64,000 bases of DNA, taken from Mycetocola reblochoni REB411. GTDB lineage: Bacteria; Actinomycetota; Actinomycetes; Actinomycetales; Microbacteriaceae. The notes beneath the pieces are model-generated. The model worked only from the letters and a program-made list of their open reading frames with translations. It ran no database searches and had not been told where the DNA came from. This document shows, piece after piece, positions 1 to 64,000 of this stretch. Location of the stretch: assembly GCF_900163835.1 (NCBI RefSeq), contig NZ_FUKR01000058.1:1-64000 (forward strand), given 5' to 3'. Position 1 is the first letter of the stretch. Every line of letters starts with the position of its first letter. The translations under genes were made by a program, and so were the position numbers.

Positions 1-119
1 CCGCCGCACCCCCTCCTCCGCACCGCCGGTCACCGTCGACCGGCATCCCCGGCCGTCAGGCGGCCGGCCAGCCCGAGCACACTCCCCGCACACTCTGCAC
101 TCTGAAGGGTGACCACCCC

Positions 120-1634
120 ATGACCCTGGAACTCCGAGGGATCACCAAGCGCTTCGGCGCACTCGTGGCCAACGACCACATCGACCTCCGGGTCGAGGCG
201 GGCAGCATCCACTGCCTGCTCGGCGAGAACGGCGCGGGCAAGTCCACGCTGATGAACGTCCTGTACGGCCTCTACCAGGCCGACGAGGGCGAGATCGTCC
301 TCGACGGCGTCGTCCAGGACTTCGCCGGACCGGGTGACGCCCGCCGCGCGGGCATCGGGATGGTCCACCAGCACTTCATGCTCGTCCCCGTCTTCACCGT
401 CGCCGAGAACGTCATGCTCGGCCACGAGCAGACCGGTTTCGCCGGGCGGCTCGACCTGGCCGCCGCCAGGGCGAAGGTCCGCGAGATCTCCGAGCGCTTC
501 GGCTTCGACATCGACCCCGACGCCGTGGTCGAGGACCTGCCGGTCGGCGTCCAGCAGCGGGTCGAGATCATCAAGGCGCTGTCGCAGCGGGCGAAGGTCC
601 TCGTCTTCGACGAGCCGACCGCGGTGCTGACCCCCCAGGAGACCGACGAGCTCATGGCCATCATGGAGCAGCTGAAGGCCGAGGGCACCGCCATCGTCTT
701 CATCACCCACAAGCTCCGCGAGGTGCGCCGCGTCGCCGACACCATCACCGTCATCCGGCTGGGGAAGGTCGTCGGCCAGGCGGAGCCGACCGCGACGAAC
801 GCCGAGCTGGCCACCCAGATGGTCGGCCGCGCCGTCGAGCTGACCGTGCAGAAGGCGCCGGCCACCCCCGGCGCCCCGGCGCTGGTCGTCGAGAACCTCA
901 CCGTCGTCGACGATAACGGCCTCAAGGTCGTCAACGACGTCAGCTTCACCGTCCACGAGGGCGAGATCCTCGCCATCGCCGGTGTCCAGGGCAACGGCCA
1001 GACCGAGCTGACGGAGGCCCTCATCGGGCTGCAGAGCGCGGCGGAGGGCAGGGTCAGCCTGGGAGGGCGCGAGCTCACCGGCCTTACCGTGCGGCAGGCG
1101 CTCGACGAGGGCATCGGCTTCGTGCCGGAGGACCGCACCCACGACGGCCTCGTCGGCGAGTTCACCATCGCGGAGAACCTCATGCTCGACCGCTCGACGG
1201 GTGCGCCGTTCGTGCGCGCAGGCTCGGTGCAGTACGGCGTGCTCAACGCCTTCGCGGAGGAGAAGAAGGCCGAGTTCGACATCAGGGCCGCCTCCATCCA
1301 GACCGCGGCGGGCCGCCTCTCCGGCGGCAACCAGCAGAAGGTCGTGCTGGCACGCGAGCTCAGCCGCGACCTCAAACTCTTCGTCGCCGCGCAGCCGACG
1401 CGCGGCATCGACGTCGGCTCGATCGAGTTCGTGCACAAGCGCATGGTCGCCACGAGGGACGCGGGCGTGCCCGTGATCGTGGTCTCCACGGAGCTCGACG
1501 AGGTCGCGGCGCTTGCCGACCGGATCGCCGTCATGTACCGCGGCGAGATCGTCGGCATCGTGCCAGGAACAACGTCCAGAGACACCCTCGGTCTCATGAT
1601 GGCGGGCGAACGCCCGGAAGGAATCGTCGAATGA
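120..1634 (+). CDS. Nucleoside-type ABC transporter, double-domain ATPase
   Basis: This 504-aa protein has two ABC ATPase halves and should energise uptake of nucleosides (or a related pentose compound) through the two permeases encoded next. The first half has an intact Walker A (GENGAGKST, residues 35-43) and Walker B (VLVFDEPTA). Its signature is degenerate (VGVQQR). The second half has a degenerate Walker A (GVQGNGQTE), a good signature (LSGGNQQK) and an altered Walker B (LFVAAQPTRG). This asymmetry is typical of the RbsA/NupA/YufO group that works with BMP-type binding lipoproteins. No binding-protein gene is in the window; it may lie just upstream, where positions 1-119 show no gene end. 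The ATG follows GAAGGGTGA. The stop overlaps the next start as ATGA. The family call is firm; the nucleoside substrate is inferred from the salvage genes downstream. Confidence 0.93.
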   Translation: MTLELRGITKRFGALVANDHIDLRVEAGSIHCLLGENGAGKSTLMNVLYGLYQADEGEIVLDGVVQDFAGPGDARRAGIGMVHQHFMLVPVFTVAENVMLGHEQTGFAGRLDLAAARAKVREISERFGFDIDPDAVVEDLPVGVQQRVEIIKALSQRAKVLVFDEPTAVLTPQETDELMAIMEQLKAEGTAIVFITHKLREVRRVADTITVIRLGKVVGQAEPTATNAELATQMVGRAVELTVQKAPATPGAPALVVENLTVVDDNGLKVVNDVSFTVHEGEILAIAGVQGNGQTELTEALIGLQSAAEGRVSLGGRELTGLTVRQALDEGIGFVPEDRTHDGLVGEFTIAENLMLDRSTGAPFVRAGSVQYGVLNAFAEEKKAEFDIRAASIQTAAGRLSGGNQQKVVLARELSRDLKLFVAAQPTRGIDVGSIEFVHKRMVATRDAGVPVIVVSTELDEVAALADRIAVMYRGEIVGIVPGTTSRDTLGLMMAGERPEGIVE

Positions 1635-2959
1635 GCGGCAGCACCCCCACCGACCCCGGCCGCGGGGACGCGGCAGACGGCACAGGGACGGCGGCACCCG
1701 CCGCCGAGGCAGCCGCCGCCGCGGCACCCGCCTCCGGAGGGCGACCCGTCGTGCCGCCGCGCGCGGAGCCGACGCTCCTGAGCCGGATCAGCCAGTCCAG
1801 CGTCACCGTCACGGTGCTCGCGCTCGTCCTCGGGCTCGTCGCCGGCGGCATCCTCATCGCCGTCACCAACAGCCAGGTGCAGGCCACGGCCGGATACTTC
1901 TTCGCCAGGCCGACGGACTTCTTCGCCGCCGTGTGGCAGGCCGTCGCCGGCGGCTACGGCGCGCTGTTCCAGGGCTCGGTGTACAACATCAACCGGCCGG
2001 ACTTCCTCTCGGGGATCCGGCCGCTCATGGACACCCTCACCTTCGCCACACCGCTCATCGCGGCGGCGCTCGGCGTCGGGCTGGCGTTCCGCGTCGGGCT
2101 GTTCAACATCGGCGGTCGCGGACAGATGCTCATCGCCGCCGCCGCCGCGGGCTGGGTGGGCTCGACGATGAACCTGCCGTGGGGTCTGCACATGATCCTC
2201 GCCGTCGTCGCCGGCCTGATCGGCGGGGCGGTGTGGGGAGGGCTCGTCGGCTTCCTCAAGGCCCGCACGGGTGCGCACGAGGTGATCCTCACGATCATGC
2301 TCAACTACATCGCGTTCTACCTGCTCGCGTTCCTGCTGCGCACCCCCGGGCTGCTGCAGGCGCCGGACTCCTCGAACCCCAAGTCGGGGCCGATGGCCGA
2401 CACCGCGGTGTTCCCGAAGATCCTCGGCGACCGCTACAACCTGCACTTCGGCTTCATCCTGGTCATCCTGGCGACGATCTTCGTCTGGTGGCTGCTCAAC
2501 CGCTCGGCGCTCGGCTTCCGGTTCCGCGCCGTCGGGGAGAACCCCGAGGCGTCCCGGGTCGCCGGCATCAACGTCAACAACGTGTACATCTACGCGATGC
2601 TGCTCGCCGGTGCCCTCGCGGGCCTCGGCGGGGCCTCTCAGGTGCTCGGGAGCGTGACCAGCGGGGTGACCAGCGGCATCGACGCCGGCATCGGCTTCGA
2701 CGCCATCACCGTCGCGCTGCTTGGACGCTCCCGGCCGTGGGGCATCTTCGCCGCCGGTGTGCTGTTCGGCGCGCTGAAGGCGGGCAGCTTCAGCATGCAG
2801 GCCGCGCAGGGCATCCCCATCGACATCGTCACCGTCGTCCAGGCGGTCGTCGTGCTCATGATCGCGGCGCCGCCGCTGGTGCGCTCGATCTTCTTCCTCA
2901 ACCGCCCGGCGCGCCGCGCCGCCGCGGCCAGCCGTCTCCCGGAGGTGAGCGCCAAATGA
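1631..2959 (+). CDS. Nucleoside-type ABC transporter permease, first subunit
   Basis: A 442-aa integral membrane protein of the BPD_transp_2 (branched-chain/sugar/nucleoside) permease family. The first ~50 residues are rich in Ala, Pro and Gly and look disordered. After them come about nine to ten hydrophobic segments. The conserved cytoplasmic stretch containing FRAVGENPEASRVAGI, which contacts the ATPase, lies near the middle, followed by AGALAGLGGA. It partners with the following permease as a heterodimer, as in NupBC/YufPQ. The ATG overlaps the ATPase stop and GGAAGGAATC precedes it. The 3' end overlaps the next start by 4 nt, so the transporter genes are translationally coupled. Confidence 0.92.
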   Translation: MSGSTPTDPGRGDAADGTGTAAPAAEAAAAAAPASGGRPVVPPRAEPTLLSRISQSSVTVTVLALVLGLVAGGILIAVTNSQVQATAGYFFARPTDFFAAVWQAVAGGYGALFQGSVYNINRPDFLSGIRPLMDTLTFATPLIAAALGVGLAFRVGLFNIGGRGQMLIAAAAAGWVGSTMNLPWGLHMILAVVAGLIGGAVWGGLVGFLKARTGAHEVILTIMLNYIAFYLLAFLLRTPGLLQAPDSSNPKSGPMADTAVFPKILGDRYNLHFGFILVILATIFVWWLLNRSALGFRFRAVGENPEASRVAGINVNNVYIYAMLLAGALAGLGGASQVLGSVTSGVTSGIDAGIGFDAITVALLGRSRPWGIFAAGVLFGALKAGSFSMQAAQGIPIDIVTVVQAVVVLMIAAPPLVRSIFFLNRPARRAAAASRLPEVSAK

Positions 2960-4242
2960 GCGTGACCACGCCGTCCCCCGAGCTCTCCGTCAGCGCCTCG
3001 CTGGAGTCCGCGACCGTCAAGAACTGGAAGGCGCCCATCGTCTTCGCGGTGTTCAGCGTCATCGCCGTGGTCGTCTTCGTCGGCTTCCGTCGCGAGGGCG
3101 TCAGCGAGTTCCGCTTCGCCACGGGGAGCGACTTCTTCGCCATCCCCCCGCTCGTCGTGGGCTCGACCCCGGCGACGATCGTGCTCAGCGTGCTGCTGCT
3201 CGCCCTGACCGGCTACTCGGTCTGGCGCACCTCCACGGCCAGGACCACGCCGATCTGGCTGGTCAGCCTCTTCGGCGTCCTCTTCGTCGCCGACTTCCTC
3301 GCCTGGGTGGTCGCGGGCAACTTCATCAACGCCACGGGACTGCTGCTCGGCTCGATCGCCCTCAGCGCCCCGCTGATCTTCGGCGCGCTCGGCGGCGTCA
3401 TCTCCGAGCGGGTCGGCGTCGTCAACGTCGCCATCGAGGGGCAGCTGCTCGCCGGGGCGTTCACCTCGGCGATGGTCGCGTCCATGACGGGCAACGCCCT
3501 CGTCGGGCTCCTCGCGGCGATGGTCGCGGGCGTGCTCGTCGGCATGGTGCTCGCGGTGTTCTCGATCCGCTACCTCGTCGAGCAGGTCATCGTCGGCGTC
3601 GTGCTCAACGTGCTGGTGGCCGGCCTGACCGGTTTCCTCTACTCGACGGTGATGGGCTCCAACGAGGCGCTGTTCAACTCCCCGCCGAAGCTGCCGCAGC
3701 TCCCGATCCCCGTGCTCAGCGAGATCCCCGTGATCGGGCCGATCCTGTTCCGCCAGACGCTCATCATCTACCTGATGTACGTGGCGATCTTCCTCGTCTG
3801 GTGGGGGCTGTACAAGACCAAGTGGGGTCTGCGCCTCCGTGCCGTCGGCGAGCACCCTCAGGCCGCCGACACCGTCGGGATCCGGGTCAACATGACCCGC
3901 TTCTGGAACGTCTCGCTCGCCGGCGCGATCGCCGGGCTCGGCGGGGCGTACTTCACCCTCGGCTCGGTCGGCGGGTTCACCAAGGAGATGACCGCGGGAG
4001 CCGGGTTCATCGCCCTCGCCGCCGTCATCTTCGGCCGCTGGGACCCGATCAAGGCCACGCTCGCCGCGCTGCTGTTCGGCTTCGCCAGCAACCTGCAGAA
4101 CGTCCTCGGAGCGATCGGCTCGCCGGTGCCCAGCGAGTTCATGCTGATGCTGCCCTACGTGATCACGATCCTCGCCGTGGCCGGCTTCGTCGGACAGTCA
4201 CGGGGGCCTGCGGCCTCGGGGAAGGCGTACGTCAAGCAATGA
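2956..4242 (+). CDS. Nucleoside-type ABC transporter permease, second subunit
   Basis: A 428-aa multi-spanning BPD_transp_2 permease. Hydrophobic segments are spaced through the protein, and the coupling-loop motif LRAVGEHPQAADTVGI matches that of its partner permease. The start is the ATG overlapping the previous stop, preceded by GGAGG at 2941-2945. The reading frame stays open far upstream inside the neighbouring gene, but that extension has no membrane-protein character and is a high-GC artefact. The stop overlaps the cytidine deaminase start (ATGA), which ties import directly to intracellular nucleoside breakdown. The permease call is strong; the substrate is inferred. Confidence 0.92.
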   Translation: MSVTTPSPELSVSASLESATVKNWKAPIVFAVFSVIAVVVFVGFRREGVSEFRFATGSDFFAIPPLVVGSTPATIVLSVLLLALTGYSVWRTSTARTTPIWLVSLFGVLFVADFLAWVVAGNFINATGLLLGSIALSAPLIFGALGGVISERVGVVNVAIEGQLLAGAFTSAMVASMTGNALVGLLAAMVAGVLVGMVLAVFSIRYLVEQVIVGVVLNVLVAGLTGFLYSTVMGSNEALFNSPPKLPQLPIPVLSEIPVIGPILFRQTLIIYLMYVAIFLVWWGLYKTKWGLRLRAVGEHPQAADTVGIRVNMTRFWNVSLAGAIAGLGGAYFTLGSVGGFTKEMTAGAGFIALAAVIFGRWDPIKATLAALLFGFASNLQNVLGAIGSPVPSEFMLMLPYVITILAVAGFVGQSRGPAASGKAYVKQ

Positions 4243-4682
4243 CCGAGACACCCGCGACCCGTCCGCCGGGCGGCGGCCCCGTCACCGACGAGGTCTGGGA
4301 CCGCCTGCACGCGGGAGCCGTCGACGCGCTCACGCACGCCTACGTCCCCTACTCGCACTTCCCCGTCGGGGTGGCGGCGCTCGTCGACGACGGCCGGATC
4401 ATCGCCGGGGCGAACGTCGAGAACGCCAGCTACGGGGTGACGCTGTGCGCCGAGTGCTCGCTCGTCTCCGCGCTGCACATGGGCGGGGGAGGCAAACTCG
4501 TCGCCTTCGTCTGCATCGACGGCGCGGAGCAGGCGCTCATGCCCTGCGGCCGCTGCCGCCAGCTGTTGTTCGAGCATGCCGCCCCCGGCATGCTGCTGAA
4601 GACGGTGTCGGGGATCCGCACCATCGACGAGGTGCTTCCCGACGCCTTCGGGCCGAGCACCCTCGCCGCGTACGCCGGCTGA
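4239..4682 (+). CDS. cdd: Cytidine deaminase
   Basis: This 147-aa protein should hydrolyse cytidine and deoxycytidine to uridine and deoxyuridine in the cytoplasm, feeding the phosphorylases nearby. It has the zinc site of the small tetrameric class: CAEC, with the catalytic Glu between the two Cys, and the second motif PCGRC. The substrate loop GANVENASYG lies before CAEC. The length fits the family (about 130-150 aa), with a slightly extended N-terminus. Its ATG overlaps the permease stop by 4 nt, placing it in the transporter operon. A small GC hairpin (4690-4708) lies between it and deoA, but no T-run follows. Confidence 0.95.
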   Translation: MTETPATRPPGGGPVTDEVWDRLHAGAVDALTHAYVPYSHFPVGVAALVDDGRIIAGANVENASYGVTLCAECSLVSALHMGGGGKLVAFVCIDGAEQALMPCGRCRQLLFEHAAPGMLLKTVSGIRTIDEVLPDAFGPSTLAAYAG

Positions 4683-4785
4683 GCAGCGCGCCGGCGCCGA
4701 ACGCCGGCATCCGCCACACGCAGGGCCGACCGGCCCGACGACAGGCCGGGACCACGAGGAACGGCCGAGACCAGGAGGACGCACC

Positions 4786-6093
4786 ATGACCACCGAGCAG
4801 CGCACTGTCGAGCCCTTCGACGCCGTCGACCTCATCCGACGCAAGCGCGACCGCGGCGAGCTGACCACGGAGGAGATCCGCTGGCTCGTCGACGCCTTCA
4901 CCCGGGGCTACGTCGTCGACGAGCAGATGTCGGCCCTGGCCATGGCGATCCTGCTCAACGGCATGGGCCGACGCGAGATCAAGGACCTGACGCTGGCGAT
5001 GATCGACTCGGGCGAGCGCCTGAACTTCGACGGGCTCGGCAAGACGACGGTCGACAAGCACTCGACCGGAGGCGTCGGCGACAAGATAACCCTCCCGCTG
5101 ATGCCCCTCGTGGCCGCGTTCGGTGTCGCCGTGCCGCAGCTGTCGGGGCGGGGGCTCGGGCACACCGGCGGCACGCTCGACAAGCTGGAGTCGATTCCCG
5201 GCTGGCGCGCTGACCTCAGCAACGCCGAGATCAGGGAGCAGCTGCGCGACGTCGGAGGCGTCATCTGCGCGGCGGGCGCCGAGCTCGCACCGGCGGACAA
5301 GCGGCTCTACGCCCTGAGGGACACCACGGGAACCGTCGAGGCGATCCCGCTCATCGCCTCGAGCATCATGTCGAAGAAGATCGCCGAGGGCACCGCCGCG
5401 CTCGTCCTGGACGTCAAGTTCGGCTCGGGCGCCTTCATGCGCGAGTACGACCGTGCCGAGGAGCTGGCGCGCACCATGGTCGAGCTGGGGCGCGACGCCG
5501 GGGTGAACACCGCCGCGCTGCTGACCGACATGAACGCGCCGCTCGGCCTCGCGATCGGCAACGCCAACGAGGTCCGCGAGTCCGTCGAGGTCCTCGCCGG
5601 CGGCGGGCCGGCCGACGTGGTCGAGCTGACCGTCGCCCTCGCCCGCGAGATGCTCGCCCAGGCCGGGCAGCCGGACGCCGACGTCGAGGCCGCCCTCGCC
5701 GACGGACGGGCGATGGACGTCTGGCGTCGTTTCGTCGTCGCCCAGGGCGGAGACCCGGACGCCGCACTGCCGGAGCCGCGGCACACCCACACGGTGAGGG
5801 CCGAGGCGGCGGGCGTGGTCGCCGGCCAGGAGGCGCTGCCGTTCGGGATCGCCGCGTGGAGGCTCGGCGCCGGGCGCGCCAGGCAGCAGGATCCGGTCGT
5901 GCATGCGGCAGGCATCGACCTGCACGTCAAGCCGGGCGACGCGGTCGTGGCGGGGCAGCCGCTCTACACCCTGTCCGCCGACGAGGAGGGCCGCTTCCCC
6001 CGCGCGCTGGAGGCGCTCGAGGGCGCGCTGACGCTCGATGCCCCCGGCACCGAGGTCTCGCGCGGCCCGATCGTCGCGGCCCGCATCGGCTGA
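4786..6093 (+). CDS. deoA: Thymidine (pyrimidine nucleoside) phosphorylase
   Basis: A 435-aa cytosolic enzyme that splits thymidine or deoxyuridine with phosphate to the base plus 2-deoxyribose-1-phosphate. The family signature SGRGLGHTGGTLDKLE is present, preceded by the phosphate-binding KHSTGGVGDK. The C-terminal domain is the mixed alpha/beta PYNP_C type. The ATG has a strong AGGAGG about 9 nt upstream. It is the last gene of the transporter-deaminase run; the hairpin at 6101-6135 follows. PyNP (pdp), a close relative with broader uridine activity, cannot be excluded by reading alone. Confidence 0.94.
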   Translation: MTTEQRTVEPFDAVDLIRRKRDRGELTTEEIRWLVDAFTRGYVVDEQMSALAMAILLNGMGRREIKDLTLAMIDSGERLNFDGLGKTTVDKHSTGGVGDKITLPLMPLVAAFGVAVPQLSGRGLGHTGGTLDKLESIPGWRADLSNAEIREQLRDVGGVICAAGAELAPADKRLYALRDTTGTVEAIPLIASSIMSKKIAEGTAALVLDVKFGSGAFMREYDRAEELARTMVELGRDAGVNTAALLTDMNAPLGLAIGNANEVRESVEVLAGGGPADVVELTVALAREMLAQAGQPDADVEAALADGRAMDVWRRFVVAQGGDPDAALPEPRHTHTVRAEAAGVVAGQEALPFGIAAWRLGAGRARQQDPVVHAAGIDLHVKPGDAVVAGQPLYTLSADEEGRFPRALEALEGALTLDAPGTEVSRGPIVAARIG

Positions 6094-6100
6094 GGCGTGT

Positions 6101-6135
6101 GAACAGCGCGTGCACGGCCGCGACACGCGCTGTTC
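6101..6135 (+). terminator. Hairpin terminator after deoA
   Basis: A perfect 12-bp inverted repeat (GAACAGCGCGTG / CACGCGCTGTTC) encloses an 11-nt loop, 8 nt after the deoA stop. A further 3 bp can pair outside a small bulge. There is no T-run, as is common for actinobacterial terminators. The next gene has its own promoter. Confidence 0.65.
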
Positions 6136-6153
6136 CGCACCCGTCGCGGCGGC

Positions 6154-6159
6154 TAGTCT
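6154..6159 (+). promoter_or_regulatory. Leaderless-type -10 box for adenosine deaminase
   Basis: TAGTCT lies exactly 6 nt before the ATG at 6166. With the usual 6-7 nt from -10 to the start site, transcription would begin at or next to the start codon. No convincing -35 was seen. Confidence 0.6.
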
Positions 6160-6165
6160 GAGGGT

Positions 6166-7305
6166 ATGAGCGCAGCCCCCGAGTTCCAGCTTTCCGACGG
6201 CGTCAACCTGCAGGCACTGCCGAAGGTGTCGCTGCACGACCACCTGGACGGGGGACTGCGGCCCGCGACGATCATCGAGCTGGCCCCGGCGGCCGGCGTC
6301 GAGCTGCCCGCCGACGACCCCGACGAGCTCGCCGAGTGGTTCGTCGCCCAGTCCACCTCCGGCAGCCTCGTCGAGTACCTGAAGACCTTCGACCTCACCA
6401 CCGCCGTCATGCAGACGGCCGACAACCTCGAGCGCATCGCACGCGAGTTCGTCCAGGACCTCGCCGCGGACGGCGTGATCTACGGCGAGATCCGCTGGGC
6501 GCCCGAGCAGCACCTCGCCGGGGGGCTCACCCTCGACGAGGCGGTCGAGGCCGTGCAGTCGGGCATCGAGCAGGGCATCGACGACGTCGAGTCCGCCGGG
6601 GGGTACATCCGCATCGGCCAGCTCATCACGGCGATGCGCCACGCGGACCGCGCCCTCGAGATCGCCGAGCTGGCCGTCCGGCACCGTGACTCCGGTGCCG
6701 TCGGCTTCGACATCGCCGGCGCCGAGGCCGGATTCCCGCCGAGCCGCCACCGCCTCGCCTTCGACTACCTCGCGGCCGCGCACTTCCCCGTGACCGTGCA
6801 CGCGGGCGAGGCCGACGGCCTGGACTCCATCTCCGGCGCCCTCGTCGACGGCCGTGCGCTCCGACTCGGCCACGGCGTCCGGCTGGCGGAGGACATCGAG
6901 ACGGTCCGCAGCGACGCGGAGAACAGCTACGTGGCGCTCGGCGAGCTGTCCCAGTGGGTGAAGGACCGCGAGATCCCGCTCGAGCTCAGCCCGACGTCCA
7001 ACCTGCAGACCGGGGCCGTGCAGGAGTGGGGCGACGACCTCGTCGACCACCCCTTCGACCTGCTTTACCAGCTCGGCTTCCGCGTCACGGTCAACGTCGA
7101 CAACCGGACGATGAGCGGCACGAGCCTGACGCGCGAGCTGGCCCTGCTCTCGGACGCCTTCGGCTACGACCTGGACGACATCGAGAACTTCCAGGTGAAC
7201 GCCGCGCGCGCCGCGTTCCTGCCGCTGGAGGACCGCGAGGAGCTCGTCGAGGCGATTCTCGACGGCTTCGAGGACGCCGCGGAGGGTGTGCGCTCCGCTC
7301 GGTAG
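6166..7305 (+). CDS. add: Adenosine deaminase
   Basis: A 379-aa TIM-barrel amidohydrolase that converts adenosine and deoxyadenosine to inosine and deoxyinosine, which the purine nucleoside phosphorylase encoded at 9785-10618 can cleave. Metal ligands are visible in HDHLDG (His24 and His26) and in VTVHAGE. RLGHGVRL carries the later His, and VNVDNRTMSGTSL stands where other ADAs have the catalytic Asp pair. The length is typical. The start is set by the -10 box 6 nt upstream, and no Shine-Dalgarno is needed. It is transcribed separately from the transporter operon but plainly belongs to the same salvage pathway. Confidence 0.95.
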   Translation: MSAAPEFQLSDGVNLQALPKVSLHDHLDGGLRPATIIELAPAAGVELPADDPDELAEWFVAQSTSGSLVEYLKTFDLTTAVMQTADNLERIAREFVQDLAADGVIYGEIRWAPEQHLAGGLTLDEAVEAVQSGIEQGIDDVESAGGYIRIGQLITAMRHADRALEIAELAVRHRDSGAVGFDIAGAEAGFPPSRHRLAFDYLAAAHFPVTVHAGEADGLDSISGALVDGRALRLGHGVRLAEDIETVRSDAENSYVALGELSQWVKDREIPLELSPTSNLQTGAVQEWGDDLVDHPFDLLYQLGFRVTVNVDNRTMSGTSLTRELALLSDAFGYDLDDIENFQVNAARAAFLPLEDREELVEAILDGFEDAAEGVRSAR

Positions 7306-7311
7306 TAATCT
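7306..7311 (+). promoter_or_regulatory. Possible -10 box for the PTS IIA/IIB pair
   Basis: TAATCT starts immediately after the add stop codon (TAG at 7303-7305). A start site near 7318 would give a leader of about 35 nt, so the PTS pair could be expressed apart from add. Confidence 0.4.
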
Positions 7312-7352
7312 GGTGGTCCCAGCTCCGCGACGACGAAGTGAGTTCACAGCCC

Positions 7353-7805
7353 ATGCCCCTGCCTCCTCTGCCGGCATCCGCGATCAGCCTGCGCGCCGAG
7401 GCGGCCGACTGGCGTCAGGCCGTCGCACGCGCGGGCGAGGCCCTGGAGCGGTCGGGTGCGACGCTCGCCGGGTACGCGGACCGCATGGTCGAGGTGATCA
7501 CCGCCTACGGCGCCTACGTCGTGGTCGCGCCGGGACTCGCCCTCGTGCATGCACGCCCCGGCGATGACGTGCTCAGCGAGGGCATCGCCGTCGTCACGCT
7601 CGCCGAGCCGGTGAGCTTCGGACACCCCTACAACGACCCGGTGAGCGTCGTCGTCGCCGTCGCGAGCGTGTCCAACGACGAGCACGTCACGAGCGTCGCC
7701 GAGCTCGCCAACGTCTTCAACGACCCGCAGGCGGTCCCGCGGCTGGCCGCCGCGACGAGCGTCGACGAGGTCAGCAGGCTGTTCGCGGAAGGAGAGGCCG
7801 GATGA
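7353..7805 (+). CDS. PTS EIIA component (mannitol/fructose/ascorbate-type)
   Basis: A 150-aa PTS_EIIA type-2 protein. The conserved pattern around the phosphorylated histidine is present: YADRMVEVITAYG, then GLALVHARP with His66 as the predicted phospho-acceptor. The usual Pro before this His is replaced by Val. The downstream SFGHPYNDPVSVVVAVAS strand pattern also fits. The protein should take phosphate from HPr and pass it to the adjacent IIB. No IIC membrane subunit is encoded in the window. An in-frame GTG at 7338 is an alternative start; GAAGTGAG before the ATG is a modest ribosome-binding site. The stop overlaps the IIB start (ATGA). The domain call is firm and the transported sugar, if any, is unknown. 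Confidence 0.85.
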   Translation: MPLPPLPASAISLRAEAADWRQAVARAGEALERSGATLAGYADRMVEVITAYGAYVVVAPGLALVHARPGDDVLSEGIAVVTLAEPVSFGHPYNDPVSVVVAVASVSNDEHVTSVAELANVFNDPQAVPRLAAATSVDEVSRLFAEGEAG

Positions 7806-8074
7806 GGATCGTCGCCGTCTGCGGTGTCGGGGTGGGCAGCTCCGCCATCCTCAAGCTGAACGCCGAGCGGGCGCTGGCCCGGCTCGGGCTGACCGCCGAC
7901 GTCTCGGCGAGCGACATCGACTCGGTGGGGGTGTCCGCGGCCGACGCCCAGGTGATCCTCACCTCGCCCGAGCTGGTCGATCGGATCGGCCCGACCGCGG
8001 CCGACGTCGTGGTGATCGAGAACTACTTCGACCTCGACGAGGTCACCCGCAAGGTCGAGGACGCGCTGTCCTGA
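7802..8074 (+). CDS. PTS EIIB component (lactose/ascorbate-type)
   Basis: A 90-aa PTS IIB of the IIB-3/SgaB-like fold. It opens with a beta strand and the phosphocysteine loop CGVGVGSS, with Cys7 the predicted acceptor, as in UlaB. The full length corresponds to a free-standing IIB. It is translationally coupled to IIA through ATGA. Directly downstream comes a strong hairpin and then a convergent gene, so no IIC follows. The pair could be a regulatory phosphorelay or could serve a IIC encoded elsewhere. The gene order next to nucleoside salvage suggests a link to pentose-phosphate supply, but this is inference. Confidence 0.85.
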   Translation: MRIVAVCGVGVGSSAILKLNAERALARLGLTADVSASDIDSVGVSAADAQVILTSPELVDRIGPTAADVVVIENYFDLDEVTRKVEDALS

Positions 8075-8078
8075 GCGG

Positions 8079-8102
8079 GCGCGGGGCCGGGCGGCCCCGC
8101 GC
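8079..8102. terminator. Hairpin between convergent genes
   Basis: A perfect 10-bp stem (GCGCGGGGCC / GGCCCCGCGC) with a GGGC loop sits 5 nt after the IIB stop and 10 nt before the convergent phosphomutase stop. It could terminate both transcripts. Confidence 0.65.
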
Positions 8103-8111
8103 GTCGCGGCC

Positions 8112-9788
8112 TCAGGACCCGGGAGCGACCTCGGCGACGATGGCGGACAGGTCCGTCCGGATCGCCTCGAGTAGCGGTGCGGCCCGGTTCGCGGCGTCGA
8201 CCCGGACGTCGAGGTAGAACTTCAGTTTCGGCTCGGTGCCGCTCGGCCGTGCCATGACCCGGGACCCGCCGGCGAGCACGAAGCGGAGCGCGTCGGTGCT
8301 GGGGCCCTCGTCGGGGTGCAGCAGGTCGTCGACCCGGTCGACGGCGAGTCCGCCGAGGACCGTGGGCGTTTCGGCGCGCAGCCGCGCCATGACGGCGCCG
8401 ATGATGCCGAGGTCCTCGACGCGCACCGACAGCTGGGAGCTGGCGAAGTGGCCGAAGCGCTCCGCGAACTCGTCGAGCAGCCCGGCGATGCTGCCGCCGT
8501 CCGCCGCGGTGCGCTCGGCCAGGTCGAGGAACGCCACAGCCGCGGAGATGCCGTCCTTATCGCGCAGCGTGCCGGGGTTCACCAGGTAGCCCAGCGCCTC
8601 CTCGTAGCCGAACAGCAGCCCGGGCACGCGGGAGACCCACTTGAACCCGGTGAGCGTCTCGACGAACTCGAGGCCGTAGGCGCTGGCGACCTCACCGAGC
8701 GCGGGGGAGGAGACGATGGACGCCGCCAGAGCGCCGCCCGTGCCGAGCCCGTGCGCCGTCTGAGCCGCCTGCCAGCCGAGCAGCCAGCCGACCTCGTTGC
8801 CGCTGAGCTGCCGGTAGCCGCCCTCGGCCGCGGCGTCGGGGATCGCGACGGACATGCGGTCGGCGTCGGGGTCGTTGGCGATGATGAGGTCGGCGTGGGC
8901 AGCCACCGCGTCGCGGACGGCGAGGTCGAGCGCGCCGGCCTCCTCCGGGTTGGGGAACGCGACGGTGGGGAAGGCGGCGTCCGGGTCGCGCTGCTCGACG
9001 ACCGGCTCGATGCCGGAGAAGCCGGCGCGCTCGGCGACGGCGGCGAAGGTCTCCCAACCGACGCCGTGCATGGCCGTGTAGACCACGCGCAGGCTCGCCC
9101 TGGTGTCGCGCGGGGACGCGAGCGAGGCGGTCGCGGCGACGTAGGCGTCGACGACGTCCTCCGTGGCGATCGCGTAGTCGTCCGAGCGGGGCAGCTCCGT
9201 GACACGCTCCTGCTCGGCGACGGCGGTGATCGCCGCGGCGATGGCGCTGTCCGCGGGCGGGACGATCTGCGAGCCCTCATCGGCCCCGCCCAGGTAGACC
9301 TTGTAGCCGTTGTCGCGCGGGGGGTTGTGGCTCGCCGTGACCATGACGCCGGCGGAGGCGTCGAGCTCGCGCACGGCGAAGGCGAGCACGGGCGTCGGCA
9401 GCAGGCGGGGGAGCAGGATCGCCCTCAGGCCGGCCCCGGCGACGATCTCCGCGGTGTCGCGGGCGAAGACGTCGGAGTTGGTCCTGCCGTCGTAGCCGAT
9501 GACCACAGACGGGGTCGTGCCCGGCTCGGCCCGCTCGGCCAGGTAGCGGGCCAGTCCGGCGGCCGCCTGCGAGACGAGCACGCGGTTCATGCCGGTCGGG
9601 CCCGCCTGGACGGGGCCGCGCAGCCCGGCGGTGCCGAAGGCGAGGCGGGAGGAGAAGCGCTCGGTGAGCTCGCCGAGTGCGGCCTCGTCGCCGCCCTGCG
9701 CGGCCTCGATGAGCGCGGTCAGCTCGGCCCTGGTCGTCGCGTCCGGGTCCTGGGCGACCCAGTCGACGGCCGCGGTGATGGCGCTCAC
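8112..9788 (-). CDS. Phospho-sugar mutase (PGM/PMM family; likely phosphopentomutase role)
   Basis: A 558-aa alpha-D-phosphohexomutase with all four domains. It has the active phosphoserine loop VTASHNP (Ser153), the metal loop DPDADR and the C-terminal phosphate-binding RPSGTEPKLKFYLD. The N-terminus carries GTAGLRGP, typical of the long PgcA/PGM2-like subgroup. The GTG start overlaps the upstream PNP stop (GTGA). No DeoB-type phosphopentomutase is present in the locus. PGM2-type enzymes can act on ribose-1-phosphate, so conversion of the PNP and DeoA products to pentose-5-phosphate is the most sensible role here. The family is certain; the substrate is inferred. Confidence 0.9.
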   Translation of the reverse strand: MSAITAAVDWVAQDPDATTRAELTALIEAAQGGDEAALGELTERFSSRLAFGTAGLRGPVQAGPTGMNRVLVSQAAAGLARYLAERAEPGTTPSVVIGYDGRTNSDVFARDTAEIVAGAGLRAILLPRLLPTPVLAFAVRELDASAGVMVTASHNPPRDNGYKVYLGGADEGSQIVPPADSAIAAAITAVAEQERVTELPRSDDYAIATEDVVDAYVAATASLASPRDTRASLRVVYTAMHGVGWETFAAVAERAGFSGIEPVVEQRDPDAAFPTVAFPNPEEAGALDLAVRDAVAAHADLIIANDPDADRMSVAIPDAAAEGGYRQLSGNEVGWLLGWQAAQTAHGLGTGGALAASIVSSPALGEVASAYGLEFVETLTGFKWVSRVPGLLFGYEEALGYLVNPGTLRDKDGISAAVAFLDLAERTAADGGSIAGLLDEFAERFGHFASSQLSVRVEDLGIIGAVMARLRAETPTVLGGLAVDRVDDLLHPDEGPSTDALRFVLAGGSRVMARPSGTEPKLKFYLDVRVDAANRAAPLLEAIRTDLSAIVAEVAPGS

Positions 9789-10618
9789 AGCGCCGCCACG
9801 ATCCGGGCCAGCAGCGCGCTGATGCCCGCCTCGGCGGTCTGGCCGGCCTCGATGACCTCCTCGTGCGACAGCGGCGTCGACTGGATGCCCGCGGCGAGGT
9901 TGGTGATCAGTGACAGGCCGAGCACCTCCATGCCCGCCTCGCGGGCGGCGATCGCCTCGAGCGCGGTCGACATGCCGACGATGTCGCCGCCGATGGTCCT
10001 GGCCATCCGCACCTCGGCGGGCGTCTCGTAGTGCGGGCCGCGGAACTGCGTGTACACGCCCTCGTCCAGGCTCGGGTCGATGCCGTGCGCGATGGCGCGC
10101 AGGCGCGAGGAGTACAGGTCGGTGAGGTCGACGAAGGTGGCGCCCTCGAGCGGAGAGTCCGCGGTGAGGTTGATGTGGTCGCTGATGAGGACGGGCGTCC
10201 CCGGCGTCCAGTGCTCGTTGATCCCTCCCGCGCCGTTGGTGAGGATCATCGTCGACGCGCCGGTGGCCGCGGCGGTGCGGACGCTGTGCACGACGCGGCG
10301 GACGCCGTGCCCCTCGTAGTAGTGCGTGCGCGCGCCGATGACGAGCGCCCTGGTGCCGTTCTCCAGCAGGATCGAGCGGATCGTCCCGGTGTGTCCCGCG
10401 AGCGCGGGGCGGGAGAAACCGGTGATCTGCTCGGCGGGGACGGTCGCGGTTGTCTCTCCGATGAGGTCCGCGGCCTTGCCCCAGCCGCTGCCGAGGGTGA
10501 GGGCGATGTCGTGACGGTCGACGCCGGTCGCGGCCGCGATGTCTGCGGCCGCCTGGGCGGCGATCTCGGCCGGCCGGGCGGCCGGGTCGTCCAAGGGGTT
10601 CTGTGCTGTGTGGGCCAT
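9785..10618 (-). CDS. Purine nucleoside phosphorylase
   Basis: A 277-aa trimeric-type PNP (NP-II/MTAP family). It cleaves inosine, guanosine and their deoxy forms with phosphate to the base plus (deoxy)ribose-1-phosphate. Visible motifs are LTLGSGWG (phosphate loop), HYYEGH, LTNGAGGIN, the substrate segment FRGPHYETPAE, and MSTALEAIAAREAG. The length matches PunA/DeoD2 of actinobacteria. The ATG at 10618 is chosen because a TACAGT box lies exactly 6 nt upstream. The frame stays open further upstream but that part has no family similarity. It forms a two-gene unit with the phosphomutase and complements the adenosine deaminase on the other strand. Confidence 0.93.
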   Translation of the reverse strand: MAHTAQNPLDDPAARPAEIAAQAAADIAAATGVDRHDIALTLGSGWGKAADLIGETTATVPAEQITGFSRPALAGHTGTIRSILLENGTRALVIGARTHYYEGHGVRRVVHSVRTAAATGASTMILTNGAGGINEHWTPGTPVLISDHINLTADSPLEGATFVDLTDLYSSRLRAIAHGIDPSLDEGVYTQFRGPHYETPAEVRMARTIGGDIVGMSTALEAIAAREAGMEVLGLSLITNLAAGIQSTPLSHEEVIEAGQTAEAGISALLARIVAAL

Positions 10619-10624
10619 GGACCA

Positions 10625-10630
10625 ACTGTA
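10625..10630 (-). promoter_or_regulatory. Leaderless-type -10 box for PNP
   Basis: On the minus strand TACAGT ends exactly 6 nt before the ATG at 10618. The same geometry recurs at several other genes in the window. Confidence 0.55.
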
Positions 10631-10745
10631 GCCGCGGGCGGGGACGCTGGGACGGCGCCCTGCGGGCTGCTCCGATGAGCGCGGTGGGGTTCCGCGGCCG
10701 CTCCCCATTTGGTCCGCCCCGCGCGGCCGCGAGAGAATGGGAGGC

Positions 10746-12231
<1,486 letters not shown>

Positions 12232-12252
12232 GTCGGACGCGGCCGAGGGCCG

Positions 12253-12783
12253 TCAGCGCGGGGCGTCCCGCCGCGTCCGATCGTCGGAGGAGTCGTCGCC
12301 GGTCAGCCGGTCGTTCAGCTCGCCGACCTGCTTGCGCAGGCGCTGCACCTCCTTGAGCAGCTCGGCCGAGCCGAGGCGGACGTCGACGAGCTCACGGGCG
12401 ATGTACTCGGTGTCGGCCACGTTGCGCTCGGCGCGGATGCGGTCCTGCTCGTTCTGCACGCGGTCGCGCTCGACCTGCCGGGTCTGCGCCAGCAGGATCA
12501 GCGGCGAGGAGAACGACGCCTGGATCGACAGCAGCAGGGTCAGGAAGGTGAAGGTGTAGGGGTCGAACCGCCACGGTGTGAGCGTGTTGATGATGATCCA
12601 CACGGCCACGAAGACGACCATGATCGCCAGGAACAGCGGCCGGCCGAAGAACATCGCCACCGCCTCGGAGGCGCGGCCGAGGGCGTCGGTGCTCTCGAGG
12701 TCGCCGCTGCGCGGCGCGCGTCTGCCCGCCTGTGGTGTCGCCAGGTCGGTGCTTCGACGGGTGAACAGTCCCTTGACGGCCAT
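12253..12783 (-). CDS. DUF1003 membrane protein
   Basis: A 176-aa protein of the DUF1003 family. It has a basic N-terminus, two close transmembrane helices (around LFLAIMVVFVAVWIIINTL and FLTLLLSIQASFSSPLILL) with the conserved linker TPWRFDPYTF, then a long charged coiled coil (VERDRVQNEQDRIRAERN and LLKEVQRLRKQVGELNDRL). The function of the family is unknown; some members sit beside magnesium transporters, but none is here. The ATG at 12783 has GAGAGG about 8 nt upstream. An open frame extends upstream but adds nothing family-like. A TATGCT -10 box at 12865-12870 would give a leader of about 75 nt. Confidence 0.88.
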   Translation of the reverse strand: MAVKGLFTRRSTDLATPQAGRRAPRSGDLESTDALGRASEAVAMFFGRPLFLAIMVVFVAVWIIINTLTPWRFDPYTFTFLTLLLSIQASFSSPLILLAQTRQVERDRVQNEQDRIRAERNVADTEYIARELVDVRLGSAELLKEVQRLRKQVGELNDRLTGDDSSDDRTRRDAPR

Positions 12784-12864
12784 CGATTCTGCCTCTCCGA
12801 GTGGGCGGACGGGGGAGCCGCGGACCACCGGTGCCCCGGCCAGCGCCCGCCTGCGCCATCGTTC

Positions 12865-12870
12865 AGCATA
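12865..12870 (-). promoter_or_regulatory. -10 box for the DUF1003 gene
   Basis: TATGCT on the minus strand, preceded by CCGGTTA. It would start transcription near 12858. The Shine-Dalgarno GAGAGG lies inside the leader. Confidence 0.4.
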
Positions 12871-12913
12871 ACCGGGTCGTGCCCCGCCCCCGTTCGCCTG
12901 GTCCGCGGGGGTG

Positions 12914-15037
12914 TCAGGCGGACCGGGTCAGGGCGCTCCGCCTGATGCGCTGCGCGTTGAGGGCGACGATGACCGTCGAGGCGCTCATCAGCACGGCGCC
13001 GAGCGACATCGGCATGCTGATGCCGATCGGTGCGAGGACGCCGGCGGCGAGCGGCACGGCGGCGAGGTTGTAGCCGGCGGCCCACCAGAGGTTCTCCGTC
13101 ATGATGCGGTAGCTCCGCCTGGACAGCTCGCGCACCGCCGCGATGGCGCGGGGGTCGTCGCCGCTGAGCACGATCTGCGCGGAGTCGATGGCGACGTCCG
13201 TCCCCGCCCCGATGGCGAGGCCGACGTCGGCCCTGGCGAGGGCGGGGGCGTCGTTGACGCCGTCACCGACCATCGCCACGACCTCTCCGCGGCTCTGCAG
13301 CTCGGCGATCATGGCCGACTTGTCGGTCGGCCGCAGCCCCGCGTGCACCTCGGTGATGCCGAGCTCGGCCGCGACCGTGTCCGAGACGGCCGCCGTGTCC
13401 CCGCTGGCCATGACGACGTGGACGCCGTCGTCGCGAAGCGTCTGGACGGCCTCGGCCGACTCCGGGCGGATCGTGTCGACGACGCGGAGCAGCCCGACCA
13501 GCTCGTCGCCGTAGCGGACGTACAGCACCGTGCCGCCGGCGAGCAGGGCCCCGTCCGCCTCGGCCGGGACGGCGATCCCCGCGTCGTCGAGCATCCGCGG
13601 CCCGCCGATCGCCGCGTCGACCCCGGCGATGAAGCCGGTCATCCCTGTGGAGGCCTCGGACCTGGCGTCCGTGGCGTCGGGCACGCTCACGCCGGTGGCG
13701 GTCGCCTCGGCGCGGACGGCCCGGGCGATCGGGTGCTCGCTGTCGTGCTCGAGCGCGGCCGCGACGGCGAGGACGCGCGGCGCACTCCACTCCGCGTCGA
13801 GCGGGACGATCCGGTCCACGCGGGGGGACCCCGCGGTGAGCGTGCCCGTCTTGTCGAAGACGACCGTGGTGACCTGGCGCATGCGCTCCAGGGCGACCCT
13901 GTCGGCGATGAGGATGCCGTGGCGTGCGGCCTGGCCGCTGGCGATCGCGACGACGAGGGGGATCGCCAGGCCGAGGGCGTGCGGGCAGGCGATGACGAGC
14001 ACCGTGATGGTGCGGATGGTGGCGTCGTCGGGGCGGCCGAGGGCGAGCCATACGACGGCGGTGAGCACGGCCGCGCCGAGCGCGAACCAGAACAGCCAGG
14101 CCGCGGCCCTGTCGGCCAGCCGCTGCGTCGGGGTCGTGGAGCTCTGTGCCTCCTGCACCAGCGCGCGGATCCCGGCGACGGTGGTCGCCTCGCCCGTGGC
14201 CTCGACCCGGACGCGGAGGGCGCCGTCGGTCGAGATGGAGCCCGCGACGACGCGGTCGCCCGCGCGCCGGGTGACGGGCACCGACTCGCCGGTGATGAGG
14301 GACTCGTCCACCTCCGCCCTGCCGTCCATGACGCGGCCGTCGGCGGGGATGCGCCCGCCCGGCCTGACCAGGACGTCGTCGCCGGGGGTGAGATCGGCGA
14401 CGGGGACGGTGGTCGTGGTGCGTCCGTCGGGGCCGATGCGGTCGGCGGTGTCGGGCAGGAGTGAGGCGATCGACTCGAGGGCGTCGCCCGTCTTCGCCAG
14501 TGCGGCCATCTCGACCCAGTGGCCGAGCAGCATGATCACGACCAGGAGTGCGAGCTCCCACCAGAAGCTGAGCTCGTGCCCGACCAGGCCGATGCTCGAG
14601 GCGAGGGAGGAGAGGAACGCCACCGTGATGGCCAGCGCGACCAGGAGCATCATGCCGGGTCGCCTGGCCACGATCTCGTCCTTCGCCCCGAGGAGGAAGG
14701 GCGAGCCGCCCCAGAGGTACATCACCGTTCCGAGGAGGGGGGACACCCAGGCGAGGGAGTCGGGGACCGCGTGCTCCGCACCGAACAGCATCCAGAACCC
14801 GGAGCTGGCGGCGATGGTGGGGATCGCGAGCGCGAGCATGATCCAGAACAGTCGCCGGAAGTGGGCCGCGTGGCCGGCGTGGCCCCCGTGCCCGGCGTGG
14901 TCCATGCCCGCCATGCCGGCATGGCCCTCGTGTCCGTGGCGGTCCATGCCGGTCATGCCTGCGGCAGGGTCCGTGTGCGCCGCGTGCTCCTGGTGTGCCG
15001 TGTGTCCCTCGCGAGGGTCGTGTCCTGGCGTGCTCAT
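12914..15037 (-). CDS. copB: Copper-exporting P-type ATPase (CopB-like, P1B-3)
   Basis: A 707-aa P1B ATPase predicted to pump copper out of the cell. The first 60 residues are very rich in His, Met and Gly (repeats such as HGHEGHAG) and replace the CxxC metal-binding domain of CopA. The transmembrane metal site is CPH (351-353), diagnostic of the CopB subgroup, rather than CPC. Also present are TGES (249-252), the phosphorylated DKTGT (395-399), EHPIARA with the conserved HP, and GDGVNDAP. The start codon is fixed by the -10 and operator immediately upstream, with no room for a Shine-Dalgarno, so translation is probably leaderless. No csoR or copZ gene lies in the window. Silver export is possible. 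Confidence 0.93.
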   Translation of the reverse strand: MSTPGHDPREGHTAHQEHAAHTDPAAGMTGMDRHGHEGHAGMAGMDHAGHGGHAGHAAHFRRLFWIMLALAIPTIAASSGFWMLFGAEHAVPDSLAWVSPLLGTVMYLWGGSPFLLGAKDEIVARRPGMMLLVALAITVAFLSSLASSIGLVGHELSFWWELALLVVIMLLGHWVEMAALAKTGDALESIASLLPDTADRIGPDGRTTTTVPVADLTPGDDVLVRPGGRIPADGRVMDGRAEVDESLITGESVPVTRRAGDRVVAGSISTDGALRVRVEATGEATTVAGIRALVQEAQSSTTPTQRLADRAAAWLFWFALGAAVLTAVVWLALGRPDDATIRTITVLVIACPHALGLAIPLVVAIASGQAARHGILIADRVALERMRQVTTVVFDKTGTLTAGSPRVDRIVPLDAEWSAPRVLAVAAALEHDSEHPIARAVRAEATATGVSVPDATDARSEASTGMTGFIAGVDAAIGGPRMLDDAGIAVPAEADGALLAGGTVLYVRYGDELVGLLRVVDTIRPESAEAVQTLRDDGVHVVMASGDTAAVSDTVAAELGITEVHAGLRPTDKSAMIAELQSRGEVVAMVGDGVNDAPALARADVGLAIGAGTDVAIDSAQIVLSGDDPRAIAAVRELSRRSYRIMTENLWWAAGYNLAAVPLAAGVLAPIGISMPMSLGAVLMSASTVIVALNAQRIRRSALTRSA

Positions 15038-15038
15038 G

Positions 15039-15075
15039 ACTCGACCCTATACCCCCATGGGGTATAGGGTCGAGT
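15039..15075. promoter_or_regulatory. CsoR-like copper operator palindrome over the copB promoter
   Basis: A perfect inverted repeat with 17-bp arms (ACTCGACCCTATACCCC) and a 3-nt centre (CAT). The core TATACCCCCATGGGGTATA resembles known CsoR operators. It begins 2 nt upstream of the copB start codon. On the minus strand its inner arm supplies TATAGG/TAGGGT as a -10; TAGGGT (15044-15049) ends exactly 6 nt before the ATG. A bound repressor would cover the promoter. Transcribed as part of the upstream accA3 message it could also fold into a 17-bp hairpin and terminate that transcript. Confidence 0.75.
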
Positions 15076-15104
15076 GCGTGTCGACGGCCGCGGCCGGGCG
15101 GCGG

Positions 15105-16871
15105 TCAGTCGACGATGCGGAGCAGCTGGTGGCCGGCCGGAACCGTCTGTCCGACGGGCGCATCGATGGAGCGGACCGTCCCGTCGCGGTGCGCGGTGAT
15201 CGGCTGCTCCATCTTCATCGCCTCGAGGACGACCACCAGGTCGCCCTTGACGACCGTCGCGCCGTCCTCGACCGCGAGCTTCACGACGGTTGCCTGCATC
15301 GGCGACGTCACCGACTCGCCCGTCGCCGCGGCGGACTGGCTGCGCTTGCCGCGCTTGGCAGGTGCGTGGGCGCCGCGCCTCGCCTGGCCGCCCGCGGCTG
15401 CGAGCAGCGACTCGGGCAGGGACACCTCGAGGCGCTTGCCGCCGACCTCGACCGTCACCGAGTGCCGCTCCGTCGCCTCGGAGGAACTCGCGACCTCACC
15501 GTTCCACGGCTCGATGTCGGCCTGGAACTCCGTCTCGATCCAGCGCGTGTAGACGCCGAAGGCGCCGTTCTCCGCGGTGAACGCGGGGTCGCGCACGACC
15601 GCCCTGTGGAACGGCAGCACGGTCGGAAGGCCGGACACCTCGAACTCGTCAAGCGCGCGGCGGCTGCGCTCGAGCGCCTGCTCGCGCGTGGCGCCGGTGA
15701 CGATGATCTTGCCGAGCAGCGAGTCGAACGCGCCCGAAATCTCGTCGCCGGCGGTCACGCCGCTGTCGACGCGGATGCCGGGGCCGCCGAACGTCTTGAA
15801 CGCGGTGACGGGGCCGGGCTGGGGGAGGAAGCCGCGGCCGGGGTCCTCCCCGTTGATGCGGAACTCGAAGGAATGCCCGCGCGGAGCCGGGTCGTCGTAG
15901 TCGAGCACGCCGCCCTCGGCAAGACGGAACTGCTCGCGCACGAGGTCGAGGCCGGTGACCTCTTCGGACACGGGGTGCTCCACCTGGAGGCGCGTGTTCA
16001 CCTCGAGGAAGGAGACGGTGCCGTCCTGCCCGATGAGGAACTCGCACGTGCCCGCGCCGACGTAGCCGACCTCGCGCAGGATGGCCTTGGACGAGGTGTA
16101 CAGCAGAGCCGTCTGCTCCGCGGTGAGGAACGGTGCGGGGGCCTCCTCGACGAGCTTCTGGTGGCGGCGCTGCAGCGAGCAGTCGCGCGTGGACACGACG
16201 ACGACGTTGCCGTGTGCGTCGGCGAGGCACTGGGTCTCGACGTGACGCGGCTTGTCGAGGTACTTCTCGACGAAGCACTCGCCCCTGCCGAACGCGGCGA
16301 CGGCCTCGCGCGTGGCCGAGTCGAACAGCTCGGCCACCTCGTCGCGGTCCCTGGCGACCTTGAGGCCGCGGCCGCCACCGCCGAACGCCGCCTTGATGGC
16401 GACGGGAAGGCCGAACTCGTCGACGAAGTCGAGGACCTCCTCCGCGCCGGAGACCGGGTTGAGCGTCCCGGGGGCGAGCGGGGCCTTCACCTTCTCGGCG
16501 ATGTGCCTGGCCGACACCTTGTCGCCGAGCAGCTCGATGGCGTCCGGCGACGGCCCGATCCAGACCAGGCCCGCGTCGATGACCGCGCGCGCGAAGTCGG
16601 CGTTCTCGGCGAGGAAGCCGTAGCCGGGGTGCACGGCGTCCGCGCCGGATCGGCGGGCCACGGAGAGCAGCTTGTCGATGACGAGGTAGGTCTCCGCGCT
16701 GGTCGAGCCGTTGAGCGCGTAGGCCTCGTCGGCGAGGCGGACGTGCAGGGCGTCGCGATCCTGGTCGGCGTACACGGCGACCGAGGCGATGCCGCTGTCG
16801 GCTGCGGCGCGGATGACACGGACGGCGATCTCGCCACGATTGGCGATCAGAACTTTCGTAATACGGGGCAC
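15105..16871 (-). CDS. accA3: Acyl-CoA carboxylase alpha subunit (biotin carboxylase + BCCP)
   Basis: A 588-aa protein joining biotin carboxylase (residues 1 to about 450) to a C-terminal biotin carrier domain. It carboxylates biotin with ATP and bicarbonate for acetyl-/propionyl-CoA carboxylase, supplying malonyl- and methylmalonyl-CoA. Visible motifs are [13 protein letters not shown] at the N-terminus, the ATP-grasp glycine loop [22 protein letters not shown] and the biotinylation site EAMKMEQP. An Ala/Lys-rich linker separates the domains. The start is GTG, with AAAGGA very close upstream and TAGGCT (16880-16885) 8 nt away, so it may be nearly leaderless. Partner AccD/AccE and ligase BirA are encoded 6-8 kb away. 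Confidence 0.96.
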
Positions 16872-16988
16872 AGTCCTTTAGCCTATTCGCCGCCCGCCGC
16901 CGGGCTTTGGAATGGCGCGACAAAAAACCCGTCCGCGCGCGTGAACGTCTCTACAAATCCTCGGCCCGCGGCGGAGGGGACGGCCAGG

Positions 16989-17618
16989 TCAGCGGCCGGC
17001 CCGCAGCTCCGCCAGGCCCACCCCGAGCTCGGCCAGGGCGAGCCGGAGGCCGGGGAGCGACAGGCCGATGACCGCCGACGGTGCGCCGGAGACCGCGGCG
17101 ATCAGCGGCGCGGCGAGGCCGTCGATGGTGAACGCGCCCGCCACCTCCAGCGGCTCGCCCGAGGCGACGTAGTCGAGGATCTCTTCCTCCGTGATGTCGT
17201 CGGCGAACCGCACCTCTGCCGCGTCGGTCCGCGTGACGGACGGTCGGTCCGGTGAGCGGGTGTCGATGAGGTGCAGGCCGCTCCACAGCACGCCGGTCGC
17301 CCCGCGGTTCTCCCGCCAGCGCGCCGCGGCCCGCTCGGCCGTGTGGGGCTTGCCGAGGCTGCGGCCGTCGAGAAGGAACGACGAGTCCCCGCCGAGGACG
17401 ATGCCGTCGGCGCAGCGGTCCGCGACGGCCTCCGCCTTCGCCCTGGCCAGCAGGGCGACCATCTCCGGAGTGGTCATCTCACGGCCCAGACGCGCCTGCT
17501 CGCGTTCCACCGCCGCCGGCTCGTCAACCCGGGACGGGACGACGACCGGCTCGACGCCGATCTGAGCCAGCAGCGCCAGGCGGGCGGGAGAGGTGGAGGC
17601 GAGGTAGAGGCGCGTCAT
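16989..17618 (-). CDS. maf: Maf-family nucleoside triphosphate pyrophosphatase
   Basis: A 209-aa Maf/YceF/YhdE protein that hydrolyses non-canonical or modified nucleoside triphosphates (house-cleaning). The N-terminal LYLASTSPARLALL and the conserved ILGGDSS...LGKPHT stretch are present, with the catalytic Asp in GGDSS. The usual ARxKA motif appears as LLARAKAEAVA. The length is normal. A GAAGGA about 11 nt upstream of the ATG is a weak ribosome-binding site. It lies upstream of accA3 on the same strand with a 117-nt gap that includes an accA3 promoter. The family call is firm; the exact nucleotide preferred is not. Confidence 0.9.
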   Translation of the reverse strand: MTRLYLASTSPARLALLAQIGVEPVVVPSRVDEPAAVEREQARLGREMTTPEMVALLARAKAEAVADRCADGIVLGGDSSFLLDGRSLGKPHTAERAAARWRENRGATGVLWSGLHLIDTRSPDRPSVTRTDAAEVRFADDITEEEILDYVASGEPLEVAGAFTIDGLAAPLIAAVSGAPSAVIGLSLPGLRLALAELGVGLAELRAGR

Positions 17619-17683
17619 GTCCTGTGCTGTCCTTCGTCGAGGGGCGAATGGTGGTCGGGTGCGTTCCGTGTCATGCTCGACGG

Positions 17684-18931
17684 ATGGACGAGCAGCACCC
17701 CCACGAGGTCGACCTGGAGATCACCGGAATCGCGCACGGAGGGGTGAGCGTCGCCCGGCTGGACGGGCGGGTCGTGTTCGTCACCGACACCCTACCCGGC
17801 GAGCGGGTGAGGGCCAGGCTCAGCGACACGAGCAAGCGGTCGTTCTGGCGCGCCGACACCGTCGAGGTGATCGAGGCGTCCCCCCACCGCACCGCGCACG
17901 TGTGGGCCGAGGCCGGCATCGACCGCGATCCGAGTGAGCGTGCCGGCGGTGCCGAGTTCGGGCACATCGCGCTCACCCACCAGCGCGCGCTGAAGGCGGA
18001 GGTGCTCACCGACTCCCTCGCCCGGTTCGCGGGACTGCGGCGCGACGTCGAGGTTCTCGGCGTCGAGGACGACGACGCGACCGACGGCACGGGGTGGCGC
18101 ACCAGGGTCAGGGCGCACGTGGACGCCGACGGTGTCGTCGGGCCGTTCGCCTCCCGCAGCCACCGCGTCATCCCCGTGGCCGGCTACCCGCTCGCCGTTC
18201 CCGCGGCCGCCGCGCTCATCCCGTCCCGGCTCGCCCCCGGCACCGCCGAGTGGGTCGACGTCGTCGCCCCCTCCGCCGGCGAGCCGGTCGTGCTCACCGG
18301 CAGCGGCCGCACGCCGCACGGCGGTGCCGGGATCGTCGAGAGGGTCGGCGACCGGGAGTTCCGGCTCGACGCGTCGGGGTTCTGGCAGGTCCACCGCAAC
18401 GCCGCGGCCGTGCTGTCCTCCGCCGTCGCCTCCGCCGTCGCGTCGGACGGGCGATTCGACCCCGCCGCGGCCAACCACGACCTCTACGGCGGCGTGGGAC
18501 TTCTCGCCGCGGCGCTCGCCGGCGTCGGCGGGGCGTCCACCCGTGTGACGAGCGTGGAGTCCTCGGCGACGGCAACCGAGTTCGCCTCGGAGAACCTCGC
18601 CGACTGGATCGGGGCACGGGCCGAGACGGCCCGCGTCGACCGCTACCTCGACGGCCTGGCGCGCACCGCGTCGCCCCGCGAGCGCGAACGGCTCCGGGCG
18701 GCGACGATCGTGCTCGACCCGCCGCGGCAGGGGGCGGGGGCCGCGGTGGTGGACCGGCTGCTCGAGCTGCGGCCGCAGACCCTCGTGTACGTCGCCTGCG
18801 ACCCGGTCGCGCTGTCCAGGGATCTCGGCCGCCTGCTCGCGGGCGGCTACGAGCTGGGCGGCCTCACCGGGTACGACCTCTTCCCGCACACCCACCACGT
18901 CGAGGCGGTCGCGGTGCTTCACCGCGGCTGA
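17684..18931 (+). CDS. TrmA/RumA-like RNA (uracil-5)-methyltransferase
   Basis: A 415-aa class I SAM-dependent RNA methyltransferase. The N-terminal ~65 residues form a TRAM domain (VDLEITGIAHGGVSVARLDG). The C-terminal half holds the SAM fold (HDLYGGVGLLAAALA), the ILDPPRQG-like VLDPPRQGAG, and the catalytic Cys in VYVACDPVAL. The Fe-S cysteines of RumA are missing, as in many actinobacterial members. The target is probably a uracil in rRNA or tRNA, not identified. The ATG at 17684 is preferred because CATGCT lies 6 nt upstream and the TRAM domain begins right after it. The frame is also open to 17624. Confidence 0.9.
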   Translation: MDEQHPHEVDLEITGIAHGGVSVARLDGRVVFVTDTLPGERVRARLSDTSKRSFWRADTVEVIEASPHRTAHVWAEAGIDRDPSERAGGAEFGHIALTHQRALKAEVLTDSLARFAGLRRDVEVLGVEDDDATDGTGWRTRVRAHVDADGVVGPFASRSHRVIPVAGYPLAVPAAAALIPSRLAPGTAEWVDVVAPSAGEPVVLTGSGRTPHGGAGIVERVGDREFRLDASGFWQVHRNAAAVLSSAVASAVASDGRFDPAAANHDLYGGVGLLAAALAGVGGASTRVTSVESSATATEFASENLADWIGARAETARVDRYLDGLARTASPRERERLRAATIVLDPPRQGAGAAVVDRLLELRPQTLVYVACDPVALSRDLGRLLAGGYELGGLTGYDLFPHTHHVEAVAVLHRG

Positions 18932-19005
18932 GCCGTGGCGGCCGGCGCTCCCGCCCGACGTCGCGCCCGCGCCGCGCCGTGCGGGACGGCGTCGCGGGGC
19001 TGGCT

Positions 19006-19011
19006 TAGCAT
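19006..19011 (+). promoter_or_regulatory. Leaderless-type -10 box for the response regulator operon
   Basis: TAGCAT ends exactly 6 nt before the GTG at 19018. It is the only promoter seen for the three overlapping genes that follow. Confidence 0.6.
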
Positions 19012-19017
19012 GGACAC

Positions 19018-19671
19018 GTGGTGACAGTATCGATCGTCGACGATCACGAGTCCGTCCGGCTCGGCCTGCAGGCGAGCCTGGAGACGGCCGGTTTCTCCGT
19101 CGAGCACAGCGTCCCCAGCGTCACCGAGCTCCTGCAGCGCGTGGCCGCAGCAGAGTCGGGTGCGGGCGACGTCGTCGTCCTCGACCTCTCCCTCGGCGAC
19201 GGCAGGAGCGTCACCGAGAACGTCACGGCCGTGCAGTGCACCGGGGCGGCCGTGCTCATCCACAGCATCGCCGACCGCGTCCCCGCCGTGCGTGAGGCGC
19301 TCGCCGCCGGCGCGTCCGGGGTGGTCCCCAAGTCCTCGCCGATCTGCGACGTCGTCAACGCGATCGCGACGGTCGCCCGCGGCGAGGAGCTCAACAACCT
19401 GGAGTGGGCCTCCGTCGTCGGCGCCGACGACGAGTTCGCCCGCGTCCAGCTCGGGCCGAGGGAACGCGAGGTGCTCAACCTCTACGCCTCGGGTCTCCCG
19501 CTCAAGGCCGTCGCCGCTCAGCTGGGGATCGCACCGTCGACCGCGCGGGAGTATCTGGCGCGCGTCCGTGAGAAGTACGTCGAGGTCGGCAGGCCCGCCC
19601 CGACGAAGGTCGACCTGCTCCGCCGGGCGGTCGAGGACGGCATCCTGCCGTCGCTGACCGAGGGGACATGA
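19018..19671 (+). CDS. NarL/LuxR-type response regulator
   Basis: A 217-aa two-component response regulator. The receiver domain has acidic residues DDH near the N-terminus, the phospho-acceptor Asp56 in VVVLDLSLGDG, and a C-terminal Lys in VVPKSS. The LuxR-type helix-turn-helix spans about residues 140-190 (LGPREREVLNLYASGLPLKAVAAQLGI then STAREYLARVREKY). The GTG start at 19018, or the in-frame GTG at 19021, follows the -10 box directly. Its stop overlaps the kinase start (ATGA), so the pair is co-translated. Target genes are unknown; self-regulation is common in this class. Confidence 0.92.
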   Translation: MVTVSIVDDHESVRLGLQASLETAGFSVEHSVPSVTELLQRVAAAESGAGDVVVLDLSLGDGRSVTENVTAVQCTGAAVLIHSIADRVPAVREALAAGASGVVPKSSPICDVVNAIATVARGEELNNLEWASVVGADDEFARVQLGPREREVLNLYASGLPLKAVAAQLGIAPSTAREYLARVREKYVEVGRPAPTKVDLLRRAVEDGILPSLTEGT

Positions 19672-20906
19672 GCCCCGACCGGCTGTTGCGCCCGCCGAGG
19701 GGCGTCGCGCCGCAGCCCGACTTCACGCTCCGACGGGTGCAGCGGCTGCTCCAGGTGTCGGTGGCGCTGTATGCGCTCGTGTTCGGCACGCAGTCGCTGT
19801 TCGTCGCACTGGGCGAGGGGACGGGGCTGCCCCCCGTGATCGGCGAGGTCGTCGTCGCGGTGTGCCACCTGCTCGTCGCCGGCGTCGCCGTGGCCGGGCT
19901 CCTCGGCAGGGGGGCGAGGCAGGTGAACGCCTGCTTCGCGATCGCGTACCTTCTCGTCATCGCGATGTGGCCGGTCCTCGGCAGCGCCTCCGACCCGATG
20001 GGACACCCCTGGACCTGGTTCCTCTGCTCCCTCGCCAGCGCGTGCGCCGTCCAGGCCGCGGGGCTCGTGGTCTCCGCCCTCTACGTGGCCGTCGCCTCGA
20101 TCGGGTACGGCGCGGCCCAGTTCCTCGTGCTGCCCCGGTCCGAGGTGGCCACGACGACCGCGCTGTTGGACACCTCCTACGCGCTCATGATCGGCTACCT
20201 CATCGTCACGCTCTGGCTGATCTTCCGGACCGCGGCCGTCAGCCTCGACACGGCGAGGAACGCCGCCCTGGTGCGCTACGACGAGGTGGTGAGGCAGGAC
20301 GTGGTCGGTGCGGAGCGGATCGCCGTCGACGCCCTCGTGCACGACTCGGTGCTCGCCGCGCTGCAGACCGCCGCCCGCGCCGAGGACGCCCCCGGCGGCC
20401 GGGCGGCACGGACCATGGCGGCGCGGGCCATCGCCGTGCTCGTCTCCTCACCCGACGTCGACCCGGACGAACTGCGCCAGCGCACCAGCGTCGCGTACCT
20501 GCGGAGGGAGCTCGCGTCGCGGGTCGCCGCATCCGGTGCGGGAGCGGTGTTCCGCGACCTGCTGTCGGCGGAGGGGGGCACGCTTCCGCGGGACGTCGCC
20601 GAGGCGCTCGTCCGGGCGGCGACGCAGGCACTGGAGAACAGCGTCGCTCACGCGGGCGGTCCCGGGGTCAACCGGTGCGTCACACTGCGCGGCGGTGCCG
20701 GGAACGTGGTGATCGTCGTCGAGGACGACGGGTCGGGCTTCGTCCCGGCCACGGTCGAGCCGCGCCGGCTCGGCCTGCGCGTCTCCATCATCGAGCGGAT
20801 GGCCGTGTTCGGCGGCGACGTCACCCTGGACACGGCCCCGGGGGAGGGCACCAGGGTGGAGCTGCGCTGGCCCGCACCGCAGGACGGCGGTGCGACGTGG
20901 CGCTGA
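19668..20906 (+). CDS. Membrane sensor histidine kinase (HisKA_3/NarX-like)
   Basis: A 412-aa sensor kinase. Five to six hydrophobic segments span residues 25-190 with no large extracellular domain. A HisKA_3-like region carries the predicted phospho-acceptor His225 (DALVHDSVLAALQ). The C-terminal ATPase has an N-box ATQALENSVAHAG, a G1 box VVEDDGSGF, and RLGLRVSIIERM. The signal may be sensed in or near the membrane. It is coupled to the response regulator by ATGA and overlaps the next gene by 10 nt, implying the three products work together. The kinase assignment is solid, the stimulus unknown. Confidence 0.9.
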   Translation: MSPDRLLRPPRGVAPQPDFTLRRVQRLLQVSVALYALVFGTQSLFVALGEGTGLPPVIGEVVVAVCHLLVAGVAVAGLLGRGARQVNACFAIAYLLVIAMWPVLGSASDPMGHPWTWFLCSLASACAVQAAGLVVSALYVAVASIGYGAAQFLVLPRSEVATTTALLDTSYALMIGYLIVTLWLIFRTAAVSLDTARNAALVRYDEVVRQDVVGAERIAVDALVHDSVLAALQTAARAEDAPGGRAARTMAARAIAVLVSSPDVDPDELRQRTSVAYLRRELASRVAASGAGAVFRDLLSAEGGTLPRDVAEALVRAATQALENSVAHAGGPGVNRCVTLRGGAGNVVIVVEDDGSGFVPATVEPRRLGLRVSIIERMAVFGGDVTLDTAPGEGTRVELRWPAPQDGGATWR

Positions 20907-21934
20907 ACAGGACGCTCCTCATCGCTCTTGCGGTCGTCTTCTCCGCCTACAACCTGGTGAGGGGCGTGATCACGCTGGGGCAGGCCCAGAGCCCGTGGCC
21001 CTCCGTCTGGGCGATGGCGCTGTATGCCACCGCGACGACGATCAGCCTGTGGCTGGGGATGAGGGGGCCGCTGCCGATCTGGGCGGCGGTCGTCAACCTG
21101 AGCACAGCCATCGTCGTCCCTGTGCTCGTGACGTCCCAGCTGGACGGCGGCGTCGACAACGGCTACGCGAGCTGGCACGTCGCCTCGATCGGGGCGCTCA
21201 TGACAATCACGATCGTGCTGCGCCAGGAGGTGTTCGGCTGGGCGGGCATCCTCTTTTTGTCCGTGCAGACGGTGCTCTGGACGGGGCTGAGCACGGCCGT
21301 GGGGGTCGGCATCAGCGGTGCGCTGTTCTGGGGCGCGCTCGCCAGCCTCCTCACCAGGAGCCTGGTCGCCATCGACCGGCGGGCACGCGAGCTGGCCGAC
21401 GCCGAGCGGGAGGCCGCGCGCTGGCAGGCCGTCCAGTGGGCGCACGACGCCGAGCGCACCGCGCGGCTGGAGCGGACGACGCGTGAGGCGATGCCCGTGC
21501 TCCGCGACGTCATCCTCGCCGGAGGCGTCCTGCCCGAGCGGCAGCGGGTCGAGGCGGGGATCATCGAGTCGGCGCTCCGCGACGAGATCCGCGGTCGCGC
21601 TCTGATCACCCCGCTCGTGCGGAGCCGGCTCGAGGAGATCCGGCGGCGCGGGACCCGGGTGGCCGTGCTCGACGAGGGCGGCCTGGACGAGATGGGTCCG
21701 CGCGAGCGCCTGCTCGTCCTCGACCGTCTCGCGGGGGAACTCGACGGCCTGGTGTGTGCCTCGCTCGTGGTCAGGACGGGGGCGACGGGGACGTCGACGG
21801 CGGTCACCGTCGTCGGGCTCGACCAGTCGCCCGACCCGGACGATCCGGAGGACGACGTCGTCGTCTGGGTCGAGATCCTCAGGGACGGCTCCGTCCTGCG
21901 ACACCCGCTCGGTGAGGCGGCGACCGAACGCTGA
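20897..21934 (+). CDS. Kinase-like membrane protein lacking catalytic motifs
   Basis: A 345-aa protein with about five hydrophobic segments in the first 150 residues, then a helical charged region (IDRRARELADAEREAARWQAVQWAHDAERTARLE, given here only as a descriptive span near residues 160-195) and a soluble C-terminal domain. The layout copies the preceding histidine kinase, but I see no phosphorylatable H-box and no N or G ATP-binding box. Its GTG start overlaps the kinase end by 10 nt. It may be a degenerate kinase partner that modulates the neighbouring pair. This is inference from layout and position; I do not recognise a named family. Confidence 0.75.
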   Translation: MALNRTLLIALAVVFSAYNLVRGVITLGQAQSPWPSVWAMALYATATTISLWLGMRGPLPIWAAVVNLSTAIVVPVLVTSQLDGGVDNGYASWHVASIGALMTITIVLRQEVFGWAGILFLSVQTVLWTGLSTAVGVGISGALFWGALASLLTRSLVAIDRRARELADAEREAARWQAVQWAHDAERTARLERTTREAMPVLRDVILAGGVLPERQRVEAGIIESALRDEIRGRALITPLVRSRLEEIRRRGTRVAVLDEGGLDEMGPRERLLVLDRLAGELDGLVCASLVVRTGATGTSTAVTVVGLDQSPDPDDPEDDVVVWVEILRDGSVLRHPLGEAATER

Positions 21935-22372
21935 CCGCGGAGCGTCGCGTGCGCGTGGCGCGGGGCCACTCGCATCGGAGGGGTGGCTCCGGGTCGGGTG
22001 CGTATACGCGGTCCCGCGGGCGGCCGGGTTGCTCTGGGGCGGGTGCGGGTTCCGCGCGCGGAAGCCGGATGCGGCGTCCGGATGCCGGGTTCGCACTCCG
22101 GATGCGGCGTCCGACTGCGGCGTCCGACTGCGCGGTGACAACGGAAGAAGGGCCGTTCGTGACGAACGGCCCTTCCGTACCCCGGATCAGAGAGGCAACC
22201 CGAATGCCGATCCGATCCGTCCCCCAATAACTCACCCGTAACCCTTGTAAGGCGAGCACTTAGGTGGAGCCCCAGATTGGAACTCCGACGATTGCCATCA
22301 TTCCGACCCGGGTACCCCGGCGATAGTCGTCACTTTGGGGGACACCGTCGCGCGCCCCGTCCCGCCGACCGG
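21935..22372. other. 438-bp gene-free interval with degenerate GC repeats
   Basis: No convincing gene is visible between the kinase-like gene and accE (convergent). Near 22050-22140 there are imperfect repeats of GGATGCGGCGTCCG and GCGGCGTCCGACT. A strong hairpin follows at 22147-22175. The stretch 22200-22330 is more AT-rich and has no clear promoter for either flank. It may be decayed sequence. Confidence 0.5.
22147..22175. terminator. Hairpin between convergent operons
   Basis: AAGGGCCGTTCGT and ACGAACGGCCCTT flank a single G, extended by one G-C pair, giving a stem of about 13 bp with a tight TGA loop. It lies about 200 nt past both convergent genes. No T-run is seen. Confidence 0.6.
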
Positions 22373-22597
22373 TCAGCGGCCGAAGTGCTGCCAGCGCCCC
22401 GGCCCCGGCTGCCAGGCGGAACGCATCGACCGCTGGCTCCGCGACCATGCGGTGGGCGCCCGCACGGCGGTCGCCTGCGCGCCGAGCGACTCCGACTCGA
22501 CCGCGAGGGCGCTGAGCACGGCCGTGACCGCGGCGAGCTCCTCGTCGCTCGGCGAGCCGGAGACGAAACGGATCGCGCCGGAATCCTGGACGGTCAC
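22373..22597 (-). CDS. accE: Acyl-CoA carboxylase epsilon subunit
   Basis: A 74-aa protein, the small accessory subunit found with actinobacterial acyl-CoA carboxylases, which stabilises the AccA3-AccD complex. Typical features are a beta-strand opening ([23 protein letters not shown]) and a Trp/Arg-containing tail ([11 protein letters not shown]). The GTG start overlaps the accD stop (GTGA), the usual arrangement for this subunit. Sequence conservation in the family is low, so the call rests on size, the [16 protein letters not shown] pattern and position. Confidence 0.88.
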
Positions 22598-24210
22598 AGC
22601 GGGATGTTCCCGTGCTTCTTCTGCGGCAGGCTCGCGCGCTTGGTCCGCAGCGTGCGCAGGGCTTTCACCACAGACACGCGTGTCGCCGCCGGCTCGATGA
22701 TCCCATCCAGCTCGCCGCGCTCGGCCGCGAGGAACGGGCTGGCCACGTTGTAGGTGTACTCGTTGGCCAGCCGCGTGCGCACCTCGTTGACGTCCTGGCC
22801 CGCGGCCTCGGCGTTCTTGATCTCGCCCCGGTAGAGGATGTTGACGGCACCCTGACCGCCCATGACCGCGATCTCCGCCGTCGGCCAGGCCAGGTTGATG
22901 TCCGCGCCGAGCTGCTTGGAGCCCATCACGATGTAGGCGCCGCCGTAGGCCTTGCGCAGGATCACCGTGACCAGCGGCACGGTGGCCTCGGCGTAGGCGT
23001 AGAGCAGCTTCGCGCCGCGTCGGATGACGCCCGTCCACTCCTGGTCGGTGCCGGGCAAGTAGCCGGGCACGTCGACGAGGGTGAGGATCGGGATCGAGAA
23101 CGCGTCACAGAAGCGCACGAAACGGCTGGCCTTCTCGCCCGCCTCGATGTTGAGCGTCCCGGCCATCTGCGAGGGCTGGTTGGCGATGATGCCGACCGGC
23201 CTGCCCTCGACCCGTCCGAAGCCGATGACGATGTTCGGCGCGAACAGCGGCTGGACCTCGAGGAAGTCGCCGTCGTCGACGACGTGCTCGATGACGGTCT
23301 TGACGTCGTAGGGCTGATTGGCTGAGTCGGGGATGAGCGTGTTGAGCTCGCGGTCCTCGTCGGTGGTCTCGAGGATCGGGTCCGCGTCGTACGCCGGGGC
23401 GTCCGACATGTTGTTGTCGGGGAGGAAGCCGATGAGGGCCCTGGCGTAGCCGAGCGCGTCGTGCTCGTCCTCCGCCAGGTAGTGGGCGACGCCGGAGCGG
23501 GTGTTGTGCGTCAGCGCGCCGCCGAGCTCCTCCATGCCGACGTCCTCGCCGGTGACGGTCTTGATCACGTCGGGGCCGGTGACGAACATCTGGCTGGTCT
23601 TGTCGACCATGATCACGAAGTCGGTCAGGGCGGGGGAGTACACGGCGCCACCGGCGGCCGGTCCCATGATGATCGAGATCTGGGGGATGACGCCGGACGC
23701 GGCGGTGTTGCGGCGGAAGATCTCGCCGTACTTGCCGAGTGCGACCACGCCCTCCTGGATGCGCGCCCCTCCGGAGTCGAGGATGCCGATGATCGGCACG
23801 CCGATGCGCAGCGCCAGGTCCATCACCTTGATGATCTTCTCGCCGGCCACCTCGCCGAGGGAGCCGCCGAAGACGGTGAAGTCCTGCGCGTAGACCGCGA
23901 CCTGGCGTCCGTTGATGGTGCCCGTCCCCGAGACGACGGCGTCGCCGTAGGGGCGCTTGGCGTCCATGCCGAAGGCGTGGGTGCGGTGCCGCACGAACTC
24001 GTCGAGCTCGACGAAGCTCCCCGGGTCGAGCAGCTCCTCGATGCGCTCGCGGGCGGTCAGCTTGCCCTTGGCGTGCTGCTTCGCGATCGCGGCCTCACCC
24101 GAGGCGACCACGGCCTCGTGGTATCGGTTCTGCAGGTCCCGGATCTTTCCGGCTGTGCTGCTGAGATCGGGGCCGTCGGCGCTGTTCAGGTCTTCGCTCA
24201 CCCGACTCAC
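22594..24210 (-). CDS. accD: Acyl-CoA carboxylase beta (carboxyltransferase) subunit
   Basis: A 538-aa carboxyltransferase that moves CO2 from carboxybiotin to acetyl- or propionyl-CoA. Both crotonase-like halves are present. The first carries [12 protein letters not shown] and [11 protein letters not shown]. The second has [10 protein letters not shown]-like [29 protein letters not shown] and [13 protein letters not shown]. It resembles the PccB/AccD5 group. The ATG at 24210 is taken; an in-frame GTG nine bases on is possible. accD-accE form one unit, divergent from birA, whose product biotinylates the partner AccA3. Confidence 0.95.
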
Positions 24211-24335
24211 TCTAGCGGGGCGCCCACCCCGCTCCTGTGGAGAATCGCGACAAGCCGATCCGCGTCGCGTTGTCGGGGTGCTCCTGCCGCTCGGCTCGGC
24301 CGCCGCCCGGACGGAGCGGCGTGACGGGCCGCCGC

Positions 24336-24341
24336 TACGCT
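24336..24341 (+). promoter_or_regulatory. Leaderless-type -10 box for birA
   Basis: TACGCT ends exactly 6 nt before the birA GTG at 24348 and decides between that start and the longer open frame. Confidence 0.55.
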
Positions 24342-24347
24342 GACCGG

Positions 24348-25139
24348 GTGAGCATCCGCAGCGACTACCCCCTGACGACCGCGATCGCGAGCCGGCTGTT
24401 CGCGCCGGGCGTCGTGGACTCCACCTCGGACGAGCTGGCGCGTCGGCTGGTCGACGACCCGGCGCTCCCCGACGGCACGACCGTGGTCAGCGCGGCGCAG
24501 CGCGGTGGACGCGGGCGTCTGGGTCGCTCGTGGTCGGCACCCGACGGCACGATGCTCGCCCTGTCCACCCTCGTCGACGTCGGATCTATCCCGGCGTCGC
24601 TGCTCGGCTGGCTGCCGCTGCTCAGCGGCGTCGCGGTCGCCGACGCCCTCGAGGACGTCGCTCCGGGGATCGGCGCGCGCCTCAAGTGGCCCAACGACGT
24701 CCTCGTGTCCGGCGGCAAGATCGCCGGGATCCTTTGTGAGCTCCGCGAGGGGTCGCCGCTCAGGGCGATCGTCGGGATCGGGATCAACACCGGCATGACC
24801 GAGGATCAGCGTCCGGTGTCGACGGCGGGATCGCTGGCGATGGAGGGGGTCGACGGCGTTCCCGATGACCGCCTGGCCAGCGCGGTGCTCGCGCGGCTGG
24901 GCGCGCTCGTCGGCGACTGGCGCGACGCCGGGGGGGACCCGGTCGGCTCGGGGATCGCCGCGCGCGTGGACTCCCTCTGCCAGACCCTCGGGCTGCGCGT
25001 GCGCGCGGAGCTGCCGTCGGCTGAGCTGATGGGCACGGCGCTGCGCATCGACGGCGAGGGGCGGCTCGTCATCGGGGTCGACGGCGCGGCCGAACAGGCG
25101 GTGTCGGCGGCGGACATCACCCATCTGCGCGCGCTCTGA
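24348..25139 (+). CDS. birA: Biotin--[acetyl-CoA-carboxylase] ligase
   Basis: A 263-aa class I biotin protein ligase without a DNA-binding domain. It activates biotin as biotinyl-AMP and attaches it to the BCCP domain of AccA3. Visible motifs are [11 protein letters not shown], the biotin/ATP loop [28 protein letters not shown] and VGIGINTG, followed by a small C-terminal SH3-like domain. The GTG start at 24348 is supported by the -10 box 6 nt upstream; the upstream open frame lacks similarity. It is divergent from accD-accE, keeping the carboxylase and its modifying enzyme together. Confidence 0.94.
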
Positions 25140-25184
25140 GCGCGCCGTGCTCCCTCCGCGGGAGCCGGTGATAGTAATAGGGGT

Positions 25185-25727
25185 ATGAGTGGAACGGACT
25201 GGTCGCAGGCCCGCGAGGTCGACGATGAGCGTCCGCTCGTCCCCACCGAGTGGGAGGTCGCCCGGGTCCGCGCGAGCGCCAGGGGCCTGCTGCTGCCCGC
25301 TGTGCTGTTCGTCGCGCTCTGCGGCCTCGTTCCGTTCGCCCTCGGGTTCGTCGACCGCCCCTGGCAGGCCTGGGTGCTGCTCGGCTCGGCCGTGGTCGTC
25401 GCCGTCTTCGGCTGTGTCATGCCGTACCTCATGTGGCTCAGCCGCTCGTACACGATCACGTCCCGCCGCGTCATCGTCAAGCACGGTGTCTTCGTCAGGA
25501 CCCGGCGCGAGATGTTCCACTCCCGCGGGTACACCGTCACCCTCAGGCGCGGCCCCATCCAGTCGATGACGAGGTCGGGGACGGTGACCCTGTCCAACGG
25601 GATCGACGCGCCGCTCGCGCTCGACGACGTCGCCGGCGCCGGACGGGTCGCCGACGCGCTGACGGAGCTCGTCGAGCGCTCCCAGTCGGCCAGGCCGCGC
25701 ACCGACGCGACCCGCGTCCTGGGCTGA
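25185..25727 (+). CDS. PH-domain (DUF304/bPH2) membrane protein
   Basis: A 180-aa protein with two transmembrane helices (residues 35-55 and 63-85) followed by a bacterial PH-type domain: YTITSRRVIVKHGVFVRTRREMFHSR, then TLRRGPIQSMTRSGTVTLSNG and a C-terminal helix. The function is unknown. In Micrococcales this gene commonly sits between birA and purK, as here. The ATG is immediately downstream of TAGTAA (25172-25177, 7 nt away), suggesting leaderless expression; no Shine-Dalgarno is visible. Confidence 0.88.
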   Translation: MSGTDWSQAREVDDERPLVPTEWEVARVRASARGLLLPAVLFVALCGLVPFALGFVDRPWQAWVLLGSAVVVAVFGCVMPYLMWLSRSYTITSRRVIVKHGVFVRTRREMFHSRGYTVTLRRGPIQSMTRSGTVTLSNGIDAPLALDDVAGAGRVADALTELVERSQSARPRTDATRVLG

Positions 25728-25810
25728 CGGAGCCCGCCTTTTCGGCTGACGGCGTCCGGTGCGCCAAGATGGTCCCACGGACGTTCGGAGCAGGGCCGGG
25801 AGGAGCACGG

Positions 25811-26944
25811 ATGAAGCGGGTCGGGGTAATCGGCGGAGGACAGCTGGCACGGATGATGATCGCGCCCGCGGTGGAGCTGGGGCTGCCGATCGGCGTCCTG
25901 GCCGAGGCGGAGGGGGCACCGGCCGCGCTCGCGACCACGCTCGTCGGCGACTACAGGGACCTCGAGACCGTCCGGGCCTTCGCGGCGACGGTCGACGTCG
26001 TCACCTTCGACCACGAGCACGTCCCGCAGGCGGTGCTGCGCGCGCTCGTCGCGGACGGCGTGGTCGTGCGTCCGGGACCCGACGCCCTGCAGTACGCGCA
26101 GGACAAACTGCTCATGCGCGAGCGGCTCGGCGAGCTCGGGCTGCCCGTGCCCGCGTGGGGCCGGGTGGCCTCACCGGAGGAGCTCGCCGCGTTCATCTCC
26201 CGCCACGGACCCCGGGTCGTCGTGAAGACGCCGAGGGGCGGCTACGACGGCAAGGGTGTGCGGGTCATCGAGCACGCAGCCGAGGCCGACGACTGGTTCG
26301 CCTCGCTGGCGGAGGACGGCAACGGCGGCAGTCTGCTCGTCGAGGAGTTCGTCGAGTTCTCTCGCGAGCTCGCTCAGCTGGTGGCGCGACGGCCCGGCGG
26401 GGAGATCGCCCTGTGGCCCGTCGTCGAGACGGTCCAGAAGGACGGCGTGTGCGCCGAGGTCGTGGCCCCCGCGCCCGCCTCGGACGGCCCCGTGTCCGAG
26501 ACCGCGGCGGCCATCGCCGTGGCCGTCGCCGAGGGGCTGGACGTCACCGGCGTCCTCGCGGTCGAGCTGTTCGAGACGGTCGACGGGAGGGTGCTCGTCA
26601 ACGAGCTCGCGATGCGGCCGCACAACTCGGGTCACTGGAGTCAGGACGGTGCGGTCACCGGCCAGTTCGAGCAGCACCTCAGGGCCGTCGTCGATCTGCC
26701 GCTCGGCGACCCGAGCCCGCTCGCCCCCGCCGCGGTCATGATCAACGTGCTCGGCGGCCCGGAGGGGCAGAGCATGCCCGACCGCTACGACCGGGCCGCG
26801 GCGCTGAACCCCTCGGCCAAGCTGCACTCCTACGACAAGCTCTCCCGTCCGGGGCGCAAGGTCGGCCACGTCACCCTCATCGGCGACGACGCGGAGCGCG
26901 TGCTCGCCGACGCGAGGGCGGTGGCAGCGGTCTTCGCGGACTGA
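25811..26944 (+). CDS. purK: N5-carboxyaminoimidazole ribonucleotide synthase
   Basis: A 377-aa ATP-grasp enzyme that carboxylates AIR with ATP and bicarbonate to N5-CAIR in de novo purine synthesis. It opens with VGVIGGGQLARMM. ATP-grasp motifs VVKTPRGGYDGKGVRV and VNELAMRPHNSGHWS are intact, with FDHEHVP in the first domain. The ATG is preceded by GGGAGGAGC at good spacing, which fixes the start; the open frame upstream belongs to no gene. purE follows, making the usual purK-purE order. Confidence 0.95.
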   Translation: MKRVGVIGGGQLARMMIAPAVELGLPIGVLAEAEGAPAALATTLVGDYRDLETVRAFAATVDVVTFDHEHVPQAVLRALVADGVVVRPGPDALQYAQDKLLMRERLGELGLPVPAWGRVASPEELAAFISRHGPRVVVKTPRGGYDGKGVRVIEHAAEADDWFASLAEDGNGGSLLVEEFVEFSRELAQLVARRPGGEIALWPVVETVQKDGVCAEVVAPAPASDGPVSETAAAIAVAVAEGLDVTGVLAVELFETVDGRVLVNELAMRPHNSGHWSQDGAVTGQFEQHLRAVVDLPLGDPSPLAPAAVMINVLGGPEGQSMPDRYDRAAALNPSAKLHSYDKLSRPGRKVGHVTLIGDDAERVLADARAVAAVFAD

Positions 26945-27004
26945 TCCGGGACGCACGTGTGCCGCGCAGCTGATCTCCACGATCGGCGCTCTACGATGGT
27001 GCCC

Positions 27005-27529
27005 ATGTCTTCACCCTCCACGCCTGCCGAGCCGTCGGCCTCCCCGCTCATCGGCGTCATCATGGGCAGCGACTCGGACTGGCGCGTCATGCAGGACGCG
27101 GTCGCCGTGCTCGACGACTTCGGCATCCCCTGCGAGGTCGACGTGGTGTCGGCGCACCGCACCCCCGAGCGCATGGTCGAGTACGGGCGGACGGCGCGCG
27201 AGCGCGGCCTCAGGGCGATCATCGCCGGCGCGGGGGGCGCGGCGCACCTGCCGGGGATGGTGGCCGCCGTCACGACGATCCCCGTCATCGGCGTCCCCGT
27301 CCCGCTGAGCCACCTCGACGGGATGGACTCGCTGCTGTCGATCGTGCAGATGCCGGCGGGGATCCCCGTCGCGACGGTGTCGATCGGCGGCGCGAAGAAC
27401 GCCGGGCTGCTGGCCGCCGCGGTGCTGGGCAGCTCCGATGCGGAGCTGGGCGCCCGGCTGGACGCGTACCGCCGTGACCTGAACGATCAGGTCGAGGTCA
27501 AGCGCCAGGCGCTGCGCCAGAAGCGATGA
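27005..27529 (+). CDS. purE: N5-carboxyaminoimidazole ribonucleotide mutase
   Basis: A 174-aa class I PurE that converts N5-CAIR to CAIR. Signature segments are present: [64 protein letters not shown] and [13 protein letters not shown]. The ATG at 27005 is preferred, with TACGAT 7 nt upstream as a leaderless-type -10. An in-frame ATG at 26996 would add three residues. The stop overlaps the LCP protein start (ATGA), so purine synthesis and a wall ligase are translationally coupled. Confidence 0.95.
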
Positions 27530-28878
27530 GCGCGACCGTGTCCTCGACGCAGCCCATCCGCGACCCCGACGTCGATTCGCAGCGCCTGATGGGGCGGCGG
27601 GGCTGGTGGCTTGTCGTCCTCAACGTGCTCATCCCCGGCTCGGCCCAGGTGCTGGCGGGGAACAAGCGGCTCGGTCGGATCGGCCTGAGCGCGACGCTGA
27701 CCCTCTGGGCTCTCGTCGTGGTCACCGTCATCCTCGTCCTCACGGCACGCAGCTGGCTGCTCTCCGTCGCGCTCACCCCGTGGTTCCTCATCGTGGTGCA
27801 GGTGCTGTTGGCGCTGTACGCCGTGCTCTTCGTGGTGCTCACGCTCGACACGCTCCGGCTGGTGCGGCTCGTGCGGCTGTCGGGCACCTCGCGCGGTCTG
27901 GTCGCCGTGCTCACGGTCGTCGGGCTCGTGCTCAGCGTCGGCGGTGCGTCGTGGGGCTCGTACCTGGCCGGTGTGGCCGGCGGGGGCATCGGCTCGATCT
28001 TCTCGGCGACGCAGTCGCTGCCCGCCGTGGACGGGCGCTACAACGTGCTGCTGCTCGGAGGGGACGCGGGCGACGACAGGGAGGGGCTGCGGCCGGACAG
28101 CATCTCGGTCGTCAGCATCGACGCGGACAGCGGTGAGGCCGTCATGATCGGCCTCCCGCGCGACATGCTCGGCGCGCGCTTCGCCGAGGGCTCGCCGATG
28201 GCGGCGAGGTACCCGGACGGCTACTGGAACTGCGACGTCGACGTCTGCAAGCTCAACTCGATCTACACCGAGGCCGAGGTCTGGCACGCCGACTACTATC
28301 CGGACGCCGTGGCGAACTCCTCCAGCCCCGGCATCGAGGCGACGAAGGATGCCGCCGAGGGCATCACCGGTCTGACGATCCAGTACTACGTGCTTGTCGA
28401 CATGGCAGGGTTCTCGAGCCTCATCGACGCGCTCGGCGGGGTCGACATCGAGGTGACCGAGCGGCTGCCGATCGGCGGCGACGAGAACTTCAACAACGTC
28501 GACGAGTGGATCGAGCCGGGCATGCACCACTTCAACGGCTACTACGCGCAGTGGTACGCGCGCAGCCGGCACGGGACGAGCGACTACGACCGGATGGCGC
28601 GGCAGAAGGAGCTCATCGCCGCGGTGGTCAGCCAGTTCGAGCCGGTCAACGTGCTGACCAAGTTCGAGGACGTCATGTCCGCCGGTTCGGACCTCATCAA
28701 GACCGACGTCCCGGCCAACCAGCTCGGCTTCTTCGCCGAGCTGGCGAACAAGACGAGGACGCACGAGCTGCGCACCTACGACCTCACGCCGGAGAACGGC
28801 GTCGACCAGGACAACCCCGACATCGACGCGATCCACACGGCGGTCGAGGCGGAGCTGGAGGCGACCCCGACGCCCTGA
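27526..28878 (+). CDS. LytR-CpsA-Psr (LCP) family cell-wall polymer ligase
   Basis: A 450-aa membrane protein. Four hydrophobic segments lie in residues 30-160, unusually many for LCP proteins, which often have one. The extracellular LCP domain starts near [13 protein letters not shown] and includes [11 protein letters not shown] and the catalytic-site region [10 protein letters not shown]. It continues with [10 protein letters not shown] and the [18 protein letters not shown] motif with its conserved Arg residues. LCP enzymes transfer polyprenyl-linked wall polymers onto peptidoglycan, so it is a candidate for attaching the polymer made by the genes downstream. The C-terminus ends in a short acidic tail. 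Confidence 0.92.
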
Positions 28879-28944
28879 TCCACTGACGCGTTATCTTTTC
28901 GTGACAAATTCCGGGGAAAGGTCGAAAGCGCGTCCGCACTGTCG

Positions 28945-28950
28945 TATCCT
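28945..28950 (+). promoter_or_regulatory. Possible -10 box for the M23 gene
   Basis: TATCCT in the 199-nt gap before the M23-type gene. Initiation near 28957 would give a leader of about 120 nt. No known riboswitch could be recognised in that leader. Confidence 0.35.
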
Positions 28951-29077
28951 CGAATGGTCGTCGATCCCCGGATCGCGGCGACGTCCCGGAATCCCACCCC
29001 CGCTGTCTTCCGGAGACGAGTACCCGAACGTTCGCGACAGGACCCCTGTGTCGGTGGGATCTGGAGGCATTCACCCC

Positions 29078-30313
29078 GTGGCAAACAGCACAGACCCGAC
29101 CCGGAACCCGGGACACGGCGACGACGCCGCTCCCGCCAGGGACGCGGCCGCGCCGATGACCCGACGGCAGCTTCGCGAGATGCGCCAGGCGCAGGAGGAC
29201 GCCGTCCGCCGCGTCGATGAGGCGTCGGGACCGGTCGAGGCGTCGGGACCGGTCGAGCCGTCGGTGCCCGTGTCGGCTCCGCAGCCCGCACCTCGTGCCT
29301 CCGAGCGTCCCGGTTCCGTGCGCCCGGCCGCCGGTGGGGGCGCGGGCGACGACCGCACCCCCGAGCGATCACGTGTTCTGCCCGCCGAGATCAGCAGCCA
29401 CGATGCGGTCCACCCGCTCGACACCCTCCCGCTGCCGAGCGTCGCCCGCCGTCCCTCCGCCTCGCGCCGATCCGCTGCCCCCGCCCGCCCCCGCTCGGCG
29501 GCCAGCGCGACGATTTCCCTCTCCTCCTTCTCCGCGGCACCGCCGGCGGCCCGTGCTCGGCGCCGCGCCCCGCGCACGGCCGCGGCCGCGCCGCGCAAGT
29601 CGGTCAAGACCTCGCTCATCGTCGGGCTCGCCGTCCCCGGACTGTTCGCGACCGCCGCACTGCCCGCGTATGCGCTCGGCGGCGACGGCTCGGTCGCGGA
29701 CGCCAAGGCCAGCCTCAGCGGAGTGGCTCAGAGCCAGTCGCTCTCCGTCTCGGCCGAGGTCGCTCCCGTCGACCTCGCGGCCGACGACTACGGCACGAGC
29801 AACGGCTCGGACCAGATCGCGGCGTCCGCGGCCGGATCCGGTGACACGGCCGGCGCGCTCGACTCCTACCTCAACGCCTCGGACGACGGCTGGTGGCGTC
29901 CCCTTCCCGGCCCGATCACCTCGCCCTACGGTCCCCGCAACCTCATCTGCAACGCCGTCGGCTGCTCCAACTCGGTGCATGAGGGCATCGACTTCGGCAA
30001 CGACTGCGGCACTCCCATCCGAGCGGTGGCCGACGGCAGGGTGACCTTCGTCGGCGACGCGGGCGGCTACGGCAACCGCGTGATCCTCGAGCACGACGAC
30101 GAGGACGGCCAGAAGCTCGAGACCGTCTACGGCCACCTGCTCAGTGGCTCGATGTCCGTTCAGGTCGGCGACGAGGTGTCCGGCGGCCAGATCATCGCCG
30201 AGGTCGGTGCGACCGGGGTCGTCAGCGGCTGCCACCTCGACCTCAAGATCATGCTCGATGGCGACACGACCGACCCCGACCCGTTCCTCGTGGGCAAGGG
30301 CGTCACCGTCTGA
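29078..30313 (+). CDS. Membrane-anchored M23 (LytM-like) peptidase-family protein, altered zinc site
   Basis: A 411-aa protein with a long disordered Pro/Ala/Ser-rich cytoplasmic stretch (residues 1-185), a transmembrane or signal segment (TSLIVGLAVPGLFATAALPAYA) and an extracellular M23 domain from about residue 280. It has HEGIDFG (His301, Asp305) and YGHL (His353). The usual HLHFEV is HLDLKI, so the second His of the HxH motif is Asp388. Either Asp serves as a ligand or the protein is a non-hydrolytic wall factor. The GTG start has GGAGG at 29063-29067, spacing 10. The frame is open upstream to 28901 without domain content. Confidence 0.82.
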   Translation: MANSTDPTRNPGHGDDAAPARDAAAPMTRRQLREMRQAQEDAVRRVDEASGPVEASGPVEPSVPVSAPQPAPRASERPGSVRPAAGGGAGDDRTPERSRVLPAEISSHDAVHPLDTLPLPSVARRPSASRRSAAPARPRSAASATISLSSFSAAPPAARARRRAPRTAAAAPRKSVKTSLIVGLAVPGLFATAALPAYALGGDGSVADAKASLSGVAQSQSLSVSAEVAPVDLAADDYGTSNGSDQIAASAAGSGDTAGALDSYLNASDDGWWRPLPGPITSPYGPRNLICNAVGCSNSVHEGIDFGNDCGTPIRAVADGRVTFVGDAGGYGNRVILEHDDEDGQKLETVYGHLLSGSMSVQVGDEVSGGQIIAEVGATGVVSGCHLDLKIMLDGDTTDPDPFLVGKGVTV

Positions 30314-30327
30314 CCCCTCACCGACGA

Positions 30328-30361
30328 CGGAGGGCCCCGACCGAACGGTCGGGGCCCTCCG
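30328..30361. terminator. Strong hairpin terminator between convergent genes
   Basis: A perfect 15-bp stem around a GAAC loop, 15 nt after the M23 gene stop and 16 nt before the convergent glycosyltransferase stop. Its core CCCCGACCGAACGGTCGGGG is nearly identical to the terminator core at 44277-44296. Confidence 0.8.
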
Positions 30362-30376
30362 CAGTTCGCGGCGGGA

Positions 30377-31513
30377 TCAGAGGTCGGCGTGCAGCTGCCA
30401 GATCTGCTCGCCCGTGGACGCCCAGCTGTAGGCGCGGGCGCGGTCCTGACCGATGACCGCGAGCTCCGCCCGGCGTTCCTCGTCGGAGACGAGCGCGGCG
30501 ATCGTCGCCGCGAGTCGCACGCTGAAGCCCTCGCCGTCGAGCGGGACGACCTCAGCCGAGTCCCCGGCGACCTCGCGGAGGGAGGCGTCGTCGGAGATCA
30601 CGACGGGTGTGCCGAAGCTGAACGCCTCCAGCGCCGGAAGGCCGAAGCCGACCGCGCGCGACGGCAGAACGAAGGCGTCCGCCCTGTCGTACAGCACGGC
30701 GAGATCGGCGTTGCTGACCCGGCCGAGGGCCCGCACGCGGTCCGGGTCGACCCCCGAGGAGGCGAGCACGGCCGCCACCGAGACCTCGCCCCACGGCTCG
30801 CCGCCGACGATGAGGAGACGGGCGTCCGCCAGTGCGGGCTCCGCGAGCGCCGCCACCAGCTCGGTCAGCCCGCGGCGGGGGTCGAGGTCGCCCTGCGCGA
30901 GCAGGTAGTGCTCGGGCAGCTCCAGGCGCTGGGCGCGCCACTCCGCGTCGACGGGGAGCGTCAGCTGGGGTGACACGCCGTGCTCGATGACGCGCACCCG
31001 ATCGCCGAGCGCGACGATCTCGGTCAGCTGCGCAGCCACGGCGTGGGAGGGCACGATGACGGCGTCGGCGAACTTCCGCGCCCGGCGCAGCATCGCCTTC
31101 TGCCAGGCGACCTCGGAACTGTGCAGGGACTTCGGGTGGGTCCACGCGAGCGTGTTGTGGACCGTGACGACGGACTGCGCGCTCTCGTAGCGACGGTCGT
31201 GCTTGCGCAGTGGGGCGAGCAGGTCGGGGGCGTGCAGCATGCCGGGGGCGATGCCGGTCGCGAGGCCCAGCTGCCACGCGGTGCGCAGCTCGCGGTGGGG
31301 GAGCGGCGAGACGTGCAGGTCCGCCAGGCCGGGCAGCCGTTCCGCGATCGCGGCCGCACCGGCGCTCCCGCTCGCCGACACGATCCCCTCGACGACGCAG
31401 TTGCGCGGCGCGGTCGCGATGAGCGCGCGGGCGAGCTCCTCGGCGTACCGCGAGACGGAGGTGGGCTGCTCGACGGTGAGCCGGTCGAGGACGAGGCGAA
31501 GCACCGCGCTCAT
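30377..31513 (-). CDS. GT4-type glycosyltransferase
   Basis: A 378-aa GT-B fold enzyme of the GT1/GT4 type. The N-terminal half has the acceptor-side fold including SVVTVHNTLAWTHP. The C-terminal half carries the nucleotide-sugar motif FVLPSRAVGFGLPALEAFSFGTPVVISDDASLREVAGD (residues about 285-325; shown as a span), with the E..FG..E signature. It probably adds a sugar, perhaps mannose or rhamnose, to a wall or lipid-linked glycan. The ATG overlaps the rmlD stop by 4 nt, suggesting use of dTDP-rhamnose, but this is contextual. The donor and acceptor are not determinable by eye. Confidence 0.85.
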   Translation of the reverse strand: MSAVLRLVLDRLTVEQPTSVSRYAEELARALIATAPRNCVVEGIVSASGSAGAAAIAERLPGLADLHVSPLPHRELRTAWQLGLATGIAPGMLHAPDLLAPLRKHDRRYESAQSVVTVHNTLAWTHPKSLHSSEVAWQKAMLRRARKFADAVIVPSHAVAAQLTEIVALGDRVRVIEHGVSPQLTLPVDAEWRAQRLELPEHYLLAQGDLDPRRGLTELVAALAEPALADARLLIVGGEPWGEVSVAAVLASSGVDPDRVRALGRVSNADLAVLYDRADAFVLPSRAVGFGLPALEAFSFGTPVVISDDASLREVAGDSAEVVPLDGEGFSVRLAATIAALVSDEERRAELAVIGQDRARAYSWASTGEQIWQLHADL

Positions 31514-32379
31514 GCGTCCGCCCCTGCGGGGGGTGCGACGGCCCCGACGGCGACCGCCTCCTCGAGCGCCTCGCGCCAGTCGCGCGGGGCAGCGATGCCG
31601 ACGCGGGCCCAGGCGTCGTGGCCGAGAACGGAGTAGGCCGGACGGGGCGCTGGCCGGACGAAGGCGGTGCTGTCGGTCGGCTGCACGCGCTCCGGGTCGA
31701 GGCCGGAGAGCTCGAACACGGCCCGGGCGAAGCCGTACCAGCTCGTCTGGCCGGCGTTCGTCCCGTGGTAGATCCCTGCGGGAACGCCGGCGTCGACGAG
31801 CCGCGAGATCTGCTCGGCGAGGTCCCTCGTCCACGTGGGCTGCCCGAGCTGGTCGTCGACGACCTGCACGGTGTCGCGGCTGCGCGCGAGCGTGAGCATC
31901 GTACGGGCGAAGTTGGGACCGCCGGCGCCGTAGAGCCACGCCGTCCGGACGACGGCCGTGCCGTCGGGGTGCGCGGCGAGGGCCTGCTCCTCTCCCGCCG
32001 CCTTGGTGCGGCCGTAGGCGCTGACCGGACCCCGTGGCGCCGACTCGGCGTACGGGGTCGTCGCCGTTCCGGGGAAGACGTAGTCGGTCGACACCTGGAT
32101 GAGGCTCGCCCCGTGGCGCTCGGCCGCCTCCGCGAGCAGGCGCGGCCCGGTCGCGTTGACGGCGAGGGCGCGCTCCTCGTCCGTCTCGGCGGCGTCGACG
32201 GCCGTGTAGGCGGCGGCGTTGATCACGACGTCGTGCCCCGCGACGGTCTCATCGACCGCGGCGGGGTCGGTGACGTCGAGCTCGGCCCTGGTGAGGGCGG
32301 TCAGTCGATGGTCGCCGAGCACGGTGATCAGGTCCTGGCCGAGCATCCCGCCCGCACCGGTGATGAGTATGCGCCCCAT
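31510..32379 (-). CDS. rmlD: dTDP-4-dehydrorhamnose reductase
   Basis: A 289-aa SDR-type reductase for the last step of dTDP-L-rhamnose synthesis. It has the Rossmann motif ITGAGGMLGQD, NAAAYTAVDAAE, the catalytic STDYVFPG and YGRTKAAGE (YxxxK), and the conserved LYGAGGPNF and DQLGQPTW stretches. The ATG has AGGAGG ideally spaced upstream. rmlC and rmlA lie 4 kb away on the opposite strand; rmlB is not in the window. Confidence 0.95.
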   Translation of the reverse strand: MGRILITGAGGMLGQDLITVLGDHRLTALTRAELDVTDPAAVDETVAGHDVVINAAAYTAVDAAETDEERALAVNATGPRLLAEAAERHGASLIQVSTDYVFPGTATTPYAESAPRGPVSAYGRTKAAGEEQALAAHPDGTAVVRTAWLYGAGGPNFARTMLTLARSRDTVQVVDDQLGQPTWTRDLAEQISRLVDAGVPAGIYHGTNAGQTSWYGFARAVFELSGLDPERVQPTDSTAFVRPAPRPAYSVLGHDAWARVGIAAPRDWREALEEAVAVGAVAPPAGADA

Positions 32380-32432
32380 GTGTCCCTCCTGTTCGCCCCC
32401 CGGCCGTGTGCACCGGGCAGACGTGCTCGAGT

Positions 32433-34988
32433 CTAGTTGTCGGTGTCCTGCGGGAGCTGACCACTGGGGCCGAAACCCGTGACGCGGACGACCGCCTCGC
32501 CGCGCTGGACCGACGCGGCGAGGTCGACGCTCGCGGTGATGCTCCAGCCGCGCTCGTCGTGCGGGTCCTCGATGATCTGCCTGACCCGCCAGCTGTCCCT
32601 GCCCCTGTCGACGAGGAACAGCTCGGGGCTGCGCGCGGACGGCCCCGTCCCGATGGCGTCGTGCTCGTCCCAGTAGCCGTCGGCCGCATCCGCCCAGGCA
32701 TCGGCCGTCATGCCGATGCCGGAGTCGAGGGCGCCGAGCGCGTCGTAGTCCTCGCGCTCGAGGAGCAGGACGCGACGGAACATCTCGTTCCTGACCATCA
32801 CGGTGAAGGCGACGGGGGAGTCGAGGACGCTGCGCGGCCTGACCTCCGCCTCGACCGCGGGGCGGGCGACGGCGTCCGGGTCGGCGAGCAGCGCCCACTC
32901 GTCGAGCAGGCTCGAGTCGGTCTGCGCCACCACCTCGCCGAGCCAGCTGATCAGGTCGCTGAGCGCCTCGCTCTTCTTCTCGTCGGGGATCGTCTGCCGG
33001 AACGCCCTCACGGCGTCGGACAGGTAGCGCAGCAGCACGCCCTCCGAGCGCTGGATGCCGTGGAACGCAACGAACTCGCCGAAGGTCATGGCCCGCTCAT
33101 ACATCTCGCGCACCACCGACTTGGGGCGCAGCTCCTGGTCGCCGACCCAGGGCGAGGCCGCCCGGTACTCCTCGAAGGCCGCGGTCAGCAGCTCGTCGAG
33201 GGGCTTCGGGTGGGTGACCTGCTCGATGAGCTCCATGCGGGTGTCGTAGTCGACCCCGTCCGCCTTGAGCGCCTGGATGGCCTCCCCCCTCGCCCTGTGC
33301 TCCTGGGAGAGCAGCACCGGTCGGGGATCGTCGAGCGTCGCCTCGACGATGGAGACGATGTCGAGCGCGTACTCCACGCGGAGCGGGTCGTCGTCGTCCC
33401 TCGGCTCGATGAGCTCGAACGCGGCGAGGGCGAACGGGGACAGCGGCTGGTTGAGGGCGAAGCCTGGCTGCACGTCGACGGTCACCTCGAAGCGCACGGC
33501 GCCGGCGTCGTCGACGGTGCGGACCACGACACCCGAGCGCAGCAGCGCCTGCACGATGCGGATCGTCTGGACGGCGAGGGCGCGCTGCCTGCTCCGCGGC
33601 TCGTGGTTGTCGAACACGAGCGCCCGCAGGATGGCGAAGGCGTCCCCGCCGCGGGCGATCACCGCGAGCACCATGGCGTGCGAGATGCGCATCTGCGACA
33701 CGAGGGTCTCCGGCGCCTTCGCGATGAGGCGGTCGAAGGAGGGCTCGCCCCAGCTGACGAAGCCGTCGGGGGCCTTCTTCCGGACGATCTTGCGCTTCTT
33801 CTTGGGGTCGTCACCGGCCTTCTGGACGGCCTTGAGGTTGTCGATCTCGTGCTCGGGGGCCTGCGCGATCACCGTTCCGGCCGTGTCGTAGCCCGCCCGG
33901 CCCGCGCGTCCGGCGATCTGGTGGAACTCTCTGGCGCTCAGCTGGCGCATGCGGGTGCCGTCGTACTTGGTCAGCGCGGTGAACAGCACCGTGCGGATGG
34001 GAACGTTGATCCCGACGCCGAGGGTGTCCGTGCCGCAGATGATCGGCAGCAGGCCGTCCTGGGCGAGTCGCTCGACCAGACGCCGGTACTTGGGCAGCAT
34101 CCCCGCGTGGTGCACGCCGATGCCGAGGCGGAGGAGGCGGTTGAGGGTCGTGCCGAAGCCGGAGCTGAAACGGAACCCGGCGATCGCCTCGCCGATCTGG
34201 TCCCGCGCCCCCCGCGACACCAGGCCCATGCCGGCCAGGCCCTGCGCACGCTCCAGCGCCTGGGCCTGCGAGAAGTGCACGATGTAGACCGGTGCCCTCC
34301 CCGTGTGGATGATCTCGTCGACCGTCTCGTGCACCGGAGTGGTCGCGTAGTCGAAGCTCAGCGGGACGGGTCGCTCCACCCCGGTGACCTCCACCGTGGG
34401 GCGTCCGGTCCGCCTGCTGAGGTCCGCGGCCAGCTCGCTGACGTCGCCGAGCGTCGCCGACATGAGCAGGAACTGCGCGTGCGGGAGCGTGAGCAGGGGC
34501 ACCTGCCACGCCCAGCCCCTGTCGGGGTCGCCGTAGTAGTGGAACTCGTCCATGACGACGGTGCCGACGGGGGTGTCCTCGCCGTGGCGGAGAGACAGGT
34601 TCGCCAGGATCTCCGCCGTGCAGCAGATGATGTCGGCGTCGGGGTTGACGGCGGAGTCGCCCGTCATCATGCCGACCCTGTCGGCGCCGAAGATGTCGAC
34701 GAGGGCGAAGAACTTCTCCGACACCAGCGCCTTGATCGGCGCCGTGTAGTAGCTGCGCTCGCCGCGGGCCACCGAGACGGCGTGCGCGGCGATCGCCACC
34801 ATCGACTTCCCCGTGCCCGTCGGGGTCGACAGGATCACGTTGGCCCCGGCGACGAGCTCGAATGCGGCCTCCTCCTGCGCGGGGTAGAGGGTCAGCCCCC
34901 GGTCGGACGCCCAGGACTCGAACACGTCGAAGACGGCGTCCTGCTCGGCCTCGGGGGTGTCGGCGAGGCGATCGGCGAACGCGGTCAC
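32433..34988 (-). CDS. DEAD/DEAH-box RNA helicase with DUF3516 C-terminal domain
   Basis: An 851-aa superfamily 2 helicase of the Ski2-like actinobacterial type. Walker A is TPTGTGKS (55-62) and the Walker B/DExH box is DEFH (147-150). Motif III SATLGDVSE, motif V GTDTLGVGINVP and motif VI QIAGRAGRAG are all intact. The C-terminal ~400 residues match the DUF3516 layout. The protein probably unwinds structured RNA. GTG is taken as start because it overlaps the upstream mannosyltransferase stop (GTGA); a longer open frame adds only 14 residues. Its place between a sugar transferase and rmlD is odd for an RNA helicase. Confidence 0.92.
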   Translation of the reverse strand: MTAFADRLADTPEAEQDAVFDVFESWASDRGLTLYPAQEEAAFELVAGANVILSTPTGTGKSMVAIAAHAVSVARGERSYYTAPIKALVSEKFFALVDIFGADRVGMMTGDSAVNPDADIICCTAEILANLSLRHGEDTPVGTVVMDEFHYYGDPDRGWAWQVPLLTLPHAQFLLMSATLGDVSELAADLSRRTGRPTVEVTGVERPVPLSFDYATTPVHETVDEIIHTGRAPVYIVHFSQAQALERAQGLAGMGLVSRGARDQIGEAIAGFRFSSGFGTTLNRLLRLGIGVHHAGMLPKYRRLVERLAQDGLLPIICGTDTLGVGINVPIRTVLFTALTKYDGTRMRQLSAREFHQIAGRAGRAGYDTAGTVIAQAPEHEIDNLKAVQKAGDDPKKKRKIVRKKAPDGFVSWGEPSFDRLIAKAPETLVSQMRISHAMVLAVIARGGDAFAILRALVFDNHEPRSRQRALAVQTIRIVQALLRSGVVVRTVDDAGAVRFEVTVDVQPGFALNQPLSPFALAAFELIEPRDDDDPLRVEYALDIVSIVEATLDDPRPVLLSQEHRARGEAIQALKADGVDYDTRMELIEQVTHPKPLDELLTAAFEEYRAASPWVGDQELRPKSVVREMYERAMTFGEFVAFHGIQRSEGVLLRYLSDAVRAFRQTIPDEKKSEALSDLISWLGEVVAQTDSSLLDEWALLADPDAVARPAVEAEVRPRSVLDSPVAFTVMVRNEMFRRVLLLEREDYDALGALDSGIGMTADAWADAADGYWDEHDAIGTGPSARSPELFLVDRGRDSWRVRQIIEDPHDERGWSITASVDLAASVQRGEAVVRVTGFGPSGQLPQDTDN

Positions 34989-35737
34989 CTGCGGGCTCCC
35001 CGCCGGCCGAGGCGGCGGACGAGGCCCCACCCGGTCACCCGCACCATCGCCTCGGCGACGATCGCGGTGCTCATCTTGGAGTGGCCGAGCTGCCGCTCGC
35101 GGAAGACGATGGGGTGCTCGACGACGCGGTAGCCGGCGTCGAGCGTCTCCAGGGTCATGCCGACCTGGAAGATGTATCCGTGCGCGTGCACCTCGTCGAA
35201 GTCGATGGCGCGCAGCGCCTCCGCCGTGTACACGCGGTACCCGGCGGTGGCGTCTTTCACGTCGATGCCGAGGGCGGCCCTGACGTACCAGTTGCCCCCT
35301 CGGCTGAGCAGCTGCCGCCGTCGCGGCCAGTCCTCGATCCCTCCGCCGGGGACCCAGCGTGAGCCGATGACCAGCCCCACGCCGTCCCTGGCGCCCTCGG
35401 CGGCCAGGCGGAGCATCGCCGGCAGCTGGTCGGCCGGGTGCGAGCCGTCGGCGTCCATCTCGACGAGGTAGCGGTAGCCGGCCGACAGCCCCCAGCTAAA
35501 GCCCTGCAGGTACGCGGTTCCGAGCCCGAGCTTGCCGCTGCGGTGCATGACGGTGACCCGGGGCTCCTCGGCGGCGATGCGGTCGGCGAGCTCGCCGGTG
35601 CCGTCGGGGGAGTTGTCGTCCACGACCAGCACGTCGACGTCGTCGAGGGTGGACAGGATGCGCTCCAGCACGAGGGGGATGTTCTCGACCTCGTTGTAGC
35701 AGGGCACGATGACCAGCGCGCGGCCGGGGTCAGGCAT
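34985..35737 (-). CDS. Polyprenol-phosphate mannosyltransferase (DPM1/Ppm1-like GT2)
   Basis: A 250-aa GT2 enzyme. It has IVPCYNEVENIPLVLERIL, VDDNSPDGTG, the metal-binding EMDADGSHP (DxD) and ATAGYRVY near the C-terminal catalytic region, typical of dolichol-phosphate mannose synthases without membrane helices. It should move mannose from GDP-mannose to polyprenyl phosphate, giving the donor for GT39/GT-C enzymes such as that encoded at 58750-60297. It overlaps gtrA by 8 nt upstream and the helicase by 4 nt downstream. A glucose donor is possible. Confidence 0.9.
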   Translation of the reverse strand: MPDPGRALVIVPCYNEVENIPLVLERILSTLDDVDVLVVDDNSPDGTGELADRIAAEEPRVTVMHRSGKLGLGTAYLQGFSWGLSAGYRYLVEMDADGSHPADQLPAMLRLAAEGARDGVGLVIGSRWVPGGGIEDWPRRRQLLSRGGNWYVRAALGIDVKDATAGYRVYTAEALRAIDFDEVHAHGYIFQVGMTLETLDAGYRVVEHPIVFRERQLGHSKMSTAIVAEAMVRVTGWGLVRRLGRRGARR

Positions 35738-36338
35738 GACGGTCCTCTCCCGTCAGCGTGGCGACGCCGCCGGTGGCGGGTGCGGTGGGGGTCAGGACGG
35801 ACCCCGGCCCGGTCGGGCGTGCTGCGGCGCGCCCCCTGTCCTCGGTCGGCGTCCTGTCGCGGTACACCCAGGTCCTCAGCAGCGCGAAGCGGAACGCGGT
35901 GCCGAGCCCGAGCCCCACGACGTTGCTGGCGATGTTGTCGGCGACGATCGAGGTGAAGCCCAGCACGTAGTGGCTCACCCACAGGCATCCGAGCGTGATC
36001 GCCATGCCGCCGAGCGACACCAGCACGACCTGGACGAACTCCGTCCCGACGGTCATCCGGCCGGGGCCGCCTCCCGCACGGCCGCGCCGGAACGTCCAGC
36101 TGCGGTTGCCCAGCCAGTTGAGGACGATGGCGACGCTGACGCTGATGGTCTTGGCGCCGAGCGGCGACTGCCAGGGGACGTCGGTGCCGAAGACGCCGAG
36201 CCGGAGCAGGTTGAACAGGGTCACGTCGACGACGAACCCGACGCCGCCGACGACGAGGAACTTGGCCAGCGACGCCGACAGGTGGCGGATGCGACGCCTC
36301 AGGCGCGACGGTGTGCCGTCGATGGGCGGTGGCGTCAC
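35730..36338 (-). CDS. GtrA-family membrane protein
   Basis: A 202-aa protein with four transmembrane helices in the GtrA pattern. The first helix carries FLVVGGVGFVVDVTLFNLLR, and NWLGNRSWTFR follows the second. The C-terminal tail is longer than usual and Pro/Thr-rich. GtrA proteins are thought to help flip polyprenyl-linked sugars, which fits its overlap with the polyprenol-phosphate sugar transferase. The start is GTG with AGAGGA 5 nt upstream. A TAAGAT -10 box on the minus strand (36414-36419) could drive this five-gene run. Confidence 0.88.
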   Translation of the reverse strand: MTPPPIDGTPSRLRRRIRHLSASLAKFLVVGGVGFVVDVTLFNLLRLGVFGTDVPWQSPLGAKTISVSVAIVLNWLGNRSWTFRRGRAGGGPGRMTVGTEFVQVVLVSLGGMAITLGCLWVSHYVLGFTSIVADNIASNVVGLGLGTAFRFALLRTWVYRDRTPTEDRGRAAARPTGPGSVLTPTAPATGGVATLTGEDRHA

Positions 36339-36413
36339 GAGGTCCTCTATCGGGTATCGGGAGTGGAACGGCGACCTCGGGAGGGTGTCCTGCAGTCTTG
36401 ACGTGAGGCCTTC

Positions 36414-36419
36414 ATCTTA
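36414..36419 (-). promoter_or_regulatory. -10 box for the gtrA-to-GT4 gene run
   Basis: TAAGAT on the minus strand in the divergent gtrA/rmlC region, giving a leader of about 70 nt. The tandem TATCGGGTATCGGG between it and the gene may also matter. Confidence 0.4.
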
Positions 36420-36584
36420 CTGTGCACCTCGTGCGCATGGGAGGGCGCTGTGGCGATCGGATCGGCGGGGGGAATGCGGGGTCGGCGGGCGCGGCCGCTG
36501 GTGCCCCTCCGCTCCCCGGCGTCGCTTGGGCACGTCGCTCCCAGGCGTCGGCGGCGTGCTCGCGGCGCGGTCAGGCGCGATTGC

Positions 36585-36590
36585 TAGGAT
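36585..36590 (+). promoter_or_regulatory. Leaderless-type extended -10 box for rmlC
   Basis: TAGGAT, preceded by TGC as an extended -10, ends 6 nt before the rmlC GTG at 36597. It supports leaderless transcription. Confidence 0.55.
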
Positions 36591-36596
36591 TCCCCC

Positions 36597-37229
36597 GTGC
36601 AGATCCGCGAACTCACCATCCCCGACAGCTACGAGATCACCCCCCAGGTGTTCGGCGACGACCGCGGGGTGTTCCTCGAGTGGTACCGCTTCGACCGCCT
36701 CGAGGAGACCATCGGCCACAGCCTCGACCTGCGTCAGGCCAACACCTCGATGTCCTCCCGCGGGACGCTGCGGGGGATCCACTTCGCCGACATCCCGCCG
36801 AGCCAGGCCAAGTACGTGACCGTCACTCACGGCGCGGTCGTCGACTACATCGTCGACATCCGCGTCGGCTCGCCCACCTTCGGCCAGTGGGACTCCGTGC
36901 TCCTCGACGACGTCGACCGCCGCGCCGTCTACCTGGCCGAGGGCCTCGGGCACGCCTTCGTCGCCCTGACCGACCGGGCGACCGTGAGCTACCTGGTGTC
37001 CTCGACCTACGCCGCGGAGCGCGAGCACGGCGTGAACCCGCTCGACCCCGACATCGGCCTGGCCATCCCCGAGGCGGCCGGCGAGCTGCTGCTGTCCGAG
37101 AAGGACACCGCGGCGCCGAGTCTCGCCGAGGCGGCCAACGCCGGCCTGCTGCCCACCTGGTCGCAGGCGAGGGAGTTCTACGCACAGCTCAACGCGGGCG
37201 GCACGCACGAAGGGGGACAGGGCTCATGA
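36597..37229 (+). CDS. rmlC: dTDP-4-dehydrorhamnose 3,5-epimerase
   Basis: A 210-aa cupin epimerase of the dTDP-L-rhamnose pathway. Visible are [29 protein letters not shown] with the catalytic His, [19 protein letters not shown], and the later GLGHAFVAL and YLVSSTYA. The length is slightly above the 180-200 aa norm because of the C-terminal tail. The GTG start is fixed by the promoter 6 nt upstream. It is coupled to rmlA by ATGA. Confidence 0.95.
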
Positions 37230-38092
37230 AGGGCATCATCCTCGCCGGGGGATCCGGTACCAGGCTTTGGCCGATCACCAAGGGCATCTCCAAGCAGCTG
37301 ATGCCGATCTACGACAAGCCGATGGTGTACTACCCGCTGTCGACGCTGATGATGGCCGGCATCAGCGAGGTGCTGATCATCACCACCCCCGAGTACAACG
37401 ACCAGTTCCGCGCGCTCCTCGGCGACGGCTCCGAGCTGGGCATGCGGATCGAGTACGCCGTCCAGCCCTCGCCGGACGGCCTGGCGCAGGCCTTCGTCAT
37501 CGGCGAGGAGTTCATCGGCGACGACAGCGTCGCCCTCGTCCTCGGCGACAACATCTTCCACGGGGTCGGCCTCGGCTCGGCCCTCACGAGCGGGCCCGAG
37601 TCGCTCAGCGGGGCGCAGATCTTCGCCTACCAGGTCTCCAACCCGCGGGCGTACGGCGTCGTCGAGTTCGACGAGTCCATGACGGCCGTGTCCATCGAGG
37701 AGAAGCCGGCGGAGCCGAAGTCCAGCTACGCCGTCCCGGGCCTGTACTTCTATGACAACTCCGTCATCGAGGTCGCCAAGTCGATCACGCCGAGCGAGCG
37801 CGGCGAGCTCGAGATCTCCTCCGTCAATGAGCACTACCTCGATGCGGGAACGCTGCAGGTGCAGGTGCTCGAGCGCGGGACCGCCTGGCTCGACACCGGC
37901 ACCTTCGAGTCGATGATGCAGGCCGCCGACTACGTCCGCGTCATCGAGCACCGCCAGGGCTACAAGGTCGGCTGCATCGAGGAGATCGCCTGGCGGGCCG
38001 GCTGGATCGACGACGAGCAGCTGCGCACCCTCGCGGCTCCGCTCATCAAGAGCGGATACGGCCAGTACCTGGTCGACCTCCTCGACTCCTAG
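37226..38092 (+). CDS. rmlA: Glucose-1-phosphate thymidylyltransferase
   Basis: A 288-aa nucleotidyltransferase that makes dTDP-glucose, the first step to dTDP-L-rhamnose. The N-terminal [16 protein letters not shown] and [22 protein letters not shown] are diagnostic. VLGDNIFHG supplies the metal-binding Asp, and VEEKP-like [21 protein letters not shown] follows. The length is standard. The ATG overlaps the rmlC stop by 4 nt. The product step before RmlC, catalysed by RmlB, must be encoded elsewhere. Confidence 0.96.
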
Positions 38093-38121
38093 CCGCGCAT
38101 CGGTTCGGCCGGACGGTCGGC

Positions 38122-38127
38122 TAGTCT
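38122..38127 (+). promoter_or_regulatory. -10 box for the GT2 pair downstream of rmlA
   Basis: TAGTCT, 65 nt before the start at 38193. Transcripts would carry a leader with GAAAGGA before the ATG, a conventional ribosome-binding site. Confidence 0.45.
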
Positions 38128-38192
38128 GGTTCGGTCGAGTCGCCGCGGGCGGACAGTGCCGGGCCCGCTCGTCTCGGACGAAAGGACCCCGC

Positions 38193-39164
38193 ATGACCCC
38201 CAGCCCACGCGTCGTGGCCGTCGTCGTCGCCTTCAACCGACGCGACCTGGTCACGGAGACGCTCGAGTCGCTCTTCGCGCAGAGCCGCCCCGTCGATGCC
38301 GTCATCGTCGTCGACAACGGCTCGACCGACGGCACGAGCGAGCTGGTCGCCGAACGGTTCCCCCGTGCACGGCTGCTCACTCTGGACCGGAACACCGGCG
38401 GCGCCGGCGGCTTCGCGGTCGGCATGGAGCGCGCGCTCGCCGTGGAGGACGCCGACTGGGTGTGGGTGATGGACGACGACACCGTGCCGACGGAGACGGC
38501 GCTCGAGGCCCTGCTTCGCACCGCGCGGGTCGCCCCGGAGGGCAGCGATCTCTTCGCCTCCCGTGTGGTGTGGACGGACGGCCGCGAGCACCCGATGAAC
38601 ATGCCCCGGCGCAAGCCCTTCGCCTCCCGCCGGTCGATCGCGGCGGCGGCCAGGCACAACGCGTACCCGGTGCGCTCGGTGTCCTTCGTGTCCATGATGG
38701 TCTCCGCCGCGGCGATCAGGCGCGTCGGCCTGCCGGTCGCCGCGTACTTCCTCTGGAACGACGACTTCGAGTTCACCGCCCGCGTGCTCCGGCGCTCGCG
38801 CGGCTACCTCGCCGCCGACAGCCTGGTGGTGCACAAGACGAAGGTGTTCGGCTCGACCGACGCCGACCCGGGGGAGCGCTTCTGGCTCGAGGTGCGCAAC
38901 AAGCTCTGGCTGTTCCGCTTCTCGGACGCCTTCAGCCTGCCGGAGAAGGCCCTCTACCTCGTGGCGACGCTGCGCCGCTGGGCGCGGACGTTCCTCGCCT
39001 CCTCCGACAGGGGCGTGCTCCGCCGCGGCCTGGCCACGGGCCTGCGCGACGGTCTGCGCACGGCTCCCGAGCCGAACGACGTCGTCCTGGACGGGCTGCC
39101 GGAGGCGATCGTCCGCGGCCAGCACGAGCTCCAGGCCGGGGCGGACAGCGGCCGTTCCCGATGA
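38193..39164 (+). CDS. GT2 glycosyltransferase, GlfT1/rhamnosyltransferase-like
   Basis: A 323-aa GT-A enzyme. It has VVAVVVAFNRRDLVTETLESL, VDNGSTDGTSELV, LDRNTGGAGGFAVGME and the DDDT metal motif in VWVMDDDTVP. ISSVSFVSMMVS and FLWNDDFEF correspond to the catalytic and acceptor regions in GlfT-type enzymes. The family includes galactofuranosyl- and rhamnosyltransferases that start wall galactans. Placement just after rmlCA favours dTDP-rhamnose as donor, unproven. The ATG follows AAAGGA. The stop overlaps the next GT2 start by 4 nt. Confidence 0.88.
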   Translation: MTPSPRVVAVVVAFNRRDLVTETLESLFAQSRPVDAVIVVDNGSTDGTSELVAERFPRARLLTLDRNTGGAGGFAVGMERALAVEDADWVWVMDDDTVPTETALEALLRTARVAPEGSDLFASRVVWTDGREHPMNMPRRKPFASRRSIAAAARHNAYPVRSVSFVSMMVSAAAIRRVGLPVAAYFLWNDDFEFTARVLRRSRGYLAADSLVVHKTKVFGSTDADPGERFWLEVRNKLWLFRFSDAFSLPEKALYLVATLRRWARTFLASSDRGVLRRGLATGLRDGLRTAPEPNDVVLDGLPEAIVRGQHELQAGADSGRSR

Positions 39165-39994
39165 GTGACGCCGTCCCGTTCAGCGTGCTGCTGCCGGTGT
39201 ACGCCGGCGATGAGGCGGCGCACTTCGAGCGCGCGTTCCGTAGCGCCGTGCAGGAGCAGACGCGGCGGCCGGCGCAGGTCGTCGTCGTCCAGGACGGGCC
39301 GGTGCCGGGAGCGCTCGCGGACGCGATCGCCGTGGCGGTGGCGGGCTCGCCCGTCCCGGTCGTGCACGAGGTGGTCCCGGAGAACAGGGGTCTCGCCCAC
39401 GCGCTCACGGTCGGCCTGGCGCTGTGCGCCCACGACGTCGTCGCCCGGATGGACGCCGACGACATCTCGCTCCCCGAGCGCTTCGAGCGGCAGCTGCCGC
39501 TCATCGAGGCGGGGGTGGAGCTGGTCGGCTCCGGGCTGTACGAGTTCACCGGCGACGGCGACATCACGGCGGTGCGGACGCCGCCCGTCGGCCACGACGA
39601 GATCAGCGCCTTCGCGCGGTTCCACGACCCGTTCAACCACCCGACGGTGGTGTACCGCCGCGCCGCGGTCCTGAGCGCCGGCGGCTACCGCCCGCTCGAG
39701 CTGATGGAGGACTACTGGCTGTTCGCCCGGATGATCCGCGACGGCGCCCGCGTCGACAACGTCGCGGAGCCGCTGGTGATGTACCGCACGGACTCGGGCT
39801 CCTACTCCCGGCGCGGAGGCTGGCGGCTGTTCCGCAGCGAGCTCGCGCTGCAGCGGCATCTGTACCGCGAGGGATTCATCGGGACGGGGCGGTTCCTGCG
39901 CAACGTGCTGGTGCGCGGCGGCTACCGCTTCGTGCCGGTCGGCGTGCGGAAGTTCCTCTACCAGCGGGTGTTCGCCACCAAGACCTCGTCCTGA
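39161..39994 (+). CDS. GT2 glycosyltransferase
   Basis: A 277-aa GT-A enzyme of the WaaE/EpsE-like subgroup: FSVLLPVYAGDEAAHFERAF, VVVVQDGPVP, ENRGLAHALTVGL, the metal site RMDADDISLPERFERQ, NHPTVVYRRAAV and EDYWLFARMI. The C-terminal end is basic. It probably adds a sugar to the same wall glycan as its upstream partner, with which it overlaps (ATGA). The frame is open far upstream inside that gene, but the GT2 fold begins at this ATG. Donor sugar unknown. Confidence 0.87.
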   Translation: MSDAVPFSVLLPVYAGDEAAHFERAFRSAVQEQTRRPAQVVVVQDGPVPGALADAIAVAVAGSPVPVVHEVVPENRGLAHALTVGLALCAHDVVARMDADDISLPERFERQLPLIEAGVELVGSGLYEFTGDGDITAVRTPPVGHDEISAFARFHDPFNHPTVVYRRAAVLSAGGYRPLELMEDYWLFARMIRDGARVDNVAEPLVMYRTDSGSYSRRGGWRLFRSELALQRHLYREGFIGTGRFLRNVLVRGGYRFVPVGVRKFLYQRVFATKTSS

Positions 39995-40069
39995 CGAACA
40001 CTCGGCGTGTCGCTCCCCGGCTGGGAGTGTGATCAGTGTGACTATTGTTTTTGGTGTGAAAGTTGCGCA

Positions 40070-40075
40070 TAGTAT
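40070..40075 (+). promoter_or_regulatory. Leaderless-type -10 box for the secreted repeat protein
   Basis: TAGTAT ends exactly 6 nt before the ATG at 40082. TTGTTT at 40045-40050 could be the -35, with a long 19-nt spacer. The surrounding 50 nt are notably AT-rich, which suggests a strong promoter. Confidence 0.6.
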
Positions 40076-40081
40076 TGCCTC

Positions 40082-42469
40082 ATGCGCCCCACACCCCCTC
40101 AGCGTGTGCTCCGCACCGCGATCGTCGCCGTCCTGAGCTTCGCCCTCGCCGCGGTGATGCTCGTCGCACCCAGCGTCCCCGGTGTCCCCGGCGCCGACGA
40201 GGAGCCGGCAGCGGCGGCCGACCTGTCCAAGTTCGACCCGTCGAACATCATCAGCGACGCGGTGTTCTTCAACTCGGGCACCATGACGCAGGGGCAGATC
40301 CAGAACTTCCTGGCCTCCAAGGCCGCGAGCTGCTCGGGCGTGACCTGCATCAAGGACTACCGCCAGACCACGACCAGCCGTGCCGCCGACAGCTACTGCA
40401 AGGCCTACACGGGCGCATCGAACGAGCTCGCCTCGGCCATCATCTACAAGGTGTCCCAGGCCTGCGGCATCAACCCGCGCGTGCTCATCACGACGCTGCA
40501 GAAGGAGCAGGGGCTCATCACCAGCGGCGCGTCCACGTCCTCGGCCAGGTGGAAGATCGCGATGGGGTACGCCTGCCCCGACACCGCGGCCTGTGACACG
40601 CGCTACTACGGCTTCGCCAACCAGGTGTACTCCGCGGCGCGCCAGTTCAAGGTCTACGCCTACTCCGGCTACTTCACCTGGTTCCCGGTGGGCAAGGCCA
40701 GCTCCGTCCAGTACCACCCGAACGCGGCCTGCGGCTCCTCCCGCCTGACCATCAAGAACAAGGCGACGGCCGCGCTGTACTACTACACGCCGTACCAGCC
40801 GAACGCCGCCGCCCTCGCGGCCGGCTACGGGGCGTCGAGCAACTCCTGCGCGGCCTACGGCAACCGCAACTTCTACAACTACTTCACCGACTGGTTCGGC
40901 TCCACCGGCGGCGGCAACAGCTCCAGCGGCAACGGCGTCACCAGCCACCTGATCCAGGCCACGGGTCAGAACGAGGTGTACCTGGTCAACGGCAAGACCA
41001 AGTTCCACGTCGACAGCAAGGCCAACTACAACGTGCTCAAGTCCAAGCTGGGTGCCGCCCAGAAGGTCAGCGTCGCGACGGTCAACGGCTACACGACGAG
41101 CACGAAGAAGGCCACGCTCGTGCTCCGGAACGGCACGGGAGATGACGTCGTCCTCATCGACAACGGCCAGTACCACCGTTTCACCTCCTGCGCCCAGGTG
41201 GCGCTGTGGGGGACCAGCTGCGCCAACGCAGCCAACGCCGCGCCCGCCGCGCTGGCGAAGTTCGGCAAGGGCGCGGACGTCGCGCCCTTCGTCCGGACCC
41301 CCAGCAGCAGCAACGTCTACTGGATCAAGGGCAACACGACCGCCTACTGGACGAAGAACAGCCAGGCCAACAGTGCGCTCAACGGCGGCAAAGCGCCCTA
41401 CGTGGCCACGCTCCCGGACGCCCGCTTGAAGAAGCTCACCGTGTCGTCGCAGCGGGTGCTCGCGCCGCACTCCCTCGTGAAGACCTCGGGCAGCTCGCAG
41501 CTCTGGTACGTCAACGGCCTCGGCTCGCGGCACCGTGTCGCGCACGCCTCGGTCGCCGCCGAGCACGGCGCCTCCACGACGGTCACCACTGTCAGCGACG
41601 CCGAGCTCAAGCCGTACAAGGCCGGAGCCAACCTCGGCCTGCTCGTCGGCTGCGGCGGGACCGAGTACGTCGGCTCGCGCGGCACGCTCGTGCCGGTCGG
41701 CTCGGCCGCGAAGGGCGGCCTGCCCTCCGCCGTGACCCTCGACGGCCTGAACTGCGCCCTGACGAAGAAGGACACCAAGAAGCTCACCACGGCGACCGTG
41801 TTCGTCCAGGACACGAGCAACAACCGCGTCTACGTTCCGCAGAGCGGCCAGTGGCGCTGGTCGCGGAACGCCGACATGCACGCCACGCTCAATAACGGCT
41901 CTGCCCCGCGCGTGCTCAAGGTGGCGGGGACGACGCGGACGTCCGTGCTGGCCACCGGCCCGACGGCGATCGTTCCCGGCAACCTGTACAAGCAGGACGG
42001 CGACTCGATCGTGTACCTCGTCACCGATGCGAAGACGCGGTACCGCCTGCCGGTCTGGGGCATGGCGAACGACTACGGGCTGGCCCGCACGAGCCACCTC
42101 GTGGCCCCGTCGACGCTGTCCGCTGCGTCCTACACGAAGAAGGACGCCGGCCTGTTCGTCCGCTGCGGCAGCACGAACTACATCATGAACGGCGGCAAGG
42201 CGACCAAGGTCCAGAAGGTGCCCGCCGGGTTCACGCCGATCACGCTGTCGAGCGGTTTCTGCTCGAGCATCACGACGTCCGGCTCCGTCAGCGGCCGCGT
42301 CTTCGTCAAGGCGAGCGGGACCGGAAAGGTCTACGAGCTCGTCAATGGGAAGGCCAGGTGGATCACCACGCGCGCCAAACTGGAGAAGCTCAACGGCGGA
42401 TCCTGGCCGACCGTCCTCAGCATCCACGCGGACTCGCTGCGCGTGATGCCGAAGGGCCCGAACTACTGA
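40082..42469 (+). CDS. Secreted repeat protein with lysozyme-like N-terminal region
   Basis: A 795-aa exported protein. A Sec signal peptide (hydrophobic residues 12-34) likely ends near the AAAA before DLSK at about 47. Residues 47-275 form a Cys-containing domain. ELASAIIYKVSQACGINPRVLITTLQKEQGL, spanning 115-145, resembles the catalytic helix of lytic transglycosylase/lysozyme folds, with Glu142 the candidate acid. After a Gly/Ser linker (276-286) come about nine diverged repeats of 50-60 residues built around VYLVNGKTKFHV-like strands (others: VLIDNGQYHRF, VYWIKGNTTAYW, VYELVNGKARWI). These suggest a beta-rich wall- or glycan-binding scaffold. It lies directly before the polymer exporter genes. 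Enzyme activity is inferred, not shown. Confidence 0.78.
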   Translation: MRPTPPQRVLRTAIVAVLSFALAAVMLVAPSVPGVPGADEEPAAAADLSKFDPSNIISDAVFFNSGTMTQGQIQNFLASKAASCSGVTCIKDYRQTTTSRAADSYCKAYTGASNELASAIIYKVSQACGINPRVLITTLQKEQGLITSGASTSSARWKIAMGYACPDTAACDTRYYGFANQVYSAARQFKVYAYSGYFTWFPVGKASSVQYHPNAACGSSRLTIKNKATAALYYYTPYQPNAAALAAGYGASSNSCAAYGNRNFYNYFTDWFGSTGGGNSSSGNGVTSHLIQATGQNEVYLVNGKTKFHVDSKANYNVLKSKLGAAQKVSVATVNGYTTSTKKATLVLRNGTGDDVVLIDNGQYHRFTSCAQVALWGTSCANAANAAPAALAKFGKGADVAPFVRTPSSSNVYWIKGNTTAYWTKNSQANSALNGGKAPYVATLPDARLKKLTVSSQRVLAPHSLVKTSGSSQLWYVNGLGSRHRVAHASVAAEHGASTTVTTVSDAELKPYKAGANLGLLVGCGGTEYVGSRGTLVPVGSAAKGGLPSAVTLDGLNCALTKKDTKKLTTATVFVQDTSNNRVYVPQSGQWRWSRNADMHATLNNGSAPRVLKVAGTTRTSVLATGPTAIVPGNLYKQDGDSIVYLVTDAKTRYRLPVWGMANDYGLARTSHLVAPSTLSAASYTKKDAGLFVRCGSTNYIMNGGKATKVQKVPAGFTPITLSSGFCSSITTSGSVSGRVFVKASGTGKVYELVNGKARWITTRAKLEKLNGGSWPTVLSIHADSLRVMPKGPNY

Positions 42470-42537
42470 TCAGCGCTGCCCCGCGGCGGCGGCCGGGACC
42501 CACGGCCGGCTGCCGGGGACACCGCCAGCAGCCGGGG

Positions 42538-42543
42538 TATGAT
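42538..42543 (+). promoter_or_regulatory. -10 box for the polymer exporter operon
   Basis: TATGAT in the 128-nt gap before the exporter permease. Transcription near 42550 gives a leader of about 48 nt containing AGAAAGAG as ribosome-binding site. Confidence 0.45.
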
Positions 42544-42597
42544 GCAAGGCGCGGCCCGATCCGGCCCGTCTCCGCCTAGAAAGAGTGACCCACCCCA

Positions 42598-43482
42598 GTG
42601 ACTACCGTTGACCTGAGTGAGTTCAGGACGCCCGGACGCGGTCGAGGCATCCTCGACGTCTTCCGCTGGCACTATCTGCTCCGTCTGCTCGTCAGAAAAG
42701 GCACCCAGACCCGCTACCGCAACTCCGCCCTTGGATGGGGCTGGTCGTATGTGAAGCCGGCAGCCCAGTTCGGCGTCTACTACGTCGTGATGGGCATCAT
42801 CCTCGAGCTGCACCGCAACATTCCGCTCTTCGCGGTGTACCTGTTCTCCGGCATTGTGATGGTGAACTTCTTCAACGAGTCGTTCTCGAACGCCACCAAG
42901 TCGATCACCGACAACCGTGCGCTGGTGAAGAAGATCTACCTTCCACGTGAGCTGTTCCCCATCGCCGCCGTGATCGGCGCGTTCATCCACTTCCTGCCCC
43001 AGGCCGCGATCCTGCTGGTCGTGTGCCTGCTGATGGGCTGGACGCCGTCGTTAATCGGGCTCGCCGCGATCGTCGTCGCCATCGTCATCGTCGCGGTGAC
43101 GGCGCTCGGCCTCGGCATGTTCTTCGGCGCCCTGAACGTCGCGTACCGCGACGCGCAGAACTTCGTCGAGATCATCCAGGTGTTCTCCACCTGGTCCGTC
43201 CCCGTGCTCTACACCTGGCACATGGTCGCCGACAAGGCGCCGGAGTGGCTGTTCAACATCTACATGGTGAACCCGCTCGCCGCCGCCGTCGAGCTGTTCC
43301 ACCGCGGGATGTGGCGGCCCGTCGCCGAGCGCGCGATCGCGACGGACGGCGGCGAGCTGTTCGCCGGCCCGGCCAACCTCTGGCTGAATGCCGGCATCGG
43401 CCTGGCCATCGCCGTCGTGTTCCTGCTCGCCGGGCAGGCCGTGTTCCGCCGCTTCGAGCGCCGCTTCGCCCAGGACCTGTGA
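42598..43482 (+). CDS. Polysaccharide/teichoic-acid ABC exporter permease (TarG/Wzm-like)
   Basis: A 294-aa ABC-2 type permease with six hydrophobic segments. The N-terminal amphipathic region includes LLRLLVRKGTQTRYRNSALGWGWSYVKP, a segment (residues 22-50) typical of Wzm/TagG/KpsM proteins. It should move a finished undecaprenyl-linked polymer across the membrane with the ATPase encoded next. The GTG start is preceded by GAAAGAGTGACC. The stop codon and the next ATG share a base (TGATG). Confidence 0.93.
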   Translation: MTTVDLSEFRTPGRGRGILDVFRWHYLLRLLVRKGTQTRYRNSALGWGWSYVKPAAQFGVYYVVMGIILELHRNIPLFAVYLFSGIVMVNFFNESFSNATKSITDNRALVKKIYLPRELFPIAAVIGAFIHFLPQAAILLVVCLLMGWTPSLIGLAAIVVAIVIVAVTALGLGMFFGALNVAYRDAQNFVEIIQVFSTWSVPVLYTWHMVADKAPEWLFNIYMVNPLAAAVELFHRGMWRPVAERAIATDGGELFAGPANLWLNAGIGLAIAVVFLLAGQAVFRRFERRFAQDL

Positions 43483-44255
43483 TGACGAACGTGTCCGAGA
43501 CCACAGAAAGCACCCCAGCCGTGGCAGAGAACAAGCCGAGCATCATCGTCGACCACGTCCGCAAGGACTTCCTGCTGCGCAAGTCGCACTCCTTCAAGGA
43601 GGCCTTCATCGGCTGGATCCGCGGCAAGGAGGTCAAGGCGAAGAAGTTCCAGGCGCTCGACGACGTCAGCTTCATCATCAACGAGGGCGAGTCCGTCGCC
43701 ATCATGGGCTACAACGGCTCCGGCAAGTCGACGATGCTGAAGCTCATCTCGGGCGTCCTCGAGCCGGATGCGGGCAAGATCCTCATCCGGGGGCGCCTCG
43801 CCGGGCTGATCGAGGTCGGCGCGGGCTTCCACCCGGAGCTCTCCGGTCGCGAGAACGTCTACCTGAACGCCGCGATCCTCGGCATGCAGAAGGAGGAGAT
43901 CGACAAGCGCTTCGACGACATCGTCGCCTTCAGCGAGATCGAGGCCTTCATCGACCAGGAGGTCAAGCACTACTCCTCCGGAATGTTCATGCGGCTGGCG
44001 TTCTCCGTCGCGATCCACACGGAGCTCGACATCCTGCTCGTCGACGAGATCCTCTCCGTCGGCGACGCCCCCTTCAAGGAGAAGTGCCGCGCCAAGATCC
44101 GCGAGCTCGCCGGTCAGGGCAAGACGATGGTCATCGTCAGCCACGACCAGCGCATGATGAAGGAGCTCTGCGACCGCGGCATCGTCATCAAGAAGGGCAA
44201 GCAGGTCTACGACGGCCCTGTGGCGGACGCCATCGAGGTCATGCAGCAGAAGTAG
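43482..44255 (+). CDS. Polysaccharide/teichoic-acid ABC exporter ATPase (TarH/Wzt-like)
   Basis: A 257-aa ABC ATPase. Walker A is GYNGSGKST. The family-specific LAGLIEVGAGFHPELSGRENVYLN follows (residues about 105-128). The signature is HYSSGMFMRLAFSVA, Walker B is ILLVDEILSVGD, and the switch His is in VSHDQ. There is no C-terminal carbohydrate-binding domain as in O-antigen Wzt, so it is closer to TagH/KpsT types that do not read the glycan end. It is coupled to the permease. A perfect 20-bp hairpin follows its stop. Confidence 0.93.
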   Translation: MTNVSETTESTPAVAENKPSIIVDHVRKDFLLRKSHSFKEAFIGWIRGKEVKAKKFQALDDVSFIINEGESVAIMGYNGSGKSTMLKLISGVLEPDAGKILIRGRLAGLIEVGAGFHPELSGRENVYLNAAILGMQKEEIDKRFDDIVAFSEIEAFIDQEVKHYSSGMFMRLAFSVAIHTELDILLVDEILSVGDAPFKEKCRAKIRELAGQGKTMVIVSHDQRMMKELCDRGIVIKKGKQVYDGPVADAIEVMQQK

Positions 44256-44264
44256 CGGTGTCGC

Positions 44265-44308
44265 CGACGACGGGAGCCCCGACCGAATGGTCGGGGCTCC
44301 CGTCGTCG
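44265..44308. terminator. Very strong hairpin terminator between convergent genes
   Basis: A perfect 20-bp stem with a GAAT loop, 10 nt after the exporter ATPase stop. Its core CCCCGACCGAATGGTCGGGG differs by one loop base from that at 30336-30355. The nearest gene on the right also ends towards it. Confidence 0.85.
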
Positions 44309-44443
44309 TTGCGGGGTGGGGCAGTGCGGGGTGAGGCAGCGCGGGACTGCCGGGATCGCCGGCGCGGGCGAAGCCGCGGGCCGGGCGGTCGCGCGCCGGA
44401 GGCTCGGGCGGTCGCGGGCACGACGTCCACGCCGCCGGGGGCG

Positions 44444-44692
44444 TCACGTGCCGGACGGGTCCCCGTCCTGGCCGAGCCGGTCCACGACGACGTCGTAGAG
44501 CTCCGCGATGCGGAGGTTGTCGGCACGCAGCTCGTCGACGTCGCGCTGCAGCTCGAGGATCTGCGCCTGCGCCTCGGCCAGCTGCTCGCCGAGGGTAGCG
44601 GACGACGGTGCGGTCAGCGAGCGGTGCACCCGCTGGGTCGTGGTCGGTGCCACGCGCGACAGCGCCCGACTGATCCGTCCGGCGATGCTCAT
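44444..44692 (-). CDS. Small coiled-coil protein
   Basis: An 82-aa protein. The N-terminal part is basic (RISRALSRVAPTTTQRVHR). Residues 33-72 form a clear heptad coiled coil (LGEQLAEAQAQILELQRDVDEL and following). No enzyme motif is seen. The ATG overlaps the stop of the upstream LicD-methyltransferase gene and has AGGAGGAG 5 nt before it, so it is translated at a good level with that gene. Its role is probably to bind or recruit the partner enzyme; this is inferred from coupling only. Confidence 0.75.
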   Translation of the reverse strand: MSIAGRISRALSRVAPTTTQRVHRSLTAPSSATLGEQLAEAQAQILELQRDVDELRADNLRIAELYDVVVDRLGQDGDPSGT

Positions 44693-46362
44693 CGGTTCTC
44701 CTCCTGGGTCGGCGTCGTCAGGGTGATGGTCCCGACGACGAATTCTCTCTCACCGTGCGGTGTGGTCCTCACACCGTCGCGCTCGATGCGGAACGAGAGC
44801 CCGTGCGGTTCGAGCTCGTCCGCCAGGGTCTCGACCGGCAGGTGCCAGCTGCTCGGGTCGTCGAAGCTGTACGCGTCCTCGTCCAGTACCGTGTCGACCG
44901 CCACGACGGCGGAGCGCGGCTCCGGTGAGGGGTGCCGCAGTGCGGAGCGGATCAGACCGAAGACCGCCGATCGGGTCTCGCCCGTCAGCGTGTGCAGGAC
45001 GAAGGCGGCGCTGATCGACCACGGCGAGGGGTCGGCGCGGATCCGGACCGCGAGCTGGTCGACGCGACGGCGCTCGTTCAGGTTGAGGAACTCGGCGTCG
45101 ACGCCGGCTGACCGTGCAAGAGCGACGGCCTTGAGCGAGTAGTCCACGCCGAGCACGCGTCGGCCGTCGCCCGCCAGGGCCGCGGCGATCGCCCCCGACC
45201 CGGTCCCGAGGTCGAGCACGCTCCCGCCGGCGGGGAGCAGCGCTCTGGCGCTGCGCAGGTAGCGCTGCTGCCCGTCGAGGTGCTCCGGGGCGGCGACGGA
45301 CGAGTAATACGACTCCCAGTGCACGCGCCCGGTGTTGAAGCTGCCGAACCAGTTCTCGTACCTGCGCCGGGTCGCCGAGGGGGTCTCGAAGTGGAACGCG
45401 GGGTCAGGGGTGCGCCAGTCCGCGCCGTAGCAGGCGGCGAGCCAGTCCTCGGGGACGGGAGGGGCGGGCACCTGGACGCCCTCCCACTCCACCCGGACGG
45501 TCGGCAGGAGCGACGACCTCGGCACCGGCGCGCGCAGGTGGAACGGCTGGCAGAAGTCCTCGCCGCGGAAGAACCCGGTGAAGATGTCGATGTAGTGGTC
45601 GATGTCGCCGCCGTCGATGAGGAACGTCACCTGCAGGTGAGCGCCGCTGTGCCGGACGACGGTGTATCCGGCGTCGGCGAGCTCCCGCTCCATCCGGTAG
45701 CTGCGCAGCACCAGGTCGGCGGGGGAGGAGTCGGGGAAGATCACCGAGAGGTCGCTGTCGTCGTCGTTGGGCAGCATGCGCCCGTCCCTGACCAAGCCCA
45801 GCAGGGTGCCGCTGGTGATCGCCACGTCGTAGCCCAGAGTCTCCAGGTCGTCGCAGAGGACGGCCGTCCGGGCGATCAGCCGCTGGCGCAGGTCCTCGTC
45901 CGCGGTGACGACCGCCCCGAGGACGCCCCACTTGTTCACGACGAGCGCTTTGCCGTTCGCGTCGACGACCGTGGTCCGCTCGGGGCTGTCGTCGAAGGTG
46001 ACGTCGCTGCCGGCGACGACGCTCGCCGTCGCCGCGTCGGTGACGGTCAGGCGAGTGCTCCCGCGCAGGTGGGGCCGGAGTGGCTCGGGCCAGGGCAGGC
46101 GGTGCACCCGCCTGTGCGGCTCCGGCAGCGTCGTCGACCAGATCGGGCGGCCGTCGAAGGAGACGGTGATGGTGGCATCGGGGTCGAGCCCGATCAGCGC
46201 GACGCGCAGCTCGTCGACGTCCGCGCGGAGGATCGCACCCGTGTCCGAGGCGTCGCGGGCCGCGTCGCGCCGGGCGGCATGGACGAGGTCGGTGTCGAGC
46301 GCCGACGTCCGCGGAAGATCACCGTCCGGCACACGAGCGGAGCCGTCTGCGTCGATGTTCAC
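44689..46362 (-). CDS. LicD-type transferase fused to a class I methyltransferase
   Basis: A 557-aa two-domain protein. Residues about 160-330 resemble LicD/fukutin-type phosphotransferases: ITSGTLLGLVRDGRMLPNDDDSDLSVIF, spanning 183-209, has the sGTLLG..R.G....DDD pattern of that family. LicD proteins add phosphocholine or similar groups to wall glycans. Residues about 340-557 are a SAM methyltransferase with motif I VLDLGTGSG (382-390) and LGVDYS after it. The N-terminal ~140 residues look like beta-sandwich sequence. The GTG start has GAGGAG 6 nt upstream. A single protein may transfer and methylate a wall substituent. The domain calls are by motif; the substrate is unknown. Confidence 0.82.
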   Translation of the reverse strand: MNIDADGSARVPDGDLPRTSALDTDLVHAARRDAARDASDTGAILRADVDELRVALIGLDPDATITVSFDGRPIWSTTLPEPHRRVHRLPWPEPLRPHLRGSTRLTVTDAATASVVAGSDVTFDDSPERTTVVDANGKALVVNKWGVLGAVVTADEDLRQRLIARTAVLCDDLETLGYDVAITSGTLLGLVRDGRMLPNDDDSDLSVIFPDSSPADLVLRSYRMERELADAGYTVVRHSGAHLQVTFLIDGGDIDHYIDIFTGFFRGEDFCQPFHLRAPVPRSSLLPTVRVEWEGVQVPAPPVPEDWLAACYGADWRTPDPAFHFETPSATRRRYENWFGSFNTGRVHWESYYSSVAAPEHLDGQQRYLRSARALLPAGGSVLDLGTGSGAIAAALAGDGRRVLGVDYSLKAVALARSAGVDAEFLNLNERRRVDQLAVRIRADPSPWSISAAFVLHTLTGETRSAVFGLIRSALRHPSPEPRSAVVAVDTVLDEDAYSFDDPSSWHLPVETLADELEPHGLSFRIERDGVRTTPHGEREFVVGTITLTTPTQEENR

Positions 46363-47227
46363 GCGGGCTCCTCTTGTGCTGCACGAGTCGGTGGCCGTCG
46401 AGGACACGGCGTGGTCGACGGGGAAGGTTCGGGTGAATTCGAATCTAACAGGTGGGGCTGCGGCCGACTGCGCGATTCGCCGCTCCGCTTCGCAGTCACC
46501 ATGAAAGCGGCCGATCCCAGGCCGAGTTCGACGGGCGCGTGACAAAATCGACTCTGTGAACCCCGAGCAAACGACAGATGAATCCGCGCGTGCTGATCCC
46601 GCCCCCATCCTCGTCAGTGTCGTCATCCCCGTGTTCAATCCGGGCCCGCACATGGCCGACCTCATCGCGAGCCTGCGCAGGCAGAGCATCGGCCTCGACC
46701 GGATGGAGGCGATCTTCGTCGACGACGGCTCGACCGACGGCAGCGGCGAGGAGCTGGAACGCCTCGCCGAGCAGGAGGACTGGGTGACCGTCGTCCGCCA
46801 GCCGAACTCGGGCTGGCCGGGCAAGCCGCGCAACGTCGGGATGGACCTGGCCAGGGGCGAGTTCGTCATGTTCAGCGACCAAGACGACTGGCTGGGCGAC
46901 GAGGCACTCGAGCGCATGCGGGACTACGGCGTCGCCAACGGCGCCGACGTGATCGTCGGCAAGATGGTCGGGATCCGCCGCACCGTCCCCAAGAAGCTGT
47001 TCGAGAAGGACATCCCCTACGCCAGCGTGAGCAACACGCTCCTCGCCGACTCCATGACGCCGCACAAGATGTTCCGTGCGAGCTTCCTCGCCGCCACGGG
47101 CCTCCGGTTCGCCGAGGGCAAGCGCCGGCTCGAGGACCACCTGTTCGTCACCGAGGCGTACCTGCGTGCCAGGAACGTGTCCGTGCTCTCCAGCTACGAC
47201 TGCTACTTCCACATCTCGCGCGACGAC

Positions 47228-47234
47228 GGGGGGG
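47228..47234 (+). other. Frameshift site 1 (seven-G run)
   Basis: Six G would keep the frame from RDDGG into NAGFQRFDARGYY. The seventh G sends translation into a non-homologous tail ending at 47587. Confidence 0.8.
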
Positions 47235-48672
47235 AACGCGGGGTTCCAGCGCTTCGACGCCCGCGGTTACTACACCAACCTCCGCGAGGCGATGGACGTC
47301 CTCGACACCTATCTGCCCCCTGGTCGCGACCACGACGTCTTCATGAACCGCTGGGTCAGGGTCGAGATCCTCGGGCGGCTCCGCGGCACCCTCCTGGGCA
47401 AGCTCGACGACGAGGGACGAACCGCGCTCGTCACCGAGGCTCGGCGGACTCTGCGCGAGCGCGTCCCCGTCACCGCGGACGCCCGTCTCTCGAGCCCGGC
47501 CGACCGGTTCGCCGTCGCCATCCTCCGACACGGCACCGTTCAGGAGGCGTCGTCACTGCGAACGCTCGCGTCGAACCTGGACCCTGAACTGGTGTTGAGC
47601 GCTTCGGCGTCGGGTGTGGCGGAAGGCGTTCTCACAGTGGTCGTCGACGGCTCCAGGAGGAACGCTGCAGAACTCACCGTCCGTGAGGCTGCTGGAGGCT
47701 CCCTCAGCGCGGAGACACTTGCCGTGCTCGAGGCCGAGGGCTGCGGTGGCGACGCGCTGGCTCCTGATCAGCTGCACTGGGCGTTCGGAGCGACGTCGAC
47801 ACGTGAAGCCGGGCGCTACGTCATGGACGCAAGTCACCGGTTCCGCCCGGAGTACTTCTCCGCGGACACGGTCCGGGGGACCAGCGCGCTGGGCCCGCTG
47901 CGGCCCCGTGTTCTGCTCGGCCGCGCCGGAAGCACGGACGATGCCGATCGTGTCAACATGGAGGCGAGCGCCGCCGGGACCCCCGCGGCGACCGTACTGT
48001 CGGCTGAGGACCAGCGACGGGCTCTGATCCGCGGCTACCTGGACCACTTCAACCGGTGGAGCGGGCGGCTGCACGGGCTCTCCCTCGCCGCGGTGGTCGC
48101 CGGCGTGGTGAGTTTGGCGAGCGGCTCCGCCCTCGTCGCCACCTTGAGCTCCATCGTCGTGCTCGCCCTGACCGTCGCCGCTCAGCAGCGTGCCGCCTGG
48201 CTGGGCCGGTTTCCTGCCCCGAGGCTGATTCTGCTCCTGGCGCCCGCGGTCGCCTTTACCTCCACAGGGAACACCGTGTCCAGCCTCGTGATCGTGGCGA
48301 TGGCTCTGCTCATCACCGTCGAGGCGCTGCTCAACCAGCCCGCGAACAAGCTGCCGCGTATTCCGATGGCCAATGTGCCCGGGATGACCGATCTGCCGAC
48401 GCTGAAGCGCACCTTCAAGGTGGGGTACGTCTTGCTGGTTGTGGCGGAGGCCGCTGTGATCGCGCTCCTGGCGTACGGACTGCCGCTGCTTGCGATCGTG
48501 CCGCTCCTTGCCGGTATCGCGCTGCTGGGGTACATCGCTTTCCGGATCAAGGCCGTGCGCGCGCAGCACCACCGCATGGTCGTCGCGAAGTTCGACCGGC
48601 TTGCCGAGCTGGAGCCCCGCTTCCTCGTGCATTGGGACGGCCCCCTGGCCGGTACCTATCAGGTGGGGATGT

Positions 48673-48677
48673 GGGGG
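48673..48677 (+). other. Frameshift site 2 (five-G run)
   Basis: Adding one G joins GTYQVGMWG to DALRATKLPFAIVVRND and restores the original frame for the glycerophosphotransferase domain. As given, the middle frame runs out at 48773. Confidence 0.8.
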
Positions 48678-49721
48678 ACGCACTCCGGGCAACCAAGCTG
48701 CCGTTTGCGATCGTGGTGCGCAATGACCAGCACGTCAGAGCGATGTCCGACGCGACGAACGGCCTGCCCGTGATCCACATCGGCGACTCCGTCGACGTCG
48801 ATCGCTCGATTCTGCCCAGCCTGCACGCCATCGTGTACGTCAACACCGCGGTGAAAAACGCGCACTACATTCGCTTCACCCATCTGCGTCAGATCCAGAT
48901 CAACCACGGTGACAGTGACAAACCCGCGAGCGCGAGCAAGGCATTTCGCATGTTCGATGTGAACATGGTCGCGGGTCAGGCCGCCGTCGACCGCTTCGCC
49001 CACTACGGCGTCCGCGTTCCGCGCGAACTCGTTCGCATCGTCGGCCGGCCCCAGGTCGCCGCGATCGAGACGGCCAAGCAGAGTTCGGTCGACACGGTGC
49101 TCTATGCGCCGACCTGGGCGGGATTCTTCGGTGACTCCGACTTCAGTTCGCTCCGGCAGGGGGAAGCCATCGTGGGTGCCCTCCTCGCGCGAGGCAAGAC
49201 CGTGATCTTCCGGCCGCATAGCTTCACGGAGAGGAATCCTGAGCTCGCTCAAGCGGCGGAACGAATCCGCGCGATGCTGCGAGCTGACTCTGAAACCTCT
49301 CATCGCGGTCACCTGTTCGGGCGAATCGCTGAGAGCGAGATGGGGATCGTCGACTGCTTCAATCGATCCGACGCCATGATCGCCGACGTCTCAAGTATCG
49401 TGACCGACTACCTGTACTCGGAGAAGCCCATGGCCATGGTGTCGGCCAATACGGATGTCGCGGCATTCCGGGAGTCGTTCCCCGTGTCCCGCAGCCTGTA
49501 CGTCGTTGATCAGGAGCTGCGCAACTTCGAGAGCGTCCTCAATGAGCTCGCGGTGACCGACACCGGTAGGCTTGCGCGGCTCGCGGCACGTCGTTACTAC
49601 CTGGGCGAGTTCGCACGACGGAGCTACGCGAGTGACTTCGTCACGGCATTGCGGGAGGAAGTGTTCCGGCGCTGAGCCTCGGTTTGGCCGGGGCGAGGGT
49701 TCAACCGTGGTCACGCCGCGA

Positions 49722-51236
49722 TCAAGGGCGACCCGAACGGCGACTACGTGTGCTCAGTAGACGCTTCGCAGCTCGTTTTCTAAGCGCAGAGATGTACTCG
49801 TCGTTTTCTCGGGCGCGTCGTGAGACTGACGTGACCTCGTACTTCAACGTCTGGACCACTTGCTCGAGCTCGCTGTCATCGGAAGGCTTGGGCGGGCATA
49901 TCGGTTTCGGGGCGAAGGGGGGAACGTAACGGTCCGCCGCGGGTGACTTCGTCGATCCACACAGCCAGCGAAGACGTGACGCGAGCTCGGCTCCGTTCGA
50001 GGAGCGCACGGGCGTAGCAGCAGGCGCGAGTTGCGCGGTGCGGAGCTTCTCGTCAAAGGCCTCATTCTGGTTTCCCGGCTGGTGGACATGACGGAGCCCG
50101 TTTCTTTCGAGGAAGTCGATCCAGCGCTCGAAGGTGGGCTGCCGCCGGGTATTGAGCTCACTAAAGTCCGCGCGGTTGAATAAGGACTCTGCGGTGCATT
50201 CACCGATACCGTTTCGACCCACCGGTTCAGCGGGCATGCCGTGATATGAGGCGAGTTCGGCGGTACGGGAGTCGAAGGTCAGAACTACGCTCGGGGTGCC
50301 TGCCGCGAGGGCTGCGATGTTGCCGTGGATGCGCGTGCCGAACGCGAAGTCGCGCGTAGCCATGAACTCATGCCAGGTGCGGGCGTCGACGAAGAACCGG
50401 ACCTGGCCGTCGTGGTGGTAGGGGTGATCGAGCGTGCCGGGCAGGTCCTTGTTCCATCCGGCAATCGGTTCCCCCCAGAGCAGAAGCCCGAGCTCCCGGT
50501 GTTCTTGGGGGACGAAGACGATATCGGTGAACCGCTTGTGGTGTCGCCGCAACATCTCCGCCGACCCCGGCACGGTCGGGGTGATGTTCACCGCGAGCTT
50601 GCTCGTCGGGTTGAGGCTATTGAGCTTCTTCTCGATCGTGGGGGCATTGCCGCGGAAGTCAAACATGGAGGGACAACCGATGACGTCGATGTGGTCGTCG
50701 CCGAAGCCCAGCGATGCCAAGTAGTCCTTCGTGATCTCCCCGCGCACGCCGACGCTGGCTGAACGATCGAGCACGGCGGACACGAACGCGCGCACGTCCT
50801 CGTTCAAGGCGTCGCTCACCCCGCTGAGATCGCCGCTTGAAGGCAGCTGTGCTCCCACCCCGGTTACCGTGACCGGAATGTCGAGCTCGGTGACGACCGT
50901 TGTGAGCCGTCTCAGCGCGGGGCGGAATTGCTCTCGAAACGCGTTGGCGAGGGGGACGACGAATCCGTTGAATTCATCCTTTATACGGGATGCGTGGGCG
51001 CGATCGCTGCCTGTGCGCTCGGTCGTGAAAGAATCCGGCACCAGATCGATATTCGGAACACTGAGGGTCCGGAACACCGACTCCGCGAAAAGCAGATTTC
51101 CGCTGTTCGCGCCGAAAACTCCGTTGGGCCCGTGGGCGAAACTCGCTTCCAGTGAAAGCGTCTGCGTCGGGTCCTTGGGAGCGCGGATCAGGATCCTGTG
51201 AGTCGGCATGGTGCGTGAGCCTACCGGCTCAGTCAC
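49722..51236 (-). CDS. Polysaccharide pyruvyl transferase family protein
   Basis: A 504-aa protein of the PS_pyruv_trans family, which adds ketal pyruvate groups from phosphoenolpyruvate to wall or capsular sugars. The central SVGVRGEITKDYLASLG and the diagnostic FAFGTRIHGNIAALAAGTPSVVLTFD (residues about 315-340) are present, plus NGVFGANSGNLLF near the N-terminus. A basic coiled tail extends beyond the domain. The GTG at 51236 is preferred because GGAGGGAAG lies about 7 nt upstream; a later ATG at 51209 would give 495 aa. Pyruvylated teichoic acids are known in actinobacteria, so the context fits. Confidence 0.87.
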   Translation of the reverse strand: MTEPVGSRTMPTHRILIRAPKDPTQTLSLEASFAHGPNGVFGANSGNLLFAESVFRTLSVPNIDLVPDSFTTERTGSDRAHASRIKDEFNGFVVPLANAFREQFRPALRRLTTVVTELDIPVTVTGVGAQLPSSGDLSGVSDALNEDVRAFVSAVLDRSASVGVRGEITKDYLASLGFGDDHIDVIGCPSMFDFRGNAPTIEKKLNSLNPTSKLAVNITPTVPGSAEMLRRHHKRFTDIVFVPQEHRELGLLLWGEPIAGWNKDLPGTLDHPYHHDGQVRFFVDARTWHEFMATRDFAFGTRIHGNIAALAAGTPSVVLTFDSRTAELASYHGMPAEPVGRNGIGECTAESLFNRADFSELNTRRQPTFERWIDFLERNGLRHVHQPGNQNEAFDEKLRTAQLAPAATPVRSSNGAELASRLRWLCGSTKSPAADRYVPPFAPKPICPPKPSDDSELEQVVQTLKYEVTSVSRRARENDEYISALRKRAAKRLLSTRSRRSGRP

Positions 51237-51334
51237 GGAATTGCTTCCCTCCGCAGAGGCGGCCTGGTGGCTGGGTTGTTGATTCCTAATGCATACGCCG
51301 GTACCCGCTGCGGTGCCGCGACCTCACCGTGGAG

Positions 51335-51340
51335 TAAGCT
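51335..51340 (+). promoter_or_regulatory. -10 box for the large GT2-TagF gene
   Basis: TAAGCT in the 178-nt divergent gap with the pyruvyltransferase gene, giving a leader of about 68 nt with AGGAGA before the GTG at 51415. Confidence 0.4.
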
Positions 51341-51414
51341 GGCCAACGGCAACGTCTTCGCCCTGTCGCGAGCGTTGGCGACCACCAACCCCTGACACAT
51401 CGAACAGGAGACGC

Positions 51415-54400
51415 GTGAAGCTGCCTGCCGTAGTGCACGATGCACTCGCACACCCCCGTCTGCTGCCTGCGCGTGAGAGCGTCCGGGCGGCGAGGAACTG
51501 GGCCATCGGAGTCGGCCGCCGGATGGGGGTGCGTCCCGATCGATTCCGCGCGGGGCTGCTCAGCGTTGTCGTTCCGGCGTATGGTGTCGAGGCGTACATC
51601 GCCGAGACGCTCGGTTCGTTGAGTAAACAGCGCTACAGCAATATCGAGATCATCGTCGTCGACGACGGTTCTCCGGACGCGAGCGCTCATATTGCTCGGA
51701 AGATGGCTCGCTCCGACCCAAGAATTCGTGTTATCTCGCAAAAGAACCAGGGGCTGAGCGGGGCACGAAACACCGGTATCTCTGCTGCCAACGGCGAGTA
51801 TCTTGCGTTCCTCGACGGAGATGATTTCGTCGACCGGCACGCTTACTCCGACGCGATCGGAGCGCTTGTCGAATCAGGGTCGGATTTCGCTGTTATGCCA
51901 TACCGGCGAGAAAAGAACGGAACATTCCCATCGGCCGCGCCTTGGATTCGATCGGCGCATCAGGTGACGCGGCTCGGCGTAACTATCGATGAGTTCCCGG
52001 ACATTCTCGTCAACGCCGTGGCATGGAGCAAGGTGTACCGTAGGGACTTCTGGGACGCCAGTGGCTTTCAGTTTCCCCAGGGTGTGCTCTACGAGGACCA
52101 GGCCGTCTCGACGGCTGCGTATACGGCAGCGCGGTCGTTCGATGTGCTTAGCCGGGTCAGTATCAACTGGCGTATCCGGGCCGATCAGACCTCCATCACC
52201 CAGCAGATCACTCAGCCGCGGAACATCCGGGATCACGGCGCCGCTGTCCAAGAGTCCCTGCAAATCCTTCGGGAGGCCGGCCGTGAGGAAGTCCACGACG
52301 AGCGCCTGCGACAGGTCCTCAACAACAACATGGGTGAGTTCCTCCTCCAGCTGCGCGGCATCGGCGGCGAAGCATGGACCGAGTTCCAGCACATGGTCAA
52401 GGGGCTCGTAGATCTCACCGGGGAGCGGGGCCTTTGGTCTCAGATCGATGCGCGTAAAAAGGTGCTCCTCAGCCTGGTCGTCGCAGGCGAACGAGACGCG
52501 GCGCTAGGCTTCTTGCGAGACGGCGGATGGCACGCCGACCACTTTCCCGCTCGAGCGGCCAACGCGGAACTACACGCCGATGGCGCACCATACGCAGCTG
52601 TCGAGCAGTTGGTACCACCATTTGCAATGGAGCTCAGTGCCACAGAGACCCAGGCCACCGTCGAGGTGCGGTCAGTGGAACGCGTCGACGATGACCTGTA
52701 CCGCCTGCGGGCGATTGCCTACATCAACCGCATCGCAGGGAACGACTACACGTTCGCGGCCGCTCTCGTCGATCACCGCGGAGGGACGGGGACCCCGCTC
52801 GAGGTGCGTCGGGGGGAGAGCCTCGGTGATGTCGTCGGTCACACGCGACGCTATGCGGACATGTCGGATGCATCGATCGAGATTGATCTCCCCCTCGAAG
52901 CGCTGGCCGGTACAGGAACACTCGCGCTGCACGTTGAACTGGGATGGCACGGTGTTGCTCGCTCGACGACGGCGAGATTGTGGGGGAATGCCAGCGTTCC
53001 GCGTCCGGGATTCAACGAGCAGGGCCTTATAACGGAGTTCGTCAGGAGCGTGGGCGGCGAACTGGAGATCAGGCAGAGTCGGCGCGACTTTGTCGTCCGT
53101 GCCGCCAAGATCGATGGTGAGGACGTCACGGTTTCCCTGGTGGCTGCCGCGCAGCCGGAACGTCTCATCCTCGTGGACCGCGGCGACCGCTTCGGGCTTG
53201 AGCGAGTGAATGTTCCTCTCCGTGCCGTAGGTGATGGAACGTGGACCGCACGGTTCCGACTGCCGCGTCGGCCAGGGGCCGACCGCTGTACGCACAACTA
53301 CAATGTCACGGTTCGGGACGCCGCCGGAAAAGACCATCGTGCCGCGATTGAGCCCGGCGTGGAGCAAAACGGGAAAGCCGTTGAGGTGGTGTCGCGCTAC
53401 ACGACGCGCGCGACCGGAGAGCTGTCGGATACGGAGACTTCCGCAGACGTGCTGGTGCGGCATCACCGCGGTCGCGTCTTCGCGGATGAGGTGCGCCTGA
53501 CGCCCGACGCGCTTGTCGTCGACGCGTCGTTCGTTCCCGGCACACGACTCATTGCCGCCTCCATCATCTCAGGTTCGCTGACCTTTCCCGTTCCGATCGA
53601 GCGCGTCTCTGACACGGCAGTCCGGCTCGTTATTCCGCGAAACGTACCGGGAGCCGACGGCGTGGTCAGGCCGTTGAAGTCGGGGGACTACACGGTGATG
53701 TTCCGGACTGCGACGGGCAAGGTCGAGCTTTCGCCAGCAACGGCGATCATCCAGTCCCTCTCCGTGAGGTTTGACGACGGCGAACACTCCTACGTTCTGT
53801 TCGGTGCCTCGCGGGGATCGGCGGGACCTCGAGCCGTCCGGCTTGGCGTCGAGCCTTATCGGCGCACCGATGAGCGCGGCGGGGGAAATCAGTGGCGTCT
53901 GAAGGACGAGTACCGGCACGAACGGCGACCGCTGCGGCGGGCCATACTGTTCCGCAATCTCTACAGCGAAGCCGCGAACGACAGCGCGCTCGCCGTTCAT
54001 AACGAGCTACTTAGACGTGGAAGCGACATTGAACGCGTGTGGGCGGTGCGAGACCGCTCGGTCCCGGTCCCGGACGGCGCAGTGACTGTGGTCGAGGGAA
54101 CCAGGGAGTATTTCGAGGCGTTCGCGCTTTCGCAGTATGTGATGGTGAACGTGCACCAGCCCGACTGGTTCTTCAAGCGGGATGAGCAGACGCTTATCCA
54201 GACTTTTCACGGTTATCCGTTCAAATTCAACGGGCGTGAGTGGTGGGATCGACTCGATTTCGGTGCCGAAAGAAAGGAGTCCTTCTTCCGGCGGGCGGAC
54301 GAATGGGACATCCTGGTCTCTCCTGCCCCATACGCCAGTGAGCACCTTCAGACGTTCTATCGCCCGGAACGCACGGAGTTCCCCGAGATGATCGAGCTGG

Positions 54401-55044
54401 GGTACCCGAGAAACGATGTTCTGGTTCGCGGCGACGCGGAGCGACGCGATCGCGCTCGCCGGGTGCTCGGTATCGGCCCAAACCAGCGCGCGATTCTTTA
54501 CGCGCCCACGTTTAGGGACTACGTGTCCGGTGACGATATGAGCGCCGATATGGTGGCGCTTCTCGACTACGCCCAACTGGCTAAGCGGTTGGGTCCGGGC
54601 TACGTCGTGCTGTTGCGTGGGCACCCGTTCAACGCCCGCCGGGGGACCAAGGTCCCTGCGACGGTCATCAACGTGACGGATTATCCGGACATCAACGATC
54701 TCATCCTCGCGTCGGACATCGGTGTTCTCGACTATTCGTCGCTCCGGTTCGACTACGCGTTGACGGATAAGCCTATGGTGTTCTTCGATCCCGACCGTGA
54801 CCGCTACTTCAGCTACCGGCAGGGTTTCATCCCGTATGACGGCACCGCGCCGGGCCCGCACGTCGATACCTTGTCGTCGCTGACCTCGGTGGTCAAAGAT
54901 CCGCCCGCCTCTGCACTCCACGGCTCTGACGAGCGCAAGGAGTTCCGGGAGCGCTTCACGCCCCTTGAGGACGGAAGAGCGGCTAGCCGTCTCGTTGACG
55001 CGATGCTCGAGATAGGGGCGAGTAAAGCTGCCGACCAGCGATAG
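51415..55044 (+). CDS. Bifunctional GT2 / TagF-type polyol-phosphate polymerase
   Basis: A 1209-aa enzyme. Residues about 50-270 form a GT2 domain (SVVVPAYGVEAYI, VVDDGSPDAS, QGLSGARNTGI, DGDDFVD). A beta-rich middle region (430-800) follows. The C-terminal domain (about 830-1190) is CDP-glycerol:poly(glycerophosphate) glycerophosphotransferase, with TFHGYPFKF near 930, ILYAPTFRDY, LRGHPFNARR and GVLDYSSLRFDYALTDKPMVFF near 1100. It may both prime and extend a glycerol- or ribitol-phosphate chain, or assemble a mixed sugar/polyol-phosphate repeat. The GTG start has AGGAGA 5 nt upstream. The large upstream open frame is not coding. Base composition is lower in GC than in flanking housekeeping genes. 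Confidence 0.88.
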   Translation: MKLPAVVHDALAHPRLLPARESVRAARNWAIGVGRRMGVRPDRFRAGLLSVVVPAYGVEAYIAETLGSLSKQRYSNIEIIVVDDGSPDASAHIARKMARSDPRIRVISQKNQGLSGARNTGISAANGEYLAFLDGDDFVDRHAYSDAIGALVESGSDFAVMPYRREKNGTFPSAAPWIRSAHQVTRLGVTIDEFPDILVNAVAWSKVYRRDFWDASGFQFPQGVLYEDQAVSTAAYTAARSFDVLSRVSINWRIRADQTSITQQITQPRNIRDHGAAVQESLQILREAGREEVHDERLRQVLNNNMGEFLLQLRGIGGEAWTEFQHMVKGLVDLTGERGLWSQIDARKKVLLSLVVAGERDAALGFLRDGGWHADHFPARAANAELHADGAPYAAVEQLVPPFAMELSATETQATVEVRSVERVDDDLYRLRAIAYINRIAGNDYTFAAALVDHRGGTGTPLEVRRGESLGDVVGHTRRYADMSDASIEIDLPLEALAGTGTLALHVELGWHGVARSTTARLWGNASVPRPGFNEQGLITEFVRSVGGELEIRQSRRDFVVRAAKIDGEDVTVSLVAAAQPERLILVDRGDRFGLERVNVPLRAVGDGTWTARFRLPRRPGADRCTHNYNVTVRDAAGKDHRAAIEPGVEQNGKAVEVVSRYTTRATGELSDTETSADVLVRHHRGRVFADEVRLTPDALVVDASFVPGTRLIAASIISGSLTFPVPIERVSDTAVRLVIPRNVPGADGVVRPLKSGDYTVMFRTATGKVELSPATAIIQSLSVRFDDGEHSYVLFGASRGSAGPRAVRLGVEPYRRTDERGGGNQWRLKDEYRHERRPLRRAILFRNLYSEAANDSALAVHNELLRRGSDIERVWAVRDRSVPVPDGAVTVVEGTREYFEAFALSQYVMVNVHQPDWFFKRDEQTLIQTFHGYPFKFNGREWWDRLDFGAERKESFFRRADEWDILVSPAPYASEHLQTFYRPERTEFPEMIELGYPRNDVLVRGDAERRDRARRVLGIGPNQRAILYAPTFRDYVSGDDMSADMVALLDYAQLAKRLGPGYVVLLRGHPFNARRGTKVPATVINVTDYPDINDLILASDIGVLDYSSLRFDYALTDKPMVFFDPDRDRYFSYRQGFIPYDGTAPGPHVDTLSSLTSVVKDPPASALHGSDERKEFRERFTPLEDGRAASRLVDAMLEIGASKAADQR

Positions 55045-55167
55045 CGCGCGGCTGGCACGTCGGGTGCGCCCCCTGTGGATGGACTCGTAGAGGAGCTGGG
55101 GCGAGTTGTTGGCGGCGACACGGGCGCCGGCGCACATCGCGGGGTTTTGGTTTGGCGCCGGGCGGGG

Positions 55168-55197
55168 CGCCGCGCAGGGACCCGGGCGGCGTTTTTT
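55168..55197 (+). terminator. Rho-independent terminator after the GT2-TagF gene
   Basis: A 6-bp stem CGCCGC/GCGGCG, whose loop has an inner GGG/CCC pairing, followed by six T. It is the only classical T-run terminator seen in the window, 123 nt past the stop. Confidence 0.7.
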
Positions 55198-55313
55198 GGC
55201 AGGTGGCCCCGGGGCGCTACGCGCACTCGTTCGAGGCCCTCGACACGCATGACGCGCAATCGCGCATCCCCGCACGGAGTTCCATCGGCACACGATCGAC
55301 GAGGTTTTACGAG

Positions 55314-55331
55314 GCACAATGGTTATTGTGC
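55314..55331. promoter_or_regulatory. Inverted repeat upstream of the second GT2 gene
   Basis: GCACAAT and ATTGTGC flank GGTT, in an AT-rich patch (preceded by GGTTTTACGAG) about 85 nt before the next start. It could be an operator or part of a promoter. No regulator can be named. Confidence 0.4.
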
Positions 55332-55413
55332 TCCGTGTCGGTGGCAGCCAGAACCAGTCGGGAACATACACTTAAATCCAGCGGCAGGCCCAATTGTGAT
55401 AAAGCGAGATTCT

Positions 55414-57228
55414 ATGGAACCGAAAGTCAGCGTAGTTGTTTCTACTCACAACTCGCAGCATGATGTCCACCGTCTGGATGAATCACTGCGAGGCCAGACA
55501 CTCCCGCAGAGTGATTTTGAGGTGATCTATGTTGACGATGGATCGACGGACGCCACATTGGAAATTTTGAACGAGCTCGCCGCGTCATTCGACAACACGC
55601 ACGTGATCTCGATCGATAACTCGGGTTGGCCGTGTCGGCCGCGAAATGTGGGCATCGATGCTGCTCGAGGTGAGTATGTGGCGATCATGGATGATGACGA
55701 CGTCTTTTTTCCGGATGCGCTGCGGGCTGCGTACGAGTTTGGGAAATCAAACAATTCTGATGTCGTTAACCCGAAAGAGTCTCACTCCGAGGTTCCGTCC
55801 TGGTCGATGGCTGTGTTTAAGAAAAACGTGCCGAATGCTCGTAATGTGCTAGCACCTTTTTCACTGATGGCTCTTAATCCGCGCAAATTGTACCGGCGAC
55901 AGTTCCTTAATGATCATCAGTTGCGCTTCCTGGATAACGGCGAGCGAGTGCCGTTTGAGGATGCTCTCTTTAATATGGCCGTCTTTGCTAAAGCTTCGGT
56001 CGTGTCAATTCTGGCGGACACCCCATACGCGGTGTGGGTGCAGAGCGGGCAGGCGAGTATTAGTTCGACTGTGGTGCTGGAGCCCGAAGAGCGGTTCAAG
56101 GGGCAGGAACGCGTGCTTCGTACGATTACGGAAACCACCGAGGCCGGGAGTGTCCAGCGAGACTCTGCGTTGCTGTATGTGCACCATTCTCGGGGTGCCG
56201 GGTTTTTCTCACGTCACATTGCGCGGAAAACCGACGACGAATTAAGTCACCTGGTTGAGCTGGCTCATACGCACACAATCCCCTATCTGGATCCCCATCT
56301 CGATGACCTATTAGCGAGTTCGTTGCACGACCGCAGCACTCTCTTGCGTGCCCGGAAGAACGCCGAGTTGCGTGAAATAGCGGCCTGGGACGAGGAAGTC
56401 GTTGGCAGGACGACGCTGACCAGAATGCGGTCGACGCCGCAAGGTGGCGTTAGACTGTCTCTCCGCACCGTGTGGCGGCGTTCGGGAGAGCGGAAACCGG
56501 GGATCTATCGCGATGAGGCCGGGGTCTTGCGCAGAGCGTACCCGGAGGCAGTCCGGGGCGCTCTCGGTCGCGAGGTGGCTGGCTTAGACCGGGATATTCA
56601 AGATGCGACGGTGCGACTCGGAGTTCGGCATCGTTCCCAACCGGTGACCTGGACATTCGACACGAGGATCACTAGCAAGACTCTGGAGGGGCCCGACCAA
56701 GATCTCGACCTTGTCGTCGAATCTGAAGTGGAGCTGACCGGTCTCGAAACCTCAGCGGGTAATGTTCTGAACGGCGGGAGTTGGGTTCTCAATAGCTTTA
56801 CGGCGCTGTTCCAGTACACACAGCAGCGTCCGCTCCGGGTTGGGGATAGTACGATCACCAGGGCATACACCGCTGCGGATGGTCGCGTGATGACGGTTGC
56901 TCGTGTCGCTTCCGGTTATGAGCTGACGGTCGCACGCCTCACGGTCACTCTCGATAGGTCCGGGGGTGCACCGATGATTCGTTTTGTCGAGACCGACATC
57001 GCTCCGATCAAAGGGAAGATCTTGATGGGAAGGAAACTAGTGTTTCCGTGGGGCGATCGTTTGATGGTATTCGCTCAGCGCAGCGTGGCCGCACGGCGAC
57101 TGGTGCGGTTGCTGGCTCGCGCTCGCTGGACAGCAGTAGACCGGACTGGTGGCATAACTAGCGTGGCTGCTCCATCGCGATTGGGTGCAACAGTTTTTAT
57201 CCAGGGGATCCCGTACGCCATCAGCTGA
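55414..57228 (+). CDS. GT2 glycosyltransferase with long C-terminal region
   Basis: A 604-aa protein. The N-terminal GT2 domain (residues 1 to about 230) has KVSVVVSTHNSQHDV, VDDGSTDAT, NSGWPCRPRNVGIDAARGEY and MDDDDVF. These resemble the GT2 half of the frameshifted gene at 46556. The rest is helical, then beta-rich (from about 380), without a TagF domain. It may be a single-domain relative of the neighbouring polymerases. The ATG has only a weak AGCGAGA upstream; an in-frame GTG at 55396 is possible. This gene is the most AT-rich in the window, suggesting a recent outside origin. Confidence 0.83.
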   Translation: MEPKVSVVVSTHNSQHDVHRLDESLRGQTLPQSDFEVIYVDDGSTDATLEILNELAASFDNTHVISIDNSGWPCRPRNVGIDAARGEYVAIMDDDDVFFPDALRAAYEFGKSNNSDVVNPKESHSEVPSWSMAVFKKNVPNARNVLAPFSLMALNPRKLYRRQFLNDHQLRFLDNGERVPFEDALFNMAVFAKASVVSILADTPYAVWVQSGQASISSTVVLEPEERFKGQERVLRTITETTEAGSVQRDSALLYVHHSRGAGFFSRHIARKTDDELSHLVELAHTHTIPYLDPHLDDLLASSLHDRSTLLRARKNAELREIAAWDEEVVGRTTLTRMRSTPQGGVRLSLRTVWRRSGERKPGIYRDEAGVLRRAYPEAVRGALGREVAGLDRDIQDATVRLGVRHRSQPVTWTFDTRITSKTLEGPDQDLDLVVESEVELTGLETSAGNVLNGGSWVLNSFTALFQYTQQRPLRVGDSTITRAYTAADGRVMTVARVASGYELTVARLTVTLDRSGGAPMIRFVETDIAPIKGKILMGRKLVFPWGDRLMVFAQRSVAARRLVRLLARARWTAVDRTGGITSVAAPSRLGATVFIQGIPYAIS

Positions 57229-57247
57229 CGCGATTGCCGTGAAACTT

Positions 57248-57285
57248 GTCGGGCCCGTCCGCTCCAGGGAGCGAACGGGCCCGAC
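57248..57285. terminator. Bidirectional hairpin terminator
   Basis: An 11-bp GTCGGGCCCGT/ACGGGCCCGAC stem, one mismatch, then five further pairs and a short CAGG loop. It sits between two convergent stop codons (57228 and 57302). Confidence 0.8.
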
Positions 57286-57301
57286 ACGTAGGCGGGACCA
57301 G

Positions 57302-58675
57302 CTACCGCACGGTGACGTCGACGACCTGCCCGGTCAGCTCGCTGAGCACCGTGCGCGCAGTCGCCTCGGCGACCTTCTCCGGCGTGAGCAGGGTGTCGGC
57401 GGGCTCGTCGCCGAAGGCGGCCGTCCGCATCGGGGTGGCGGTGCGCTGCGGGTTGATGCAGTTCACGCTGACGCCGCTGTCGGCCCACTCCTCGCTGAGC
57501 GCCTGGGTGAGGTTGACCACGCCGGCCTTCGTCGCGGAGTACAGGCTGTATCCGGCACGCCCGCGCGTGTACGAGCTGGAGGTGAACAGCACGAGGTCGC
57601 CGTGGCTCGCCTCGAGGTGGGGGTACACCTCCCGCGCGATGATGGCGGGCGCCAGCAGGTTCGTGTTGATGGTCTTGACCATGTCGCGCTTCTTGATGGT
57701 GGTCAGCGGGGCGATGGTGAGCACGCCCGCGGTGATGACGACGATGTCGATGCCGCCGAGCTCGGCGACGGCCGCGTCGACGGCCTTCCGGATGCTCTTG
57801 CGGGAGCGCACGTCGGTCCCCGTGGCGGAGCGGCTGAAGGTTTTCACGACGGCGCCGTTCTCGGCGAAGCCCTCCGCGATCGACAGCCCGATGCCGTAGG
57901 AGCCGCCGAAGACGACGACGCGCTTGCCGGCGAGGTCCGCGAGGTCGACGGTGTCCGCATCGACGCCCTTCTTGCGCATCTGGAAGATCTTGTCGGCGAA
58001 GGCGATGTCGATCGCCTCCGTGACCTTCATGTTCTCGGAGCTGCCCTCGACCACCTTGATCGGCGTGCCGGGCAGGTAGTTGAACACGACGCCGCAGTCG
58101 TCGGTCGCGGCGAAGTCCGGGTCCTCCGCGGCCTTGGCGTAGGCGGCCCTGATCGTCCCGGCGCGGAATGCCTGCGGGGTCTGGCCCCTGCGGAGCACGG
58201 CGCGGGCCGGCATCTGGTCGATGCAGTCGTCGGCGTCGACGCGGATGATGGTGTCGGCGGAGACGATCGCGGTATCGACGGCGGAGTAGTCGTCGAGCGC
58301 GTCGATGCAGTCGTCGATGATGCGGTCGTCGATGAAGGGGCGGACGGCGTCGTGGAAGAGCACCTTCGTGTCGTCGGCGCCGACGGCGTCGAGGGCGCGC
58401 AGCGTGGTGTCGTTGCGGGTGGCACCGCCGGGCAGGGTGCGGCTGAGCTTGTGAAGCCGGTCGCGGTCGATGACCTTCTCGAGCTCGGGGATGGAGTCCT
58501 CGTGCATCATGACGATGACCTCGTCGATGCGGGGGTGGTCGTTGATGGTCTCCAGCGTGTGCACCATGATCGGCTTGCCCGCGATGCGGATCAGCTGCTT
58601 GGGGATGCCGAGGCCCACGCGCTCGCCGACGCCTCCGGCGAGCACCACGGCGATGTTCTTGGACGACGACGTCAC
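57302..58675 (-). CDS. Bcs1-like bifunctional ribitol-5-phosphate cytidylyltransferase / reductase
   Basis: A 457-aa fusion. Residues 1 to about 225 are an IspD/TarI-type cytidylyltransferase (VVLAGGVGERVGLGIPKQL, LPGGATRNDTT, FHDAVRPFI, RRGQTPQAF). Residues about 235-457 are a short-chain dehydrogenase (VVVFGGSYGIGLSIAEGFA, VVITAGVL, YSLYSATKAG with YxxxK, NCINPQRTATPMR). This architecture is that of Haemophilus Bcs1, which reduces ribulose-5-phosphate and makes CDP-ribitol. It would supply the TagF-type enzymes nearby. GTG at 58675 is chosen because AAAGGA lies 8 nt upstream; a GTG two codons earlier leaves only 2 nt. Confidence 0.9.
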   Translation of the reverse strand: MTSSSKNIAVVLAGGVGERVGLGIPKQLIRIAGKPIMVHTLETINDHPRIDEVIVMMHEDSIPELEKVIDRDRLHKLSRTLPGGATRNDTTLRALDAVGADDTKVLFHDAVRPFIDDRIIDDCIDALDDYSAVDTAIVSADTIIRVDADDCIDQMPARAVLRRGQTPQAFRAGTIRAAYAKAAEDPDFAATDDCGVVFNYLPGTPIKVVEGSSENMKVTEAIDIAFADKIFQMRKKGVDADTVDLADLAGKRVVVFGGSYGIGLSIAEGFAENGAVVKTFSRSATGTDVRSRKSIRKAVDAAVAELGGIDIVVITAGVLTIAPLTTIKKRDMVKTINTNLLAPAIIAREVYPHLEASHGDLVLFTSSSYTRGRAGYSLYSATKAGVVNLTQALSEEWADSGVSVNCINPQRTATPMRTAAFGDEPADTLLTPEKVAEATARTVLSELTGQVVDVTVR

Positions 58676-58749
58676 GAGCACGGTCCTTTCTGCACGACGG
58701 GCCGGGGCGCGCCGTGGATGTTACGGAAGGTGAATAATCCGTGAACAGT

Positions 58750-60297
58750 CTAGGGCGTGCCGTCTGAGAGCAAGGCCCGGAACTCGGCGCTTGGGCGCGT
58801 GTGCTGGAAACGCGGGTGGCGTGCGATCAGGATCGTCACGACTAGTGCGGCCGCGCCCGCCAAGGCCAGGACGTAGCCGGCCCAGGTGAGTCCTGGCCAG
58901 ATCGCCGCTTGCTCCCCGCTGAAGCGTCGTGCGAGCATCGCCGACGTCTCGACGCCCATGAGGGTCGAACGGATCACCACCCAGCCCAGCAACGCGATCG
59001 CCGCCGCACGGCCGGTGACGAGCGCGAGGGCCATCACCGGGGCGAGGAACGGCACGAGGGCGAAGAAGTACCGGGGGAGCGAGGAGCCCGCACCCGCCGT
59101 GTGAGAGATCTGCATGGCTGCGACGCCGAGGCACGCGAGCACGATGACGCCGAACACGATCATCTCGGTCCCGCGGCTCTCGCCGGACCGATCCGGCGCG
59201 GCCACGTCGCTGCGGCGTGCCGTGGGCGCGATCGTATCGACGTCCGTGGGTGTACGGGTCACCGCGATCCGGCGCAGCCAGATGACACCGCCGACGGCCA
59301 CGGGCAGGAGGAACAGGATCGGGATGCCCCAGTTCATCCACCACGCCCAGGGCTGCTCGGGAACGGTTCGGGTGGAGAACTGCTGGAGCATGGTTTTCCA
59401 GAAGTCGGGGTCACCGGCAACCTTCAGCAGCGGCCGTGCCCCGCGTCCGGTGTGCTCGGTGGCCCAGTCCGGGTGCCCTCCGCTGAGGTTGCCGGTGAGC
59501 GCGACGTTGCGCAGGTAGAACCAGGCACTGCCAAGGACCATCACGACGCCGCTGAGCACGGGGGCGCCGACGGCGCGCCAGAACCCGGGGCGTGACACAG
59601 TGAGCCGCTGGATGAGGAACGCGGTGAGCAGCAGCGCGCACAACGGGAGGGCGGAGAAACGCGTCAGCGCGGCCAGGGTGATGAAAAGCGTGAAACCGAG
59701 GTACCACCGGCGACGATGCGGTTCGCGGAACATCGCCACGAGCATCCCGAAGGCCAGGCACACGACCACGGCGGCGAGGACGTCGTTGTACACCGAGCCG
59801 CCGAGGCGGACGAACCAGACGGAGAGGCCCGTGATCAGCGCTGCAGCCCAGGCGACGGCGGGGCGGCCGGGGAAGATCCGGCTCGTGGTCCACCTGACGG
59901 CGAACAGCAGAGCGACCGCGAGTCCGGCGACGACCAGCCGGGCACCGATCGCGGCACCGACGATGTGGCCGGCGTCGACGAGCGGGCCGACGACGGGGGC
60001 CAGGAGCAGGTAGAAGAGCGGAGGATGCTGCGCCGTCCATTGCACCGGCGGGTGCACCCCCATCGTGTTGGCGAGAACGAGGCCGTCCTCGAACACGGGG
60101 AGCCGTCCCTGCCACAGCTGCAGCGCGTAGTCGACGTGGGCCGCCTCATCGCCGCTCGAGTACGCCGGGGACCCGAACACGTAGATCAGCGGGCCGCCGA
60201 GGCCGAGCGCGACGAGTCCGAGAACCCCCAGCCATCGCGGGATGCGGCGCGGAGCGCCGTGACGTGAGGGCATGGGGATCGAGGTCCTCTCTGTCAC
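58750..60297 (-). CDS. GT39/GT-C type membrane glycosyltransferase
   Basis: A 515-aa multi-spanning protein with about eleven hydrophobic segments. The first extracytoplasmic loop reads FGSPAYSSGDEAAHVDYALQLWQG, with the Asp-Glu pair expected of GT-C enzymes. HPPLFYLLLAPV is the conserved second motif. It should transfer a sugar from a polyprenyl-phosphate donor, such as that made by the enzyme at 34985-35737, to an outer-surface acceptor. The GTG overlaps the upstream gene's stop (GTGA). It is the last gene of a four-gene run. The family call is good; sugar and target are unknown. Confidence 0.82.
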   Translation of the reverse strand: MTERTSIPMPSRHGAPRRIPRWLGVLGLVALGLGGPLIYVFGSPAYSSGDEAAHVDYALQLWQGRLPVFEDGLVLANTMGVHPPVQWTAQHPPLFYLLLAPVVGPLVDAGHIVGAAIGARLVVAGLAVALLFAVRWTTSRIFPGRPAVAWAAALITGLSVWFVRLGGSVYNDVLAAVVVCLAFGMLVAMFREPHRRRWYLGFTLFITLAALTRFSALPLCALLLTAFLIQRLTVSRPGFWRAVGAPVLSGVVMVLGSAWFYLRNVALTGNLSGGHPDWATEHTGRGARPLLKVAGDPDFWKTMLQQFSTRTVPEQPWAWWMNWGIPILFLLPVAVGGVIWLRRIAVTRTPTDVDTIAPTARRSDVAAPDRSGESRGTEMIVFGVIVLACLGVAAMQISHTAGAGSSLPRYFFALVPFLAPVMALALVTGRAAAIALLGWVVIRSTLMGVETSAMLARRFSGEQAAIWPGLTWAGYVLALAGAAALVVTILIARHPRFQHTRPSAEFRALLSDGTP

Positions 60298-61283
60298 CGG
60301 GACGGCCTGCCGTCGTTCGGCGTCGTGGCTGGCTCGGCCGACGCGGCATCGTCTCCAGCGGCCCGCGCCGCGCGGATGCGCCGCCCGGCGATGAGACCGA
60401 TGGTGGCGAGCACGACGTCGACGAGGGTGAGCAGGACGCGGCTGAGCAGCACGACGGTGAGGACGACCGGACCGGACACCCCTCCGGCGAGGGTGGCGCC
60501 GAGGACGGCCTCGCGGGCGCCCACGCCCGCGGGGGCGACGATGAACAGGAACCCGGCCGACCAGGCCAGCGCGTAGCCGGCGATGCAGAGCCAGGCGAGC
60601 TCGGGGCCCGCGGAGCCGAGGCCGGTGGCCAGGAGCCAGACCTGCAGGCCGGCGAGGGCCCAGCCGAGGAGGGCCCAGATGACGGAGACGAGCACGCCCC
60701 GCGTCGACAGCGGGGACTCCAGCGGCGGGCGCTTGGTGAGGCGGAAGACGAGGGCGACGACCCGGTTGAGCACCGGGGGGACGAGGGCGACCGCGAGCGG
60801 GACGGCGGCGACGACGAGCCAGCCCCAGGCCTGCAGCGCGGGGCTCGGCGAGAACAGGAACGCCGTGCAACCGATGGCCAGACCGCTGACGAGGGAGACG
60901 AGCACGGCGATCGCCATCGCCGTGACCGAGCGGCGGCGAGGGATCTGGTGCGCCATGCCGATCTCGGCCGCGGCGACGATGTTCCACACGCCGCCGGGGA
61001 TGTACTTGCCGATCTGGCTGACGCCGAACAGCTCCGTGGCCGCCCCGATGCTGATCGGCGATCCCAGGTCGCGCAGGATCCGTCGCCACGACAGCATGGT
61101 GCACCACACGTAGGCCGCGCTGACGAGGGCCGCGAGCACGAGCAGCCACACGTTCAGCTGGGCCAGTGCGACGACGATCTCGTCCCACTGCCGCCAGACC
61201 GCCCAGACGCCGAGGCCGAGGGCCACGGCGAGGAAGAGCCACTTGATCAGGGGGGAGCGCAGCGCCCCGAGTGCGCGCTTCAC
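60294..61283 (-). CDS. UPF0104/AglD-like (LPG synthase TM) membrane protein
   Basis: A 329-aa protein with about eight transmembrane helices. Typical family segments are ELFGVSQIGKYIPGGVWNIVAAAEIG and the C-terminal IVAPAGVGAREAVLGATLAGG. Related proteins accompany glycosyltransferases and may move lipid-linked substrates. No cytosolic lysyltransferase domain is present. GTG start and stop both lie in 4-nt overlaps with neighbours, showing tight coupling to GT4 before and GT39 after. Confidence 0.85.
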   Translation of the reverse strand: MKRALGALRSPLIKWLFLAVALGLGVWAVWRQWDEIVVALAQLNVWLLVLAALVSAAYVWCTMLSWRRILRDLGSPISIGAATELFGVSQIGKYIPGGVWNIVAAAEIGMAHQIPRRRSVTAMAIAVLVSLVSGLAIGCTAFLFSPSPALQAWGWLVVAAVPLAVALVPPVLNRVVALVFRLTKRPPLESPLSTRGVLVSVIWALLGWALAGLQVWLLATGLGSAGPELAWLCIAGYALAWSAGFLFIVAPAGVGAREAVLGATLAGGVSGPVVLTVVLLSRVLLTLVDVVLATIGLIAGRRIRAARAAGDDAASAEPATTPNDGRPSR

Positions 61284-62458
61284 GGGCGTCCCCCCGTCAG
61301 CTGCTCGAGTCGTCGGCGTAGCGGCTCGACGATGACGGCGGCGCGCACGCGGTCGGCTCCGGCGCGGCTGCGGGAACGGAGCGCGTCGAGCCGCTCGCTG
61401 TCGGTGGCGAGGGAGACGAGCTCGGCGGCGAGCGCGGAGGGGTCGGCGGGGGCGACGAGGGCGAGCGCGTCGCCGAGTGCCCTGCGCTGGGGTCCGGTGT
61501 CGCTGGTCACGACCGCGCATCCCGCGGCGAGCCCCTCGTACACCTTGTTGGGCACGACGCGGAGCGCCTTCGCGGTGTCGGCGAAGATGCCGAGGCAGAC
61601 GTCGTGGGCGGCGACGAGGTCGGGCAGCTCGCGGTGGTCCACCCAGTCGATCCACTCGACACCGTCGGTGCCGTCGAGGATCGCCCGCGCCGCGTCGTAG
61701 TCCTGACCCGTGCCGACGAGCGTCGCCCGGACCGGCGCACCGGCGCCGGAGGCGATCCGGAGCGCCTCGGCGATGACCGGGGCGCCCTGGAGCGGCGTGA
61801 ACAGTCCGAAGAAGATGACGCTGAGGCGACCGTCCCCTGGGTCTGCCGCCCGCCCGTCGGCGCCGTGCGCCGTTCCGGTCGGCACGGGGGAGCCGGCAGT
61901 GCTGGCCCCGTGCGCGGCACGGGCGGCCGCGTCGAACCACTCCTGACGCGCCCCGACCGGCACGACGACACCCCTGTCGGGGTCGGGCAGCAGCGCCCGG
62001 TGCTCCTCGGTGTCGACGACGACGATGTCGGCCGCGCTCGTGGCCGCACGGTCGAGCCGGTTCAGCAGGCGGACCTTCAGGCCGGTGGCGCCGCGGTCCT
62101 GGGCGGTGTCGCCGGCGAAGATCAGGTGGTCGAGCACGATCGGCACGCGACGGAACAGCCGCCGCGCCACGAGGACGTCGAAGTGGCCCATGTAGCCGAC
62201 GACGACCGCGTCGACCCTGGCCCCCGTCCGGCGCAGCCGCCGGGCGTCGGCCGCCATCAGCCACCAGCAGCGGAGCATGCGCCAGCCGAAGGCCGGCAAC
62301 CGCCACGGCTGGGCGAGCATCCGCACACGCTCAGCCGTGCTGAACCCGAGCGGGTGGTTGATCTCCGCGACCTCGGCACCGTGCTCCCTCAGGCCGTCGA
62401 GGATGATCCCGACGCGGGGGTGCTTGCCGGTGTCGTAGCTGCCGAAGCCGAGGATCAT
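61280..62458 (-). CDS. GT4-type glycosyltransferase
   Basis: A 392-aa GT-B enzyme. The N-terminal half has GFGSYDTGKHPRVGIILDGLREHGAEV. The C-terminal half has VIFFGLFTPLQGAPVIAEALRIA, a donor-binding PNKVYEGLAAGCAVVTSDTGPQRRAL and a typical C-terminal helix. A low-complexity Ala/Gly/Thr insert occurs near residues 185-210. It overlaps both neighbours by 4 nt. It likely extends a lipid-linked glycan on the cytoplasmic side. The specific sugar is not predictable. Confidence 0.85.
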   Translation of the reverse strand: MILGFGSYDTGKHPRVGIILDGLREHGAEVAEINHPLGFSTAERVRMLAQPWRLPAFGWRMLRCWWLMAADARRLRRTGARVDAVVVGYMGHFDVLVARRLFRRVPIVLDHLIFAGDTAQDRGATGLKVRLLNRLDRAATSAADIVVVDTEEHRALLPDPDRGVVVPVGARQEWFDAAARAAHGASTAGSPVPTGTAHGADGRAADPGDGRLSVIFFGLFTPLQGAPVIAEALRIASGAGAPVRATLVGTGQDYDAARAILDGTDGVEWIDWVDHRELPDLVAAHDVCLGIFADTAKALRVVPNKVYEGLAAGCAVVTSDTGPQRRALGDALALVAPADPSALAAELVSLATDSERLDALRSRSRAGADRVRAAVIVEPLRRRLEQLTGGRP

Positions 62459-63495
62459 CGCTCGTGCTGCTCCGGCGTGCTGCCGTCGGCCGCGTCCGGC
62501 CTGGTGCCGTTCGCGGGCAGCGGCCCGGGGCCCGTGGCGTCGAGGATGAGGCGCTCCGGCGCGTACTGCAGCTGCTTGATGCGCTCCAGGCTGTCCTCGA
62601 TGAGCACCCGGTTGGTCTGCTGCAGGTCGGAGATGACCAGCAGCGCCAGGGACAGCAGCGTGCCGACGAGCATCGCGCTGCCGAAGATGAGCGACTGGAT
62701 GTGGTCACCGGCCACGCCCATCCAGCTGAGGATGAGGAAGCGGCCGAAGGGGATGACCGCGCCGAGGAAGAACAGCCCGGCCAGGGTGAGGAAGATCGTG
62801 TGCGGCTTGAACATGATGTAGCTGCGCATGATCGCCTGGGCCGACTTGCCCATGTGCTGGAAGATGTTGCTGAACAGGCGGGACTCGCGGGTCTTCGGGT
62901 TCGTGGTGATCGGCACCGACTCGATGCGCAGCCGCTTGTTGCCCGCCTGGATGATCGTCTCCATGCAGTAGCTGAACTGGGTGACGATGTTGAGCCGCTC
63001 CAGCGCCAGCTTCGAGTAGGCGCGGAAGCCGCTCGCAGCGTCGGGGAGCTCGGTGCCCGCCGCGAGGTTCACGACGCGGCTGCCCGCGCCCTGCATGAAC
63101 TTCTTGAACGGCGAGAAGTGCGCGATCGTCTTCGTCTGACGGTCGCCGATGGCGATGTCGGCCCTGCCGGCCAGGAGCGGCTGGACGAGGTCCCCGATGC
63201 GCGACTGGGGGTACTGGTTGTCGCCGTCGGTGTTGACCACGATGTCCGCCCCGTGCTGGAGGGCGTAGTCGACGCCGTCGCGGAAGGACCGGGCCAGGCC
63301 CATGTTGCGCGCGTGGCGGACGAAGTGGGTGACGCCGTAGGACTGGGCGACCTCGATCGTGCGGTCGGTCGAGCCGTCGTCGACGACGAGGATGACGATC
63401 TCGTCGACGCCGTCGATGTGGGTCGGGATGGACTCCAGCACCGAGGGGAGGGTCTCTTCTTCGTTGAGGCAGGGGATTTGGACGAAGACGCGCAT
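62455..63495 (-). CDS. GT2 glycosyltransferase with two C-terminal membrane helices
   Basis: A 346-aa DPM1/GtrB-like enzyme. It has VFVQIPCLNEEETLPSVLES, VVDDGSTDRT, RNMGLARSFRDGVDYAL, the metal site VNTDGDNQYP and ASGFRAYSK. Two hydrophobic helices near residues 233-290 anchor it, as in GtrB and ArnC types that attach a sugar to undecaprenyl phosphate. A disordered tail ends it. It heads the four-gene membrane glycosyltransferase run. No Shine-Dalgarno is visible before the ATG, so it may be leaderless. Confidence 0.88.
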   Translation of the reverse strand: MRVFVQIPCLNEEETLPSVLESIPTHIDGVDEIVILVVDDGSTDRTIEVAQSYGVTHFVRHARNMGLARSFRDGVDYALQHGADIVVNTDGDNQYPQSRIGDLVQPLLAGRADIAIGDRQTKTIAHFSPFKKFMQGAGSRVVNLAAGTELPDAASGFRAYSKLALERLNIVTQFSYCMETIIQAGNKRLRIESVPITTNPKTRESRLFSNIFQHMGKSAQAIMRSYIMFKPHTIFLTLAGLFFLGAVIPFGRFLILSWMGVAGDHIQSLIFGSAMLVGTLLSLALLVISDLQQTNRVLIEDSLERIKQLQYAPERLILDATGPGPLPANGTRPDAADGSTPEQHER

Positions 63496-63684
63496 GAGCG
63501 GGGATTCACCATTTTTCTCTTGAGAAGACGGGCAATCGTCACAGCGGCGAGGCCCGAATCCGGGCTGGGCCCTGACGGCGGTGGCTCAGTCTACCCGAGC
63601 GAATCAACGACTCGGTTCGACCGGATCGGTGCCGCCGAGCGGCGACTGATGTGGCTCTGCGGGGACCCGTCCACCCCCGGCAGG

Positions 63685-63690
63685 TAGGGT
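63685..63690 (+). promoter_or_regulatory. -10 box for the right-edge membrane protein gene
   Basis: TAGGGT in the 259-nt divergent gap. Initiation near 63697 gives a leader of about 58 nt. Confidence 0.4.
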
Positions 63691-63754
63691 GGCTTGGTCC
63701 GGCGCGCACCGTCGGTTCCCCCGCCCCACCTCGCCACGGAAGACCCCTGCCTCC

Positions 63755-64000
63755 ATGACTGTCACCGCCGAGCTCGTGCCGACCAACCTCGAGGACGCCG
63801 CCGTTGTCGGCCGCTCCCGAGCACGGAGGCGTGTCTGGCCCGCGCTCGCCGTCGTCGCCGTCGTCACGGCCGCCGTCCTGCACATCCTCGTCGCGCGGAG
63901 CGCCGTGACCCCGGCGTTCCCCTACGACGAGATCACGATCTTCGCCCTGGCCAAGTACGTCGCGGGTGAGCCGGTCACTCTCGTGGCCAGTGGCGGCTAC
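63755..64000 (+). CDS. Membrane glycosyltransferase-like protein (partial, runs off the window)
   Basis: The first 82 residues only; the frame is open to the window end. A basic cytoplasmic start (VVGRSRARRRVWP) leads into one hydrophobic helix (residues 29-47). A loop containing FPYDEITIFALAKYVAGE follows, with the acidic Asp-Glu typical of the first outer loop of GT-C/GT39-like enzymes. A weak GGAAGA lies 12 nt before the ATG. The divergent placement against the GT2-GT4-UPF0104-GT39 run suggests the same pathway. The call rests on a short fragment. Confidence 0.6.
   Translation, partial: MTVTAELVPTNLEDAAVVGRSRARRRVWPALAVVAVVTAAVLHILVARSAVTPAFPYDEITIFALAKYVAGEPVTLVASGGY

Follow-up and report, generated by a model that had tools for sequence, protein, structure and literature searches.

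Two opposite single-base frame changes in adjoining wall-polymer genes of Mycetocola reblochoni REB411

A long coding stretch in a wall-polymer gene cluster of Mycetocola reblochoni REB411 changes reading frame twice within about 3 kb, which raises the question of whether the genes are broken, switched or simply misread. The window, by which we mean the whole 64,000-nt stretch that was analyzed (positions 1 to 64,000 of contig NZ_FUKR01000058.1), comes from a 2.91-Mb draft assembly of 80 contigs, the sole genome of its genus in the comparison set. Based on the sequence and the translations of its open reading frames (ORFs), two frame changes lie within 46556–49675, a +1 change first and a −1 change second. 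The locus is made up of the following features.

46556–47230, plus strand: TarS-like glycosyltransferase, GT2 catalytic domain, read in the first frame from a GTG start (Pfam Glycos_transf_2, 9.3e-26)
47228–47234, plus strand: run of seven G (G7), first frame change, +1 (sequence, codon usage, profile scan)
47235–47957, plus strand: same glycosyltransferase, TarS linker and C-terminal part, read in the middle frame (Pfam TarS_linker, 1.7e-21; alignment with relatives)
47585–47587, plus strand: stop that ends the first frame downstream of the shift (ORF translation)
47958–48670, plus strand: N-terminal, apparently membrane-spanning part of a Glyphos_transf protein, middle frame (alignment of relatives)
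48673–48677, plus strand: run of five G (G5), favored second frame change, −1, uncertain to about 48704 (sequence, codon usage, profile scan)
48677–49675, plus strand: catalytic Glyphos_transf part with stop, first frame again (Pfam Glyphos_transf, 2e-8)

The initial annotation had reported two opposite single-base shifts in a wall-polymer cluster, and this is borne out by codon usage and profile scoring. A homology-free Viterbi decoding of codon usage switches frame at 47225/47235 and 48665/48666, and a second run does so at 47225/47235 and 48663/48707. For the profile scans we used 73 relatives of the Glyphos_transf part and, for the GT2 part, the 20 rows over 100 aa out of 21 collected. At the first site the best placements fall inside G7 and lose no codon (three points tie at 378.7 bits; the next scores 376.2), so the +1 change assigned to a seven-G run is confirmed and placed exactly. 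At the second site the best placement is 48674/48677, with one codon incomplete (306.6 bits); the next scores 304.2, 2.4 bits lower, and points as far as 48701/48704 score less than 7 bits below the best. The five-G run named for the −1 change does exist and, given these scores, is the likely site, but its placement is favored rather than proved, within a range of about 48674–48704. That the first and last parts share a frame and the middle differs is also seen in the ORFs and in the three pieces matched by Pfam (Glycos_transf_2, TarS_linker and Glyphos_transf).

The two shifts had been called compensating, which is true of their arithmetic only. After the first shift, translation from the GTG at 46556 stops after 343 codons. 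Because that frame terminates at 47587, the second indel, 1.44 kb beyond the first, cannot rescue it. The first shift was also considered as a recombination breakpoint; this was rejected, since the drop in third-position GC starts near 47415–47594 and not at 47235.

The locus had further been interpreted as one giant wall-polymer synthase of about 1040 residues. If the shifts are ignored 1040 codons are indeed open, but the comparison with relatives gives a single protein no support. A query with the single protein against genome contigs found no relative. A scan of public genomes with a seven-sequence alignment (A1: the window row and six relatives) found 262 relatives, of which 80 were kept, corresponding to 78 distinct loci. 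Among these 78, none has a GT2 piece within the Glyphos_transf ORF (the one flagged, L067, carries it on the opposite strand), which goes against the giant synthase; contig edges cut the upstream part of three (L079, L119 and L140). No GT2 domain was detected by Pfam in the longest relative ORFs that were scanned (L120, L121, L131, L144 and L067; L082, L113 and L133 were left out). A same-strand GT2 match lies upstream in 8 of the 78 (L068, L075, L087, L092, L095, L120, L129 and L144), a set that includes one poor assembly (L075) and one locus whose ORF was not recovered (L144). In L068 the GT2 and Glyphos_transf genes share a 4-base overlap; in L087, L092, L095, L120 and L129 the first listed start is 59–130 nt beyond the GT2 stop. 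The ATG at 47958 in the window coincides with the start of standalone relatives.

Unlike in relatives, no stop lies between the glycosyltransferase and Glyphos_transf parts in the window (47900–47960). Either the two parts are fused here, or the separating stop was lost, which would be a third lesion. A fusion is possible because no stop divides the parts, and fusions of this kind are known, since the paralogue at 51289–55044 carries GT2 and Glyphos_transf in one ORF.

The first of the two genes encodes, judging from its sequence, a TarS-like glycosyltransferase with a putative role in wall teichoic acid sugar transfer. Its GT2 part matches PDB entries 8bz4 (1.5e-34) and 5tz8 (1.6e-32), and is 43–52% identical to ten loci of the same family (L002–L007 and L010–L013), which are 10 of the 12 loci recruited by the middle piece in the family search. 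In none of the ten is there a Glyphos_transf match within about 3.3 kb. The order of GT2 followed by TarS linker is that of TarS-type wall teichoic acid glycosyltransferases, whose solved relatives include the two PDB entries. In contrast to those enzymes, the window copy is interrupted by a frame change that puts the TarS linker in another frame than GT2. A Pfam scan of the window pieces found no match to TarS_C1.

The second gene resembles the TagF/TarL-like CDP-glycerol/ribitol phosphotransferases: it has a Glyphos_transf match, and profile comparison relates it to Cps3D and TarL chains. The Pfam match scores 34.1 bits against a curated cut-off of 22.1 and is partial (positions 194–294 of 367). 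Unlike typical family members, the window copy gives a divergent match, and an apparent membrane part precedes the catalytic part with the frame change between them. Membrane segments were judged by eye from a hydrophobic stretch in the translation of the middle piece, and a Pfam scan of 47958–48670 assigned this putative membrane part to no family. The catalytic part is 56% identical to L067 and 53% to L068, and retains all columns that are invariant in alignment A1, where invariance was calculated with the window row included.

Three causes had been suggested for the double frame change. Of these, a real loss agrees best with the data, with a local artefact of sequencing or assembly as its main rival; nothing positive points to phase variation. 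We therefore favor, at a probability of about 0.5, the reading that slippage has recently and genuinely inactivated a pair of accessory wall-polymer genes. Two adjoining genes, the TarS-like glycosyltransferase and the Glyphos_transf protein, would each have gained or lost one base at, or next to, a short run of G through replication slips left uncorrected in an organism that appears to have NucS and no MutS. The first indel would have ended glycosyltransferase function and left the remainder weakly constrained, and under such weak constraint the second could be tolerated, with intact neighboring paralogues keeping the polymer going. The loss would be recent, because no further stop interrupts the pieces and the invariant Glyphos_transf residues persist. 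A plausible cause is selection against wall decoration, putatively by phage or in the laboratory. The genes around the locus are listed below.

42598–43482, plus strand: ABC-2 type permease, candidate polymer exporter (Pfam ABC2_membrane, 4.6e-17)
43485–44255, plus strand: ABC transporter ATPase, given as the stretch to the stop, start not fixed (Pfam ABC_tran, 5.4e-21)
49722–51236, minus strand: polysaccharide pyruvyl transferase (Pfam scan)
51289–55044, plus strand: open GT2 and Glyphos_transf paralogue, 1251 aa (Pfam scan)
55411–57228, plus strand: open GT2 and TarS_linker paralogue (Pfam scan)
57302–58681, minus strand: IspD-like cytidylyltransferase and short-chain dehydrogenase, putative ribitol activation (Pfam scan)

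On their domain content these genes form a predicted wall teichoic acid-like cluster, in which we take the cytidylyltransferase–dehydrogenase gene to be a TarI/TarJ-like activation gene. Across the whole genome there are three Glyphos_transf matches and two TarS_linker matches. The locus has intact paralogues, the candidate ABC exporter and the putative ribitol-activation gene as neighbors, so that the cell might tolerate its loss. PADLOC returned no defence-system match.

Slippage in G runs is to be expected from what the genome encodes. A profile search of the genome for MutS_V gave no match (11 of 14 controls were positive; MutL was outside the search), NucS_C is present, and NucS is reported to be unable to correct indels (PMC8228993). 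The same review notes that proofreading by actinobacterial DnaE may itself suppress most short indels. In mycobacteria the frequency of frameshifts rises strongly with run length, according to PMC10159617. We counted the G/C runs in coding segments totalling 462,060 nt and set them against the expectation from 20 synonymous redraws. There are 136 runs of 6 (252.8 expected), 2 runs of 7 (61.9 expected) and 1 run of 8 or more (28.9 expected); the G7 at 47228 falls in a gap that separates two segments and is not one of those two runs of 7. It is as if long coding runs had been purged, and so strong a deficit at lengths of 7 and above suggests a hazard from slippage throughout this genome. Another G7 run, at 24930–24936, lies inside a coding segment that remains in frame.

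The alternative with the best standing is that both indels were miscalled in a poorly covered stretch and that the genes are intact in the cell. We regard this as possible, though the less probable explanation. Both sites are at or near G runs, which are classic for miscalls, the source is an 80-contig draft, and codon usage and conserved residues resemble those of working genes. An error-prone assembly should betray itself elsewhere, and we scanned 541 kb of the genome (the window, L015–L028 and L145–L164), comprising 464,585 coding bases and 287 same-strand boundaries, under strict settings. Four candidates were found: the two window sites, L156:17786 and L162:4172. Two of the four sit at this one locus, more than chance would give. 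The other two resemble, on inspection by eye, the tail of an ordinary gene and a linker rich in Ala, and look spurious. The scan recovered 226 of 300 planted indels (75%). With looser settings there were 8 candidates in 273 kb, 3 of which change frame, and 13 in 541 kb; judgement by eye covered those in L156, L162, L155, L021, L152 and L160, leaving out the L158 pair and L156:4241 (overlaps of 43–55 nt).

The same scan of Brachybacterium sp. Z12, with its own codon model, returned 56 candidates in 224,901 coding bases (231 boundaries), so that an error-ridden assembly would reveal itself. Assembly-wide homopolymer error is thus rejected for the present genome, with 4 candidates in 464,585 coding bases, and the draft is clean as a whole. 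The Z12 sequence, a complete genome (CP060496; L171–L183 and L075), seems to contain many indel errors. Its GT2 genes (L075) also change frame, which first suggested convergent breakage across lineages; this idea was dropped, since the number of candidates, 56, points to a poor assembly.

What argues against a local error is that the rest of the 465 kb of coding sequence yielded no convincing frameshift at a detection rate of 75%, that the 136 coding runs of 6 are free of such a lesion, and that two chance errors within 1.44 kb are improbable unless the stretch is locally bad. If the indels are errors after all, the locus shows that a single site in an otherwise clean draft can be misread. If they are real, as we prefer, they add one example of a surface-polymer gene inactivated through slippage in a high-GC, MutS-less actinobacterium. 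The type of lesion is already known, and the loss is probably real but ordinary.

A third explanation is phase variation, in which reversible slippage in the G runs toggles decoration of the wall polymer and the assembly caught the off state. Surface glycosyltransferases are common among phase-variable genes, and the combination of NucS with no MutS match would suit such a switch. We nevertheless consider it unlikely. The runs are short and lie in mid-gene, and both separate sites would need to revert. At the first site relatives read RDDGGNA or similar, and a run of 6 or more G occurs in 0 of the 9 relatives in which the pattern was found (20 loci searched). At the second, 0 of 59 pattern matches have a run above 5, the longest run being 3 in 36, 4 in 20 and 5 in 3. 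Nothing marks G7 as a conserved switch, since none of the relatives checked has the run.

The closest parallels come from other actinobacteria without MutS. PMC11898584 describes the 7-G tract of mycobacterial glpK as both highly mutagenic and phase-variable, and pairs of opposite indels, termed frameshift scars, are described for M. tuberculosis in PMC8339072. As here, these are one-base indels of opposite sign at short G tracts. However, the scars with two indels in M. tuberculosis are mostly less than 10 nt apart (PMC8339072), whereas the window sites are 1440 nt apart, the tract is not conserved in relatives, and the data are from one strain with no reversion seen. A literature search on phase variation or homopolymer frameshifts in wall teichoic acid genes, mostly at the level of search results, returned no case from Microbacteriaceae. 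The more specific proposal, that a MutS-less member of this family varies its wall teichoic acid decoration through newly arisen short G runs, as a two-gene switch caught off, is slightly more doubtful again.

Least probable by far is that the frames are joined by ribosomal slippage or that the pieces act as separate proteins: separate starts do exist (ATG 47958, 271 aa to the stop at 48773, and ATG 48743, 310 aa), but inspection by eye revealed no clear ribosome-binding site ahead of the internal starts, the 310-aa piece would be without an anchor, relatives do without recoding, and a search downstream of both sites for the stimulatory RNA structure of programmed frameshifting found none, the folding being no better than that of shuffled sequences (z = 0.13 at the first site and −0.96 at the second).

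Beyond this gene pair, the two long genes in 51289–57228 have third-position GC contents of 0.72 and 0.62, at the bottom of the genome's range, and the codon model labelled 54971–57307 noncoding. The stretch 51289–57228 is possibly acquired DNA.
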